A stretch of 43,314 nt of DNA from a virus. The stretch covers positions 1-43,314 of IMG/VR virus record IMGVR_UViG_3300025914_000023, one strand, 5' to 3'. Below are positions 1 to 43,314 of the stretch, piece after piece (position 1 is the first letter of the stretch; each line of letters opens with the position of its first letter). Below the pieces are notes generated by a model. It ran no database searches. It had not been told where the DNA came from and saw nothing but the letters and a program-made list of their open reading frames with translations. A program made the position numbers and the translations under genes.

Positions 1-6
1 CCTTAT

Positions 7-132
7 CGCGGTACCGCAAGGTCCATGGCCAAGTCGAGGCCCCCGGCCCCCGAACAAAGGGAAACGGCGGTAAGGTCTCGTGCGGCGGAATGTAGAGCCA
101 CATTGAACACGTCCTCAAAGGTCCCATTCCGG
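7..132. repeat. Left copy of 126-bp terminal direct repeat
   Basis: Bases 7-132 are identical to 43189-43314. The copy holds the GTG start and first ~35 codons of the methyltransferase (leftward) and the end of the gene at 115-399. Bases 1-6 do not match the sequence preceding the right copy (43183-43188). They bring a TAA stop into the methyltransferase frame, so this left copy is a fragment. The length fits an assembler overlap on a circular or permuted molecule better than a physical terminal repeat. Confidence 0.9.
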
Positions 133-399
133 GTCGGAGATGATGATTTCGCATCGGCCGACGCGACGCCATTTTTGCAGATACCAATCCCCGATCCGGC
201 CGGAGCCGATGATCCCGCCGGTCCGGGGGTCGAGCCGCAGATAATGCAGGTAGCCGGTGCGGCATTCCCCGCGCCCTTCATGGGCGACAACCATGAAGTA
301 ACTTCCGATCGAATTCCGGTAGATGCAGCCGACGCAGCCGGCAGGCGGCTCCGCCGTCGCAGCCAGCTCTTCGCGCAGACCGGAGAAATTGACCTGCAT
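115..399 (-). CDS. Hypothetical protein, 94 aa
   Basis: I do not recognise the family. The protein starts MQVNFSGLREEL, has a CVGCIY pair of cysteines near residue 25, and is rich in aromatic and glycine residues around a central GYLHYLRLDP segment. The ATG shares bases with the stop of the upstream gene (ATGA overlap at 397-401), which fixes the start. Its stop lies just before the GTG of the methyltransferase (position 110, equal to 43292 in the right copy), so this gene couples the two sequence ends into one leftward operon. Confidence 0.75.
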   Translation of the reverse strand: MQVNFSGLREELAATAEPPAGCVGCIYRNSIGSYFMVVAHEGRGECRTGYLHYLRLDPRTGGIIGSGRIGDWYLQKWRRVGRCEIIISDPEWDL

Positions 400-620
400 C
401 ACGGCTTCTCGGCGAAGTCGATGACTTCGGTCGGGACGGGCCGCTTGGCCTGGGCGCACACCTGAAGCTGGACTTTGACCGTCCGCAGGATTTCGCGCGC
501 CTGACAGGCGATGGCATCGCCCTGGGCGGGTTGCATCTGCTCGTTCTTGACGTCCTTCAGGGTCTCCCAAAGGGCGTCTTTCAGGTTCACCGCGCTAAGA
601 CGTTGAGTGGTCACGGTCAT
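399..620 (-). CDS. Hypothetical protein, 73 aa
   Basis: Small, probably helical protein beginning MTVTTQRLSAVNLKDALWETL; function not recognised. The ATG at 620 has an AAGGAG ribosome site eight bases upstream and is preferred over an in-frame TTG at 638. The gene overlaps the upstream gene (ending 595) by 26 bases and the downstream gene by an ATGA junction, as expected for a coupled early-phage operon. Confidence 0.75.
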   Translation of the reverse strand: MTVTTQRLSAVNLKDALWETLKDVKNEQMQPAQGDAIACQAREILRTVKVQLQVCAQAKRPVPTEVIDFAEKP

Positions 621-1128
621 AGGCTCGTCTCCTTTCAATCCATTTGTTCAGCGTGCCGTGTTGGGCCTTCAGCTCGTGCCGGGGCACGCGGACCCGAATT
701 TCCCCCTCCAGTTCCTGGAGGATGAGATAGGCTTCGGCGAAATCGCCGTAGTAGCGCTGCGCCCGGTAATCGCGGTCGTACTCGGCTTTCCAGGCGCGAT
801 ATTCGGGCTGGCGGCAGTATTCGAGATGCTTCGGCGCCCGGCGCTTGCGCTCGATGCGCGCCTTTTCCGGATCGTAGGTGGCCTTGTGGCGGGCGGCCTT
901 CGCCGCCTTCAGCTTCTCGCGGTTCGCCTCCCGATACTCGCGGTCGTAGTCGGCTTTCCAGGCCTTGCGGGCGGCCACGGACTGCGCGTTGCGGTGGGCC
1001 ATGCCGGAACAGGCCTTGTCGCAGAACAGGGGCCGGCCAGCGGCGACGGAGCGCGTCACGTCGATCGCCCGCCTTTGGGTGATCTTGCCGCACCATGCAC
1101 AGGGGAAGGGTTCAACTCTTCGGGTCAT
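595..1128 (-). CDS. Putative zinc-finger protein, 177 aa
   Basis: The N-terminus carries a four-cysteine pattern (CAWC near residue 10, then CDKAC near residue 36), as in treble-clef or HNH-like zinc fingers. A long, strongly basic helical region with repeated Y/D/R-rich segments (ADYDREY, AEYDRDY) follows. No HNH catalytic histidines are evident, so a nuclease is not supported; a nucleic-acid-binding role is inference. Start chosen at MTRRVEP. It overlaps the upstream gene by 17 bases within the leftward early operon. Confidence 0.7.
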   Translation of the reverse strand: MTRRVEPFPCAWCGKITQRRAIDVTRSVAAGRPLFCDKACSGMAHRNAQSVAARKAWKADYDREYREANREKLKAAKAARHKATYDPEKARIERKRRAPKHLEYCRQPEYRAWKAEYDRDYRAQRYYGDFAEAYLILQELEGEIRVRVPRHELKAQHGTLNKWIERRRAYDRDHSTS

Positions 1129-1321
1129 CGTTCCCGCCCCCCGCGCTGACCTTGCCCACGGCGTGCAGGACAATGAACTTTTTGCCGGGGAACATTTCCG
1201 CCAGGCGAGTCGCCTCTGCGAAGGCCTCATCTATGCCGGTGTGTTGCTTGCGCGGCGGCCAGCCGGTCTTCGTCCACAGCATGTAGAAATCCGCGGGTTC
1301 CTGGTGGATGGCGGCGGTCAT
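1112..1321 (-). CDS. Hypothetical protein, 69 aa
   Basis: Unrecognised 69-residue protein (MTAAIHQEPADFYML...). The central segment around GIDEAFAEATRLAEMFPGKKFIVLHAVGKV looks like a short alpha/beta unit often seen in tiny phage early proteins. The ATG at 1321 forms an ATGA overlap with the stop of the upstream membrane peptide gene, so translation is probably coupled. Confidence 0.7.
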   Translation of the reverse strand: MTAAIHQEPADFYMLWTKTGWPPRKQHTGIDEAFAEATRLAEMFPGKKFIVLHAVGKVSAGGGNDDPKS

Positions 1322-1434
1322 GGGGTTCCCCGAAAAATGAAGTGACGGGCGACGTAGAAGCCGGCGCCGATCAGGAAGGCGCAGGCGGCGAGGTCGAGGA
1401 GAAAGAGGACGAAGCGCAGGAAGCCGCGGGTCAC
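1318..1434 (-). CDS. Small single-span membrane protein, 38 aa
   Basis: A 38-codon gene bounded by two four-base overlaps: a GTG start at 1434 sharing GTGA with the stop of the upstream gene, and a TGA at 1318-1320 sharing ATGA with the next start. The product (MTRGFLRFVLFLLDL...) is almost entirely one transmembrane helix with a short basic tail (ARHFIFRGTP). Function unknown; its early-operon place argues against a late lysis role. Confidence 0.65.
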   Translation of the reverse strand: MTRGFLRFVLFLLDLAACAFLIGAGFYVARHFIFRGTP

Positions 1435-1715
1435 GGGGACTTCTCCTGCTGATTGGCGGCCCACAGCAGACGCTTGGCCAGCTCGGTGAGGTCCCAGAAG
1501 GTCAGGCCCTCCAGGTGCGGAGGCGCCGGCTGTTCCTGAGCCACGCTGGCGGCCATAGCCTCCACCTGGGCGTCGATCCATCGGACCCGGTTGCGGAGCG
1601 CTTCCGCGCCATCTGGATGGGCCCGCGCTTCGGCGATCCAGCGCGTGCAGGCCTTTTCCATGGCCGGGAGGTTCCGGCGGCGAGCGCGAGCCCATGAGCG
1701 TTCATGTCTCCCCAC
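1431..1715 (-). CDS. Hypothetical protein, 94 aa, first gene of the leftward operon
   Basis: Unrecognised helical protein. It starts at GTG 1715, preceded by a strong GGAGGG ribosome site five bases away. It is the first gene downstream of the leftward operator/promoter near 1736, so it should be the first product of the leftward early transcript. Trp-rich clusters (CTRWIAEA, VRWIDAQVE, TFWDLTELAKRLLW) suggest a helical bundle. Confidence 0.7.
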   Translation of the reverse strand: MGRHERSWARARRRNLPAMEKACTRWIAEARAHPDGAEALRNRVRWIDAQVEAMAASVAQEQPAPPHLEGLTFWDLTELAKRLLWAANQQEKSP

Positions 1716-1735
1716 GTGTACCCTCCGCTGATTCC

Positions 1736-1747
1736 TGCAAAATGCAT
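1736..1747 (-). promoter_or_regulatory. Operator-like dyad upstream of leftward early operon
   Basis: TGCAAAATGCA (1736-1746) is a TGCA-N3-TGCA dyad in the 92-base gap between the repressor stop (1808) and the first leftward gene (1715). It is identical to the copies at 2476, 11408 and 12291. It is placed to control leftward early transcription. A TTGTCG near 1770 could be a -35 element, but the -10 is unclear. Confidence 0.65.
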
Positions 1748-1807
1748 CATGCGCAGCCGCGACAAATGCGCAGCAGGCGGGAGCCGACGCGACGCGTTAA
1801 GCGTCGG

Positions 1808-2407
1808 TCAGCGAGGCTTCATGCAGACGATGCGGGCGGCCCAGACGAGCTGTTGGTCAAACAGCGGGTCGGCCAGTCCTGAGGTCAGGTGAAAGCGGTC
1901 GGAGGCGCCGGAGCGCTGGAGCTTCTTGACGAGGATTTTCCCGTCTGGAAGGCAGCAAAGGCAAAGCTCGCCGCAGTGCTTGGGGGTGACGGGGCCTTGG
2001 TCGGCTTCGTCGAAGAAGGCGAGCCATCCGTCGAAGGACGAGCCGAAGCCGTCCTCCGACCGGATTTCTACAGCTCGCGTTGTAGAGGTCGCTCCGGGGG
2101 GCGGTTCGACCTGGGCCTTGGCCGCTGAAGCGGCGAAGAGGAAAGCCTGCGATCCCGCGCCCACGAAACCGACAAGCGGAACGCTGGCTTTGGCGCTCTC
2201 CGGGGAGCGGCCATAGAGGAGCCATTCGGGGGTCGTGCGCAGGAAATCGGCATATTGCCGAGCTGTCTCGGAACGGAAACCGCGACTGCCCTTCTCATGC
2301 ATTGTGTAGGTCGACACGGGAACCCCCATCGCTTCCGCCGCTGCGGAAGCCGTTTCATAGCCGCGCTGCTCTCGCGCAAACTTCAGACGGGCGTTGGGGG
2401 CATCCAT
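1808..2407 (-). CDS. CI-like repressor: HTH plus S24/LexA-type C-terminal domain, 199 aa
   Basis: Residues ~5-60 form a phage-type HTH (AEAMGVPVSTYTMHEKGSRG). A linker with a candidate Ala-Gly cleavage pair (A84-G85) leads to an S24-type C-terminal domain (FDGWLAFFDEA, PDGKILVKKL; Lys near 161). In related proteins the catalytic Ser sits in a D-S-x-G context; here the matching residue is Gly120 (EDGFGS), so RecA-stimulated self-cleavage may be lost. The alignment is from memory. The ATG at 2407 (or 2416) has no ribosome site, so the mRNA may be leaderless. It diverges from the Cro-like gene across several operators and is the likely owner of the genome-wide TGCA-N3-TGCA sites. Confidence 0.85.
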   Translation of the reverse strand: MDAPNARLKFAREQRGYETASAAAEAMGVPVSTYTMHEKGSRGFRSETARQYADFLRTTPEWLLYGRSPESAKASVPLVGFVGAGSQAFLFAASAAKAQVEPPPGATSTTRAVEIRSEDGFGSSFDGWLAFFDEADQGPVTPKHCGELCLCCLPDGKILVKKLQRSGASDRFHLTSGLADPLFDQQLVWAARIVCMKPR

Positions 2408-2411
2408 GTGC

Positions 2412-2424
2412 TGCATATTGCATA
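2412..2424 (-). promoter_or_regulatory. Repressor promoter -10 region with operator TGCATATTGCA
   Basis: On the minus strand TTGCAT (2446-2441), a 16-base spacer and TATGCA (2424-2419) resemble a sigma-70 promoter ending at the repressor start codon. TGCATATTGCA (2412-2422) overlaps the -10 and start region, suggesting autorepression of a leaderless transcript. Confidence 0.5.
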
Positions 2425-2430
2425 CTGGGA

Positions 2431-2448
2431 AGTTGCGACCATGCAACT
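2431..2448. repeat. Perfect 6-bp inverted repeat in the repressor/Cro intergenic region
   Basis: AGTTGC-GACCAT-GCAACT. It covers the predicted -35 of the repressor promoter. It has no U-tract, so an operator for a second regulator (for example the Cro-like protein) is more likely than a terminator. Confidence 0.5.
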
Positions 2449-2455
2449 CTAAAAA

Positions 2456-2486
2456 TTGGCTTGCTGACCGCGAAATGCATTTTGCA
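2456..2486 (+). promoter_or_regulatory. Rightward early promoter with operator TGCATTTTGCA
   Basis: TTGGCT (2456-2461), 16 bases, then CATTTT (2478-2483) is a weak sigma-70-like match. Its -10 lies inside the dyad TGCATTTTGCA (2476-2486). Repressor binding here would block transcription of the Cro-like and replication genes. Confidence 0.5.
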
Positions 2487-2497
2487 GGATGCGGGGC

Positions 2498-2710
2498 ATG
2501 AGAACGCATTCCGACGTCATCAAGGACGCCGGGGGCGCGCTCGTCCTTCATGACCGCATAGGCCTTGTCCGGAAGGTCCGCACGGTACGCTCCTGGGCGT
2601 GGCGCGACTCCATTCCGTCCGAATACTGGCGACCCATCGTCGAGGCGGGTTTCGCCTCCTATGGCGAGCTGGCCGCGCACTACGCCCGCAAGAAGGGGGT
2701 CGCAGCGTGA
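2498..2710 (+). CDS. Cro-like DNA-binding protein, 70 aa
   Basis: Residues 1-70 fit the small carph-isopro/YdaS-type HTH proteins that often act as Cro in Gram-negative phages: HSDVIKDAGG, a recognition region RTVRSWAWRDSIPSEYW, and a final helix SYGELAAHYARKKG. The start at 2498 is preferred because AGGA lies eight bases upstream; an ATG at 2489 is possible. First gene rightward from the repressor; it ends in a GTGA overlap with the resolvase gene. Likely opposes the repressor at shared operators (inference). Confidence 0.75.
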   Translation: MRTHSDVIKDAGGALVLHDRIGLVRKVRTVRSWAWRDSIPSEYWRPIVEAGFASYGELAAHYARKKGVAA

Positions 2711-3201
2711 CCGCCGATCTGATCCTCGGCGTCGACCCTGGCCTGAAAGGCGCCTTGGCCTTCATCGACTACCTGTCCGGCGAGCTGGTGCAGTGGGATG
2801 ACATGCCCTCCTGGAACGTCGGCGGCAAGCCGACGGTCGATGAGTACAGCCTAGCTAGGCTGCTCGATCACATGGGCCCGCGGGTCGTCGAGGCCTGGAT
2901 TGAAGTCCCCACGCCGCGTCCAGGTCAGGGCGTCACCGGACCCGCAACGTCGATGCGCAACTACGGACTGCTCCGCGGTCTGATCATCGCGCAGTTCATC
3001 CCGCTGCACGAGGCCCCGCCGGCTACCTGGAAAAAGGCCATGGGCGTGCTGGCGGACAAGGATGACGCCCGTGCTGCAGCTTCCAAATTCTGGCCGGGAT
3101 GGTCGCGGGATTGGTCCGGGAAGTCGCAGGATGGCCGGGCGGAAGCGGCGCTCATCGCGGCCTATGGCCGGCGCAAGCATGGCCTGAAAGCGGTCGCCTG
3201 A
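2707..3201 (+). CDS. ruvC: RuvC-like Holliday junction resolvase, 164 aa
   Basis: RNase H-fold resolvase. Visible acidic motifs are LGVDPG (Asp10), WIEVP (Glu66) and a C-terminal DGRAEAALIA (Asp142, Glu146), spaced as in phage crossover-junction RuvC proteins. It should cut branched recombination or replication intermediates before packaging. GTG start at 2707 overlaps the preceding stop (GTGA); the stop overlaps the next ATG (TGATG). Conserved within the early rightward operon. Confidence 0.85.
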   Translation: MTADLILGVDPGLKGALAFIDYLSGELVQWDDMPSWNVGGKPTVDEYSLARLLDHMGPRVVEAWIEVPTPRPGQGVTGPATSMRNYGLLRGLIIAQFIPLHEAPPATWKKAMGVLADKDDARAAASKFWPGWSRDWSGKSQDGRAEAALIAAYGRRKHGLKAVA

Positions 3202-3425
3202 TGCGCAGGTTCAACATGAACGCCGCTCACCTGGAGGGGGCGACAGGCTTCGAACGTATCCAGTTGGCGGCCATGGCCAAGATCATCGAGGCCAAAGTTG
3301 AAGAGCTGGCCGCGCTTCGGCGAGAGCGTCACGCGCTCGCGCTGCGCATTTCCGCACGACGGATGGCCAAGAACCGCCGCCTAAAGCTGCTCGGGGCGGA
3401 GCCGGCAATCCGGCGGGTCGCCTGA
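3201..3425 (+). CDS. Hypothetical protein, 74 aa, basic coiled coil
   Basis: Unrecognised. Residues ~10-60 are strongly helical and charged (AKIIEAKVEELAALRRERH, then ISARRMAKNRRLK), suggesting a short coiled coil with a basic tail. The ATG overlaps the resolvase stop. Sits between the resolvase and another small unknown in the early operon. Confidence 0.7.
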   Translation: MRRFNMNAAHLEGATGFERIQLAAMAKIIEAKVEELAALRRERHALALRISARRMAKNRRLKLLGAEPAIRRVA

Positions 3426-3426
3426 G

Positions 3427-3690
3427 ATGGGCGCGCTGCTGAAGGCGCTGGAGCGCCCGTCGTCCTATTCCATGAACGCAACCGGCCGGTGGGAAACGCT
3501 CTGCGGCATGGTCGAGCTGTGCATGTTCGAAGAACAGCTCGCCGAGTTCGAAGCCTGGGCAGAGCTGAACAAGGACTCGTGGCCCGGCGCCTGGGATGAG
3601 CCGCTGACCGACCGCATCGCCCTGCGCCGCGAGGAGATCGCCGCCGAGGATGTGGGCGCGATCCTGCGGGACCGCTTCGATTTCAAGTGA
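3427..3690 (+). CDS. Hypothetical acidic protein, 87 aa
   Basis: Unrecognised acidic 87-residue protein with Trp-rich segments (GRWETLCGMVELC, FEAWAELNKDSWPGAWDEPL). It starts two bases after the preceding stop. No motif supports a function. Confidence 0.7.
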   Translation: MGALLKALERPSSYSMNATGRWETLCGMVELCMFEEQLAEFEAWAELNKDSWPGAWDEPLTDRIALRREEIAAEDVGAILRDRFDFK

Positions 3691-3744
3691 GGACGTGATC
3701 CGCGCCCGGCGGCTCCGGGCAACGTGTGACGTGAGGATGTGAAT

Positions 3745-4398
3745 ATGGCTCTTGGACTGCCGCAAGCTTCAGGCGGCGAGGACCGGACACCGGTCATCAA
3801 ATACGACGCGCGCGCCGGCCGGCTCTTCCGGGTGGATCGCGCGCAGGTCAACGGCTCGTGGGTCACCAATGACGTCGAGGTGACCCCCGTTTTCCAGGCG
3901 ATCATGGATCTGGAGCGGATTGAAATCGGCTGGCTCTACTTCCCGACCGGCGCCGCTCCGGAAATCACAACCGCACCCTTCGGGTCGGCCATGCCGCCGA
4001 AGCCCAGCGACAAGCATCGGTCTGGCTTCCGCGTTCACATGCTGACCGGGAAACAGACCGGCGGCGATGTGCGGGAGATGGCCAGCAATGCGCAGGTGAG
4101 CATCAAGGGCATGGACGCCCTGCACGATGCCTTCCTAACCGGGGCCAAGGCCAACCCCGGCAAGCTGCCGGTAGTGAAGCTGGGTCAGACGGTTCCGGTC
4201 TCGACGTCGGGCAAAGGGGCGGACGGAAAGCCGGTCAGCTCCACGAACTATCAGCCGGTATGGGAAATCGTGAAGTGGGTCGACCGGCCGGCGGAGCTGA
4301 CCGCGGACGGCAAGGCTGCGGCGGTGGCGCAGGCGCAGCCGGAGCCGGAACCCGAGCCGCAGCCGATCGCGGCGCCCAACGTAGACGAAGACTTCTAG
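3745..4398 (+). CDS. Putative ssDNA-binding/replication accessory protein, 217 aa
   Basis: The body (VIKYDARAGRLFRVDR..., IGWLYFPTGAAPEI...) is followed by a Pro/Glu/Gln-rich linker and an acidic, Phe-terminated tail (NVDEDF). That domain-linker-acidic-tip layout is typical of single-stranded DNA-binding proteins that recruit partners through their C-terminus. Its place directly before the primase-helicase agrees. No direct OB-fold motif can be shown by eye. ATG at 3745 has GAGGA eight bases upstream. Confidence 0.6.
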   Translation: MALGLPQASGGEDRTPVIKYDARAGRLFRVDRAQVNGSWVTNDVEVTPVFQAIMDLERIEIGWLYFPTGAAPEITTAPFGSAMPPKPSDKHRSGFRVHMLTGKQTGGDVREMASNAQVSIKGMDALHDAFLTGAKANPGKLPVVKLGQTVPVSTSGKGADGKPVSSTNYQPVWEIVKWVDRPAELTADGKAAAVAQAQPEPEPEPQPIAAPNVDEDF

Positions 4399-4443
4399 AG
4401 GACCGCGCGGGGACCGGCCCGCGCTTTCAGCGGATGATGGGGC

Positions 4444-6540
4444 GTGGTCCAGGTGGTCGAGTTCGATGACGAGTGGTCCAGCGCAGCGGAATGGGCTGCG
4501 ATGTACCGGGGGCTTGGGCTCCAGGTCGTCCCCTCGCACCTGCCGGTGGAAGGCGGCCAGTGGAAACGGCCGGTGGTCGACTGGCTGGAGTTCCAGCACA
4601 GCCTGACGCCGGATAGCCTGTTCGCGCGCTGGTACGGCCCTGCCGGCGAGCATCGGGCTCGCAAGAACATGGGCCTGATCACCGGGGCGGCCTCGGGCGG
4701 CCTGCTGGTGGTCGACCTGGACAATTACAAGAACCCGCTCGCCGATCAGTGGTGGATCGGCCTGTTGCGCGTGCATTCGAATTCCATGTCGCCCGACACC
4801 TGGGCGCAGTTCACCGGCGGCGGCGGGTTCCAATTCCTGTTCCGCTGCCCGCCTGGCTATTCTCCACCGACGTTCAAGGCCCCGTCGATGGGCATCGACG
4901 TGCGCGGTCAAGGTGGGTTCATCGTCTGCCCGCCGTCCATGCACTCCAGCGGCAAAGCTTATGAGTGGATCGCAGGTCAGGAGCCTTGGGCCTGTGATCT
5001 GGCGGAAGCGCCAGAGTGGCTGATCGAAGCCATCGAGATCCTCCGCGAAGAGCATGGCGGACAGCCGACCGGCCCGCGCGAGCATGTGGCGTCGACAGAG
5101 GCGAAGAACGCTTTTGGCCTGGATGTCGACGACCGCGAACACAAGCTCCAGGTGGCCGTGTGGGGAGCGATGGTCGATCTCTACCGGGAAAGCCCTCTCC
5201 CGCCGTCGCAGGACGTCCAGGAGCGGGAATTGGACCGTCTGTGGGCCAACTACGAGCGGACGACGAAAAGCCGCCTGACGGGGTCCGGATCGAATGCGGA
5301 GCTGCTGGAGCGGGAGGGGCGCGGCCGGAGCGAGCTGGTCCGGAAATGGCGCTATGCGCTGAAGCGCTGGGATACGAAGGTCCGGGCCGCTGCTACTGAA
5401 CGCCAGCGGCCCGAGGCCATGGCAGAAACAACCGCGTCAGCCTTTGGGGGGACGCAGGACGAAGCTAAGGACGAAGCCGAGTCGGATCAACCCCCTCCCC
5501 TCATCCAGGCCAGCACATGGAAGGGCGAGCCGCCCGAGCGGGAATGGATCGTTCGGGATTGGGTGGTCTGCGGCGCGGTCAACAGCCTCTATGGCGACGG
5601 CGGCCTCGGCAAAACGCTGCTGGCCCAGCAGCTCGCCTATGCGGTGTCGAAGGGCGCGCGGTGGCTGGGCATGGAAACCATGGCCGGGAGCGTTATGGGC
5701 GTCTTCTGCGAGGATGACGAGGCCGAGCTGCATCGGCGCCACAACGCCATCAAGGCCAGCATGGGCCATCCGATCGGCAACCCGTTCGATGACGTCTGGC
5801 TCTGGCCGCGGGCTGGCCATGAGAACGTGCTAGTGACGTTCGACCGCAACGGCGTGCCGACCCTGGGCAAGTTCCACGCTGAACTTTCCGAGAAAATCGG
5901 ACAGTTGAACCCGGCCCTCCTGATCGTCGACACGCTGGCGGACGTCTTCGGCGGGAACGAGATGGACCGGCCGCAGGTGAACTATTTCGCCAAGACCGTC
6001 CTGGGCGGCTTCATCCGCCAGCAGAAGGCGCGCGGCCATGTCCTGACGGTGCTGTTGCTGGGCCATCCCTCGGTGTCGGGCATGTCGGAGGGGGGTCGGG
6101 GCTACAGCGGCTCCACGGCCTGGAACAACGCGGTTCGCAGCCGCATCTACCTGAGCCGTCCGGAAAAGGAGGACGGCGACGCCCGCCTGCTGACCCGCGG
6201 TAAGGCCAACTACGCCAGCTCGGGCGATGAGACCGGCATGCGGCTGGGCTTCAACGCCGGGGTGTTCATCGCGGAACACGACATGGCGGACCATGACCCA
6301 ATCCGGCTGGCCATCGCGCACCGGGTGCGCCGGGCGGTGGATGAGGCCTGGGCGGAGCGCGCGCCCTTCACCCAGATCCGCGGCCACCGGCGCAACGTCT
6401 ACCAGCGTCTCGGCCGGCTGCTGGCCCAAGACGGCTACCGGTACGACCAAGTTCGGCTCGTGGTGCGCCAGCTTATCGAGGACGAAAAGCTCATTTCGGC
6501 GCGTCGGCACGGAATGTCGGGGCTGGCCAATGTTGATTGA
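4444..6540 (+). CDS. Bifunctional primase-polymerase / RepA-type AAA helicase, 698 aa
   Basis: The N-terminal ~210 residues carry prim-pol signatures: GLITGAASGG followed by a D-L-D metal-binding pair (Asp91, Asp93), and IDVRGQGGFIVCPPS with a His/Ser-containing loop. The C-terminal half is a RecA/RepA-like hexameric helicase: Walker A GDGGLGKT near residue 385, Walker B LLIVDTLADVF near 490, and a YSGSTAWNNAVRSR sensor region. It is the central replication enzyme, synthesising primers and unwinding DNA. GTG start at 4444, just after an RBS-like GGATGATGGGG. Confidence 0.9.
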   Translation: MVQVVEFDDEWSSAAEWAAMYRGLGLQVVPSHLPVEGGQWKRPVVDWLEFQHSLTPDSLFARWYGPAGEHRARKNMGLITGAASGGLLVVDLDNYKNPLADQWWIGLLRVHSNSMSPDTWAQFTGGGGFQFLFRCPPGYSPPTFKAPSMGIDVRGQGGFIVCPPSMHSSGKAYEWIAGQEPWACDLAEAPEWLIEAIEILREEHGGQPTGPREHVASTEAKNAFGLDVDDREHKLQVAVWGAMVDLYRESPLPPSQDVQERELDRLWANYERTTKSRLTGSGSNAELLEREGRGRSELVRKWRYALKRWDTKVRAAATERQRPEAMAETTASAFGGTQDEAKDEAESDQPPPLIQASTWKGEPPEREWIVRDWVVCGAVNSLYGDGGLGKTLLAQQLAYAVSKGARWLGMETMAGSVMGVFCEDDEAELHRRHNAIKASMGHPIGNPFDDVWLWPRAGHENVLVTFDRNGVPTLGKFHAELSEKIGQLNPALLIVDTLADVFGGNEMDRPQVNYFAKTVLGGFIRQQKARGHVLTVLLLGHPSVSGMSEGGRGYSGSTAWNNAVRSRIYLSRPEKEDGDARLLTRGKANYASSGDETGMRLGFNAGVFIAEHDMADHDPIRLAIAHRVRRAVDEAWAERAPFTQIRGHRRNVYQRLGRLLAQDGYRYDQVRLVVRQLIEDEKLISARRHGMSGLANVD

Positions 6541-6594
6541 AAAGACAGGCGAAACTGTCCTGGATTACCAAAAGTCAAAACGCGTGGAAGCCGG

Positions 6595-6756
6595 ATGAAA
6601 AAGATGAAGGAAAACCGCAGGTTACATACCTTTCTCTCACGCGCGCGCCTGCTCTCCCTCACTACGTTCGGGAGAGGGGAGAGCGATCCGCTTGTTGCGG
6701 ATTTCGCTGCGCTCGCTTTCGCTCGCGAAATCCTCACGCGGGGCAGTGACCAGTGA
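6595..6756 (+). CDS. Possible small coupled protein, 53 aa
   Basis: A 53-codon frame, MKKMKENRRLHTF to REILTRGSDQ, fills most of the otherwise non-coding 6541-6755. Its TGA overlaps the ATG of the next gene (TGATG at 6754-6758) and GGAAG lies four bases upstream of its ATG. It contains three stem-loop-forming repeats in its DNA, so the frame may be incidental. Confidence 0.35.
   Translation: MKKMKENRRLHTFLSRARLLSLTTFGRGESDPLVADFAALAFAREILTRGSDQ
6652..6733. repeat. Cluster of three consecutive stem-loops
   Basis: Three perfect inverted repeats lie in 82 bases: CTCTCCC/GGGAGAG (6652-6676), ATCCGC/GCGGAT (6686-6702), and GGATTTCGC/GCGAAATCC (6699-6733, 17-base spacer); the second and third compete for 6699-6702. 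The cluster follows the primase-helicase gene. It could be a REP-like element, a processing or attenuation site, or part of an origin; none has a U-tract. Confidence 0.6.
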
Positions 6757-7055
6757 TGGCTTCGGCTCCGAAAATGGGGGTGCAGGCGGACCTCCCGCCG
6801 CCCCGGCGGTCGCGGTTCGATGAGCTGAAGGCGTGGGAAAAGGCGGACCCGGCGCAACGGCAGTATTGGAACCTGATCGTTGCAATTCGGCGACGTCAGC
6901 GGAAGCTGGCGAACAGCATGGCCCATACGCCGAGACCGCGGCCGGCGGATGTGGACCGTTGGCGGGCTCTCGACGTCGAGATTGGCCAGCTCAAGGCGTT
7001 GGCGGTCGAGCTGCGGCCCGATCTGCACCCGGAGGGCTGCTATGCCGAGCGCTGA
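6756..7055 (+). CDS. Hypothetical protein, 99 aa
   Basis: Unrecognised helical protein: Pro-rich start, then FDELKAWEKADPAQRQYWNLIVAIRRRQRKLANSM in pieces typical of a charged helical hairpin, and a second helix around DRWRALDVEIGQLKALAV. It overlaps the next gene by 14 bases. Function unknown. Confidence 0.7.
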   Translation: MASAPKMGVQADLPPPRRSRFDELKAWEKADPAQRQYWNLIVAIRRRQRKLANSMAHTPRPRPADVDRWRALDVEIGQLKALAVELRPDLHPEGCYAER

Positions 7056-7596
7056 AGATTGCGCCATGCTGACCGGCTACCTCCAGGCCACGGAACAGGC
7101 TCGGGAGGCGTGTGAAGCGCGGTGGGGCTGGGGGCGGGCGGAAAAGCTGGCGACGCCCGATCTGCTGGCCCGTTTCCGCCGTCAGCAGGCGACGTGGTCG
7201 GCGGCCTATGCGGCGGCGTGGGATGCGCCGATCCTGACGCGGGACCTGCTGGCCACGGTGCAGCAGAAGGCGGCGGCGATGGTCCGGGCCTGGGACGCCA
7301 TCGGCGCTGCGGCTGAAGAGGCGGGCCACCGCCCTATTGCGCCTTGGGTGTGGGAAGTCCCGCTGTCTGGCGGGTCAGTGGCGGCGTTTGTGCAGACCGA
7401 TGCGGAGGTCTCGCGGGTCATCGCTGATGGCCGTCACCTGAGCGTTTACACCCCGGCGGAGGTCGGGCGGCTGATCGACGCCATCCCCGGCGCCCTGCAA
7501 ATGGCCAAGGTCCATTTTCCCGGCGCGAAATTCATCGGCACACGAATTCCTGACGGCCCGGAATGGCGGCCTGAGGGCGACGACATCCCATTTTGA
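7042..7596 (+). CDS. Unknown protein with SSB-type C-terminal tip (GDDIPF), 184 aa
   Basis: The body is helical, Trp- and Ala-rich (ACEARWGWGRAEKL, AAYAAAWDAPIL) and not recognised. It ends in EGDDIPF, matching the conserved tip of bacterial SSB (DDDIPF) that docks partner enzymes such as PriA, RecO and exonuclease I. It may be an SSB-like protein or a mimic binding host SSB partners (inference). ATG at 7042 has GGAGG six bases upstream. Confidence 0.7.
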   Translation: MPSAEDCAMLTGYLQATEQAREACEARWGWGRAEKLATPDLLARFRRQQATWSAAYAAAWDAPILTRDLLATVQQKAAAMVRAWDAIGAAAEEAGHRPIAPWVWEVPLSGGSVAAFVQTDAEVSRVIADGRHLSVYTPAEVGRLIDAIPGALQMAKVHFPGAKFIGTRIPDGPEWRPEGDDIPF

Positions 7597-7613
7597 GTAG
7601 AGGTAGCTTAACC

Positions 7614-8066
7614 ATGATCTGGAATGAAGAACGCGTGGCGATCCTGACCAAGCGGTGGGAGGCCGGGGAGACGAGCGCGCAGATTGCGAAGGCCCTGGGC
7701 TCCACGCCGGAGCGCATCCGGGCGAAGCGCAACGCGCTAGGTCTGAAGGCGCGTGACGGGGAAGCCCGGCTCTTGCTGGAAACGCGGGGTGGCCATCGGC
7801 CGGGGCCTCGCGTCCCTCACGGCCAGCTTCGGGCGACGCCGAGCACGCCGAAGGCGGCTCCGGCGGCGGACAAGCTGAAGCCGCTGGCGGGTTCGACGCC
7901 TCGGCCATGGGTCCAGCGTCAGCGTGGCGAGTGCTGTTTTCCGGTCGATGGTGGCGGGGCGGATACGCTGAGCTGCTGTTTGCCGGTGCGCAAGGCGGGG
8001 GGCATCTACTGCGAAGGTCATGTGGCGATCGCATGTGGTCAGCCCTGGCCGCCGCAAGGGTGTTGA
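7614..8066 (+). CDS. gcrA: GcrA-family cell-cycle transcription regulator homologue, 150 aa
   Basis: The N-terminus (MIWNEERVAILTKRW, SAQIAKALG, RIRAKRNALGL) matches the GcrA HTH. After an Ala/Pro-rich linker, the C-terminus has the cysteine-rich signature CCFPV, then SCCLPVRKAGGIYCEGHVAIA, as in the sigma-70-interaction domain. GcrA is an alphaproteobacterial coactivator that recruits sigma-70 RNA polymerase at promoters methylated at GANTC. A phage copy at the end of the early block could redirect host polymerase or time lytic growth (inference). AGAGG lies upstream of the ATG. Confidence 0.85.
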   Translation: MIWNEERVAILTKRWEAGETSAQIAKALGSTPERIRAKRNALGLKARDGEARLLLETRGGHRPGPRVPHGQLRATPSTPKAAPAADKLKPLAGSTPRPWVQRQRGECCFPVDGGGADTLSCCLPVRKAGGIYCEGHVAIACGQPWPPQGC

Positions 8067-8122
8067 CGGCGGACCTGCTGCTCCCTGATGGCGGATTCCT
8101 GGACCCCGCTCAGGAACCCACC

Positions 8123-8293
8123 ATGGCCGCTCGCGATCCGATCATCAACAAGGCAAGCTCCAGCTCTGGTTCGCCGAAGAACGCCAGCGCTGGCCGCGTG
8201 AAGTCGATCAGCGGTGGCGGTGCGAACTTCTCGAAGAACCTGGATCTGAAGTCCGGCGCGCCCTGTCCCAACAATCCGTATTCGAAGAGCTAG
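8123..8293 (+). CDS. Small hypothetical protein, 56 aa
   Basis: A 56-codon gene with AGGA upstream, between the GcrA homologue and small terminase. Ser-, Gly-, Asn- and Lys-rich, predicted disordered (KASSSSGSPKNAS, SGGGANFSKNLDLKSG); no family recognised. Confidence 0.55.
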   Translation: MAARDPIINKASSSSGSPKNASAGRVKSISGGGANFSKNLDLKSGAPCPNNPYSKS

Positions 8294-8313
8294 GCGCCTG
8301 GGCGGTGGGTGAG

Positions 8314-8745
8314 ATGGTCGCCTATTCGGCGGAGCTGGCGGCCGAGATCTGCGAAGCCATCGCCACGACGCCGCGCGGCCTGGATTACCTCTGCGCCACC
8401 CGAGCTGACTTCCCCAGCTCTCGAACGGTGGTCCAATGGCTGGAGCGCAACGGGGAATTTCAGAAGGCCTATGCGCAGGCAAAACTCCGCCAGGCTGATC
8501 TGATTTTCGATGAATGCCTTGAGATTGCGGACGACAGTTCTGGCGATCGAAAGGAAGTGGTTCGCGGTGACGGGTCGGTGGTCGAGGTGATGGACAGCGA
8601 GTTTGTGGCGCGGTCGAAATTGCGCTGCGATGTGCGGTTCAAGATGGCGTCCAAGCTGAACCCGCGGAAGTACGGGGACAGGATCGACCTCAACGCGACG
8701 ATCGGCATGACGCGGCAAGAGGATGCGCTTGCCGAGCTGGAATAG
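8314..8745 (+). CDS. terS: Terminase small subunit, 143 aa
   Basis: Fits the small-terminase family common before this TerL type: N-terminal HTH-like region (AELAAEICEAIATTPRG, SRTVVQWLERNGEFQKAYAQAKLRQADLIFDE, in pieces), then an oligomerisation segment ending KLNPRKYGDRIDLNA. It recognises the packaging site and loads TerL. ATG at 8314 is preferred over an in-frame GTG at 8305. Immediately upstream of terL. Confidence 0.85.
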   Translation: MVAYSAELAAEICEAIATTPRGLDYLCATRADFPSSRTVVQWLERNGEFQKAYAQAKLRQADLIFDECLEIADDSSGDRKEVVRGDGSVVEVMDSEFVARSKLRCDVRFKMASKLNPRKYGDRIDLNATIGMTRQEDALAELE

Positions 8746-8750
8746 CCGGC

Positions 8751-10319
8751 ATGCCGTTAAGCGCCGAGGAGCGCGAAATCCGGCTTCGCTATAAGCGCGA
8801 CTTCCCGCATTTCGCCGAGCGCTGCCTTCGCATCCGCACGAAATCTGGTGAGCTGCTCGCGCTGCGGCTGAACAGCATCCAGCAGTACATCCATGGCCGC
8901 CTGGAGGACCAACGCGCCCTCACCGGTCGCGTGCGGGCGTTGATCCTGAAGGGGCGGCAGGGCGGCGTCAGCACCTACACGGGGGCGCGCCACTATCACC
9001 AAGTGATCCATCGGCGCGGCTGTCAGGCGTTCATCCTGACCCACGAACAGCCGGCCACCGACAACCTGTTCGGGATGGTCGATCGCTTCCACAAGCACAA
9101 CAAGCCTGCGCTGAAGCCTGAGACCGGCGCCGCGAATGCCAAAGAGCTGTACTTTCCGGGTCTCGATAGCGGGTATTCGGTGGGCACGGCCGGATCTAAG
9201 GCGGTCGGCCGCTCTAAAACGGTGCAGCTCTTCCATGGGTCTGAGGTGGCGTTCTGGCCGAATGCTGGTGAGCATTTTGCGGGCGTGGCGCAGACCGTGC
9301 CTGATCTGCCCGGAACCGAGTTGATCCTTGAAAGCACGGCCAACGGGATTGGCGGCGAATTCCATGAGCGCTGGCAGATGGCTGAGGCTGGCGATGGCGA
9401 CTACCTGCCGCTGTTCGTGCCCTGGTTCTGGTCTGACGAATATCAGCGTGTGCCGCCGATCGGCTTCCTGCTGAACGAGGAGGAGGAGGAATATGCCGGC
9501 CTCTATGGGCTGAGCCTGCAACAAATGGTCTGGCGGCGCGCCAAGCTGGCGGAGCTGAAAGACCCGAACCTGTTTCGACAGGAATACCCGGCCACGGCGG
9601 CGGAGGCGTTCCAGGCCACCGGCCATGACGCGTTCATTCCCTCCATGCTCGTGCTCCAGGCGCGCAAGCGGACCTGCGAGCCGGTGGGCTCGCTGATCAT
9701 CGGTGTAGATCCTGCGCGCTTTGGGGATGATGGGTTCGCCATCGCATGGCGGCAGGGCCGCAAGGTGCTGAAGGTCGAGCGCCGGCATAAGCTGGATACG
9801 GTGGCGGGCGCGAATTGGGTTCGGCAGGTTGTGGACCGCGATGCGCCGGCCAAGGTGTTCATCGACGTTGGCGGTCAGGGTGCGGGCGTTGTCGATCTGC
9901 TGAAGGATTGGGGCGAGCCGTACGACAAGGTTTGCGAGGGCGTGAACTTCGGCGGATCGCCGCAGGAGCCAACGAAGGTTGGCGATCGCGGTGAGCTGGT
10001 TCCGGGCCCGCGCAATCGGCGCGCTGAGATGTGGATGCGGTCTAAGGACTGGCTGGCGGATGATGGCGGCGCCGACATCCCGGATGACGATGCGCTGCAC
10101 GCTGACGCCTCGGCGCCGTCCTATCGGTACGACGCGCGCCAGTTCCTGCTACTGGAGGCGAAAGAGGAGATCCGCAAGCGCGGGCTGCGCTCACCTGATG
10201 GCTGGGATGCGGTCGCTCTAACGTTTGCGGCCCCCGTCCGCTCTGGTGGGCGTACGGAGGCCGCAGGAGACCGCTACAAGCGGCGTGGAGGGGTGCTGGC
10301 CACCCTGTGGGGTCGCTAG
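8751..10319 (+). CDS. terL: Terminase large subunit, 522 aa
   Basis: Packaging ATPase-nuclease. An atypical Walker A, LKGRQGGVST (~residues 65-74), lacks the usual GKT lysine but follows the R-Q-x-G-x-S-T form of many large terminases. A Walker B-like region is FHGSEVAFW (~160). The C-terminal RNase H-like nuclease shows IIGVDPARFGDDG (~318), FIDVGGQGAGVVDLL, and an acidic DDDALHAD with a final DGWDAVALTF. Ends convergently with the leftward gene at 10316, sharing stop-codon bases. It powers head filling of the P22-type virion. Confidence 0.93.
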   Translation: MPLSAEEREIRLRYKRDFPHFAERCLRIRTKSGELLALRLNSIQQYIHGRLEDQRALTGRVRALILKGRQGGVSTYTGARHYHQVIHRRGCQAFILTHEQPATDNLFGMVDRFHKHNKPALKPETGAANAKELYFPGLDSGYSVGTAGSKAVGRSKTVQLFHGSEVAFWPNAGEHFAGVAQTVPDLPGTELILESTANGIGGEFHERWQMAEAGDGDYLPLFVPWFWSDEYQRVPPIGFLLNEEEEEYAGLYGLSLQQMVWRRAKLAELKDPNLFRQEYPATAAEAFQATGHDAFIPSMLVLQARKRTCEPVGSLIIGVDPARFGDDGFAIAWRQGRKVLKVERRHKLDTVAGANWVRQVVDRDAPAKVFIDVGGQGAGVVDLLKDWGEPYDKVCEGVNFGGSPQEPTKVGDRGELVPGPRNRRAEMWMRSKDWLADDGGADIPDDDALHADASAPSYRYDARQFLLLEAKEEIRKRGLRSPDGWDAVALTFAAPVRSGGRTEAAGDRYKRRGGVLATLWGR

Positions 10320-10669
10320 CCTCTACGGCGGTTCCTGGGTTTCTGAGGCGGCTTTTCGGGGCTTGCGGCCTGCGCGCGCTCCGTCTGTTCTTCGCTGCCG
10401 GCGAACAGGTTGATGATCCCGTCATCTCGCAGTTTGCGTGCGGTCTCCAGGCCGATTTCCTGGGCGCGCCGGGCCTGCTCGAAATGCCCTCGCTCCTGGA
10501 GCATGTAGCGGATCGCCACGGCTGCGGGTCCAGGAATGCGGGTGTCGCCATTCTCCCATGCGGTGATGCTGCGGCCCGGATCGCGTCCTCCGAGCTGGAG
10601 GGCGCGTCCCAGCGCTGCGGCGGATAGCTTGAGCTTCTTGCGCGCTGCGCGCAATTCGGCGGGGGTCAT
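10316..10669 (-). CDS. XRE-type HTH regulator, 117 aa
   Basis: N-terminal HTH: MTPAELRAARKKLKLS, AAALGRALQLGG, ITAWENGDTRIPGPAAVAIRYM, a common prophage regulator type. The C-terminus is charged and disordered (SPEKPPQKPRNRRRG). Last gene of a leftward three-gene cassette opposing the virion operon. In such cassettes the HTH protein often autoregulates the promoter at the far end (inference). Confidence 0.8.
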   Translation of the reverse strand: MTPAELRAARKKLKLSAAALGRALQLGGRDPGRSITAWENGDTRIPGPAAVAIRYMLQERGHFEQARRAQEIGLETARKLRDDGIINLFAGSEEQTERAQAASPEKPPQKPRNRRRG

Positions 10670-11130
10670 TAGAGGACCCCATTTTGGATGCGGTCATAAG
10701 CTTCTGCTAGGGCGCTGTCGGCGACGCCAGCGAGGCTGACGCGGTCGTCTCGTTCAATCAACGGGATGATGACGTTCCGCATGAATTGGGCTTTGTTGCT
10801 GATCGCTGCGGCTTCCCTTTGCTGGCGTTCGAGCGTGATCTGGGCGCGAGCAGCGGTCGCCATTTTGTGACGGGCGATATGCTGGATCGCCTCTGAGACG
10901 ATGGGTGCGAAGCGTTCGTTTTCGGCGCTGTGGTAATGCAAGCCTGCGCGTCGCCCGCCATGAGGCTGCTTTTCATATATCGTCGGAAAGCGCTGATATG
11001 TGCCGTGCTGGATTTCGACGATGTCGTCTCCCTCGACGCGCGCCATGAAGTGGAAGCGTGAGGCCTCCTGTTCCCAACGAACGATGATGCGGTTGGCGCC
11101 GGCTGCGGCTTCAACGGTGAATTCGGTCAT
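10669..11130 (-). CDS. Hypothetical protein, 153 aa
   Basis: Unrecognised. The N-terminal half looks like a beta-rich domain (TVEAAAGANRIIVRWEQ, FHFMARVEGDDIVEIQHG), the C-terminal half is helical (HIARHKMATAARAQITLERQ). Middle gene of the leftward cassette; its stop overlaps the HTH start by one base. A moron or counter-defence product is possible but unsupported. Confidence 0.7.
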   Translation of the reverse strand: MTEFTVEAAAGANRIIVRWEQEASRFHFMARVEGDDIVEIQHGTYQRFPTIYEKQPHGGRRAGLHYHSAENERFAPIVSEAIQHIARHKMATAARAQITLERQQREAAAISNKAQFMRNVIIPLIERDDRVSLAGVADSALAEAYDRIQNGVL

Positions 11131-11134
11131 GGGG

Positions 11135-11341
11135 TCAGCCTTTCAGCAGCTCGGCGAGCGCACGTTCGCGCAGGCCGTAGGGGTCGGGTCGGTTGTTGAG
11201 GCCGAGAACGTCCATCGCTTGGTCCAGCGCGTTTTCATGGCTGGTGGTAGTCGGCATGAGCAGGATTGCGACCTGATAGAGGACGGTGATGGTGTGGAGG
11301 CTCTTCGCCACCGCTTTGTTGCTGTTGTCGGGTTTGCGCAT
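11135..11341 (-). CDS. Hypothetical protein, 68 aa, first gene of leftward cassette
   Basis: Unrecognised. Start at 11341 is supported by AGGAG eight bases upstream; an in-frame ATG at 11434 lies in the operator and lacks a ribosome site. A hydrophobic stretch (TITVLYQVAILLM) is followed by an acidic helical tail (ENALDQAMDVLGLN). It diverges from the gene at 11461 across two promoters. Confidence 0.65.
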   Translation of the reverse strand: MRKPDNSNKAVAKSLHTITVLYQVAILLMPTTTSHENALDQAMDVLGLNNRPDPYGLRERALAELLKG

Positions 11342-11380
11342 CGTTGGTGCTCCTAGCGGCGGAAGGCCGCGATACGATTT

Positions 11381-11422
11381 ACGCATAAAACGTGTAGACA
11401 TGCAAACTGCAAAATGCATAAT
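11381..11422. promoter_or_regulatory. Divergent promoters with two fused operators
   Basis: Rightward: TAGACA (11395-11400), 16 bases, CATAAT (11417-11422), the best sigma-70 match seen in the genome. Leftward: TTGCAG, 17 bases, TTTATG (near 11383). The spacer holds TGCAAACTGCAAAATGCA (11401-11418), two overlapping TGCA-N3-TGCA dyads sharing the central TGCA. One repressor could silence both directions. Confidence 0.65.
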
Positions 11423-11460
11423 GGGTGCAGGCAATCACGCCGCTGACCGGAGCTGAAACC

Positions 11461-11667
11461 GTGACCGCAGGTCTCTATTTCGAAGCCAAGCCTGACCACA
11501 TCAAGGGCGTGATGAGCGTCATCCCGGCTGCGGATGTAACGGCGATCTACAGCACCTATCGGGAGGTGCTGGCGCTGCCTCACGTGAAGGGGCGCGTGGT
11601 CTATAGCGGCAAGATGCTGTCTGACGGGACGTGGCTGGTGGAAACGGCTGCGGTGGCCCACGCTTAG
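11461..11667 (+). CDS. Moron-like hypothetical protein, 68 aa
   Basis: Unrecognised compact protein (TAGLYFEAKPDHIKGVMSV..., SGKMLSDGTWLVETAAVA) suggestive of a small alpha/beta fold. GTG start with GGAG eight bases upstream; an in-frame GTG at 11425 is an alternative. It stands alone between its own promoter (11395-11422) and a strong terminator (11697-11723), the definition of a phage moron, inserted between terminase and portal operons. Confidence 0.65.
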   Translation: MTAGLYFEAKPDHIKGVMSVIPAADVTAIYSTYREVLALPHVKGRVVYSGKMLSDGTWLVETAAVAHA

Positions 11668-11696
11668 CCTCTCTAGAAGCTCGGTTTTTCCGGCGC

Positions 11697-11723
11697 GCGC
11701 GGTATCCCAATACCGCGCTTTTT
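11697..11723 (+). terminator. Rho-independent terminator after the moron
   Basis: Nine-base-pair GC-rich stem GCGCGGTAT/ATACCGCGC with a four-base loop, followed by TTTTT. A second hairpin, GCGGTA/TACCGC, lies at 11737-11754. The stretch 11668-11875 otherwise holds no convincing gene. Confidence 0.85.
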
Positions 11724-11875
11724 CTTTGGCCTGGATGCGGTATCCGGCTACCGCTTGCTCCTGACCCTGGAACCGCCATTGATTGATTTCATTGGTCTTT
11801 CCGGCGCGATCTGCACGCTACCCAAGTTCCTACCCAAGATTGACGCGCTGTTGCTGCTCCCTCACGCGCTTGGCC

Positions 11876-12187
11876 ATGGCCCGCGCTGCGACCCGCAAAC
11901 CCGAACCCGCTCCCGATGACCTGGACGCAATCCAGGTCGCTGCGCTTAAGGTCTGGAACGAGCAAGGCGACGTGCTGATGTCCGACAAGGTCGGACGCTT
12001 GTGGCTGCTGCGGGCCGATCGCTCGCCGTCGCCTGGGCTCTATATCCTCGTGCAACGTGTTGATCATGAAGGGGAAAGCCTGTCGTCGTCCTCCCTCGTG
12101 CCTCAACACCTGCTGGGTGCTGACGAGCTGCGGGATGGTGCTGTGCGCGCGCAGCTCGATGCGCTCGCGGCCGAGGTAGGCCAATGA
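11876..12187 (+). CDS. Hypothetical protein, 103 aa
   Basis: Unrecognised. After a basic Pro-rich start (MARAATRKPEPAPDDL) the body has helices and strands around AALKVWNEQGDVLMSD and GRLWLLRADRSPSPGLYILVQRVD. No clear ribosome site at 11876. It leads the gene string running into the portal and is followed by an ATGA overlap. Confidence 0.6.
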   Translation: MARAATRKPEPAPDDLDAIQVAALKVWNEQGDVLMSDKVGRLWLLRADRSPSPGLYILVQRVDHEGESLSSSSLVPQHLLGADELRDGAVRAQLDALAAEVGQ

Positions 12188-12321
12188 ACTTCAAAGGGGG
12201 GGTACCCGGCGGGGCGAAGGCCACCGGGGGGCCGGGGGCTCTTAACTCCCCCCACCCCTCCCGCGCTGGAACCAAGGGCGCACATGCGAATGCATTTTGC
12301 AGTAGCGGGGCTGTAGGGTGA
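12184..12321 (+). CDS. Possible 45-aa linker gene
   Basis: A Gly/Pro/Ala-rich 45-codon frame whose ATG overlaps the preceding stop (ATGA, 12184-12187) and whose stop overlaps the next GTG (GTGA, 12318-12321). The double coupling is the only support; composition is low-complexity and its 3' part contains the operator at 12291. Confidence 0.4.
   Translation: MNFKGGVPGGAKATGGPGALNSPHPSRAGTKGAHANAFCSSGAVG
12291..12301 (+). promoter_or_regulatory. Operator-like dyad TGCATTTTGCA
   Basis: Exact copy of the operator at 2476, 17 bases before the GTG at 12318 and upstream of the gene string leading to the portal. No clear -35 can be assigned. Confidence 0.55.
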
Positions 12322-12659
12322 CCCAGGGCGAGCTGCGCGCCGTGCGCGATGAATTGGCCCAGCGTGGCTATGTGCCAACCTGGATGGCCCTGGAACAGGG
12401 GTACGCCCAGATCGGGTTCAACTTCCTGCCCGGCTACAACCCGGCCTGGCTGCGGGCGTTTCAGCTTCCGGCCCAGTCCGCGACCCCGGACGGATTCGAG
12501 ACGGCCATCCGGGCTTGGCAGTGGAACGTCCTCCAGGAGCTGGAGGCGGACCGCAGCAGTGACGTTGTCCGGCAACTGATCCGCGAGCACGGGCGGGAGC
12601 CGGTGATGCGGGCCATGGACGCGGCTCACGTGGGGGCGGTCCATGTTCAACGCCATTAA
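12318..12659 (+). CDS. Hypothetical protein, 113 aa
   Basis: Unrecognised helical protein; residues 1-50 (VRDELAQRGYVPTWMALEQGY, AQIGFNFLPGYNPAWLRAF, in pieces) and a tail ending AMDAAHVGAVHVQRH. Overlaps the next gene by 17 bases. Lies in the pre-portal set of small genes; possibly a head-assembly accessory (inference from position only). Confidence 0.65.
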   Translation: MTQGELRAVRDELAQRGYVPTWMALEQGYAQIGFNFLPGYNPAWLRAFQLPAQSATPDGFETAIRAWQWNVLQELEADRSSDVVRQLIREHGREPVMRAMDAAHVGAVHVQRH

Positions 12660-13050
12660 GGACCCCCTGCCGGAAATCGACCTGGAGCGGGTCGCCTATC
12701 AGCTCGCGCGCCACATAGCCGATGGCCACATCCGCGGCGACCGCGAGTTGCAGAAGCTGGATGCGGTCGGCCGCATGACGGCGGCGCATACCATGGCCCT
12801 GCGCATGGCCCCCGATCTGAAGGGGGAGTGCGAAGTGGTGCTCGATGAGGTCCGCCGTCAGCTCCTCTTTTTGGAGTGGTGGCAGGTGCAGGCCTGTCTG
12901 GAGGATCAGCCGCAGCAACAGGCCGGGACCAACTTCGAACTGGTGGCGCAGGCCCAGCAGAAGCAGGCGGCTTACGAGCTGCATCGGGCCATGTACCGGG
13001 AAGCCAACCCGATCCGCGAGGCGTCGTCGGACACGCGGGCCGTGAAATGA
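12643..13050 (+). CDS. Hypothetical helical protein, 135 aa
   Basis: Unrecognised, almost all helical with a Gln-rich C-terminal half (EDQPQQQAG, LVAQAQQKQAAYELH). Stop overlaps the next ATG (ATGA at 13047-13050). Translationally linked to the portal through the following gene. Confidence 0.7.
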   Translation: MFNAIKDPLPEIDLERVAYQLARHIADGHIRGDRELQKLDAVGRMTAAHTMALRMAPDLKGECEVVLDEVRRQLLFLEWWQVQACLEDQPQQQAGTNFELVAQAQQKQAAYELHRAMYREANPIREASSDTRAVK

Positions 13051-13307
13051 CGGAAGTCCTGACCGCTGACATGTCGAAGGAACAGGTTCGGGCCTTTGCG
13101 GAACCGAGGGCGGCAGAGCTGTTGGAGGAGCTGAAGGCTCGCGGCCTACCAGTGCAGGCGTCGGCGGTGCTGGATCACGGGTGGAAAATCGGCATGGCTT
13201 TCCGGCTGTCGTCTGGCGCGCGGTGGGCGACGCATGGCCCGACGCAGACCGTTACGGCGGACCAGTTCCATGAAGAATTCCTCAAGCGCGACCGTGTGCC
13301 CCAATGA
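13047..13307 (+). CDS. Hypothetical protein, 86 aa
   Basis: Unrecognised 86-residue protein: helical N-terminus (KEQVRAFAEPRAAELLEELKARG in part) then a strand-rich segment (GWKIGMAFRLSSGARWATHG). Flanked by ATGA overlaps on both sides, the second with the portal start at 13304. Confidence 0.7.
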   Translation: MTEVLTADMSKEQVRAFAEPRAAELLEELKARGLPVQASAVLDHGWKIGMAFRLSSGARWATHGPTQTVTADQFHEEFLKRDRVPQ

Positions 13308-15355
13308 GCGAGGCCCGCGGTCCGCAGTTCGACGCGCAGCCGACGCCGGCGCAAGGCCCGCTGCCGGACGATGACGAGCTGCTGGAGAAGTTTCGCCGAT
13401 GGGACAACGATCTCACCTCTCACTGGTCGACGTGGGTCGAAGACGCACGGTTTTGGTTCGACTTCGTCGCCGGCCGTCAATGGACGTCGGTGGAAATCGA
13501 CCAGATGCACGAGGGCCAGAAGATCCCGGTGACCTTCAACCTGTCGGGCCCGGTAATCGACGCGGTCCAGGGGGCGGAGATCACCAATCGCCAGCAGGTG
13601 CAATATTTCCCGAGACAGCCGGACGATAGCGGGATTTCGGACGTCCTGACCCAGGGCGCCGAGTACGTGAACGACGAGTGCAACGGCGATCAGGAGGACA
13701 GCGAAGCCTTCTGGGATGCGCTGGTCTGCGGCGTCGGCTGTACGGAGACCCGGCCCGAGGTCGAGGGCGATGAAGTCGGGATCATCAAGGAGCGCGTCGA
13801 CCCGATCCAAATGAAGGTCGACCCCTCCAGCCGGAAGCGGTGTTTCGAGGACAAGCGGTATCTGCGCCGCGAAATCCCCATGAGCCGGGACGAGTTCGAC
13901 GATTTCTGTGACGAGATCGGCCGCGAGGATCTGGAGCCGGAGGGCATCGGCCTGGACGACGGCAAGCGGCTGACGGTGGTCAACCCCCGCCAGCGCTACA
14001 CCAATGGTATGCTGGGCGATGAGACCGGCGACACGGTCACCGTCTGGGAATGGCAGTGGTGGGACCGTGAAGAAGTTCACCTGGCGGCGCTCCCTGATCC
14101 GCAAAATCCGCAGGTCGCCAAGCTGACGAAGCTCGATGCGGACGGCCTCGCGCAGGCCAAGAAGGCCCAGCCGGGCCTGAAGCATACCCGGTCGATGCAG
14201 AAGGTCTATTACCGGGCGTTCCAGGCCGGCGACGAGATCGTGTTCAAGGAGAAGCTGCCCGAGGCGAAGTTCCGATATGAGTTCATTACCGGCAAACGCG
14301 ATCGGAATAAGGGGACTTGGTACGGCCTGATCAAGCCGATGGTCGACCCTGGGAAGTTCGTCAACAAGCTGTACTCCGAAGTCCTCCACATCGTGCGGAC
14401 CAACGCCAACGGCGGCATGGCCCTGGAGGAGGACGCGGTTTCGGACATCCGCGAGTTTGAGCGGAGCTGGGCGGCGACCGACAAGGTGACGTGGCTCAAG
14501 CCCGGCGCGCTCTCCGGCGCCCACGGCTCCAAGATGGCCCCGAAAACGCCGCCGGTCATTCAGCCGGCCCTGTTCCAGCTCATGGAATGGGCCCGCGACA
14601 TGGTGAAGGCGACCACGGGGGTTAATGAAGAAATCCTCGGCATGGTCGCGCGGGAACAGGCCGGGGTTCTGGAGGCCCAGCGGAAGCAGGCGGCCTACGG
14701 CATCCTCTCCGCGTTCTTCGACTCCAAGCGCCGCTATCAGCGGAACCAAGGCCAGCTCCTACTGGCCATGATCCGGCTCTATTTCCCGGATGATAAGCTG
14801 GTGCGGATCGTCGATCAGGGCACGGCGCAATATGTGTCCCTGGCCAAGTCGATCGACGCCGAAAAGTATGACGTGGTCGTGGATGAGGCGCCGGCCGGTC
14901 CCGATCAGAAGGCGAAGATTTGGGCCATTCTGGCACCGCTGCTGCCGCAGCTCCTGGAGGCGCAGCTTATCGGTCCGGATGCGGTGGCCGATATGGTCGA
15001 ATTCCTCGATCTGCCGGCCTCGGTGGCGATGAAGCTGGCCAACGACATCCGCCAGCAGACGCAGCGGGCGCAAAGTCCCGATCCGGCGCAGCAGGCGGCG
15101 CAACAGGCCGAACTTGAGAACACTCAAGCTGACACGACCGAGAAGAAGGCCAAGGCCTTCAAGGCGGTCACCGACGCCCACGCGACGCACATCGGGTTGG
15201 GGGTCGACTTCATGCGCGCTTCGGCGCCCTCGGTCCCTCCAGCGGGAGGCCCCCCTCCGGCTGCTGGAGCTGCCCCGGCGGCGCCTCCGGCGGCGGGTCC
15301 GGCGAGCCAACAGGCCGGGCCAGCGCAGCCGCCGCAACAGCCCCAAGGAGCGTAA
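13304..15355 (+). CDS. P22-like portal protein, 683 aa
   Basis: Length and motifs fit the P22 gp1-like portal family: an acidic N-terminus (DDDELLEKFRRWDND), DARFWFDFVAGRQW, NLSGPVIDAVQGAEITNRQ, a stem region GLIKPMVDPGKFVNKLYSE, and a helical barrel-like Ala/Gln-rich C-terminus ending in a Pro/Ala-rich tail. It forms the dodecameric ring through which DNA enters the head and to which tail parts attach. Upstream of the scaffold as in P22. Confidence 0.92.
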   Translation: MSEARGPQFDAQPTPAQGPLPDDDELLEKFRRWDNDLTSHWSTWVEDARFWFDFVAGRQWTSVEIDQMHEGQKIPVTFNLSGPVIDAVQGAEITNRQQVQYFPRQPDDSGISDVLTQGAEYVNDECNGDQEDSEAFWDALVCGVGCTETRPEVEGDEVGIIKERVDPIQMKVDPSSRKRCFEDKRYLRREIPMSRDEFDDFCDEIGREDLEPEGIGLDDGKRLTVVNPRQRYTNGMLGDETGDTVTVWEWQWWDREEVHLAALPDPQNPQVAKLTKLDADGLAQAKKAQPGLKHTRSMQKVYYRAFQAGDEIVFKEKLPEAKFRYEFITGKRDRNKGTWYGLIKPMVDPGKFVNKLYSEVLHIVRTNANGGMALEEDAVSDIREFERSWAATDKVTWLKPGALSGAHGSKMAPKTPPVIQPALFQLMEWARDMVKATTGVNEEILGMVAREQAGVLEAQRKQAAYGILSAFFDSKRRYQRNQGQLLLAMIRLYFPDDKLVRIVDQGTAQYVSLAKSIDAEKYDVVVDEAPAGPDQKAKIWAILAPLLPQLLEAQLIGPDAVADMVEFLDLPASVAMKLANDIRQQTQRAQSPDPAQQAAQQAELENTQADTTEKKAKAFKAVTDAHATHIGLGVDFMRASAPSVPPAGGPPPAAGAAPAAPPAAGPASQQAGPAQPPQQPQGA

Positions 15356-15358
15356 AAG

Positions 15359-16213
15359 ATGAGCGTTGCCTATGCCGAGACGGATGCCCCCGCTGAGGAC
15401 ACTCCAGAGGTCGAAATCGACCCGCGTGAAGCGGAGTTGGGCGAGGAAGAAGGCTCGGGAGAAGAAGACGAAGGCGCTGCTAAGCGCAAAGATTGGGAAA
15501 AAGAGGCTCACAACCTCAAAGGAGCCACCGCGCGCGAGCGGTCGCGCCGACGCGCTGCTGAGCGGCGTGCATCGGACCTTGAAGCGCGGCTCGAACGCCT
15601 CGAAACCCAGCGTCAGCCCCAAAACGACGAGCTGATGGATCTCATTGCCCAGCTTCGGGACGATGATGACGATCCAGTGGGCGATATCGCCGCGACCAAG
15701 AAGGCCCTGAAGCTGTTCCGGGCCCGCCAGCTCGCGGAACAGGAGGAGACGGGCCGTCAGACCACGCTGGAGCGGCAGTTCGAAAAGCTGCGGACGGCGA
15801 TGGTCGAGAGCGAGCGGGATTTCGCCGACGACCACCCGGATTATCACGATGCGGCCAAGTTCTACCGTCAGCAGCGGACGGAGGAGCTAGAGGACGCCGG
15901 CTATACCGGAACGAACCTTCAGCGAAAGCTGGCCGATGACCTTTACGGGGTTGTGCGCATGGCCGTCGAAGGCGGTCAGGACCCTGCGGAGCGCGTCTAT
16001 GCGCTCGCCAAGCGCCGGGGGTTCAAGACGGGTATGACAGCAGCGGAACGCAAGCTGGCGACGGTCCAGCGGGCCAATGAAAGCGGTGTGCGGCCTACGG
16101 CCAAGTCGAATTCGCCTGGAAATCTGAGCTGGGACGACGTCGCCAAGCTCGATGGTCCGGCGCGCGACAAGGCTTGGGCGAAGTTGCGCGAGCGGGAGCG
16201 TTCGCGCCGGTAG
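15359..16213 (+). CDS. Scaffolding protein, 284 aa
   Basis: Highly charged helical protein: acidic N-terminus (TPEVEIDPREAELGEEEG), coiled-coil with RSRRRAAERRASDLEARLERLE in part, and a basic C-terminal helix-turn-helix region (WDDVAKLDGPARDKAWAKL). This composition and its place between portal and capsid are typical of scaffolds that direct capsid assembly and leave the prohead. ATG 15359, four bases after the portal stop. Confidence 0.8.
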   Translation: MSVAYAETDAPAEDTPEVEIDPREAELGEEEGSGEEDEGAAKRKDWEKEAHNLKGATARERSRRRAAERRASDLEARLERLETQRQPQNDELMDLIAQLRDDDDDPVGDIAATKKALKLFRARQLAEQEETGRQTTLERQFEKLRTAMVESERDFADDHPDYHDAAKFYRQQRTEELEDAGYTGTNLQRKLADDLYGVVRMAVEGGQDPAERVYALAKRRGFKTGMTAAERKLATVQRANESGVRPTAKSNSPGNLSWDDVAKLDGPARDKAWAKLRERERSRR

Positions 16214-16249
16214 AAATTCGGGGTTGGGCGCTTTGCAGGCGCGACCCGG

Positions 16250-16267
16250 CCTCTCGGGAACGAGAGG
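16250..16267 (+). promoter_or_regulatory. Hairpin burying the ribosome site of the next gene
   Basis: Perfect stem CCTCTCG/CGAGAGG with a GGAA tetraloop. Its 3' arm runs into GAGAGGAGAG, the Shine-Dalgarno of the GTG at 16276. It could tune expression of the downstream gene or slow RNA decay. Confidence 0.55.
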
Positions 16268-16275
16268 AGAGTTAG

Positions 16276-16665
16276 GTGACCAAGGCCCAATCGACGGTGA
16301 CGTCCGGCGATCCGGAACGTCTGACCGCGACCATTCCGAACGGCGCGGCCGTGAGCGCCGCAGTTTGCGTGCGCGGCCGGCTGGTGGGGATCGAAATTCC
16401 CTCCGCCTGGTCGGCGGCGGCGATGACGTTTCAGGCCTCGGTGAACGGGACCACGTTTATCGATATCTGGGATAGCGCGCTGACCGCCACGGCGGCGGAG
16501 CGAACGATCGCCAGCGGCAATATCCCCACGGCGGCGACCCGGTTCCTGGCGCTGTCGCTGAACGATTGGACGGCGGTCAATTACCTGATCGTCCGCTCCG
16601 GGACGTCGGCGGCGCCGGTCAATCAGGGTGCGGATCGCACCATCGGCCTCGTCCTGGCGGGCTGA
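16276..16665 (+). CDS. Hypothetical virion-associated protein, 129 aa
   Basis: Beta-rich, Ser/Thr/Ala-rich sequence (STVTSGDPERLTATIPNGA, VGIEIPSAWSAAAMTFQASVNG). Its closing RTIGLVLAG resembles short decoration or fibre-accessory proteins; related in style to the gene at 21612. GTG start with AGGAG upstream. Probably a small structural protein; exact role unknown. Confidence 0.65.
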   Translation: MTKAQSTVTSGDPERLTATIPNGAAVSAAVCVRGRLVGIEIPSAWSAAAMTFQASVNGTTFIDIWDSALTATAAERTIASGNIPTAATRFLALSLNDWTAVNYLIVRSGTSAAPVNQGADRTIGLVLAG

Positions 16666-16668
16666 GCT

Positions 16669-19047
16669 GTGACCATCACGACCGTCGCCTCCCGCCGGGC
16701 GCTCCTGGCCGGCTCAAGTCTCGGATCGAGCTTCACGCCCGGCGCGACGCCGCTGCTCATGGACGAGTTCAACACGAACTATGCCTCCATGTCGCCGAGC
16801 GGGACTTCTACCGTCACTCCCTACGGGGGAGCGACCTGGAGCTATACTGGCCAGACGGGCTTCAACGCGAATGAGCCGTTCATTTCGAGCGGGTCGATGC
16901 AGTCGAACGCGATCGGCAACACGGCCGATAAGCGGGCCCTCCCCTACCTCCAGCCGGGTGCCGTGACCACGACACGGGCTGTGACCTGGGAGTTGGATGC
17001 GGCGGCCGGCTTCGGGAACATTTCGACCAATGCCAACGCCATTACTTGGGGCGTGCATCACAATGTGATCACGCCAAATACCGCCTATTCGCGGCTGCGT
17101 TTCACCTGGAGCGCGAACGCCAACGGCGGCAACTTCTCGCCTGCTTTTATCACCGGCGGCACGCTCGACACGCCGAGCGGAACGACGTCCATGACCGGGA
17201 CGGGGAACAAGAGCGCTCTTTCGCTGTTCGGCGGCGACACGTGGCGGTGGGTGAAGAGCGCAACGGAGATCTGGAACCTCTACCACCTCGGGTGGAAGGT
17301 TTTCACGAACACGGCGGACAACGTCACCGGCAACATTACGCCGACGGATGCGGGCTTCCTCCAGGGGTCCTGGGATACCGCGATCAAATGCACGGCCTTC
17401 CGCAATGTAGACCCGGCGACCGAGGCGGATATCTGGGCCATTCGGCCTGGCCGGATTTGTCAGGTCAAGCGCTGGGCTGCGCCGGGGACCGATATCTATA
17501 TCCCGCTGCGGTGGGGCTATAGCGGACCGACGCCGCCGGCCTCGGCCTGTCTGGTCTCGCTGATCGACAAGGACGGGAACGCCATCGGCGGCGGGACCTA
17601 TACCAACATCCAGATGGATGAGTTTTCTACGGCGACCGCCGGGGAAATCCGCGGGTCGCTGACCATCCCGGCCGCTTCGTTCCCGGTGGCCAGCAACAAT
17701 GCGTCGGCGCGGCGCGTCGAAATCGCCCTTCAGACATCGGGCGGCCATTTCGTGAAGGCGCGTACTGGCCTGATGTGGGCCGGCGAGCTGCTCCTGAAGT
17801 ACGGGCAAAGCCGGGTCACCAAGTTCTGGCAGGACAACTACACTGGGACCTATACGACGCCGCCGCAGTCGTTCAGTGCGGATGGCAGCGTCGATACGGG
17901 CGGCGGCTCGTGGCCGAACATTGACGAAAATCGGCGCATCCAGATTTCGAGCGCGACGACGGTCGGGCCCAACGCCGCCCGCGCGCACATGGCGATGTGC
18001 GCGAACCTGACGACATGGTTCACGCATTCGAATTTCACCTATGGCCGCTGCGGCATGGGCGGAGCCGACGCCAAAGAGCGGATGATCGGGGGGCATACCC
18101 CGACGAGCAACCCGGCGTTCTGGACGTCGGTGGAAAGCGCCCTGGCCCTGATGGGCGATGTCTATTGGGTTTACTTCCCGGATCACGCCTTTGAGGTCGA
18201 CAACAGCTCCGGAAATTGGGCGACGCTGGACGCTGCGGCGCAGGTCGTTTGGAACGGCATCATCTGCGACGAGGTCCGCCGGATCGAGGCCCTTGTGGGC
18301 CATCCGGTCAAGGTCATCATGGTCCCGTTTACGCCCTTCTGGGGCGCCGGGGCGGATGCGCGGGCGGACACGATCGCCACTTGGATTGCGCAGCTCGTCT
18401 ACAACAACGGCGACGGCAATTTCGCCAACAACGCCATCGCGCGTTTCGTCCTGGGGCCTACGGTCGACGACACCCAGCATATTTCGACGGCCGACAAATA
18501 CCACCTGACGAGCGGACCGGACGGCAATGGCGTGCCGGCATGGCGTGAGGCTGCGATCCTCGCCTACACGGCGGGCGCGCTTGGGACGCACCGCAACGGC
18601 GCCTTGATGACCGGCGTAGGGTCCTTGGCCGGCGGTAATCAGGTGATCCTGGAATTCGACGCCATGGGCGCCTCTTCGGTGGCCACGCGCGGCGACGTGT
18701 CGGCGGCGACGGGCGATCCGCGGGCCGGTTGCCACTTCTACACAGACTTGGCCCGGACGATCGAAATCACGCCGACGTCGGTGAGCGTGGGCGCGATCGC
18801 GTCGGGCAAGTTCAACGTCACCTGGACCTTCTCCAGCGTGCCGGCGACCGTCTACGCGACGGGCCCGACCGGTCGTCAGCCGCTGAACCCGACCAACAAT
18901 GCGACGATCTTCGGGGCAATGATGACGAGCGCGGCCTGCATCGTGCTCGACTATGGCGACCCGAACGTCGGAACGCAGGTGTTCAACCCGCCACAGCAAC
19001 GCTATTTCAACTTCGCCACCGGTAACCATTACGTGGTGTGCGTGTGA
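16669..19047 (+). CDS. Putative tail spike with SGNH esterase-like domain, 792 aa
   Basis: Large Gly/Thr/Asn-rich protein typical of receptor-binding spikes. Residues ~365-640 show SGNH-hydrolase-like signatures: LKYGQS (candidate nucleophile Ser381, the GQS form of sugar O-acetylesterases), a Gly-rich RCGMGGAD near 460, and TADKYHL (Asp609-x-x-His612) at the block V position. This suggests deacetylation of host surface polysaccharide; block III is not evident, so the call is tentative. Its stop overlaps the start of the beta-helix gene. Confidence 0.6.
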   Translation: MTITTVASRRALLAGSSLGSSFTPGATPLLMDEFNTNYASMSPSGTSTVTPYGGATWSYTGQTGFNANEPFISSGSMQSNAIGNTADKRALPYLQPGAVTTTRAVTWELDAAAGFGNISTNANAITWGVHHNVITPNTAYSRLRFTWSANANGGNFSPAFITGGTLDTPSGTTSMTGTGNKSALSLFGGDTWRWVKSATEIWNLYHLGWKVFTNTADNVTGNITPTDAGFLQGSWDTAIKCTAFRNVDPATEADIWAIRPGRICQVKRWAAPGTDIYIPLRWGYSGPTPPASACLVSLIDKDGNAIGGGTYTNIQMDEFSTATAGEIRGSLTIPAASFPVASNNASARRVEIALQTSGGHFVKARTGLMWAGELLLKYGQSRVTKFWQDNYTGTYTTPPQSFSADGSVDTGGGSWPNIDENRRIQISSATTVGPNAARAHMAMCANLTTWFTHSNFTYGRCGMGGADAKERMIGGHTPTSNPAFWTSVESALALMGDVYWVYFPDHAFEVDNSSGNWATLDAAAQVVWNGIICDEVRRIEALVGHPVKVIMVPFTPFWGAGADARADTIATWIAQLVYNNGDGNFANNAIARFVLGPTVDDTQHISTADKYHLTSGPDGNGVPAWREAAILAYTAGALGTHRNGALMTGVGSLAGGNQVILEFDAMGASSVATRGDVSAATGDPRAGCHFYTDLARTIEITPTSVSVGAIASGKFNVTWTFSSVPATVYATGPTGRQPLNPTNNATIFGAMMTSAACIVLDYGDPNVGTQVFNPPQQRYFNFATGNHYVVCV

Positions 19048-19961
19048 TCCGGCTGGCCGCCTTCCTGGTCTCGCTGCTGGGCGCATGGCCGGCGGCGGCC
19101 GAGGGGCTGTTGCCGATCCAAAGTCTGACCCCGGACACGTTCCGGGCCGTGATGAAGGCGGCCTCGGCCTCGGGCCTGGGCGGTGTGATCAACGTCGGGC
19201 CGGGAACGTACGTAGACGTTCGGCTCCCGTCCGTGAGCTACAAGTTCGCGCAGCCGGTGATCCTCAAATGCGATCCGGCCGCGCGGTTTGGGTCGCTCTA
19301 TCTGGCGTTCGTCGAGAACGTCACGTTTGACGGCTGCACCTTTACGGGCCGCTTGGAGCTGCCGGGTGCGAAGCGCGTGACGGTGAGCCATGGGACCTTC
19401 ATCGGGACCGGGGTGAAGGTGAATGGCGGCGAAGACATCGTGGTGGCTGACAGCACCTTCCTTGCACCGTCCGCCGCCGTCGCGCTGCTCGATGTGGCGC
19501 GCTCCACGGTGACCCGCAACATGGTCTGGGATTATGCCGGTAATGCGGCGTTCTCGGCCTACGGAGGCTCTGACCCGACCTTCACCTACAACGCGCTTGT
19601 CGGTTGGCGTCTGCCTGCGGCTGGCGTTCACATGGACGCATTCCAGACCGCCAACAGGATCAAAGGCAAGGTGACCATGTCCTTCAACTTGGCCATCCTT
19701 CCCGGTCAGGCGTTCTTCGGTGGCGCGGATGCCGATGCGGTGGAGTACGTGGGCAATACGGCGCTGATCAGCTTTCCGAACGGCTTCACCTGGAAATCGC
19801 GGACCCCGGCTCTGATCAAGGACAATCGGTTGGCGGACCTGCCCGGCCAGCCGCCCGGCGGCGCGCGGTTCATGAACTACGGTCTGGTGCAACTCATTGG
19901 GGTTCCGGCCGCGGACGGTGGCGGAAATACGGTGAACGGGCGACCGGTCGCGGTGAAATAG
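19044..19961 (+). CDS. Secreted right-handed beta-helix protein, 305 aa
   Basis: GTG at 19044 overlaps the spike stop (GTGA) and yields a clean Sec signal peptide: MIRLAAFLVSLLG followed by AWPAAAEG. The rest reads as parallel beta-helix coils (NVTFDGCTFTGRLEL, KRVTVSHGTFIG, EDIVVADSTF, STVTRNMVWD), as in pectate-lyase-like and phage depolymerase proteins. A signal peptide is unusual for a virion protein: export to the periplasm or surface, perhaps as superinfection or capsule modification in lysogens, is possible. Confidence 0.75.
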   Translation: MIRLAAFLVSLLGAWPAAAEGLLPIQSLTPDTFRAVMKAASASGLGGVINVGPGTYVDVRLPSVSYKFAQPVILKCDPAARFGSLYLAFVENVTFDGCTFTGRLELPGAKRVTVSHGTFIGTGVKVNGGEDIVVADSTFLAPSAAVALLDVARSTVTRNMVWDYAGNAAFSAYGGSDPTFTYNALVGWRLPAAGVHMDAFQTANRIKGKVTMSFNLAILPGQAFFGGADADAVEYVGNTALISFPNGFTWKSRTPALIKDNRLADLPGQPPGGARFMNYGLVQLIGVPAADGGGNTVNGRPVAVK

Positions 19962-19974
19962 CCGCAGGCAAATA

Positions 19975-20018
19975 ATGCCTATTGCAGCATGACAGTTCGT
20001 CACGTTATGCGTTTTGCG
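19975..20018 (+). promoter_or_regulatory. Promoter with two operator-like dyads before the KGG gene
   Basis: TTGCAG (19982-19987), 17 bases, TTATGC (20005-20010) form a sigma-70-like promoter. Dyads TGCCTATTGCA (19975-19985) and TGCGTTTTGCG (20008-20018) overlap the -35 and -10/start region; both are variants of the genome-wide operator. Confidence 0.55.
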
Positions 20019-20130
20019 CTCACAGCCGGAAACCTGGGAGCATCCATAGCGTGGCTCCGATCCGAGGGCTTTCCCCCCTAGGTCGGCCTTTCGGCTCGGA
20101 GCCTTCGCGCACCTGAATGGGATTCGCAAA

Positions 20131-20325
20131 ATGCCGCAACATCGGGGCTTCGCCGCCATGCCGCCGGAACGGCGCCTGGAGATCGCCCGCAAGGGCGGAG
20201 CATCGGTTCCGGCGGATAAGCGCAGCTTTGCCAAGGACCGAGATCTTGCGGCCAGCGCCGGCCGAAAGGGTGGCGAGGCCACGGGCAGCTATCGGCGCGC
20301 CGCGCTCGCGGATAAACTGCCGTAG
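20131..20325 (+). CDS. KGG-motif stress-type protein, 64 aa
   Basis: Carries two KGG repeats of the YciG-like family: residues ~14-28 (EIARKGGASVPADKR) and ~40-52 (ASAGRKGGEATG), very like small alphaproteobacterial stress-induced proteins. Such proteins are host-type rather than virion parts. It sits alone with its own promoter in a 585-base gap between the beta-helix gene and capsid, so it is probably another moron. No strong ribosome site is seen before the ATG. Confidence 0.7.
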   Translation: MPQHRGFAAMPPERRLEIARKGGASVPADKRSFAKDRDLAASAGRKGGEATGSYRRAALADKLP

Positions 20326-20431
20326 CACCCATTGGCGCTCGGTCAGGTCACGCGACGAGCCTGCACGTCCAGTCTGACCGGCGTCATTCTCTCCTCTTGA
20401 CGATGCCCAACTGCTCCCTCTGAAGGGATTT

Positions 20432-20447
20432 GCGCGCCTATGCGCGC
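20432..20447. repeat. Hairpin GCGCGC-CTAT-GCGCGC in capsid leader
   Basis: Perfect six-base arms in the 220-base gap between the KGG gene and the capsid gene. No U-tract follows; a processing or stability element of the late mRNA is possible. Confidence 0.4.
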
Positions 20448-20510
20448 CTCGTCCGCCCACGTCACGGGTCGGCTGCGGCCAGCAGCTCCGGGGACCGCCA
20501 CGTCATCGGC

Positions 20511-20530
20511 GGTGAAGCGAAACCTTCACC
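20511..20530 (+). promoter_or_regulatory. Leader hairpin just upstream of the capsid gene
   Basis: GGTGAAG-CGAAAC-CTTCACC, a perfect seven-base stem ending 16 bases before the capsid ATG at 20547. Such a stem may shield the 5' end of a highly expressed capsid mRNA (inference). Confidence 0.45.
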
Positions 20531-20546
20531 CTGACGAGGCGCCCTT

Positions 20547-21602
20547 ATGGCGACGACCAATTACTCCGTTAACTCGCCTGAAGCCGTAAAGCTCTGGCGT
20601 ACGCAGCTCGCCTATGAAGCGCTCAAGGCGACCTGGATTCAAAAGTTCATCGGTCAGGACAGCGACTCTGTCGTTCAGGTCTATGGCGAAACCGGAAAGA
20701 GCGCTGGCGACCGTGTGACGGTCACCCTGCGTATGCAGCTCACCGGCGATGGCGTTGCGGGGGATGCGACGCTGGAGGGCAACGAAGAGGCCCTGACTAC
20801 CTATACCGACAACCTGTTTGTTGATCAGCTTCGCCATGCTGTCCGGTCGGGCGGCAAGATGACCGAGCAACGCATCCCGTGGTCCATCCGCGAGGAAGCG
20901 ATGATGGGTCTGAAGGACTGGTGGGCCGGGCGCCTGGATACGGCGTTCTTCAATCAGGTCTGCGGCTACACCACGCAAAGTGACCTGCGCTATACCGGGA
21001 TGAACGCGGTCATCGCCCCGGATTCGGGCCACATTTTCCGCCCCAACTCTCGCGCCAACGATCAATCGCTGATTGCCGGCGATGAGATGACCCTTGGGAT
21101 CATCGATAGTGTCGTGGCCATCGCCAAGCTGGCGACGCCGGTTATCCGCCCGATCAACATCGAAGGCGATGACCGCTACGTGATGGTGTTGCACACCAAT
21201 CAGGTAACCCAGCTCCGCACGAACACGAACACCGGGCAGTGGCTGGATATCCAGAAGGCCGCGATGACCGGCGACGGGTCCAAGGGCAACCCGATCATGA
21301 CCGGCGCCCTGGGCATGTATAACGGCGTCGTCCTGCACGAGTCGACCCGCATTACGCCTGGGGTCAACTCGGCGACCGGCGCCACGGTCGCGACCGCGCG
21401 CCGCGCCGTCCTGATGGGCGCGCAGGCCGCCAGCATCGGATTTGGCCAAGACCAGTCGTTCAAAAACTTCGACTGGAATGAAGAGCTGTTCGACTACGGA
21501 AATCAGCTCGGCGTCGAGGCTGGCCTGATCCACGGCCTGAAAAAGCTCCGCTTCAACTCGGCTGACTTCGGAACCGTCGTCGCCGCCACCTTCACTTCCT
21601 AG
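20547..21602 (+). CDS. Major capsid protein, N4gp56 family, 351 aa
   Basis: The N-terminus (NSPEAVKLWRTQLAYEALK, FIGQDSDSVVQVYGE, KSAGDRVTVTLRMQLTG) and the QSLIAGDEMTLGIIDSVV / RPINIEGDDRYVMVLH blocks match the N4gp56-type capsid family, an HK97-fold coat protein. Length is normal. Position after portal and scaffold agrees. Ends DFGTVVAATFTS, ten bases before the next gene. Confidence 0.93.
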   Translation: MATTNYSVNSPEAVKLWRTQLAYEALKATWIQKFIGQDSDSVVQVYGETGKSAGDRVTVTLRMQLTGDGVAGDATLEGNEEALTTYTDNLFVDQLRHAVRSGGKMTEQRIPWSIREEAMMGLKDWWAGRLDTAFFNQVCGYTTQSDLRYTGMNAVIAPDSGHIFRPNSRANDQSLIAGDEMTLGIIDSVVAIAKLATPVIRPINIEGDDRYVMVLHTNQVTQLRTNTNTGQWLDIQKAAMTGDGSKGNPIMTGALGMYNGVVLHESTRITPGVNSATGATVATARRAVLMGAQAASIGFGQDQSFKNFDWNEELFDYGNQLGVEAGLIHGLKKLRFNSADFGTVVAATFTS

Positions 21603-21611
21603 GAGACGGCC

Positions 21612-22004
21612 ATGGCTCAAGGTGGTCGTAAGACCCAACTTCAGGTCACGCACACCATTTCGCGGACCGTCACCTTTGCGGACGCGAATGCGGCGACCGG
21701 CCAACTTGTCGGCATCCTGCCGGCGGGCTCGGTGGCTCACATCAGTCGTGTCCTCACGTCGACCGCCTGGAATGGGACCGTGTCGGTTGCGCTGTCGGTG
21801 GGGACGGCGCTGACCGGGACGCAGTTCATCAACGGGACTGACGTGCGCACGGCGGCGGCCCGCGTGGACACGGTCGTTCCGATCGCCAGCGCGGGCCCTT
21901 ACGCCGCGGACACGCCGATTTATGCGTCTGTCGCCTTCGGCGGGACGACCGGCTCGGCTGGGTCCTCGACGGTGGTCGTCGAGTTCTGCGCGAACATCGG
22001 CTAG
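21612..22004 (+). CDS. Putative head decoration/structural protein, 130 aa
   Basis: Small Thr/Ala/Gly-rich beta protein directly after the capsid gene (THTISRTVTFADANAATG, ILPAGSVAHISRVL, GTDVRTAAARVDTVVPIA), the usual place of decoration or capsid-stabilising proteins. Family not recognised. Ribosome site GGAG precedes the ATG. Confidence 0.65.
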   Translation: MAQGGRKTQLQVTHTISRTVTFADANAATGQLVGILPAGSVAHISRVLTSTAWNGTVSVALSVGTALTGTQFINGTDVRTAAARVDTVVPIASAGPYAADTPIYASVAFGGTTGSAGSSTVVVEFCANIG

Positions 22005-22032
22005 GGGGCGGTCGCACAGACCGCGTTCCTGC

Positions 22033-22668
22033 ATGGGGACCCTGGCGGATCTTAAAACCCGGATCATCAACGAGACCAACCGCGATGACCTCGCGGACGA
22101 CATGTCCGATGATCTGAATACGGTCATCGCCTCGGCGATCGATCAGTTTGCGGCCGAGCGGTGGTGGTTCAACGAGGCACGCACGATCAACGCCTGTGTG
22201 ATCGGCAACGCCTTTTTGACCATCCCGACCGGCGCGCGGATCATTGACGCGGTTTATCTGATCGTCGGCGGCGTCCGTTATTACATGACGCGGCGTCAAA
22301 CCTCCGACATCGATGAGCTGTACTCGGTTCCGATGACGGGCCAGCCGACCGATTACGCGGTCTTCGGCTCCAACATCTACATGTGGCCCACGCCCAATCA
22401 GGCCTACGGCGTGCTTTGGGAGCTGATCACCGACGTAACGCCCGCGCTGGATTACAGCGTCGGCACATCCGCCAACAACTGGACGACAGAAGGCGCCGAC
22501 CTGATCGTCGCGCAGTCGAAAATCCGGCTCTACCGCGATTATCTGTCGTCGAGCGCGCAAGACCCCCGCATCGAGCTGGCGGTGGGCCAAGGGCAGGAAG
22601 CCTATTCGCGTCTGCGAGCGGAAACCAATCGGCGCATCACGACCGGTCGGGTGCAACCGACATGGTGA
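22033..22668 (+). CDS. Head-tail adaptor, gp4/gp6-like, 211 aa
   Basis: N-terminal helices (LADLKTRIINETNRDDLAD, VIASAIDQFAAERWWFNEAR) followed by a beta region (RIIDAVYLIVGGVRYYM, DYAVFGSNIYMWPTPNQAYG) and a long final helix. This matches the P22 gp4-like adaptor family that caps the portal and closes the filled head. Position after the capsid agrees with P22 order. Start at MGTLADL. Confidence 0.8.
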   Translation: MGTLADLKTRIINETNRDDLADDMSDDLNTVIASAIDQFAAERWWFNEARTINACVIGNAFLTIPTGARIIDAVYLIVGGVRYYMTRRQTSDIDELYSVPMTGQPTDYAVFGSNIYMWPTPNQAYGVLWELITDVTPALDYSVGTSANNWTTEGADLIVAQSKIRLYRDYLSSSAQDPRIELAVGQGQEAYSRLRAETNRRITTGRVQPTW

Positions 22669-22916
22669 ACAAGGTCCCCTCCTCTCTGTTGACGGAGCCG
22701 GCTACGCCTGGATGGGCGACGCGCGCCTTCCTGCGGATGCAGCAGGTTTTCCAGCCGATCATCCCGACGTCGCCAACTCACCTGGCGGACTTCGTTTCGA
22801 CGTCGCTTCCCGATCCGGCGCCGTGGCTGGGCTGCGTCATCTACGTCTCCGACGTGAAGAAGGTCGGCGTGTCCAATGGGGCGGCCTGGACCGATCCGGC
22901 GGGAGGCGCGCTCTAG
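22662..22916 (+). CDS. Small structural protein, 84 aa
   Basis: Unrecognised; overlaps the adaptor gene by seven bases and abuts the next ATG. The C-terminal half, WLGCVIYVSDVKKVGVSNGAAW, is the short fold common in phage fibre-associated proteins (a surface-exposed 'yvSD...vgvSnG..W' pattern). Probably tail-fibre related. Confidence 0.65.
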   Translation: MVNKVPSSLLTEPATPGWATRAFLRMQQVFQPIIPTSPTHLADFVSTSLPDPAPWLGCVIYVSDVKKVGVSNGAAWTDPAGGAL

Positions 22917-23516
22917 ATGCCCTCCTCTTACTCCAGCTCGATCCGCCTGAACCTCCAGGCCACCGGCGAGAACAACAACACCTGGGGCGTGATCCTCAAC
23001 AACGGGGTGTTCCAGCTCGTCGACTACGCCATCGCGGGTCGGCTGGCGTTCACGCTCTCGGGCACGAAAACCCTTACGACCGCGCTCGGCGCGACCGATG
23101 AAGCGCGCGTGGCCATGCTTGATGTCACCGGCGGGACCGGTGGCACGATCAGCATTGCTGCGGTCTCCAAAGGCTACTTCGTCCGCAACGGCGCGGCCGG
23201 CGTGGTCACGGTCTCTGCGGGCGGTGCGCTGTCTGCGGCCTACGGCGCCGGAGACGCCGGCCCGTGCTTCAGTGACGGGTCGAACACCTACGGCCTGCGG
23301 CTCGCGGGCCTGAACCTCATCGACTACATTTCCGCGGCGGTGCTGGCCGCGACCGGATCTCTCCCGGCGGCCAGCGGCAACCTCGGCAAGACCCTTATCG
23401 TCGTGAACCCCGGCTCTGGTGAGCAATGGGTCCCGACCTTCATGACCACGGCCTTTATCGCTGACTACGAGACCAACATCAAAGGTCTCGCGGTGGCGTT
23501 GGCCGTGGCGCTTTAG
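22917..23516 (+). CDS. Tail fibre/structural protein, 199 aa
   Basis: The opening SSSIRLNLQATGENNNTWGVILNN is a hallmark of a widespread fibre-protein N-terminus in proteobacterial phages. Gly/Ala/Thr-rich strands follow (FTLSGTKTLTTALG, GGTGGTISIAAVSKG). Likely part of the tail tip or fibre base. Starts at the base after the previous stop. Confidence 0.7.
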   Translation: MPSSYSSSIRLNLQATGENNNTWGVILNNGVFQLVDYAIAGRLAFTLSGTKTLTTALGATDEARVAMLDVTGGTGGTISIAAVSKGYFVRNGAAGVVTVSAGGALSAAYGAGDAGPCFSDGSNTYGLRLAGLNLIDYISAAVLAATGSLPAASGNLGKTLIVVNPGSGEQWVPTFMTTAFIADYETNIKGLAVALAVAL

Positions 23517-23527
23517 GAGCGCCCCTC

Positions 23528-23944
23528 ATGGCCGGGACCGGCAACTCGATCATTACGCCGCAGACGGCCAAGTCGGCCTATGTGATCTACGCAACGGCGC
23601 AGACGGTTTATCCGCCCACGACTGCGCCCGCCAATACGGCGCTGTTGATGACGGCGGGCGCCAATGGCGGCCGGCTGACCCGTCTTTATGCGATGCCGCA
23701 GGAAAGTACGGGGGCGACGGGGGCCGTCCAATATTACCGGTCCAATGATGCTGGCGTGACCAAGTATTGGTCCGGCGCCCTGGCTGTGACGAATGACACG
23801 GTCAGCACGACTGATCCGCCGATCACGCTCGACTTCGGGTTTTCGGACGACAATCCGATGATCTTGATGGCCAATGAGCGCATTTACGTCGCGCCGAGCA
23901 TCGCGAAAAACTTCGTCTTCGTGGCGGAGTGGGCTGACTACTGA
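23528..23944 (+). CDS. Structural protein, 138 aa
   Basis: Beta-rich, Thr/Ala-rich (AQTVYPPTTAPANTALLMTAG, GGRLTRLYAMPQESTG, then FVFVAEWADY at the end). Similar short proteins are found among tail genes; precise role unknown. Its TGA overlaps the next ATG (TGATG). Confidence 0.65.
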   Translation: MAGTGNSIITPQTAKSAYVIYATAQTVYPPTTAPANTALLMTAGANGGRLTRLYAMPQESTGATGAVQYYRSNDAGVTKYWSGALAVTNDTVSTTDPPITLDFGFSDDNPMILMANERIYVAPSIAKNFVFVAEWADY

Positions 23945-24669
23945 TGCCGGCTGGCCAGCCTCTGCGGGGTTTTGTCGCCCAATCGATGAGCGCGCGGAAG
24001 TCGTTTCGCGCGGCGTCGATCAGTATGCCGGCCGCGCTCGATCTTTCGACGGGATCGGGGACCTTCGTTGTCACCGTCTCCGGGACGCTGCTGATCTGGG
24101 CCTATGGCGCGGGCGGCTCGGGTTGTAGCGGGGGCTCAGGCGGCGCCGGCGCCGGCGGAGCCGCGAGCCTTTACCGACGTCAGCGCGTCGTCAAAGGGCA
24201 GACGGTTTCATACGTAATCGGCGCCGCTGGAGCTGCCGTCACGAACACGGACGGCAACGACGGCGGGGACACCGTCGTCACGCTTCCGAATGGCCGCGTT
24301 CTGACGGCCGGCGGCGGCAAAAAGGGGCTGCTGGCCGTGGCTGGCATCGGCGGCGCGGCCACGGGCGGAGATATCAATCGGACGGGCGGAAGCGGCGGCC
24401 AGCTCGGCGGCAACGGCTCCAGCGCGACCGGCGGTGGCGTCGGCGGCCTCGGCGGCATTGGGAATGTCGATGTGGGCGGCGGCGGCGCCGGTGCGGGGTT
24501 CTCCGACATTGGGCTTGGGCTTGGCGGCGGGGCGGGCGGGGACTCGTCTTTCGGTGCGGCGCCTACTGCGGGCTCCTGGGGCGGCGGCGGGGCGGGCAAC
24601 GGTGCGGGCTCCGCGTCTGGCGCCGGGGGTCCCGGCCATCTGCTGATGCTGTTGATCCAGGCGCATTGA
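23944..24669 (+). CDS. Glycine-rich tail fibre tip protein, 241 aa
   Basis: From residue ~50 the sequence is dense in glycine (GAGGSGCSGGSGGAG, GGVGGLGGIGNVDVGGG, GGGGAGNGAGSASGAGG), the composition of polyglycine-II-type adhesin tips and glycine-rich fibre domains, ending in LLMLLIQAH. Likely a receptor-contacting or tail-tip part. The GC-rich repetitive DNA could vary by slippage or recombination. Confidence 0.7.
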   Translation: MPAGQPLRGFVAQSMSARKSFRAASISMPAALDLSTGSGTFVVTVSGTLLIWAYGAGGSGCSGGSGGAGAGGAASLYRRQRVVKGQTVSYVIGAAGAAVTNTDGNDGGDTVVTLPNGRVLTAGGGKKGLLAVAGIGGAATGGDINRTGGSGGQLGGNGSSATGGGVGGLGGIGNVDVGGGGAGAGFSDIGLGLGGGAGGDSSFGAAPTAGSWGGGGAGNGAGSASGAGGPGHLLMLLIQAH

Positions 24670-24671
24670 CA

Positions 24672-26192
24672 ATGGCCAACATCCCCTTTGTCCCGCCGCC
24701 CGGCCTCGTCTCGAACGACACGACTTTTGATGCGCCCGGCCGGTGGTGGGACGCCAGCATGGTCCGGTTTTATCAGGGGTCCTGGCAGACGGTTGGCGGC
24801 TGGGAACGGCTCACGACGGACACGATTTCCGGAGCCTGCCGGGCGGTGTTCGGCTGGAGCGATGGAGCGGCGGTTCTGAACATCGCATTCGGGACCCATC
24901 AGGCGCTCCAGGTCTGGCAAGGCGGCTTGCTGGCCACCATCACGCCGGCCGTTGGCTTCACGCCCGGCGCGGTCGACGGGACCGGCGGCGCCGGCTACGG
25001 GACCGGCGTCTATGGCATGGGAACGTACAGCTCTCCATCGACCGCCGACTATTTCCCGTTGACCTGGAGCCTGGGCGCCTTTGGGTCGTGGCTGATCGCG
25101 AATCCGCGCAATCAGGGGATCTTCCGATGGGAAAACGTTCTGGCGACACCGGCCGCGCTCCTGCCGAACGCGCCCGCGCGGGTGACCTATACACTCTGCC
25201 TGCCGCAACGGCAGATCATGGCCCTGGGCTGCAATGAGGAGGTCTCGGGGACCTTCAATCCGCTGTGCATCCGTTGGTCCGATATCGAGGACCCGGAAAA
25301 CTGGACGACGGCGACCAACAATAACGCTGGCGAATACATCCTGGAGGGTGGCGGCCGGATCGTCTGCGGCCGGGTCATCGGCGACTATGTGTTCATCTGG
25401 ACCGATGTAGCGGTCTATCTCGGGACCTTCGTCGGTTCGCCCGATCAGACCTGGAGCTTCAACAAGATCGGCGACCACATGGGCTCGATCTCGCCCGGCG
25501 GTCCGGTGATCAGCAGCCAGACGGCCATGTGGATTTCGCCCGATGCGCAGTTCTGGAGCTGCACCTTGGGCGGCGTACCGCAGATCGTTGATTGCCCAAT
25601 TCGCGACGACTTCAAGGAGAACATCGCGCTTGGCCAGTCGGACAAGATCGTCGGCTCGACGGTGTCGCCGTTCTCGGAAGTGGTGTGGTTTTACCCGGAC
25701 GGTCGCGATGGGCTGGAGAACAGCCGCGAGCTGCGCATTTCGCCTGAGGGCTGGTGTCGCGGGCGCATGGCGCGACTGGCGTTCATGGACACCGGGCCCG
25801 CCGCCTACCCGGTTGGCGTCGACTACAACGGCGCGACGGGGAACGCGTACTGGCACGAGAAAGGGTCATCGGCTGACGGCGGGATGATCGCGGGCTGGAT
25901 CGAAAGCACGGATTTCTATTGGGATGAGGCGCAAGGGCAGATGGGGGTTAACGGCGTGTGGCCGGACTTCCTGAACCAAGCCGGCCAGATTTGGCTGACC
26001 CTGAAGACGCGGCGTCGGCCGCAGTCGACGGAGCGCGTTCATGGGCCCTGGACCCTGTCGCCTGGGCAAGAACAGCGGTCGTTCCGAGCGAGCGGCCGGA
26101 TTTTCCGGGTCCGCTATGAGTTCAACTCGGTCCCGGCTTTCGTCCGCTACGGACGTCATGAATTCGATGTGTCGCCCCTGGGCGGGCGATAG
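24672..26192 (+). CDS. P22 gp10-like DNA stabilisation/tail hub protein, 506 aa
   Basis: Begins MANIPFVPPPGLVSNDTTF and has FDAPGRWWDASMVRFYQGSWQ-type opening blocks, REVSGTFNPLCIRWSDIED-like beta-propeller segments and a closing FRVRYEFNSVPAFVRYG. Length and order match P22 gp10-type packaged-DNA stabilisation proteins that plug the portal vestibule after packaging. ATG 24672 preferred over a TTG at 24666. Confidence 0.8.
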   Translation: MANIPFVPPPGLVSNDTTFDAPGRWWDASMVRFYQGSWQTVGGWERLTTDTISGACRAVFGWSDGAAVLNIAFGTHQALQVWQGGLLATITPAVGFTPGAVDGTGGAGYGTGVYGMGTYSSPSTADYFPLTWSLGAFGSWLIANPRNQGIFRWENVLATPAALLPNAPARVTYTLCLPQRQIMALGCNEEVSGTFNPLCIRWSDIEDPENWTTATNNNAGEYILEGGGRIVCGRVIGDYVFIWTDVAVYLGTFVGSPDQTWSFNKIGDHMGSISPGGPVISSQTAMWISPDAQFWSCTLGGVPQIVDCPIRDDFKENIALGQSDKIVGSTVSPFSEVVWFYPDGRDGLENSRELRISPEGWCRGRMARLAFMDTGPAAYPVGVDYNGATGNAYWHEKGSSADGGMIAGWIESTDFYWDEAQGQMGVNGVWPDFLNQAGQIWLTLKTRRRPQSTERVHGPWTLSPGQEQRSFRASGRIFRVRYEFNSVPAFVRYGRHEFDVSPLGGR

Positions 26193-26239
26193 GTTGCCCC
26201 TTGCGGGCTGCTCCCTCACGGCGATGAGTGGAGGTCCCT

Positions 26240-26683
26240 ATGAGCGAAGCCGTCGAGCCCGGTTTTCTGGCCGAAGAACCGGAAGCCGACGAAGTCGTCA
26301 TCAATCTCGCAACGAAAGTTGACCCGCTGATGGCGGAGTGGTCGCGGTTCCGGGACCAGTTCGCCGAGGGCATGGACGGCGGCTTTTGGACGATTGAAGA
26401 TCTCGAACAGAAGATCGCGCACCGGCGCGCCTTCTTCTTTCCCGGCGCCAACGCCGCACTCGTTGGCCACATCAACGTTTATCCTGGCGGCCGGCGCACC
26501 TTTGAAACGCTCTGGGCGACCGGTGACCCCGCGGAAATCGTGGCCATGGCGCCGGGGGTTGAGGCCGTGGCGCGGATGATGGGCTGCGACTCGATGCTGA
26601 TCGAAGGGCGGCCGGCGTGGCTGCGGCTGCTGCGCAGTCAGGGCTATGAGCCCTGGTCGCAGACGATCTTTAAGGCGCTGTAG
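26240..26683 (+). CDS. P22 gp14-like / GNAT-fold phage protein, 147 aa
   Basis: The pattern AALVGHINVYPGGRRTFETLW, AEIVAMAPGVEAVARMMGC, RLLRSQGYEPWSQTIFKAL is the acetyltransferase-like fold of the P22 gp14 family. No clear acetyl-CoA P-loop is visible, so enzymatic activity is doubtful. It sits exactly between the gp10-like and ejection genes as in P22. GGAGG seven bases before the ATG. Confidence 0.75.
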   Translation: MSEAVEPGFLAEEPEADEVVINLATKVDPLMAEWSRFRDQFAEGMDGGFWTIEDLEQKIAHRRAFFFPGANAALVGHINVYPGGRRTFETLWATGDPAEIVAMAPGVEAVARMMGCDSMLIEGRPAWLRLLRSQGYEPWSQTIFKAL

Positions 26684-26685
26684 CC

Positions 26686-27594
26686 GTGGGCCTCTCCACG
26701 AAAAAGCAGAAGACGACTTCGACGCAAAACACGTCGAACACGTCGAATTCGACAGCCACGACCACGCCGAATGTTCCGGATTGGCTGCTCAATCCGGCGA
26801 AGCAGGTCGCTGGGAATGTCAGCGGCCTGTTGGGGACGCCCGCCTCGAACTACGCCCCGACGATCTCCGGTTTGCAGCAGCAGACCTTTAACCAGGCGGG
26901 AAGCCTCGCGCCGTCGCCCTACTTCGGTCAAGCGGCTGACGCGGCCAACGGTGTGCAGGACGTTCAGGGTCAGTCGGTTCTGGACAATCTGTCGGCCTAC
27001 TACAATCCGTTCAAAGATCAGGTGCTGAACCCGGTCCTCGCCGACTATGACGAGCAAGCCGGGATCACGCGCGCGGCGCAGGCTGCGCAGGGCGCGCAAG
27101 GCGCTTTCCGCGGGTCGCGGTTCGGTATTCGCGAAGGCCAGACGGAAGGCGAGCTGGCCCGAGGCCGCGCCTCCACCGAGGGCGGCCTTCTGGGTAACAT
27201 GTATACGCAGGCGACCGCGCTTTCCGGTCAGGACGCGGACCGCAGGCAAGCGGCGGCCTTGGCCAACCAAGGCGCCGGTTTCCAGCGGGCGGGTCTGCTG
27301 GCCAATCTCGGCACGGCGAGCGGTAACGATGCGCGGGCGAACCTCGGCCTTCAAGGCGAGTTGGGAGCGCAGCAGTCGGCGGCCCAGAATGCGATCCGGC
27401 AATACCCGATCACCTACGCCGGCCAGCAGGAGGGCCTTCTGTCCGGGCTGAACACCGGCGACTATTCGGGGCGGACCGTTGACCAGTCGGGCACGGAAAC
27501 TGGCACGATGACCGGGACATCGACGACCACAAGCAATCCCGGCCTGCTGGCTGGTCTCGGCCAAGCCGCGCAGATCGCGGCCCTGTTCATTTAG
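26686..27594 (+). CDS. Ejection protein, gp7-like, 302 aa
   Basis: Low-complexity Thr/Asn/Ser N-terminus (TTSTQNTSNTSNSTATTTP), WLLNPAKQVAGNVSGLL, then long Ala/Gln/Gly-rich helices (AAQAAQGAQGAFRGSRFG, GAQQSAAQNAIRQYP). A hydrophobic GLAGLGQAAQIAALFI-like end. These features are typical of P22-type gp7/internal proteins injected with DNA. Starts at GTG right after the previous stop. Confidence 0.7.
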   Translation: MGLSTKKQKTTSTQNTSNTSNSTATTTPNVPDWLLNPAKQVAGNVSGLLGTPASNYAPTISGLQQQTFNQAGSLAPSPYFGQAADAANGVQDVQGQSVLDNLSAYYNPFKDQVLNPVLADYDEQAGITRAAQAAQGAQGAFRGSRFGIREGQTEGELARGRASTEGGLLGNMYTQATALSGQDADRRQAAALANQGAGFQRAGLLANLGTASGNDARANLGLQGELGAQQSAAQNAIRQYPITYAGQQEGLLSGLNTGDYSGRTVDQSGTETGTMTGTSTTTSNPGLLAGLGQAAQIAALFI

Positions 27595-27603
27595 GAGGGG
27601 TGA

Positions 27604-28302
27604 GTGGGCCTGTTCGATTTCATGAAGCCGACGCAGAACGTCAATCCCGGTCAGGTCATCCATGACCCGCGGGTGGGCGATCTCCAGACGGCGCCGACGC
27701 TGGGCGGCCAGTCGACGTTCCTGGACCGGCTGCGCGCGCCGGATGACCGCGGCCTGACCTTTGGGGACAAGCTGTTTGCGGCGGGCGGGATTGCGCAGGG
27801 CGACAGTTCCGGGGCGATGCAGTACCTGCAAAATCAGCGGCAGACCGCGCGGACGACCAAGCTTCAGGATATGCAGCTTGACGACCGTAAGCGCCGGTCG
27901 GCCGCCTTTAAGGCGGCTATGGCTACCGGCCAATTCGATCCGGCGGTATACGCGCAAATTTCTGAAGACAGCCTGGACCCGGATGACCTTGCGAAGCTGC
28001 AAGGCGCCTTCCGGTCGCATCGGCAGTTCGTCCAGGGCGGGGGCGGCGGCGTGTATCTTGGCGATCCGGAGAGCGGCCAATTCGAGCAAATGGTCAAGCC
28101 GCCGCCGAAGTCCGCGGGCGGCTATGTCCAGGACCCGGACACCGGCGAGTGGTCGTTCGCGCCCGGCGGTCCGGCGGACCCGGCTGTCATCCGCCAGCTC
28201 GCCAACATCCGGCGTCAGGCGGTGACGTCGAACCCGATGCCCAAAGCCGCCGGCAAGGGCCGCGCGCCGAAGTCTTACGGCGCCGCCGATATCCGGTTCT
28301 AG
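27604..28302 (+). CDS. Probable ejection/internal virion protein, 232 aa
   Basis: Starts GTG: MGLFDFMKPTQNVNPGQ. Central helices (DDRKRRSAAFKAAMATG, DPDDLAKLQGAFRSHRQF) and a disordered basic tail (KAAGKGRAPKSYG). Family not firmly recognised; placed between gp7-like and larger internal proteins, spaced ten bases from each, so likely part of the injection machine. Confidence 0.6.
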   Translation: MGLFDFMKPTQNVNPGQVIHDPRVGDLQTAPTLGGQSTFLDRLRAPDDRGLTFGDKLFAAGGIAQGDSSGAMQYLQNQRQTARTTKLQDMQLDDRKRRSAAFKAAMATGQFDPAVYAQISEDSLDPDDLAKLQGAFRSHRQFVQGGGGGVYLGDPESGQFEQMVKPPPKSAGGYVQDPDTGEWSFAPGGPADPAVIRQLANIRRQAVTSNPMPKAAGKGRAPKSYGAADIRF

Positions 28303-28311
28303 GAGGGCGAC

Positions 28312-29139
28312 ATGTCGGAACCCTGGGATGGTCGCCCTGGTGTCGCCAGCGATGGGACGCCCGTGGTCTGGGTCGCGAGCCTGGGCCGCGGTCTGCCGAT
28401 TTCGCAGGCTAAGGCCATGGGGGTGCAGGTGCGCCAGCAGCCGCCGAGCGCTGGCGGCGTGAATGGCTTCGACATGTCGGCGGCCGATCCGAAGTTCGCG
28501 CAGCGCATGGCCACGGAACGGGCGGCTATGGACGTCAAGCGGCTGTCGGCGGCCAGCGATGGCGTGCGCGAGGGGTTCTCGAATGAACAGAACGCGTTGG
28601 GGGCCGAAGCTCTGCTGAAGAGCGACACGCCGACCGGGCCCTTTGCAAAACAGCGGATCGGGGCTGGTCGGGCGCTCGGCGGGTTCCTGGGCGGCGTGGT
28701 CCCCGGCATTCCGACGCAGGCCCAGACAACAAACCTGGAACAGCTCCAGACGCTGGCCAATCAGGGCACGCTCGGCAACGTCGGTCAGCTCAAGGGCCCG
28801 ATGTCGGACCGCGACGTCATGTTCCTGAAGACGCTCCAGTATGATCCGAACGCGACGAAGGCCCATAATTTCCAGGTGGTCGAGGCCCAGAAATGGGCGT
28901 CGGCGCGGCAGGCGGCCTATGGCTCGGCGCTGCGTGCCTGGACGAAAGTTCTTGGGTCGCCGTCTGCCCTGAATGCGAACGGCCTCGATTTCGACCGGTG
29001 GTGGGGCCAATATTCGGAACAGCACCTGCCGCGCCCTGGGACGACGCCGGTGAACCCGCGCGCTCAGGCGAATGACGCGCTGAAGGCGAAGAGCGCGCAG
29101 GCGAAGGGTCAGCCGGTCTTCCTGGGTTACGAGCAATAG
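28312..29139 (+). CDS. Probable ejection protein, 275 aa
   Basis: Opens SEPWDGRPGVASDGTPVVWVA and has long helices (RMATERAAMDVKRLSAASDG, LEQLQTLANQGTLGNVGQL, AYGSALRAWTKVLGSPSALN). The layout suggests a gp20-like injected protein. No lysozyme or peptidase signature is seen. Two bases separate it from the next gene. Confidence 0.6.
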   Translation: MSEPWDGRPGVASDGTPVVWVASLGRGLPISQAKAMGVQVRQQPPSAGGVNGFDMSAADPKFAQRMATERAAMDVKRLSAASDGVREGFSNEQNALGAEALLKSDTPTGPFAKQRIGAGRALGGFLGGVVPGIPTQAQTTNLEQLQTLANQGTLGNVGQLKGPMSDRDVMFLKTLQYDPNATKAHNFQVVEAQKWASARQAAYGSALRAWTKVLGSPSALNANGLDFDRWWGQYSEQHLPRPGTTPVNPRAQANDALKAKSAQAKGQPVFLGYEQ

Positions 29140-29141
29140 AC

Positions 29142-31781
29142 GTGGCCGTTTTCCGTATCCAGATGCCGGATGGGAAGGTCGCCCGCATCCAGGCGGACAG
29201 CCCTGATCAAGCCATGGACTTCGCCAAGGCAGGGCTGAAGCCGACGCCTGCGCAGGCGGACTATACGAAGGCGCGCGCCGACGCGGCGGCGGTGGATGCG
29301 CATCGCGGGCATGGGGTTGTTGACGCTCTTACGCAAATGCCGCTCCCGATCGGCGATGAGATCCGGGGCGCCGGGGCGGCTGGGCTTGAAGGTGTGTTGA
29401 ATGTCGGTCGAGCCGTCACCGGCAAGCCGACGCGGGACCTGGGCGCCGTCTACCGGGCCAATCAGGATCAAGAGGAAGCCTTTCAGCAGCAGATGCAGCA
29501 AGAGCATCCGATCGCGACGACGGTCGGGACGTTGCTGGCTGGTCTGACGGCGGCTCCGGTACGCGGCAGAAGCGGCGCAGCGCCGGGGGCGGCTGACCCG
29601 AACTTCGGGGCGACGCCTGGGGGCGTCTCCGGCTTCCTGAAGGGCATGGGTACCGCGGCGGCGACCGGAGGGGCCTACGGCGGCCTCTACGGGGCTGCTG
29701 AGGGCCATTCGTTGCAGGAGCGGGCGGAGAACGCCAAGCGCGGCACTGAGGGCGGCGCTCTGATGGGCGGTCTGCTGCATGGCGTCGGTGTTCCGGTGGC
29801 ATCGGCCGTCCGCAAGGGCGCAGCCGACCTGGCGGACACAGTTGGTGGGATGATCAAGCCCAAGCCGCCGGTGTCGGGGCCGGCCGTCGCGACGCCGGAG
29901 GATGCGCGGCGCGCGGCCATCGCGGCGACGCAGCTTGCGCGCAAGAAGGGCATCACGTCAGCGACGGTGGCCGACCGCGCCGCACCCTATGCCGGCAAGG
30001 ACGTGATGGCCGCCGAGTTGATCGGGCCTGAGGGGGTCAATCAGCTCGCGGCCACCGCACGGCGTGGCGGTCAGACCGGCGGCGACGTGCGTGCGCGGGT
30101 CTATGCGCGCCAGCAGGCGGCGTCAGAGCGCATCCAGCAGGACTTCCAAGATCAGCTCGGCGTCTCCCCCGCTGCGGCGGCCGGCGATATTGATCAGATG
30201 GTGGAGGAGGGCCAAGCGGCGGCCCGCCCGCTCTATGATGCAGCCTTGGGTGGCGAAGGCGGCGTTTGGAACGATCAGCTCCAAGGGCTGGCCCAGCGGC
30301 CGGTGATCCGTCAGGCGCTGTCTAGCGCGGACGTTTCGGCGCGGAACGCTGGTCGGGTCGGCGAGGGGCTGGCCATGGGGCGTGTCGAGGTTCCGAACCC
30401 GGCGGACTTCGTCGAGCCGCCTGACGTTGGCCAAGCCGTCAATCCCGCGGCCATGCGCCGGGCCCCTGCCCGCGCGCCGTCTCAGGGTCCATCGCTCATG
30501 CAGTTCATCGCAGGTCGCGGCGGGGCGGCCGATGCCGGCGGCGACTTGGCGGCCATGGACGCCGGCCAGTGGCATCTTGGCCGGCCGTTCCAAAAGCCTG
30601 TGATCGGTCAGGGCGACCTGGACCGGCTGGGCGAAGCGGCATGGGAAGCGGGATACTTTCCTGAGCTGACGCAGCGGCCCACGCTCGATCAGGTCCAAGC
30701 GGCCATCCGGCAGGAGCTGCAGGGGCGTCCGAGGTTCGCGCGGTCGGCTGATCAGGGCGCGCTCGATCGCATGGCCGGTCGCAGTGCAGATGAAGAGCTG
30801 GCTTACCGCGGCTCTGACGGGGCGGATCTGCCGGACCCGGACGCCTATGGCGCGCGGCCTGCGCCGGAGACCGAGCCTGCGCACATGGAGGCGCCGACCG
30901 CCGCGAGCTGGGATTCGGTCAAGAAGCGGCTCGATGCGCTGGTGGAGCGTGATCCGGCGACGGGTAAGGTGATCACCACGGGCGAGGCCGGCATCCGCAA
31001 TCGCGATCTCGCCACGGCGGCCAACGATCTGCGCCGCGCTCTGGCCGGAGACGAGACGGGCCAAGGGGCGGCGATCCCCGGCTACCGCGAGGCCCTGAAC
31101 GCGTCCGGCGATTACATGAGCGTGCGCGGCGCCTATGAGCGCGCAAGCGGTCGGCTGACGCAGGGGACGGTACGCGACTTCGGCAAGCTCTGGGCGTCGC
31201 TGAAGACGGACGGTGAGAGGAACGCGGTGAAGGCGGCTCTCGCGAACGACGTGACCAAGTTGTGGGAACGCGGCCAGCTCAAGGGGGGCAAGTTCGCCAT
31301 TCCTGGTGTCCAGCAGAAACTGGAGCTGGCGTTCGGCAAGGGGCCCGCGGCGACCTTCATCGGCCGCATGGAAAAGGAAGCCGAGCTGGCCGCATCCGGC
31401 GCGCGCGCAGCGCCCTATGGCGGATCGCCGACCATGGGCCTTCAGGAAGCTTCAGGCGAAATGGATGCCGCTGGCCACGTGAGCGATGTGACGCGCATTG
31501 GCGGCAAGCTGATGGGCGGCAAGCCGCTGAGCGCCGCTGTCGATGGCGCATTGACGCTGATCAAGAACAGCGCGGCGCGGGCTCGAACGCGGGGCATGAA
31601 CGAAGCCACGCGCGACGCCTATGGCGCGATCCTCCAGATGGGTCCGGAGGACTTCGCGTCGTTCCTGGCGGAGTGGGAGAAATTGCCGGAAGCGACCAAG
31701 CGCAGCTTCCCGCTTCCGGCGGGTCTGATTGGCGGGTCTATGGTCGGACAGGCGCAGGTCGAGAACCGACCCGATCGTTAG
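29142..31781 (+). CDS. Large ejection/internal virion protein, 879 aa
   Basis: Starts AVFRIQMPDGKVARIQADSP-like (a short N-terminal domain seen in phage injection proteins), then Ala/Gly/Gln-rich helical stretches with glycine-zipper-like AATGGAYGGLYGAAEGHS near residue 170, consistent with membrane insertion. The rest is helical, ending GGSMVGQAQVENRPDR. By size and position it corresponds to P22 gp16/gp20. No transglycosylase E/Q-T-S motif is visible. Last late gene; stop overlaps the leftward gene at 31778. Confidence 0.65.
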   Translation: MAVFRIQMPDGKVARIQADSPDQAMDFAKAGLKPTPAQADYTKARADAAAVDAHRGHGVVDALTQMPLPIGDEIRGAGAAGLEGVLNVGRAVTGKPTRDLGAVYRANQDQEEAFQQQMQQEHPIATTVGTLLAGLTAAPVRGRSGAAPGAADPNFGATPGGVSGFLKGMGTAAATGGAYGGLYGAAEGHSLQERAENAKRGTEGGALMGGLLHGVGVPVASAVRKGAADLADTVGGMIKPKPPVSGPAVATPEDARRAAIAATQLARKKGITSATVADRAAPYAGKDVMAAELIGPEGVNQLAATARRGGQTGGDVRARVYARQQAASERIQQDFQDQLGVSPAAAAGDIDQMVEEGQAAARPLYDAALGGEGGVWNDQLQGLAQRPVIRQALSSADVSARNAGRVGEGLAMGRVEVPNPADFVEPPDVGQAVNPAAMRRAPARAPSQGPSLMQFIAGRGGAADAGGDLAAMDAGQWHLGRPFQKPVIGQGDLDRLGEAAWEAGYFPELTQRPTLDQVQAAIRQELQGRPRFARSADQGALDRMAGRSADEELAYRGSDGADLPDPDAYGARPAPETEPAHMEAPTAASWDSVKKRLDALVERDPATGKVITTGEAGIRNRDLATAANDLRRALAGDETGQGAAIPGYREALNASGDYMSVRGAYERASGRLTQGTVRDFGKLWASLKTDGERNAVKAALANDVTKLWERGQLKGGKFAIPGVQQKLELAFGKGPAATFIGRMEKEAELAASGARAAPYGGSPTMGLQEASGEMDAAGHVSDVTRIGGKLMGGKPLSAAVDGALTLIKNSAARARTRGMNEATRDAYGAILQMGPEDFASFLAEWEKLPEATKRSFPLPAGLIGGSMVGQAQVENRPDR

Positions 31782-31933
31782 GAGCCGAGCGCGCCCGCGA
31801 CCTGCCACACGACGACCATGAGCACGCCGAGGGCCAGCGCTTTCGCAGCGAAGGCCATGAGCTGCATCATGGCTGCGGCTTTGCGCTCCCAATGACGCTG
31901 CTCTTCACGGCTGCTGAACGACGGATGAGACAT
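31778..31933 (-). CDS. Small membrane protein, holin candidate, 51 aa
   Basis: After SHPSFSSREEQRHWERKAAAM one strong transmembrane helix follows (AKALALGVLMVVVWQVAGAL). GGAAG precedes the ATG at 31933; an upstream ATG at 31963 is possible. Its place after the late operon beside a lipoprotein gene suggests a lysis role (holin or pinholin), but no family is recognised. Confidence 0.55.
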   Translation of the reverse strand: MSHPSFSSREEQRHWERKAAAMMQLMAFAAKALALGVLMVVVWQVAGALGS

Positions 31934-31973
31934 GGCGGCTTCCCTGAAGGACGCCTTATGCATACCCCAAACC

Positions 31974-32231
31974 TTAGCCGTTGGGCAATGTGGCGCTTAG
32001 TAGCGGGACGCGAGACGTTGGGTCGCAGGCGCCGTTGGCGCTCGCGGTGACGTGCGCCTCTCCGCCCATCTGGCCTGTCGCAGCTCCAGCTTCAAAGTGG
32101 ACGTCGCCCCGACAACCGGCGTCGCCAAAGGCCTTGATCAGCCCAACCGCCTGCTCCGGGGTCAGCCGTGCGCCGGTGGAACAGCCGCCGAGGGCCACGG
32201 TAAGGGCGAGAGCGGCGGCGATGCGGATCAT
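31974..32231 (-). CDS. Small lipoprotein, 85 aa
   Basis: Signal sequence MIRIAAALALTVALGGC ends in a lipobox (LGGC, Cys17), so the mature protein is lipid-anchored. The remainder (RLTPEQAVGLIKAFGDAGC, ...) is small and polar. In a lysis cluster this could be an o-spanin-like protein, though it is not Pro-rich. Its ATG overlaps the stop of the membrane gene at 32228. Confidence 0.65.
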   Translation of the reverse strand: MIRIAAALALTVALGGCSTGARLTPEQAVGLIKAFGDAGCRGDVHFEAGAATGQMGGEAHVTASANGACDPTSRVPLLSATLPNG

Positions 32232-32482
32232 TGCTTCCTGGCCATTTCCTGGATGAGCGGAGCTGAGCGCATGCTGTTCATGTAGATGACGTCCAGCTTC
32301 GACTGCATGCCGTCGATGCGCTTGGTGTTGTCCGCCGTGGCGATCTGGAGCCGGTCGAGCCGTTCAAACTTGGCGTTCAGGTACGACGTGCCGGCGACCA
32401 ATGCCGCGAGGATAGACGCGATCATCGGAAGGCTGATGGTCAGGTCAAGCCGCACCGGCGGCAGGTGTCGGGAGGCGGGCAT
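32228..32482 (-). CDS. Membrane-anchored coiled-coil protein, 84 aa
   Basis: One transmembrane segment (PMIASILAALVAGTSYL) followed by a periplasmic-like coiled coil (FERLDRLQIATADNTKRIDGMQ, SKLDVIY, in pieces). This is the topology of i-spanin/Rz-like proteins, and the adjacent overlapping lipoprotein would be its partner. Family identity is inference from topology and pairing only. Confidence 0.55.
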   Translation of the reverse strand: MPASRHLPPVRLDLTISLPMIASILAALVAGTSYLNAKFERLDRLQIATADNTKRIDGMQSKLDVIYMNSMRSAPLIQEMARKQ

Positions 32483-32581
32483 TGATTTCGCTCATGAGGG
32501 TGCAGTTCGCGACCGTAAACCTGTCGCGCAAAGTTCATGCGACCCTGGGGAACGTGTGACTCCGCCAGCAGTTCAACAAGC

Positions 32582-32896
32582 ATGGCCACATTCCGAGAAC
32601 AGCAGCAGTTGGACCGGATTGAACGGAAGGTCGACGCACTCCTGCGCGGCGAAGTTGGCCTAGCGAAAGGTCTGCTCTTCATGTCCGCTGAACTTGACAC
32701 CCTGACCGCCGAAGTCGCGCACAACACCGATGTTGAACAGGCGGCTGTGGCCCTCCTCCAGGGTCTGAAGGCCCAGCTCGATGCAGCCGGGACTGATCCC
32801 GTCGCCCTGAAGGCCCTGAGCGATCAGCTCGGCGCGAACGATGCGGCCCTCGCGGCGGCGATCGTGGCCAATACCCCCGCGGCCCCTACGACTTAG
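32582..32896 (+). CDS. Coiled-coil hypothetical protein, 104 aa
   Basis: Starts MATFREQQQLDRIERKVDALL, a coiled coil, then AELDTLTAEVAHNTDVEQAA and an Ala-rich tail (IVANTPAAPTT). Small proteins of this type with QLDRIERKVD are common in alphaproteobacterial phages; function unknown. It diverges from the gene at 32482 and converges on the gene at 32886 with an 11-base overlap. Confidence 0.65.
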   Translation: MATFREQQQLDRIERKVDALLRGEVGLAKGLLFMSAELDTLTAEVAHNTDVEQAAVALLQGLKAQLDAAGTDPVALKALSDQLGANDAALAAAIVANTPAAPTT

Positions 32897-33221
32897 GCGG
32901 CCACGGGACGTCTTCGTACAAGCTTCCCGGCTGGCCGGGCTCATTCGAGCCGGTGCAGGCTAGCCGGTGGTCAGCGGCGTGCGGGCAACGCTTGTTCCCG
33001 CACGTCCGACATAGAAACATCCTGGCAAAGCTGAGGCTGGTTTCCAGGTCAAGGCCATCCGCCGGATCTGCGGTCGGGATGCGCTCTTTCGTGCAACGGT
33101 AGCAGTCGCAGACCTCGGCGTTCACGTAGCAGCTCACGTCCCAGCCATAGGAGGTTTCCGGGTGACCGCCTTCGCGGACCGGGCTCGTCTTGCCGCAGGC
33201 GGTGCAAATCCAAAGGGTCAT
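32886..33221 (-). CDS. Zinc-finger protein, 111 aa
   Basis: Two cysteine pairs at the N-terminus (CTACGK; then CDCYRC near residue 40) and CRTCGNKRCPHA near residue 72 indicate one or two structural zinc sites. Such proteins are frequent near phage lysis and tRNA regions; function unknown. AGGAG precedes the ATG at 33221. Confidence 0.7.
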   Translation of the reverse strand: MTLWICTACGKTSPVREGGHPETSYGWDVSCYVNAEVCDCYRCTKERIPTADPADGLDLETSLSFARMFLCRTCGNKRCPHAADHRLACTGSNEPGQPGSLYEDVPWPPKS

Positions 33222-33243
33222 GGTGATCTCCTAAAGCGACGGT

Positions 33244-33275
33244 GGGGGACCCGGCTATGCCGGCCGAGCCCCCCT
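33244..33275. terminator. GC-rich hairpin after tRNA-Thr
   Basis: GGGGG-AC-CCGGC ... GCCG-A-GCCCCC forms an imperfect stem followed by TTT on the plus strand, between the tRNA-Thr 3' end and the zinc-finger gene. Could end leftward tRNA transcription or shield the 3' end. Confidence 0.45.
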
Positions 33276-33277
33276 TT

Positions 33278-33350
33278 GTCGCGCCCCCGATTCGAACGGG
33301 GGACCAACGGCTTACAAGGCCGTAGCTCTATCCAACTGAGCTAGCGTGAC
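33278..33350 (-). tRNA. tRNA-Thr (anticodon TGT)
   Basis: Reads GTCACGC acceptor, TAGCTC..GAGC D arm, an ACGGC/GCCGT anticodon stem with loop CTTGTAA (anticodon TGT, Thr), and T arm CCCCGTTCGAATCGGGG. The acceptor stem has one A-C mismatch at 4:69. CCA is not encoded. The 73-nt length is normal. Leftward, downstream of the permuted tRNA pieces. Confidence 0.9.
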
Positions 33351-33407
33351 AGTGTTCGGCATTCCTCCGGCGTCGTCGACCGCCCGTCCTCAGGCTGAAT
33401 CTACTGT

Positions 33408-33432
33408 CGCTCTGCCATTGAGCTAGGGGGCA
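33408..33432 (-). tRNA. 5' half of a permuted tRNA (acceptor strand and D arm)
   Basis: TGCCCCC-TA-GCTC-AATGGCA-GAGC-G is a perfect 5' acceptor strand plus consensus D arm. The sequence that follows on the minus strand shows no matching anticodon stem or proper T arm. Its acceptor strand pairs 7/7 with GGGGGCA of the 3' half located 26 bases upstream. See the paired entry at 33459-33507. Confidence 0.6.
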
Positions 33433-33458
33433 ACGAAACCGGCTGCGTACGACCGGCT

Positions 33459-33507
33459 TGGCTGCCCCCGCGGGACTCGAACCCGCATCTCCAGGTGTTG
33501 GGACCTT
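33459..33507 (-). tRNA. 3' half of a permuted tRNA (anticodon-like arm, T arm, acceptor, CCA)
   Basis: Minus strand, in order: AAGGT-CCCAAC-ACCTG hairpin, GAGAT variable loop, GCGGG-TTCGAGT-CCCGC T arm, GGGGGCA acceptor strand, discriminator G and encoded CCA. Joined after the 5' half at 33408-33432 it gives a ~71-nt cloverleaf plus CCA. The anticodon loop is only six bases, so identity is uncertain. U1-A72 with G73 is Gln- or Asn-like, while the loop contains CCA. Alternatively this is an attP core copied from a host tRNA 3' end. Confidence 0.6.
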
Positions 33508-33567
33508 CGGCGACTAGCTGCGTTCTCCTGCCTGTGAAGCTGAGGGGTAAAAATCTGAGACTGGTTC

Positions 33568-33588
33568 GGCAGGGTTTCGAAGCCTGCC
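33568..33588. repeat. Hairpin GGCAGG/CCTGCC with TTCGAA loop
   Basis: Six-base perfect stem, nine-base loop, upstream (minus strand) of the permuted tRNA halves. Resembles a T arm but lacks the G53-C61 pair, so not called a tRNA. Confidence 0.5.
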
Positions 33589-33634
33589 CTTTACGCTGAA
33601 GCTGACGCTGAGTTTGCCCCTATGGGAGCGTGAC

Positions 33635-33659
33635 GCGGGCGGCGCGCCGTTCCGCCCGC
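33635..33659 (-). terminator. Strong hairpin after the gene at 33667
   Basis: GCGGGCGG/CCGCCCGC, an eight-base perfect GC stem with a nine-base loop, eight bases beyond the stop of the leftward gene. No U-tract is present, so it may be a weak terminator or a 3'-end protector. The 33351-33666 stretch otherwise holds tRNA pieces and no protein gene. Confidence 0.5.
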
Positions 33660-33666
33660 GAATGGC

Positions 33667-34416
33667 TTAGCCGTGGATGAAGTCAAAGAGCGTTTTTCCA
33701 AAGCCCTTCTGCTCGACGGCGTCGATGTTGTTGGCCCGCTGGCGCGCTTCCTTCGCGCCGCGGATGAGCTGATCGATCCGCTCCAGCAGGTCGGATTTCT
33801 GAGCGGGGCTGAGCATCCCAGATTGTTTGGTGACCTCCTTCTTGGCCACCGGCACATCCTTCGAAACCGCCTGGACCTGGGCTTTGTGTTCCTTCGTCGC
33901 GGGCGAAAGCTCGATCGGGATGAGGGTGTTGGCGGTCACGTGGCGAAGCTCCGGCTCGGCCGTGCGGTAGACGTCCGCCCCGCTCTCCGGGTCCTGTTCC
34001 CACTTGAGGCCCGGCGCCAGCGTCGGGATCGCCTCGTACATCGAGCGTAGCTCTTTCAGCTTGCTCTCCAGGCCCAGCAGGACGGTCGCGGGCAGGTTGG
34101 GCAGGAGCACGACGCCATTGACGACAAGGTCAGCGGAGGCCGAGCGGTTGGTCGCCTCTTTCGACGCGTACACGTCCCAATAGCGGGCCACGAACGGCGC
34201 GACATAGTCCAGCTTGTCCTGAACGGTCGTCACCATGGCCGTGCTCTCGGTCATGTTCAGGTGCGCCTGCGCGTCGTCGAAGTAGGTCGTGACGATGTGT
34301 TCCGCCATAAACAGGGTAGGCTTCTTGGCGAAGGTGTCGCGGGCTTCGTCGATGATCTTCTTGGCGGTCCCGGCGAGGTCGCCTTCTACGGCGATGACCT
34401 CGTGCAGCTTTCCCAT
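33667..34416 (-). CDS. Conserved phage protein of unknown function, 249 aa
   Basis: Opens MGKLHEVIAVEGDLAGTAKKI, an opening I associate with a widespread phage family of unknown function. The N-terminal half (FMAEHIVTTYFDDAQAHLN, VQDKLDYVAPFVARYWDVY) and a central leucine-rich segment precede a Lys/Glu-rich, probably disordered region. Single leftward gene flanked by an operator-like dyad upstream (34453) and a strong hairpin downstream. Function unknown. Confidence 0.75.
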   Translation of the reverse strand: MGKLHEVIAVEGDLAGTAKKIIDEARDTFAKKPTLFMAEHIVTTYFDDAQAHLNMTESTAMVTTVQDKLDYVAPFVARYWDVYASKEATNRSASADLVVNGVVLLPNLPATVLLGLESKLKELRSMYEAIPTLAPGLKWEQDPESGADVYRTAEPELRHVTANTLIPIELSPATKEHKAQVQAVSKDVPVAKKEVTKQSGMLSPAQKSDLLERIDQLIRGAKEARQRANNIDAVEQKGFGKTLFDFIHG

Positions 34417-34452
34417 CGGTGGCGGTCCTCAAATGCGGCGGAGCGCCAAAGC

Positions 34453-34463
34453 CGCATTATGCA
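34453..34463 (-). promoter_or_regulatory. Operator-like dyad TGCATAATGCG
   Basis: Variant of the recurrent dyad, 37 bases upstream of the leftward ATG at 34416, where a promoter would lie. Identical half-site layout TGCA-N3-TGCG. Confidence 0.5.
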
Positions 34464-34473
34464 TCATCCGGAG

Positions 34474-34788
34474 TCAAGGGGGGGGGCCGGAACGCCGGGC
34501 GCTCCATCTCACCATTGGGTCGCGTTCGCCGATCCCTAACTCTTCGAGTTTATCGGCGGACAGCAGGCGCGAGAACGCCTCTTCCGGCCACGTCGGCTTG
34601 ATCGATCCGAGGTAGTGGCTTCTGACCTCGCCACCGGGATTTATCCACATAGCGTGCGTGGTCCTGATGGCCATGTCGAAGCTGGCGGCCTCAATGACGA
34701 TCACGCCCAGAAAGCGCGATCCGGCCGGCTTCTTCGGGTCCATGAAGCTTAGCCACCACCACCCCGCGCGCTTTTCAAAAGGGTCCAT
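34474..34788 (-). CDS. Hypothetical protein, 104 aa
   Basis: MDPFEKRAGWWWLSFMDPKKP at the start, then GVIVIEAASFDMAIRTTHAMW and NPGGEVRSHYLGSIKPTW: a small alpha/beta protein repeatedly seen in phages ('GWWWLSF.D...GsrFlGv.ivea'). Function unknown. Lies between the tRNA-like gene and the operator at 34453. Confidence 0.7.
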   Translation of the reverse strand: MDPFEKRAGWWWLSFMDPKKPAGSRFLGVIVIEAASFDMAIRTTHAMWINPGGEVRSHYLGSIKPTWPEEAFSRLLSADKLEELGIGERDPMVRWSARRSGPPP

Positions 34789-34809
34789 GTTCAGCTCCGC
34801 AAGATTGTT

Positions 34810-34880
34810 GGACGCGACGGGGATCGAACCCGCTTTCGCCGACTATAAGTTCCGGCTAGGCGAACCATCGCCTCGCGCCC
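34810..34880 (-). tRNA. Atypical tRNA-like gene, possible attP region
   Basis: Acceptor GGGCGCG/CGCGTCC pairs throughout (one G-U), and the T arm GCGGG-TTCGATC-CCCGT is good. The D arm folds as GGCGA-TGGT-TCGCC with only a four-base loop, and the anticodon arm GCCGG...TCGGC has a nine-base loop (AACTTATAG, possibly Ile TAT). No CCA. Either a divergent phage tRNA, a decaying one, or host tRNA sequence kept as attP beside the integrase. Confidence 0.6.
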
Positions 34881-34890
34881 GACTCGGAGT

Positions 34891-34907
34891 GTTATGCATT
34901 TTGCGGT
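34891..34907. promoter_or_regulatory. Operator, first copy of a 17-bp direct repeat
   Basis: GTTATGCATTTTGCGGT, repeated exactly at 35061-35077, 170 bases away. The dyad TGCATTTTGCG is at 34895-34905, just upstream of the leftward tRNA-like gene. Confidence 0.6.
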
Positions 34908-34916
34908 AACTTTCTA

Positions 34917-35060
34917 GGGTACCGTGGTTTTGGGGTAACACCTTGGGAAACGCCCTGGAAATCCAAAAATCCGAGTTAATTCAAGAGATAGCGGTTCCAG
35001 TACCAGGGGCAAACAGCCTGTTCGCCGCTGTTCGCTGTTGCAAACTAGCCTCTTGAAGTC
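34917..35060. other. Non-coding region between tRNA-like gene and integrase; candidate attP
   Basis: No gene is supported here on either strand. It lies between two exact 17-bp repeats, is less GC-rich than its surroundings, and has repeated GTTCGC (near 35019-35035). Position between a tRNA-like sequence and int fits an attachment site with integrase arm sites, but no core can be defined without the bacterial attB. Confidence 0.35.
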
Positions 35061-35077
35061 GTTATGCATTTTGCGGT
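35037..35077 (+). promoter_or_regulatory. Integrase promoter with operator TGCATTTTGCG
   Basis: TTGCAA (35038-35043), 18 bases, TTATGC (35062-35067); the dyad at 35065-35075 covers the -10. The operator ATG could serve as an early start (MHFAVL...), but a better start lies at 35163. Confidence 0.55.
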
Positions 35078-35162
35078 CCTCTATCCTTATCAGGTCGCGG
35101 TTGTTCGCGGCCATCCGGGGCCCTTTTTGGGGGTCGAACTTGGGAAGGACTTGGGGACGAAA

Positions 35163-36413
35163 ATGGCGGCTCGCACTCTCAATCGGTTGTCGGTCACCGG
35201 CATAGCGGCGCTGAAGAAGCCGGGGCTCTACGCCGATGGCGGCAAGCTTTACCTGCGGGTCAGCGGCCCGACGCAAAAGAGCTGGGTCTTCCTGTTCCAG
35301 TGGCAGGGCAAGACAAAGGAAATGGGCTTGGGCTCGCTCCAGGATATCGGCCTGGCGGAAGCGCGCCGCCGCCGGACGCTCCAGGTCGCGATCCTCGCGC
35401 GCGGCGAAAACCCGATTGAGGTCCGCGATCAGGAGCGCGCCGCGGAGCTGGCTCGGGCGAGCGCCGCAGCGCCGCTGACGCTCTGCCAAGCCGCCCTGAT
35501 CGTCGTCAATCTGGCTGGTCAGAAGACGGACAAGGGCCGCAAGAATTGGCTGCGGTCGGTCCAGGTCCATTCCGGCGCTATGGCCGGGAAGCTGCTGGCC
35601 AGCATCACAACTCAGGACATGGTCGAGGCCCTGAAGCCGTTCTGGACCGCGCAGCGGGAGACGGCGGACCGGATGCGGGCGCGCGTCGAAATGGTTCTGG
35701 ATTGGGGTCTCGCGACCGGTCAGATTGCGGAGCCCTGGGCGAACCCGGTGACCCTGAGCAAAGTCCGGTTCCACCTGGAAAAGCGCGACGCCTATGAGGT
35801 CGAGCATCGGCCGGCGGTCAGCTACGAAAAAGCCGGCGCCGCCGTGAAGGCGCTCCGCGCGATCTCGCCGACCAACTGCAGCTTGGCCTGTGAGTTGATC
35901 ATCCTGACCGCGCTCCGAAACGGCGAAGGCCGCGCGGCGCAATGGGAGGAGCTGGACCGGGAAGCCAAGGTCTGGACCGTCCCCGCGGCCCGCATGAAGA
36001 TGAAGAAGGCCCATGCCGTCCCGCTCTCGACGCAGGCCGTCGCCCTCCTGGACCGGATGGCCGGAGGCGAGGAATGGCCATCGACCGGCTACGTCTTCCC
36101 GTCGCAATGGAAGCCGGGCGTTCCGGTCAGCGGGACGTCGATGACCCGGATCGCACAGAAAGCCGGCGGCGATGACACGTCGCTGCACGGCTGGCGCGCG
36201 ACCTTCAAGGATTGGTCCTTGGACGTCGGCGGGGTCTCCGAAGAGACCGGCGAAGAGTGCTTGGCCCACAAGGTCGGAAACGACACGCGCAACGCCTACC
36301 GCCGGGGTTCAAACCTTGAAAACCGGCGCCTCGTAATGCAGGCCTGGGCGGACTTCCTGGACGTCGAGTGGGCCGGGAATGTGGTGGCTCTCCGGGGCCG
36401 GAGCGCGGCCTGA
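35163..36413 (+). CDS. int: Tyrosine-family integrase, P4 type, 416 aa
   Basis: N-terminal arm-binding domain (LYADGGKLYLRVSGPTQKSW, MGLGSLQDIGLAEARRR) as in P4-like integrases. A core-binding domain follows, then the catalytic domain with Arg252 (TALRNGEGR), His342-x-x-Arg345 (LHGWRATF) and Tyr379 (RNAYRRG). It catalyses attP x attB recombination; this class often uses tRNA genes. ATG at 35163 is preferred; the frame is open from 35064. Its 3' end overlaps the opposing excisionase-like gene by 105 bases. Confidence 0.93.
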   Translation: MAARTLNRLSVTGIAALKKPGLYADGGKLYLRVSGPTQKSWVFLFQWQGKTKEMGLGSLQDIGLAEARRRRTLQVAILARGENPIEVRDQERAAELARASAAAPLTLCQAALIVVNLAGQKTDKGRKNWLRSVQVHSGAMAGKLLASITTQDMVEALKPFWTAQRETADRMRARVEMVLDWGLATGQIAEPWANPVTLSKVRFHLEKRDAYEVEHRPAVSYEKAGAAVKALRAISPTNCSLACELIILTALRNGEGRAAQWEELDREAKVWTVPAARMKMKKAHAVPLSTQAVALLDRMAGGEEWPSTGYVFPSQWKPGVPVSGTSMTRIAQKAGGDDTSLHGWRATFKDWSLDVGGVSEETGEECLAHKVGNDTRNAYRRGSNLENRRLVMQAWADFLDVEWAGNVVALRGRSAA

Positions 36414-36575
36414 GGCGCCGTCGAGGGCCGCGCGCAACACGTCCTCATAGATCAGCGTGCGGCCCAGCAACTTGAAGGTCCAGATGACCCCTTCCTTGCG
36501 GAGCTTATAGAAGGTCGTGCGCTTGATCCCGACCGCTTCGCAGGCGTCCTTGACGTTGTAACTGAGCCGCTTCAT
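36309..36575 (-). CDS. xis: Excisionase-like HTH protein, 88 aa
   Basis: Winged-HTH/MerR-like start (MKRLSYNVKDACEAVGIKR, TTFYKLRKEGVIWTFKLLGRTLIYEDVL, in pieces) typical of small excisionase or AlpA-like regulators. A Pro/His-rich tail follows. It is the last gene of the leftward early operon and runs antisense into the int gene end, so int and xis come from opposite promoters: lytic leftward transcription would both make Xis and oppose int. Confidence 0.75.
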   Translation of the reverse strand: MKRLSYNVKDACEAVGIKRTTFYKLRKEGVIWTFKLLGRTLIYEDVLRAALDGASGRAPAPESHHIPGPLDVQEVRPGLHYEAPVFKV

Positions 36576-36835
36576 GGCCGGCCCTTCGGCCGATGGCTGA
36601 CCCGGTAGGCGATCTTGCGCAGGTGTTCGGCCAGCGTCTGAGCCTCCGCCAACGTCAAATCCACACTGCGCATGTCCAGCGATAGGCGGACCTTGTCGCG
36701 CATCTCGCGCACAATGACTTCGACGCTGGGCGCGCCGGGCGTGTGAATGATCAAAGCGTGCCTCACGATCGGCAGGATAGGGAACGTGGGCGCAGGTGGT
36801 GCTGGTGGTGCTGGTGGTGTCGGCTTAACCGCCAT
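36572..36835 (-). CDS. Hypothetical protein with Pro-Ala repeat, 87 aa
   Basis: MAVKPTPPAPPAPPAPTF opens a Pro-Ala repeat encoded by a nine-base DNA repeat (36797-36821). A folded part follows: HALIIHTPGAPSVEVIVREM, RLSLDMRSVDLTLAEAQTLAEHLRKIA in pieces. Stop overlaps the xis ATG (ATGA). Start overlaps the upstream gene by 11 bases; no strong ribosome site, so coupling is likely. Confidence 0.6.
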   Translation of the reverse strand: MAVKPTPPAPPAPPAPTFPILPIVRHALIIHTPGAPSVEVIVREMRDKVRLSLDMRSVDLTLAEAQTLAEHLRKIAYRVSHRPKGRP

Positions 36836-37148
36836 CGGGGGTGATCCGGTGTTCGGACGGACCCCTATCCGCCTCTTCTTGGGGTTGCGGTTGATCGGCC
36901 TCCGGATCGGCCGTGCGGGTGTCGGGCGGCAGGCCATCAAACACGATGGCTTGGCCGCGGGATTGGGTGACGCCAATAGCGTCGAGATAGAGATCTGCGG
37001 CGCCGCGCCAGCGCTCCAGCTCGGTGCGGTCACCGGCCCGCTTCAGCTCGTCCCATGAGGCGACGCGATAGCCGACCGGGATGAAGCGCACGGCGGCGCT
37101 GGACAGCATGTATTCGTAAAAGGCCTTGGCCACGTCCTCGCGGGTCAT
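36825..37148 (-). CDS. Hypothetical protein, 107 aa
   Basis: MTREDVAKAFYEYMLSSAAVRF, VGYRVASWDELKRAGDRTELERWRGAADLYLDAIG in pieces: a helical protein resembling small phage proteins with 'W..L....r..Wr..A' patterns. Disordered acidic C-terminus. The ATG overlaps the stop of the gene at 37145 (ATGA). Confidence 0.7.
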   Translation of the reverse strand: MTREDVAKAFYEYMLSSAAVRFIPVGYRVASWDELKRAGDRTELERWRGAADLYLDAIGVTQSRGQAIVFDGLPPDTRTADPEADQPQPQEEADRGPSEHRITPDGG

Positions 37149-37468
37149 TTCAGGGCGTCCAGGAAGTCGGCGGGAAGCTGCACGTTCGATGGCGCGTCGC
37201 GAAACATCGGCGCGATCTGGGCGGGCGTGTAGCCGGCCAAGCCGCAGCCGATCGATGTGACCTGAAATTGCTGGTCCGGCGTCGACATGGCGTAGACCAG
37301 GAATTCCCGCACGTAGTGCGCGATCTCGGCGAGCGGCAAGGTCTGAAGCCGGAAGTCTTTGGTCGGGATGGCGTAGGCGTTCCCTTGAGGCCAACGGCTA
37401 CGCCCTGCGCCTTTGCCATGGCGGGCGGCCAGATTCGATCCGAACACCAAAACCAGCGGCTGGGTCAT
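37145..37468 (-). CDS. A1S_2505-like phage protein (macro-like), 107 aa
   Basis: LVFGSNLAARHGKGAG, NAYAIPTKDFRLQTLPL, VREFLVYA, and VTSIGCGLAGYTPAQIAPMF are the hallmark blocks of the A1S_2505-type phage family, related to macro-fold nucleotide-binding proteins. The segment between GKGAG and NAYAIP is ~12 residues shorter than I expect. The alternative frame there reads AQGVAVGLKG, closer to the family, so paired compensating frameshifts are possible. Early operon; may bind ADP-ribose-like metabolites. Confidence 0.75.
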   Translation of the reverse strand: MTQPLVLVFGSNLAARHGKGAGRSRWPQGNAYAIPTKDFRLQTLPLAEIAHYVREFLVYAMSTPDQQFQVTSIGCGLAGYTPAQIAPMFRDAPSNVQLPADFLDALK

Positions 37469-37863
37469 TAATGGGTCACCGGTTTCTTCGGAAGGTCCGG
37501 CTTGCGCCCCTCCATCTGGGCCGCGATGACCTCCTCGAACATGGCGCGCATAGCCCCGTCCGAGACCTCCTGCGCCAACTGCTTGTGAGCGGCCATGATC
37601 TTTTCGTGCAGGATCGTGCGCCCTACGCTGGCGGCCATGTAGAGGCTGACGGCGAAAATCGAGCCGTCCCAGGCGAGGACAAACGGGGTGCGAGGCCAGT
37701 GGAGGAGCCGGGGGCCCAAAAACAGGGCCGCCGCTGCAAGCACGATTTCAACAGCGAGAGCGGCGCCAGCGTAGACCATGAACTTTGGCGCCAACCGCTG
37801 ACAGATGCGCAGGGGCCACGGCTGCGGCGGGAGAGTGAAGCCGCCTTCAATGTGGAGGTTCAT
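37468..37863 (-). CDS. Two-span membrane protein, 131 aa
   Basis: Two hydrophobic segments (FMVYAGAALAVEIVLAAAALFLG-like and FVLAWDGSIFAVSLYMAASVG) are flanked by basic residues; the C-terminus is a soluble amphipathic helix (EKIMAAHKQLAQEVSDGAMRA in part). No holin motif. Early operon position suggests superinfection exclusion or membrane modulation as possibilities only. Its stop overlaps the next gene's start. Confidence 0.65.
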   Translation of the reverse strand: MNLHIEGGFTLPPQPWPLRICQRLAPKFMVYAGAALAVEIVLAAAALFLGPRLLHWPRTPFVLAWDGSIFAVSLYMAASVGRTILHEKIMAAHKQLAQEVSDGAMRAMFEEVIAAQMEGRKPDLPKKPVTH

Positions 37864-38207
37864 TGGTCTTCTACCGCTGCGGCCATGTCCAGGGCGGCCT
37901 GAAGTGCTCCTGGCGGGATGCTGCGCATGGGGTCACCGGACAACAGCAGCCCCTGAATGTCGGTTGGGATGCCGCTCCTGGCCAACGCGAGGACGGCTGC
38001 GGTCAGCTCCGCTGATCTCCGCGCCTGGAGCCATTGGTGGGTTGTCACGGGCACGACGCGCGCAATCAGGTCTCGACGCGCCAGCACGAGTGCGCGCGCG
38101 GCTTTGGGCCACTCCTCCGGGGGAAGGGCGCCGCAGGTTTCGTCTCGACGGACTGCGCGCTCAAATCGCGCGACAAGCGTCTCCGGGCGATAGGGCCATC
38201 GGTTCAT
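37860..38207 (-). CDS. Hypothetical protein, 115 aa
   Basis: Starts MNRWPYRPETLVARFERAV; all-helical and Ala/Arg-rich (EEWPKAARALVLARRDLI, SAELTAAVLALARSGI). Not recognised. Its ATG overlaps the stop of the SLOG-like gene, and its stop overlaps the membrane gene start, both by four bases. Confidence 0.7.
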   Translation of the reverse strand: MNRWPYRPETLVARFERAVRRDETCGALPPEEWPKAARALVLARRDLIARVVPVTTHQWLQARRSAELTAAVLALARSGIPTDIQGLLLSGDPMRSIPPGALQAALDMAAAVEDQ

Positions 38208-38647
38208 CGCATGAGATCCCAGCTCGTGAACGTTTCGCCATCCGGCAGGATCACGGTCAGCGGGCGCTTCAGCTTGCGCGCATAGCGGATCGTCGCCCAT
38301 GTGCCGCTGTAGGGCGTCGGCGTGAAGGTCGAGGGGCAGGCGATCACGCGGCGCGTCTCTTCGACGATGGTGTGATTTCGGCGGATGGGACGCTGCGCAA
38401 TCCGATATTCGTCGGCGTCACGAACCATGGCCTTCCATTTGACGTGGATAATGGCGGGGTGGGCGACGACGCGCCAGCGGAGCCCCTTGGCCATGTGGTG
38501 GGCGAAAAGGTCGGCTCCAGTGCAGTCGCCATGGTGCAGCTCAAGGTCTTTGTAAAGGCCGTTGAGGGCGTGAGCTTCCGTCACCAAAGCGTCGGCCTGG
38601 GGGTCCGGAAGGTCGAAGCGACTGCCACTGAAGCCGACAAGTTCCAT
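38204..38647 (-). CDS. SLOG-fold (YspA/DprA-related) protein, 147 aa
   Basis: LVGFSGSRFDLPD (nucleotide-binding loop), HHGDCTGADLFAHHMAKG, VVAHPAI, RNHTIVEETRRVIACPST and SGTWATIRYARKLKRPLTVI are the ordered signatures of the YspA-type SLOG superfamily. These proteins bind nucleotides or NAD/ADP-ribose derivatives. Common in phages, function often unknown; a counter-defence or metabolite-sensing role beside the macro-like gene is inference. Confidence 0.8.
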   Translation of the reverse strand: MELVGFSGSRFDLPDPQADALVTEAHALNGLYKDLELHHGDCTGADLFAHHMAKGLRWRVVAHPAIIHVKWKAMVRDADEYRIAQRPIRRNHTIVEETRRVIACPSTFTPTPYSGTWATIRYARKLKRPLTVILPDGETFTSWDLMR

Positions 38648-38649
38648 GG

Positions 38650-39711
38650 TCAGCCGGCCTTCGTGCGGACGTGTGGCGCGATCTTCGGAAAGATGACTCC
38701 CCGCTGACGCGCGCCGGTGATCAAGTCCTTGACCGCAACCTCCGTCTCTCCAGTCCGCTCGGCGATGATGGTTGGGCTCATGCCCTCCAGGCGTAGCCGT
38801 ACGACGTTTTCGCGCATCGCCTCATAGGCGTTCGTGGTCATTCCGCGCGCCGTCGCGCCGCGCATGATGGCTCCCCTCACCTTAGCGCCAACATCATTGA
38901 AGCCGGGGAATACCTTCTGGCCGGCCATAAGGACGGTCGCGCCGTTGGCTCCCTTCAGGAATTGTTGGGGTTCCTCCGGGGCCGCTGGAGGGGCCTTATC
39001 CTCGATCTCGGCGTCTTCATACTCGACATCACGAACGAGGTCGTATCCGGCCGCAATGGCCTGACTGAGCCAATTCCAGCACGTGGGCTCGTCAATGCCG
39101 ATCGCGTCGGCGATCTCGTCCATGGGCTTCTTGTTCGATCGCAGCCGGATGAATTCGGCGCGGGCGCGCATGTACTCGGGGACGGTCTTGCGGCGGCGCT
39201 TGGCGGCCAATTCCATTCCGCGCATCGCCCGACCGTCGATCTGTTCCATGCGGGTAACGAACCGCTTTGCGGGCGGAGCGGCCTTCGCGCCCTTCTTGTC
39301 TTTCGGCTTGTTCACTGGCGGTATCGGGCCGCTCGCGCGCGCAGCTCGGATCACAGCCTGAACCTGCATGAGCGGAAGGTCCGTCTCTTCCACGATCTCC
39401 CGCGGACTGCGACCCTGGAGACGAAGCGCCATGATGCGCTCTTCGTCGCTGGCGGCAGGTCGGGCCATCTTGGGCGCCGGAAGGGCTGGAGCGGCCTCCC
39501 TAGCGCCCTGAGCGGCCATCAGGAGCGGATCGGGCCCATGCATGCTGACCGGCGCCCCGGCATAGGTCAGTGCGATCGCCTCCAGTTGCACCACGCTCGC
39601 TTCGCGCAGCGGGCCATCCGGGATGCTGGCCAAGGCGGTTAGCGCTCGGAAGGCTCCAGGCATGGCGAAGAACCGCGCCATGGTGATTGGGTCCATAGGC
39701 CCATCGGTCAT
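38650..39711 (-). CDS. Multi-HTH DNA-binding protein, 353 aa
   Basis: At least three HTH-like units can be seen: residues ~88-118 (ERIMALRLQGRSPREIVEET), ~185-215 (FIRLRSNKKPMDEIADAIGI), and ~305-335 (VVRLRLEGMSPTIIAERTG). Each resembles sigma-region-4-like DNA-binding helices, separated by basic linkers (KPKDKKGAKAAPPAKR). Possibly a phage regulator with repeated DNA-contact modules; I do not recognise the family. Largest gene of the leftward operon. Confidence 0.65.
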   Translation of the reverse strand: MTDGPMDPITMARFFAMPGAFRALTALASIPDGPLREASVVQLEAIALTYAGAPVSMHGPDPLLMAAQGAREAAPALPAPKMARPAASDEERIMALRLQGRSPREIVEETDLPLMQVQAVIRAARASGPIPPVNKPKDKKGAKAAPPAKRFVTRMEQIDGRAMRGMELAAKRRRKTVPEYMRARAEFIRLRSNKKPMDEIADAIGIDEPTCWNWLSQAIAAGYDLVRDVEYEDAEIEDKAPPAAPEEPQQFLKGANGATVLMAGQKVFPGFNDVGAKVRGAIMRGATARGMTTNAYEAMRENVVRLRLEGMSPTIIAERTGETEVAVKDLITGARQRGVIFPKIAPHVRTKAG

Positions 39712-39992
39712 ATCCAGGTCTCCACTATCTTCGGGTCATCGGCGTCCAGCCGGTCAAGTTGGGTCAGCCCTAGCTGCACCATGTAGAGGCGTAACTTATC
39801 CAGGTCGCGAAATCCAACGGCCAAGGCACAAGGCGTCGGCTCCGGGAGAGAGACCCAAAGCCGAGCAATGTAGAGATCTGGGGCGTCGGCGGGATGGTCG
39901 TAGACGACGAATTGCGGAAGGTCGTTACGCAGCCGATAAAGCTCCGCGCGGATCGTATCTCCATCGTCATAGCGACCTGGACGCGGGGTCAT
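39708..39992 (-). CDS. Hypothetical protein, 94 aa
   Basis: MTPRPGRYDDGDTIRAELYRL, then DLYIARLWVSLPEPTPCALAVGF and DLDKLRLYMVQLGL: a compact alpha/beta protein found in alphaproteobacterial prophages, function unknown. Start at 39992 overlaps the stop of the upstream gene (ATGA); stop overlaps the multi-HTH start. Confidence 0.7.
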   Translation of the reverse strand: MTPRPGRYDDGDTIRAELYRLRNDLPQFVVYDHPADAPDLYIARLWVSLPEPTPCALAVGFRDLDKLRLYMVQLGLTQLDRLDADDPKIVETWI

Positions 39993-40240
39993 GCGTCGCG
40001 GTCCAGTTTCCAGGGCCACGCGGGGACAACGCCCTCATCCAGGTCGGCCAATGCGATTTCGGCGAAACAGGCGACAGCCGCAGCGGGCATTGGATGACCG
40101 AGGCTGAGGAGGATTTCAACGCCCCGGATCGCCTGCGCCTGGACCTCGGCCGGCGAGCCCTCGTGAAAGTAGCGGTGAAGGGTGGTGGCGAAGGTCTCCA
40201 GGCTCCATTCCGAAGCCGCCTTGGCGGGGTCGTCAGGCAT
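39989..40240 (-). CDS. Hypothetical protein, 83 aa
   Basis: MPDDPAKAASEWSLETFATTL, HRYFHEGSPAEVQAQAIRGVEILLSLGHPMP in pieces: an all-helical acidic protein, not recognised. Start at 40240 overlaps the upstream HTH gene by eight bases; an upstream ATG at 40264 is possible. Confidence 0.65.
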   Translation of the reverse strand: MPDDPAKAASEWSLETFATTLHRYFHEGSPAEVQAQAIRGVEILLSLGHPMPAAAVACFAEIALADLDEGVVPAWPWKLDRDA

Positions 40241-40634
40241 TGCCGTGCTTCCACTGGCGCTCATAGCCGAGAACGGACATCACGGTTGCGATCGTCCAGT
40301 TCTGCGGGCGCCGCACGTCGCCATAGAGCCAGTTGTAAATTGTGAAGCGGCTCACCTTGTGGCCAGCGCGTTCCGTCAGCTCCTCGATCTCTTCGGCGGT
40401 CATACCGCTCTGCTCGATCGCGAAAGCGACGAAGTCCATCTCTGGGTCTTTGTCGATCCAGTTGTACTTCAGCCATGAGGCGGCCGGGATGAAGTTCTTG
40501 CGGGTCTTGGCGAACGGCGTGTTGAACCTATTGGTCCCGGCGTGTGGTCCGCTCGATGATGCGGCTGGCATAGGCTGCTCCCTTGAAGGGGCTGGCTTCG
40601 GGCTGAAGGCGCGAAGGGCTGCGGAAAGGGCCAT
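40233..40634 (-). CDS. HTH DNA-binding protein, 133 aa
   Basis: Residues ~70-115 form an XRE-like HTH: EQSGMTAEEIEELTERAGHK, VSRFTIYNWLYGDVRRPQNWTI in pieces. The N-terminal ~60 residues are disordered (SPKPAPSREQPMPAASSSG). AGGGAG precedes the ATG. A regulator within the leftward early operon. Confidence 0.75.
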   Translation of the reverse strand: MALSAALRAFSPKPAPSREQPMPAASSSGPHAGTNRFNTPFAKTRKNFIPAASWLKYNWIDKDPEMDFVAFAIEQSGMTAEEIEELTERAGHKVSRFTIYNWLYGDVRRPQNWTIATVMSVLGYERQWKHGNA

Positions 40635-40661
40635 ATTCGAAACTCCCTAGCTGTTTCGGGT

Positions 40662-41072
40662 TCAATTGCGTTGGTCGACGGTGAAGACAAAGGAGCGGTC
40701 TTCGGTACGCATTCGCAGGATGAATTCGCCCGTCTGGTCGACCTCTTCGACAGGGATTTTCACGGACCCCCCGTCGCGGTTGATGAGGACGATCAGGAGC
40801 TGATCGCGCAGCGGGCCAAAGACTTCCCGGCTCTCCGGATCGGTCGAGGCGTCTTGGACCCTGCGGTAATCGGTGCTGAACGCGGCGTTCTGGCGGTCGC
40901 GCAACAGCTCCAGGGAACGCGGCGTGATGGCGTCAACGATCATCCCGGCGACCGCCTTCAGCACGTCTTCTTCTGCGATTTCGTCGATGCGCGGCAGGAG
41001 TGCGCGCAGGTTGTAGACGATACCTTCGACGAGGATCGTGCGAATGACGGGCTGTGGGGATGGCTCGGGCAT
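40662..41072 (-). CDS. Hypothetical protein, 136 aa
   Basis: Unrecognised: strand VIRTILVEGIVYNLRALLPR, central helices (EEDVLKAVAGMIVDAITPR), and a C-terminal beta region (LIVLINRDGGSVKIPVEEVDQ, GEFILRMRTEDRSFVFTVD). Could be a small regulator or inhibitor; no motif decides. Confidence 0.7.
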   Translation of the reverse strand: MPEPSPQPVIRTILVEGIVYNLRALLPRIDEIAEEDVLKAVAGMIVDAITPRSLELLRDRQNAAFSTDYRRVQDASTDPESREVFGPLRDQLLIVLINRDGGSVKIPVEEVDQTGEFILRMRTEDRSFVFTVDQRN

Positions 41073-41078
41073 GACGGC

Positions 41079-41384
41079 TTACGCGCGCTCCTGGAGAAAG
41101 AACGAACCAACAAGGCCGTCCCTGGTGAAGATGATCCCGCGCTCTTCGAACGCGCGAAAGATCGCCTGCCGGTTGCTGGGTTTGCAGTAGCGCTGGGCGC
41201 GCTCGTAAAGGGCGATGGTCGAGAGACCGAGGCCCGCGGCGGCGGCAAGGTCTTTCTGCGACAGGCCCAGGGTGAGCCGGGCGGCCTTGCAAAGCGGCGG
41301 CGTCATGGCCCTCCAGGGCTCTGCGGGTATGCCGGGCCCTGCGTTTCCGCGGCGCATATTGTAGCGGTCCCGATGTTCAGTCAT
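41079..41384 (-). CDS. XRE-family HTH regulator, 101 aa
   Basis: Core HTH at residues ~33-75: KAARLTLGLSQKDLAAAAGL, GLSTIALYERAQRYCKPSN, IFRAFEERGIIF. This is the standard small prophage regulator. ATG at 41384 overlaps the upstream stop by eight bases; MTPPL (residue 27) is an alternative start. Seven bases separate it from the next gene. Confidence 0.8.
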   Translation of the reverse strand: MTEHRDRYNMRRGNAGPGIPAEPWRAMTPPLCKAARLTLGLSQKDLAAAAGLGLSTIALYERAQRYCKPSNRQAIFRAFEERGIIFTRDGLVGSFFLQERA

Positions 41385-41685
41385 CGAAGTCGCCCATGAT
41401 CACGCGGGCGCGGATACGAAGAGCGGCGGGGGAGCCGTCTGCGGCCAGTTCTTCGGCCAACGCCATCTTTGGAAAGGCGAGCGGTGAACCGAAATCGCTG
41501 TAGAAACCGGTCCCCGCCTTGTTGGCCAAATCCCCCAATCCGGCATCCCTTAGCGCTGTTTCGAGTCTGTTATCCGTATCCTTGGAATGCATTTTGCGTC
41601 CTTTCAACCCCTTCAATCCTGCAAATTCCTGCGCCCGCCTAAAACGCCGCAGAAATCGCACGTTAGAATTGCGCAGCTCGGTCAT
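41377..41685 (-). CDS. Hypothetical protein, 102 aa, with internal start
   Basis: From ATG 41685 (GGGAGA upstream, ATGA overlap with the previous stop) it reads a basic N-terminus (SNVRFLRRFRRAQEF), then MHSKDTDNRLETALRDAGLG and an acidic tail (RARVIMGDFDD). A second in-frame ATG at 41592 has its own AAAGGA and lies inside an operator-like dyad, so a shorter 71-residue form may be made under separate control. Function unknown. Confidence 0.6.
   Translation of the reverse strand: MTELRNSNVRFLRRFRRAQEFAGLKGLKGRKMHSKDTDNRLETALRDAGLGDLANKAGTGFYSDFGSPLAFPKMALAEELAADGSPAALRIRARVIMGDFDD
41588..41598 (-). promoter_or_regulatory. Operator-like dyad TGCATTTTGCG within the leftward operon
   Basis: Same dyad as at 34895 and 35065. 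On the minus strand it contains the alternative ATG at 41592 with AAAGGA just upstream. It is the only strong copy that may lie inside a coding frame. Confidence 0.5.
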
Positions 41686-41873
41686 GCGCTGTTCTCCCGA
41701 AGGCGCCGCCGCCACTCTCGGTAGGTCATGCCGGGGACTGCGGGCCACGTCGGGACCATGCCTTTGAGCTTCACTTCCCAGGTCCGATGACACAGGGCGC
41801 AGGAACGAACGGTGCGATCTCGGCTCCAGCGGAAGCGGTGTCGGGGGCCGAACGGGCAAACTGCTTCTGCCAT
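41682..41873 (-). CDS. Zinc-ribbon-like protein, 63 aa
   Basis: CPFG near residue 6 and CALC near residue 26 make one possible zinc site within VCPFGPRHRFRWSRDRTVRS; the remainder is Trp/Arg-rich (MTYREWRRRLRENSA). It overlaps the upstream gene by 103 bases, which is long for this operon, so either its start or the upstream end may be wrong. ATGA junction with the next gene supports it. Confidence 0.55.
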   Translation of the reverse strand: MAEAVCPFGPRHRFRWSRDRTVRSCALCHRTWEVKLKGMVPTWPAVPGMTYREWRRRLRENSA

Positions 41874-42097
41874 AGGAGGTCGGCCTTTCGTTCGCGGCCA
41901 CGCGCTCGGCTGCGGATGCGATAGGTCAGGGTGCGGCGCGCCTCCCGCAGGGCTTTCATCGTGCGTTCGGTCGCCTCGATCTGGGCGCAGATGTCGGTCA
42001 GAAGCTGCTTCTCGTGCGGCGTCGCATGCTTGCGATAGGCGAGATGATCCGGATTGAACCGGAAGCCGCCCTTGCGGCCGGTGAGGGGTTTGCTCAT
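41771..42097 (-). CDS. Hypothetical basic protein, 108 aa
   Basis: MSKPLTGRKGGFRFNPDHLAY, then HEKQLLTDICAQIEATERTMKALREARRTLTYR in pieces: a helical hairpin rich in Arg, with a hydrophobic C-terminus (AEIAPFVPAPCVIGPGK). Not recognised. Start overlaps the upstream stop (ATGA, 42094-42097). Confidence 0.65.
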   Translation of the reverse strand: MSKPLTGRKGGFRFNPDHLAYRKHATPHEKQLLTDICAQIEATERTMKALREARRTLTYRIRSRARGRERKADLLWQKQFARSAPDTASAGAEIAPFVPAPCVIGPGK

Positions 42098-42267
42098 GCG
42101 GCGTTCCTCCACAGGCGCTGGTGAGGGCCGTGGACCTTGTGCCAATAGCGCCACTTCAGGGTCAGCAGCCATTCGAGCTGGACGCTCCGGCCGGGATGCC
42201 GGCGGAACATGGCGGCCACGCGCCGGCTATATTTCCGCAGGCGGTGGAAGTTGCTGGCGTTCTTCAT
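42094..42267 (-). CDS. Small basic protein, 57 aa
   Basis: A 57-codon gene, MKNASNFHRLRKYSRRVAAM to GPHQRLWRNAA, very basic and Trp/His-rich. It is bounded by ATGA overlaps with the methyltransferase stop (42264-42267) and the next start (42094-42097), which is good evidence it is translated. Possibly nucleic-acid-binding; family unknown. Confidence 0.65.
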   Translation of the reverse strand: MKNASNFHRLRKYSRRVAAMFRRHPGRSVQLEWLLTLKWRYWHKVHGPHQRLWRNAA

Positions 42268-43292
42268 CGCATCACCCGAATAAGTCGAGCTGCGCCGGGG
42301 GCGACGGGTGCAAGACGAAACGCGAGAGTTCGGAACGCAAGCGCCGCCTGTAGCGGCAGAACGCCATTCCCGAGCTGGCGCACCCGGTCGATGCGAAGGC
42401 CGTCGACTCGCCGAGCGGTAGCAGGGTCCAACCCTCCGGCCAGTCCATCAGCCATTCCACGAAAGACGGGTTCAAGGTGAGGCCGGACCGCGAGGACTTC
42501 CCGCCAGGCGGCGGTGTCGTTGGGTCCAGGCGGTGGTGAAGCTCCCGCACCTGTCCAGGTAATAGCAGCTCGTCCTTGCGGGGGCCTGAGCGGGTCCGCC
42601 GGCCCCCGTCCGTGTCGGCGATGGTCGGCGTGGCCCATAGGCCCGCGGTCTCGCTCAAAGGCCGCGCGTTCCGGGCGTGGATGACGTCGGACGCGTGTAC
42701 GCTCCGGTGATCCCGTTCGGTCGGCGTCGGCCAAAGGTCTAGGCTGGGGGGATCGCGAGGGGTCGCGGACTGCGAGGATGAAGAACCTTTCCCTTTCGTG
42801 GCGCCGTCCGACTTCCGCCGCCGTGAAAAGTCCGCCCTCAACCTGGAAACCCAGCCGTCGAAGCTCTCGGTAAATTCGATAGGCGCCGGCGAGCAAGCCG
42901 CCGACATTCTCGATGAATACGGCCCAACATCGGGTCTGGGCGATGAGTCGGCGGGTGGCGGGCCACAGGTCGCGGTCGTCGTCGTAGCCGCGACGCTCTC
43001 CGGCAAGGCTCCACGGCTGGCACGGGATGCCGCCAAAGACGATGTCCACGAGGCCACGAAAGCGGCGGCCTGGGACGGTTCTGGCATCCGACCATATAGG
43101 CGCTGGAGCCAGATAACCCGCTTCAATCGCTTCCGCCAAAGTCGCGACGGCGACCGCGTCCCTCTCCACGTATAGGACCGGACGAAGGCGCGGTACCGCA
43201 AGGTCCATGGCCAAGTCGAGGCCCCCGGCCCCCGAACAAAGGGAAACGGCGGTAAGGTCTCGTGCGGCGGAATGTAGAGCCACATTGAACAC
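42264..43292 (-). CDS. C5-cytosine DNA methyltransferase (Dcm family), 342 aa
   Basis: Motif I VSLCSGAGGLDLA (residues ~15-27), motif IV FGGIPCQPW with catalytic Cys91, and motif VI ENVGG (Glu128), ending with target-recognition and closing motifs (RQLGNGVLPL near 310). It transfers methyl groups to C5 of cytosine, probably guarding phage DNA from host restriction. No cognate nuclease is seen. GTG start at 43292, with GAGG three bases upstream; the start repeats at position 110, so the gene spans the circle junction. Confidence 0.88.
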   Translation of the reverse strand: MFNVALHSAARDLTAVSLCSGAGGLDLAMDLAVPRLRPVLYVERDAVAVATLAEAIEAGYLAPAPIWSDARTVPGRRFRGLVDIVFGGIPCQPWSLAGERRGYDDDRDLWPATRRLIAQTRCWAVFIENVGGLLAGAYRIYRELRRLGFQVEGGLFTAAEVGRRHERERFFILAVRDPSRSPQPRPLADADRTGSPERTRVRRHPRPERAAFERDRGPMGHADHRRHGRGPADPLRPPQGRAAITWTGAGASPPPGPNDTAAWREVLAVRPHLEPVFRGMADGLAGGLDPATARRVDGLRIDRVRQLGNGVLPLQAALAFRTLAFRLAPVAPGAARLIRVMR

Positions 43293-43314
43293 GTCCTCAA
43301 AGGTCCCATTCCGG
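43189..43314. repeat. Right copy of 126-bp terminal direct repeat
   Basis: Identical to 7-132. In this copy the methyltransferase frame is continuous, so this junction represents the true sequence. Confidence 0.9.

What the first reader, a model, noticed from the sequence alone, without database searches (positions are those of the whole stretch)
33408..33507. Permuted tRNA: 3' half encoded upstream of its 5' half
On the minus strand an anticodon-like arm, variable loop, T arm, acceptor strand GGGGGCA, G73 and encoded CCA are followed, after 26 bases, by TGCCCCC, U8-A9-like TA and a consensus D arm. The acceptor strands pair 7/7 and the joined pieces give a normal ~71-nt tRNA; neither half is complete alone. 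The outer flanks also contain complementary CTGAGG/CCTCAG. Read the other way, the rest of the phage genome sits inside the tRNA between D and anticodon arms. That is what imprecise excision of a prophage from a tRNA gene would leave. It could be a functional permuted tRNA, rare in bacteria and phages, or an att relic. The six-base anticodon loop is a weak point.
Basis: partly seen in the sequence, partly recalled or inferred. Interest (0 to 1): 0.75.

Follow-up and report, generated by a model that had tools for sequence, protein, structure and literature searches.

The report
Phage tRNA-mimic RNA beside DUF7873
A phage carries a small RNA gene whose core is a transfer RNA written in swapped order; the same kind of RNA sits directly behind one unexplained protein gene (DUF7873) in phages and many bacteria, which suggests the two form an overlooked RNA-protein particle that imitates tRNA.

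Summary
On the minus strand, T arm, acceptor strand and encoded GCCA precede acceptor strand and D arm, with 7/7 acceptor pairs. It is not an att relic or chance. It belongs to a family encoded directly downstream of DUF7873 (here 33667-34416). My detector found the module on the DUF7873 strand in 84 of 95 viral loci and 70 of 80 bacterial loci (Streptomyces, other actinobacteria, cyanobacteria, myxobacteria), never on the opposite strand and never in shuffles. A covariance model trained without the window gives it 60 bits, E=4e-14. Without using acceptor pairing as a criterion, 56 of 67 viral elements pair 7/7 (null mean 1.6, maximum 8). A functional tRNA is unlikely: family members lack conserved U33 and purine 37, the window's anticodon-like helix is weak (3/5), and bacterial versions close the acceptor stem with a 6-7-nt loop and usually lack CCA. 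The nearest known relative is YrlA, the permuted tRNA mimic that binds Ro60. Rfam YrlA scores this family 32-43 bits (cut-off 69), and the window has no Ro60 gene. Best reading: a YrlA-like tRNA-mimic RNA that partners DUF7873 instead of Ro60. The partnership is inferred from gene order; function untested.

The parts
33667..34416 (-). DUF7873 (PF25283) gene, 249 aa; putative protein partner
   Evidence: Pfam E=3e-67; AlphaFold model pLDDT 89.6, long helices plus a long beta hairpin, no confident PDB match; the module lies downstream of it in nearly all relatives. That it binds the RNA is inferred from gene order.
33616..33621 (-). 5' strand of upstream helix (AGGGGC), within the conserved motif CTCCCATAGGGGCAAACTCA
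   Evidence: seen in relatives L141, L142; pairing better than re-paired null across 68 elements, 20 with 6/6 WC against null mean 3.2, max 10; window itself 5 WC
33543..33548 (-). 3' strand of upstream helix (ACCCCT)
33491..33495 (-). anticodon-stem-like 3' strand (CCTGG), followed by 4-nt variable region AGAT 33490-33487
   Evidence: only 3/5 pairs in the window, 5/5 in 40 of 76 family members against null mean 5.4
33470..33486 (-). T arm (GCGGG TTCGAGT CCCGC)
   Evidence: CM R1
33463..33469 (-). acceptor-like 3' strand GGGGGCA
   Evidence: 7/7 with 33426-33432; family covariation
33459..33462 (-). discriminator G plus encoded CCA
   Evidence: N73-CCA encoded in 82/89 phage modules against 9/43 ordinary tRNAs within 700 nt downstream of DUF7873
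33433..33458 (-). 26-nt spacer, predicted to extend the acceptor-like stem as a hairpin
   Evidence: RNA fold; relatives have spacers of about 3-79 nt
33426..33432 (-). acceptor-like 5' strand TGCCCCC
33409..33425 (-). U8-A9 and D arm (TA GCTC AATGGCA GAGC)
   Evidence: CM R1
33403..33407 (-). anticodon-stem-like 5' strand ACAGT
   Evidence: weak in the window
33390..33399 (-). tail motif TTCAGCCTGA, resembling the recurrent TNAGNNTGA after the D arm in relatives
   Evidence: by inspection; not tested statistically
33276..33351 (-). ordinary tRNA-Thr(TGT) that follows the module; relatives have a tRNA or tRNA fragment there
33244..33273 (-). terminator-like GC-rich hairpin that ends the cluster
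   Evidence: read from sequence; relatives show similar hairpins, several followed by T runs; not tested with a terminator scan

Best explanation
The element is the core of a structured noncoding RNA made directly downstream of DUF7873. Its core is a circularly permuted tRNA-like module: T arm, acceptor-like stem closed by the spacer hairpin, then D arm. Helices outside it join the two ends, and an upstream domain precedes it. It works like the bacterial Y RNA YrlA: the module imitates the elbow and acceptor end of tRNA so that tRNA-handling proteins bind it, while another part is held by a dedicated partner protein. The likely partner is DUF7873, in the place Ro60 has in YrlA particles. Shown: the module, its covariation, its presence downstream of DUF7873 in phages and bacteria, and the absence of Ro60 from the window. 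Inferred: that DUF7873 binds the RNA, that the module stays unspliced, and which host proteins it recruits.
For: 84/95 viral and 70/80 bacterial DUF7873 loci have the module on the same strand and 0 on the other; the CM recovers most of the misses. Acceptor strands pair 7/7 in 56/67 viral and 37/43 bacterial elements found without that criterion (null means 1.6 and 5.0). End-joining helix 5/5 in 40/76, null mean 5.4, max 14. Window: 60 bits, E=4e-14 with a CM trained without it. Rfam YrlA matches several family members over its full length at 33-43 bits and the window's core at 32 bits, in the range of Ro60-linked phage YrlAs (25-49 bits). Bacterial members close the acceptor stem with a 6-7-nt loop and mostly lack CCA, so no free 3' end is needed. 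Positions 33 and 37 are not tRNA-like. YrlA is a known circularly permuted tRNA mimic (PMC11472068, PMC8394870). No Ro60 in the window.
Against: No direct evidence that DUF7873 binds this RNA; its fold matches no known RNA-binding protein confidently. The strong retention of CCA in phages (82/89) is not explained by simple mimicry of the tRNA elbow and could mean processing to a free 3' end. The window's end-joining helix is weak (3/5).
Confidence: 0.62

Rival explanations
1. Two-piece tRNA-like RNA in the manner of permuted tmRNA: RNase P cuts before TGCCCCC and 3' processing frees the CCA end, giving two RNA pieces held together by base pairs, possibly aminoacylated, without splicing.
For: N73-CCA encoded in 82/89 phage modules against 9/43 neighbouring ordinary tRNAs; permuted tmRNA genes in bacteria are processed into two pieces (PMC10085705); many short spacers are A-rich and end in TAT before the acceptor strand (by inspection).
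Against: Bacterial members mostly lack CCA and have a 6-7-nt closing loop; in some phages the CCA could pair with TGG just before the 5' strand (by inspection); no shared isotype signal, discriminators are T37 G23 A20 C9; no tmRNA match to the window at Rfam's cut-off.
Confidence: 0.17
2. Permuted tRNA gene that is cut and ligated (or circularised) into a working decoding tRNA.
For: Consensus T and D arms, encoded CCA, and an anticodon-stem-like helix that covaries.
Against: No conserved U33 or purine 37; window stem 3/5; joined halves give inconsistent isotypes; bacteria are not known to have the splicing endonuclease used by permuted algal and archaeal tRNAs (general knowledge).
Confidence: 0.07
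3. A true Ro60-binding Y RNA (YrlA) that uses the host's Ro60.
For: RF02553 match to the core, 32 bits; upstream GTCGCCGAAGGT resembles the CGAAG motif of Ro60-linked phage YrlAs.
Against: CGAAG is not kept in the DUF7873-linked relatives inspected, so it is probably chance here; no TROVE in the window; at most 3 of 48 DUF7873 phage records have any TROVE match, against 22 of 24 YrlA records.
Confidence: 0.1
4. Attachment-site relic: a host tRNA split by imprecise prophage excision.
For: The phage has a tyrosine integrase 1.6 kb away.
Against: The arrangement is conserved across unrelated phages and chromosomes with differing sequences; no exact 31-nt host match; another tRNA-end-like sequence lies nearer the integrase (34791-34842).
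Confidence: 0.01

Closest known systems
YrlA, bacterial Y RNA (Rfam RF02553)
   Same: Circularly permuted tRNA-like module (T arm, acceptor-like hairpin, D arm) enclosed by an end-joining helix; several family members align to the full YrlA model at 33-43 bits.
   Different: Below Rfam's cut-off of 69; linked to DUF7873 instead of Ro60/TROVE; no conserved CGAAG Ro motif seen; phage members encode N73-CCA; bacterial loci often carry two modules in tandem (31 of 80).
Two-piece (permuted) tmRNA
   Same: Acceptor 3' part with CCA encoded before the 5' part, with an intervening segment.
   Different: Canonical D arm, no shared alanine-type acceptor signal seen, no confirmed tag reading frame, no Rfam tmRNA match at the cut-off.
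Circularly permuted tRNA genes of red/green algae and archaea
   Same: 3' half encoded upstream of 5' half.
   Different: Those yield decoding tRNAs through a bulge-helix-bulge splice site and splicing endonuclease (PMC3978253); here the anticodon loop is not conserved.

Membership tests
YrlA (bacterial Y RNA) | Permuted T arm / acceptor-like stem / D arm module | tested here: met
YrlA (bacterial Y RNA) | Rfam RF02553 gathering score (69 bits) | tested here: not met
   32.2 bits; but Ro60-linked phage YrlAs also fall short, at 25-49 bits
YrlA (bacterial Y RNA) | Basal stem with Ro60-binding sequence | tested here: inconclusive
   GCCGAAGG present in the window but not kept in relatives inspected
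YrlA (bacterial Y RNA) | Encoded with or used by a Ro60 (TROVE) protein | tested here: inconclusive
   No TROVE in the window record, which may be incomplete; host Ro60 unknown
Permuted decoding tRNA | Acceptor, D and T arms of one tRNA, in swapped order | tested here: met
Permuted decoding tRNA | Anticodon stem and loop with U33 and purine 37 after joining | tested here: not met
   for the family; window stem 3/5
Permuted decoding tRNA | Ligated mature tRNA is produced | not testable with these tools
   needs RNA sequencing
tmRNA | Match to Rfam tmRNA at its cut-off | tested here: not met
   no match in the window at gathering score
DUF7873-linked permuted tRNA-like RNA (defined here) | Module on the same strand, roughly 100-350 nt downstream of DUF7873, and match to CM R1 | tested here: met
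   T arm 184 nt after the stop; 60 bits, E=4e-14

The most novel reading that the evidence does not exclude
DUF7873 and its tandem permuted tRNA-like modules form an undescribed RNA-protein particle, widespread in Streptomyces, cyanobacteria and phages, in which the phage version is processed to a free CCA end and can be aminoacylated: a two-piece permuted tRNA of bacteria and phages.
Probability: 0.18. Interest if true: 0.9.

Novelty: new variant of a known kind. Interest (0 to 1): 0.72.

Why it matters
It ties a protein family of unknown function, present in phages and many bacterial chromosomes, to a specific tRNA-mimic RNA, and so gives DUF7873 its first testable role. It also shows that permuted tRNA modules are a recurring RNA building block found with at least two different neighbouring protein genes (Ro60 and DUF7873), and that phages carry both kinds.

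Tried and rejected
Att relic: rejected by conservation and by no 31-nt host match. Plain YrlA with Ro60: first favoured, then demoted when DUF7873 linkage appeared and TROVE was absent. Group I intron (permuted intron-exon): no Rfam match, and many elements lack the G expected before the 3' exon. tmRNA tag reading frame (ANSASASA in the window): not kept in relatives read by eye. Tandem identical tRNAs: a real false-positive source for CM R1 (e.g. the tRNA-Lys array in L110), but no complete tRNA overlaps the window element. A generic test of the upstream helix was not significant (17 elements with 7 or more pairs against null mean 12, max 20); a context-anchored version was. Structure searches of DUF7873: no Foldseek match with E below 0.001; the best VIA match is a protein of unknown function (3kdq, Z 9.2, rmsd 7.1, 146 residues). 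No PADLOC, NCBIfam or PDB sequence match for DUF7873. The key YrlA papers (Chen 2014, Wang 2018) are not in the library, and DUF7873 occurs in no held paper.

Full report
Observation. The minus-strand sequence 33495-33403 reads, in order, anticodon-stem-like strand, variable region AGAT, T arm, acceptor strand GGGGGCA, G-CCA, 26 nt, acceptor strand TGCCCCC, TA and D arm. All seven acceptor pairs form. Neither ARAGORN nor Rfam reports a tRNA here; they find only the ordinary tRNA-Thr about 50 nt further on.

First lead. A permissive Rfam scan matched the core to YrlA, the bacterial Y RNA (E=4.5e-5, 32 bits, cut-off 69). YrlA contains a circularly permuted tRNA mimic and tethers Ro60 to PNPase (PMC11472068, PMC8394870). 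A pattern search found about two dozen clear phage YrlAs, and 22 of 24 of these records encode a TROVE/Ro60 protein. The window encodes none.

Second lead. The gene just upstream, DUF7873, has relatives in Rhizobium, Vibrio, Klebsiella, Serratia, Gordonia, Arthrobacter and cyanobacterial phages. Reading the gap downstream of DUF7873 in these phages showed permuted tRNA modules with different acceptor sequences, often two or more in tandem. The Lak phages and one Microcoleus phage showed none.

Systematic test. DUF7873 searches brought 80 viral contigs and 80 bacterial loci. A detector requiring T arm, D arm and at least 6/7 acceptor pairs found the module on the DUF7873 strand in 84 of 95 viral loci (the window included) and 70 of 80 bacterial loci, never on the opposite strand, and never in 3.5 Mb of shuffled sequence. 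Because that detector assumes acceptor pairing, I repeated the test without it: 56 of 67 viral and 37 of 43 bacterial elements still pair 7/7, against null means of 1.6 and 5.0 and maxima of 8 and 12. The helix joining the two ends, also not assumed by the detector, is 5/5 in 40 of 76 elements against a null mean of 5.4 and maximum of 14. Covariation on a 32-sequence alignment is strong, but that alignment was chosen for pairing.

Window as a member. A covariance model built without the window scores it 60 bits, E=4e-14. The model also rings on YrlAs and on tandem copies of the same tRNA, so membership rests on the score together with synteny: DUF7873, upstream motif, module, ordinary tRNA, terminator-like hairpin, the same order as in its close relative L155. 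The window's end-joining helix is only 3/5.

tRNA or mimic? In the family, T at position 33 occurs in 42% and T at position 37 in 32%, unlike real tRNAs. Bacterial modules close the acceptor stem mostly with a 6-7-nt loop and encode CCA in only 12 of 101. These facts favour a mimic. Against this, phage modules encode N73-CCA in 82 of 89, while ordinary tRNAs within 700 nt downstream of DUF7873 do so in 9 of 43. That keeps a processed, two-piece form open as a rival.

DUF7873. The AlphaFold model is confident (pLDDT 89.6) and shows long helices with a long beta hairpin; no solved structure matches it convincingly. Its role as RNA partner is inferred from gene order only.

Relation to YrlA. Rfam's YrlA model aligns over its full length to several DUF7873-linked RNAs at 33-43 bits, as high as the Ro60-linked phage YrlAs. 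At RNA level the two groups are therefore related or convergent; they differ in the linked protein. TROVE is nearly absent from DUF7873 phages (at most 3 of 48) and DUF7873 from YrlA phages (1 of 24). I could not read the founding YrlA papers; from memory, Chen et al. 2014 reported Y RNAs in many bacteria and phages, so some DUF7873-linked RNAs may already have been counted there.

Noticed in passing
window 34791-34842 (-): T arm plus acceptor end of a tRNA-like sequence (GCGGGTTCGATCCCCGT CGCGTCCA) between DUF7873 and the integrase; possibly the real attachment-site core or a decayed tRNA.
   Followed up: partly
L198, L209, L211, L215, L189, L196, L157, L218 downstream of the module: Where no complete tRNA follows the module, many loci carry a D-arm-plus-anticodon-arm fragment with a 7-nt anticodon-like loop, just before a terminator-like hairpin.
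   Followed up: partly
L049:2631-2703, L051:1425-1491, L076:5-78, L055:8176-8246, L129:3875-3944: Records with a Ro60-linked YrlA often give a second hit to the permuted-module model nearby.
   Followed up: no
window 33616-33543 (-) and relatives: Six-nucleotide periodic motif (such as GTCAGC TTCAGC) between the strands of the upstream helix; in actinobacteria CTGA/TCAG-rich strands. Meaning unknown.
   Followed up: partly
L179; Klebsiella phage Centimanus (L152:3013-3096): ARAGORN reports tRNAs with anticodon TTA near DUF7873; in L152 the call overlaps the permuted-module region and may be spurious.
   Followed up: no
Rhizobium phage RHph_TM30 (NC_070966.1: 140589-141332): This phage carries a TROVE protein about 7 kb from its DUF7873 locus, so both kinds of partner gene can occur in one genome.
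   Followed up: no
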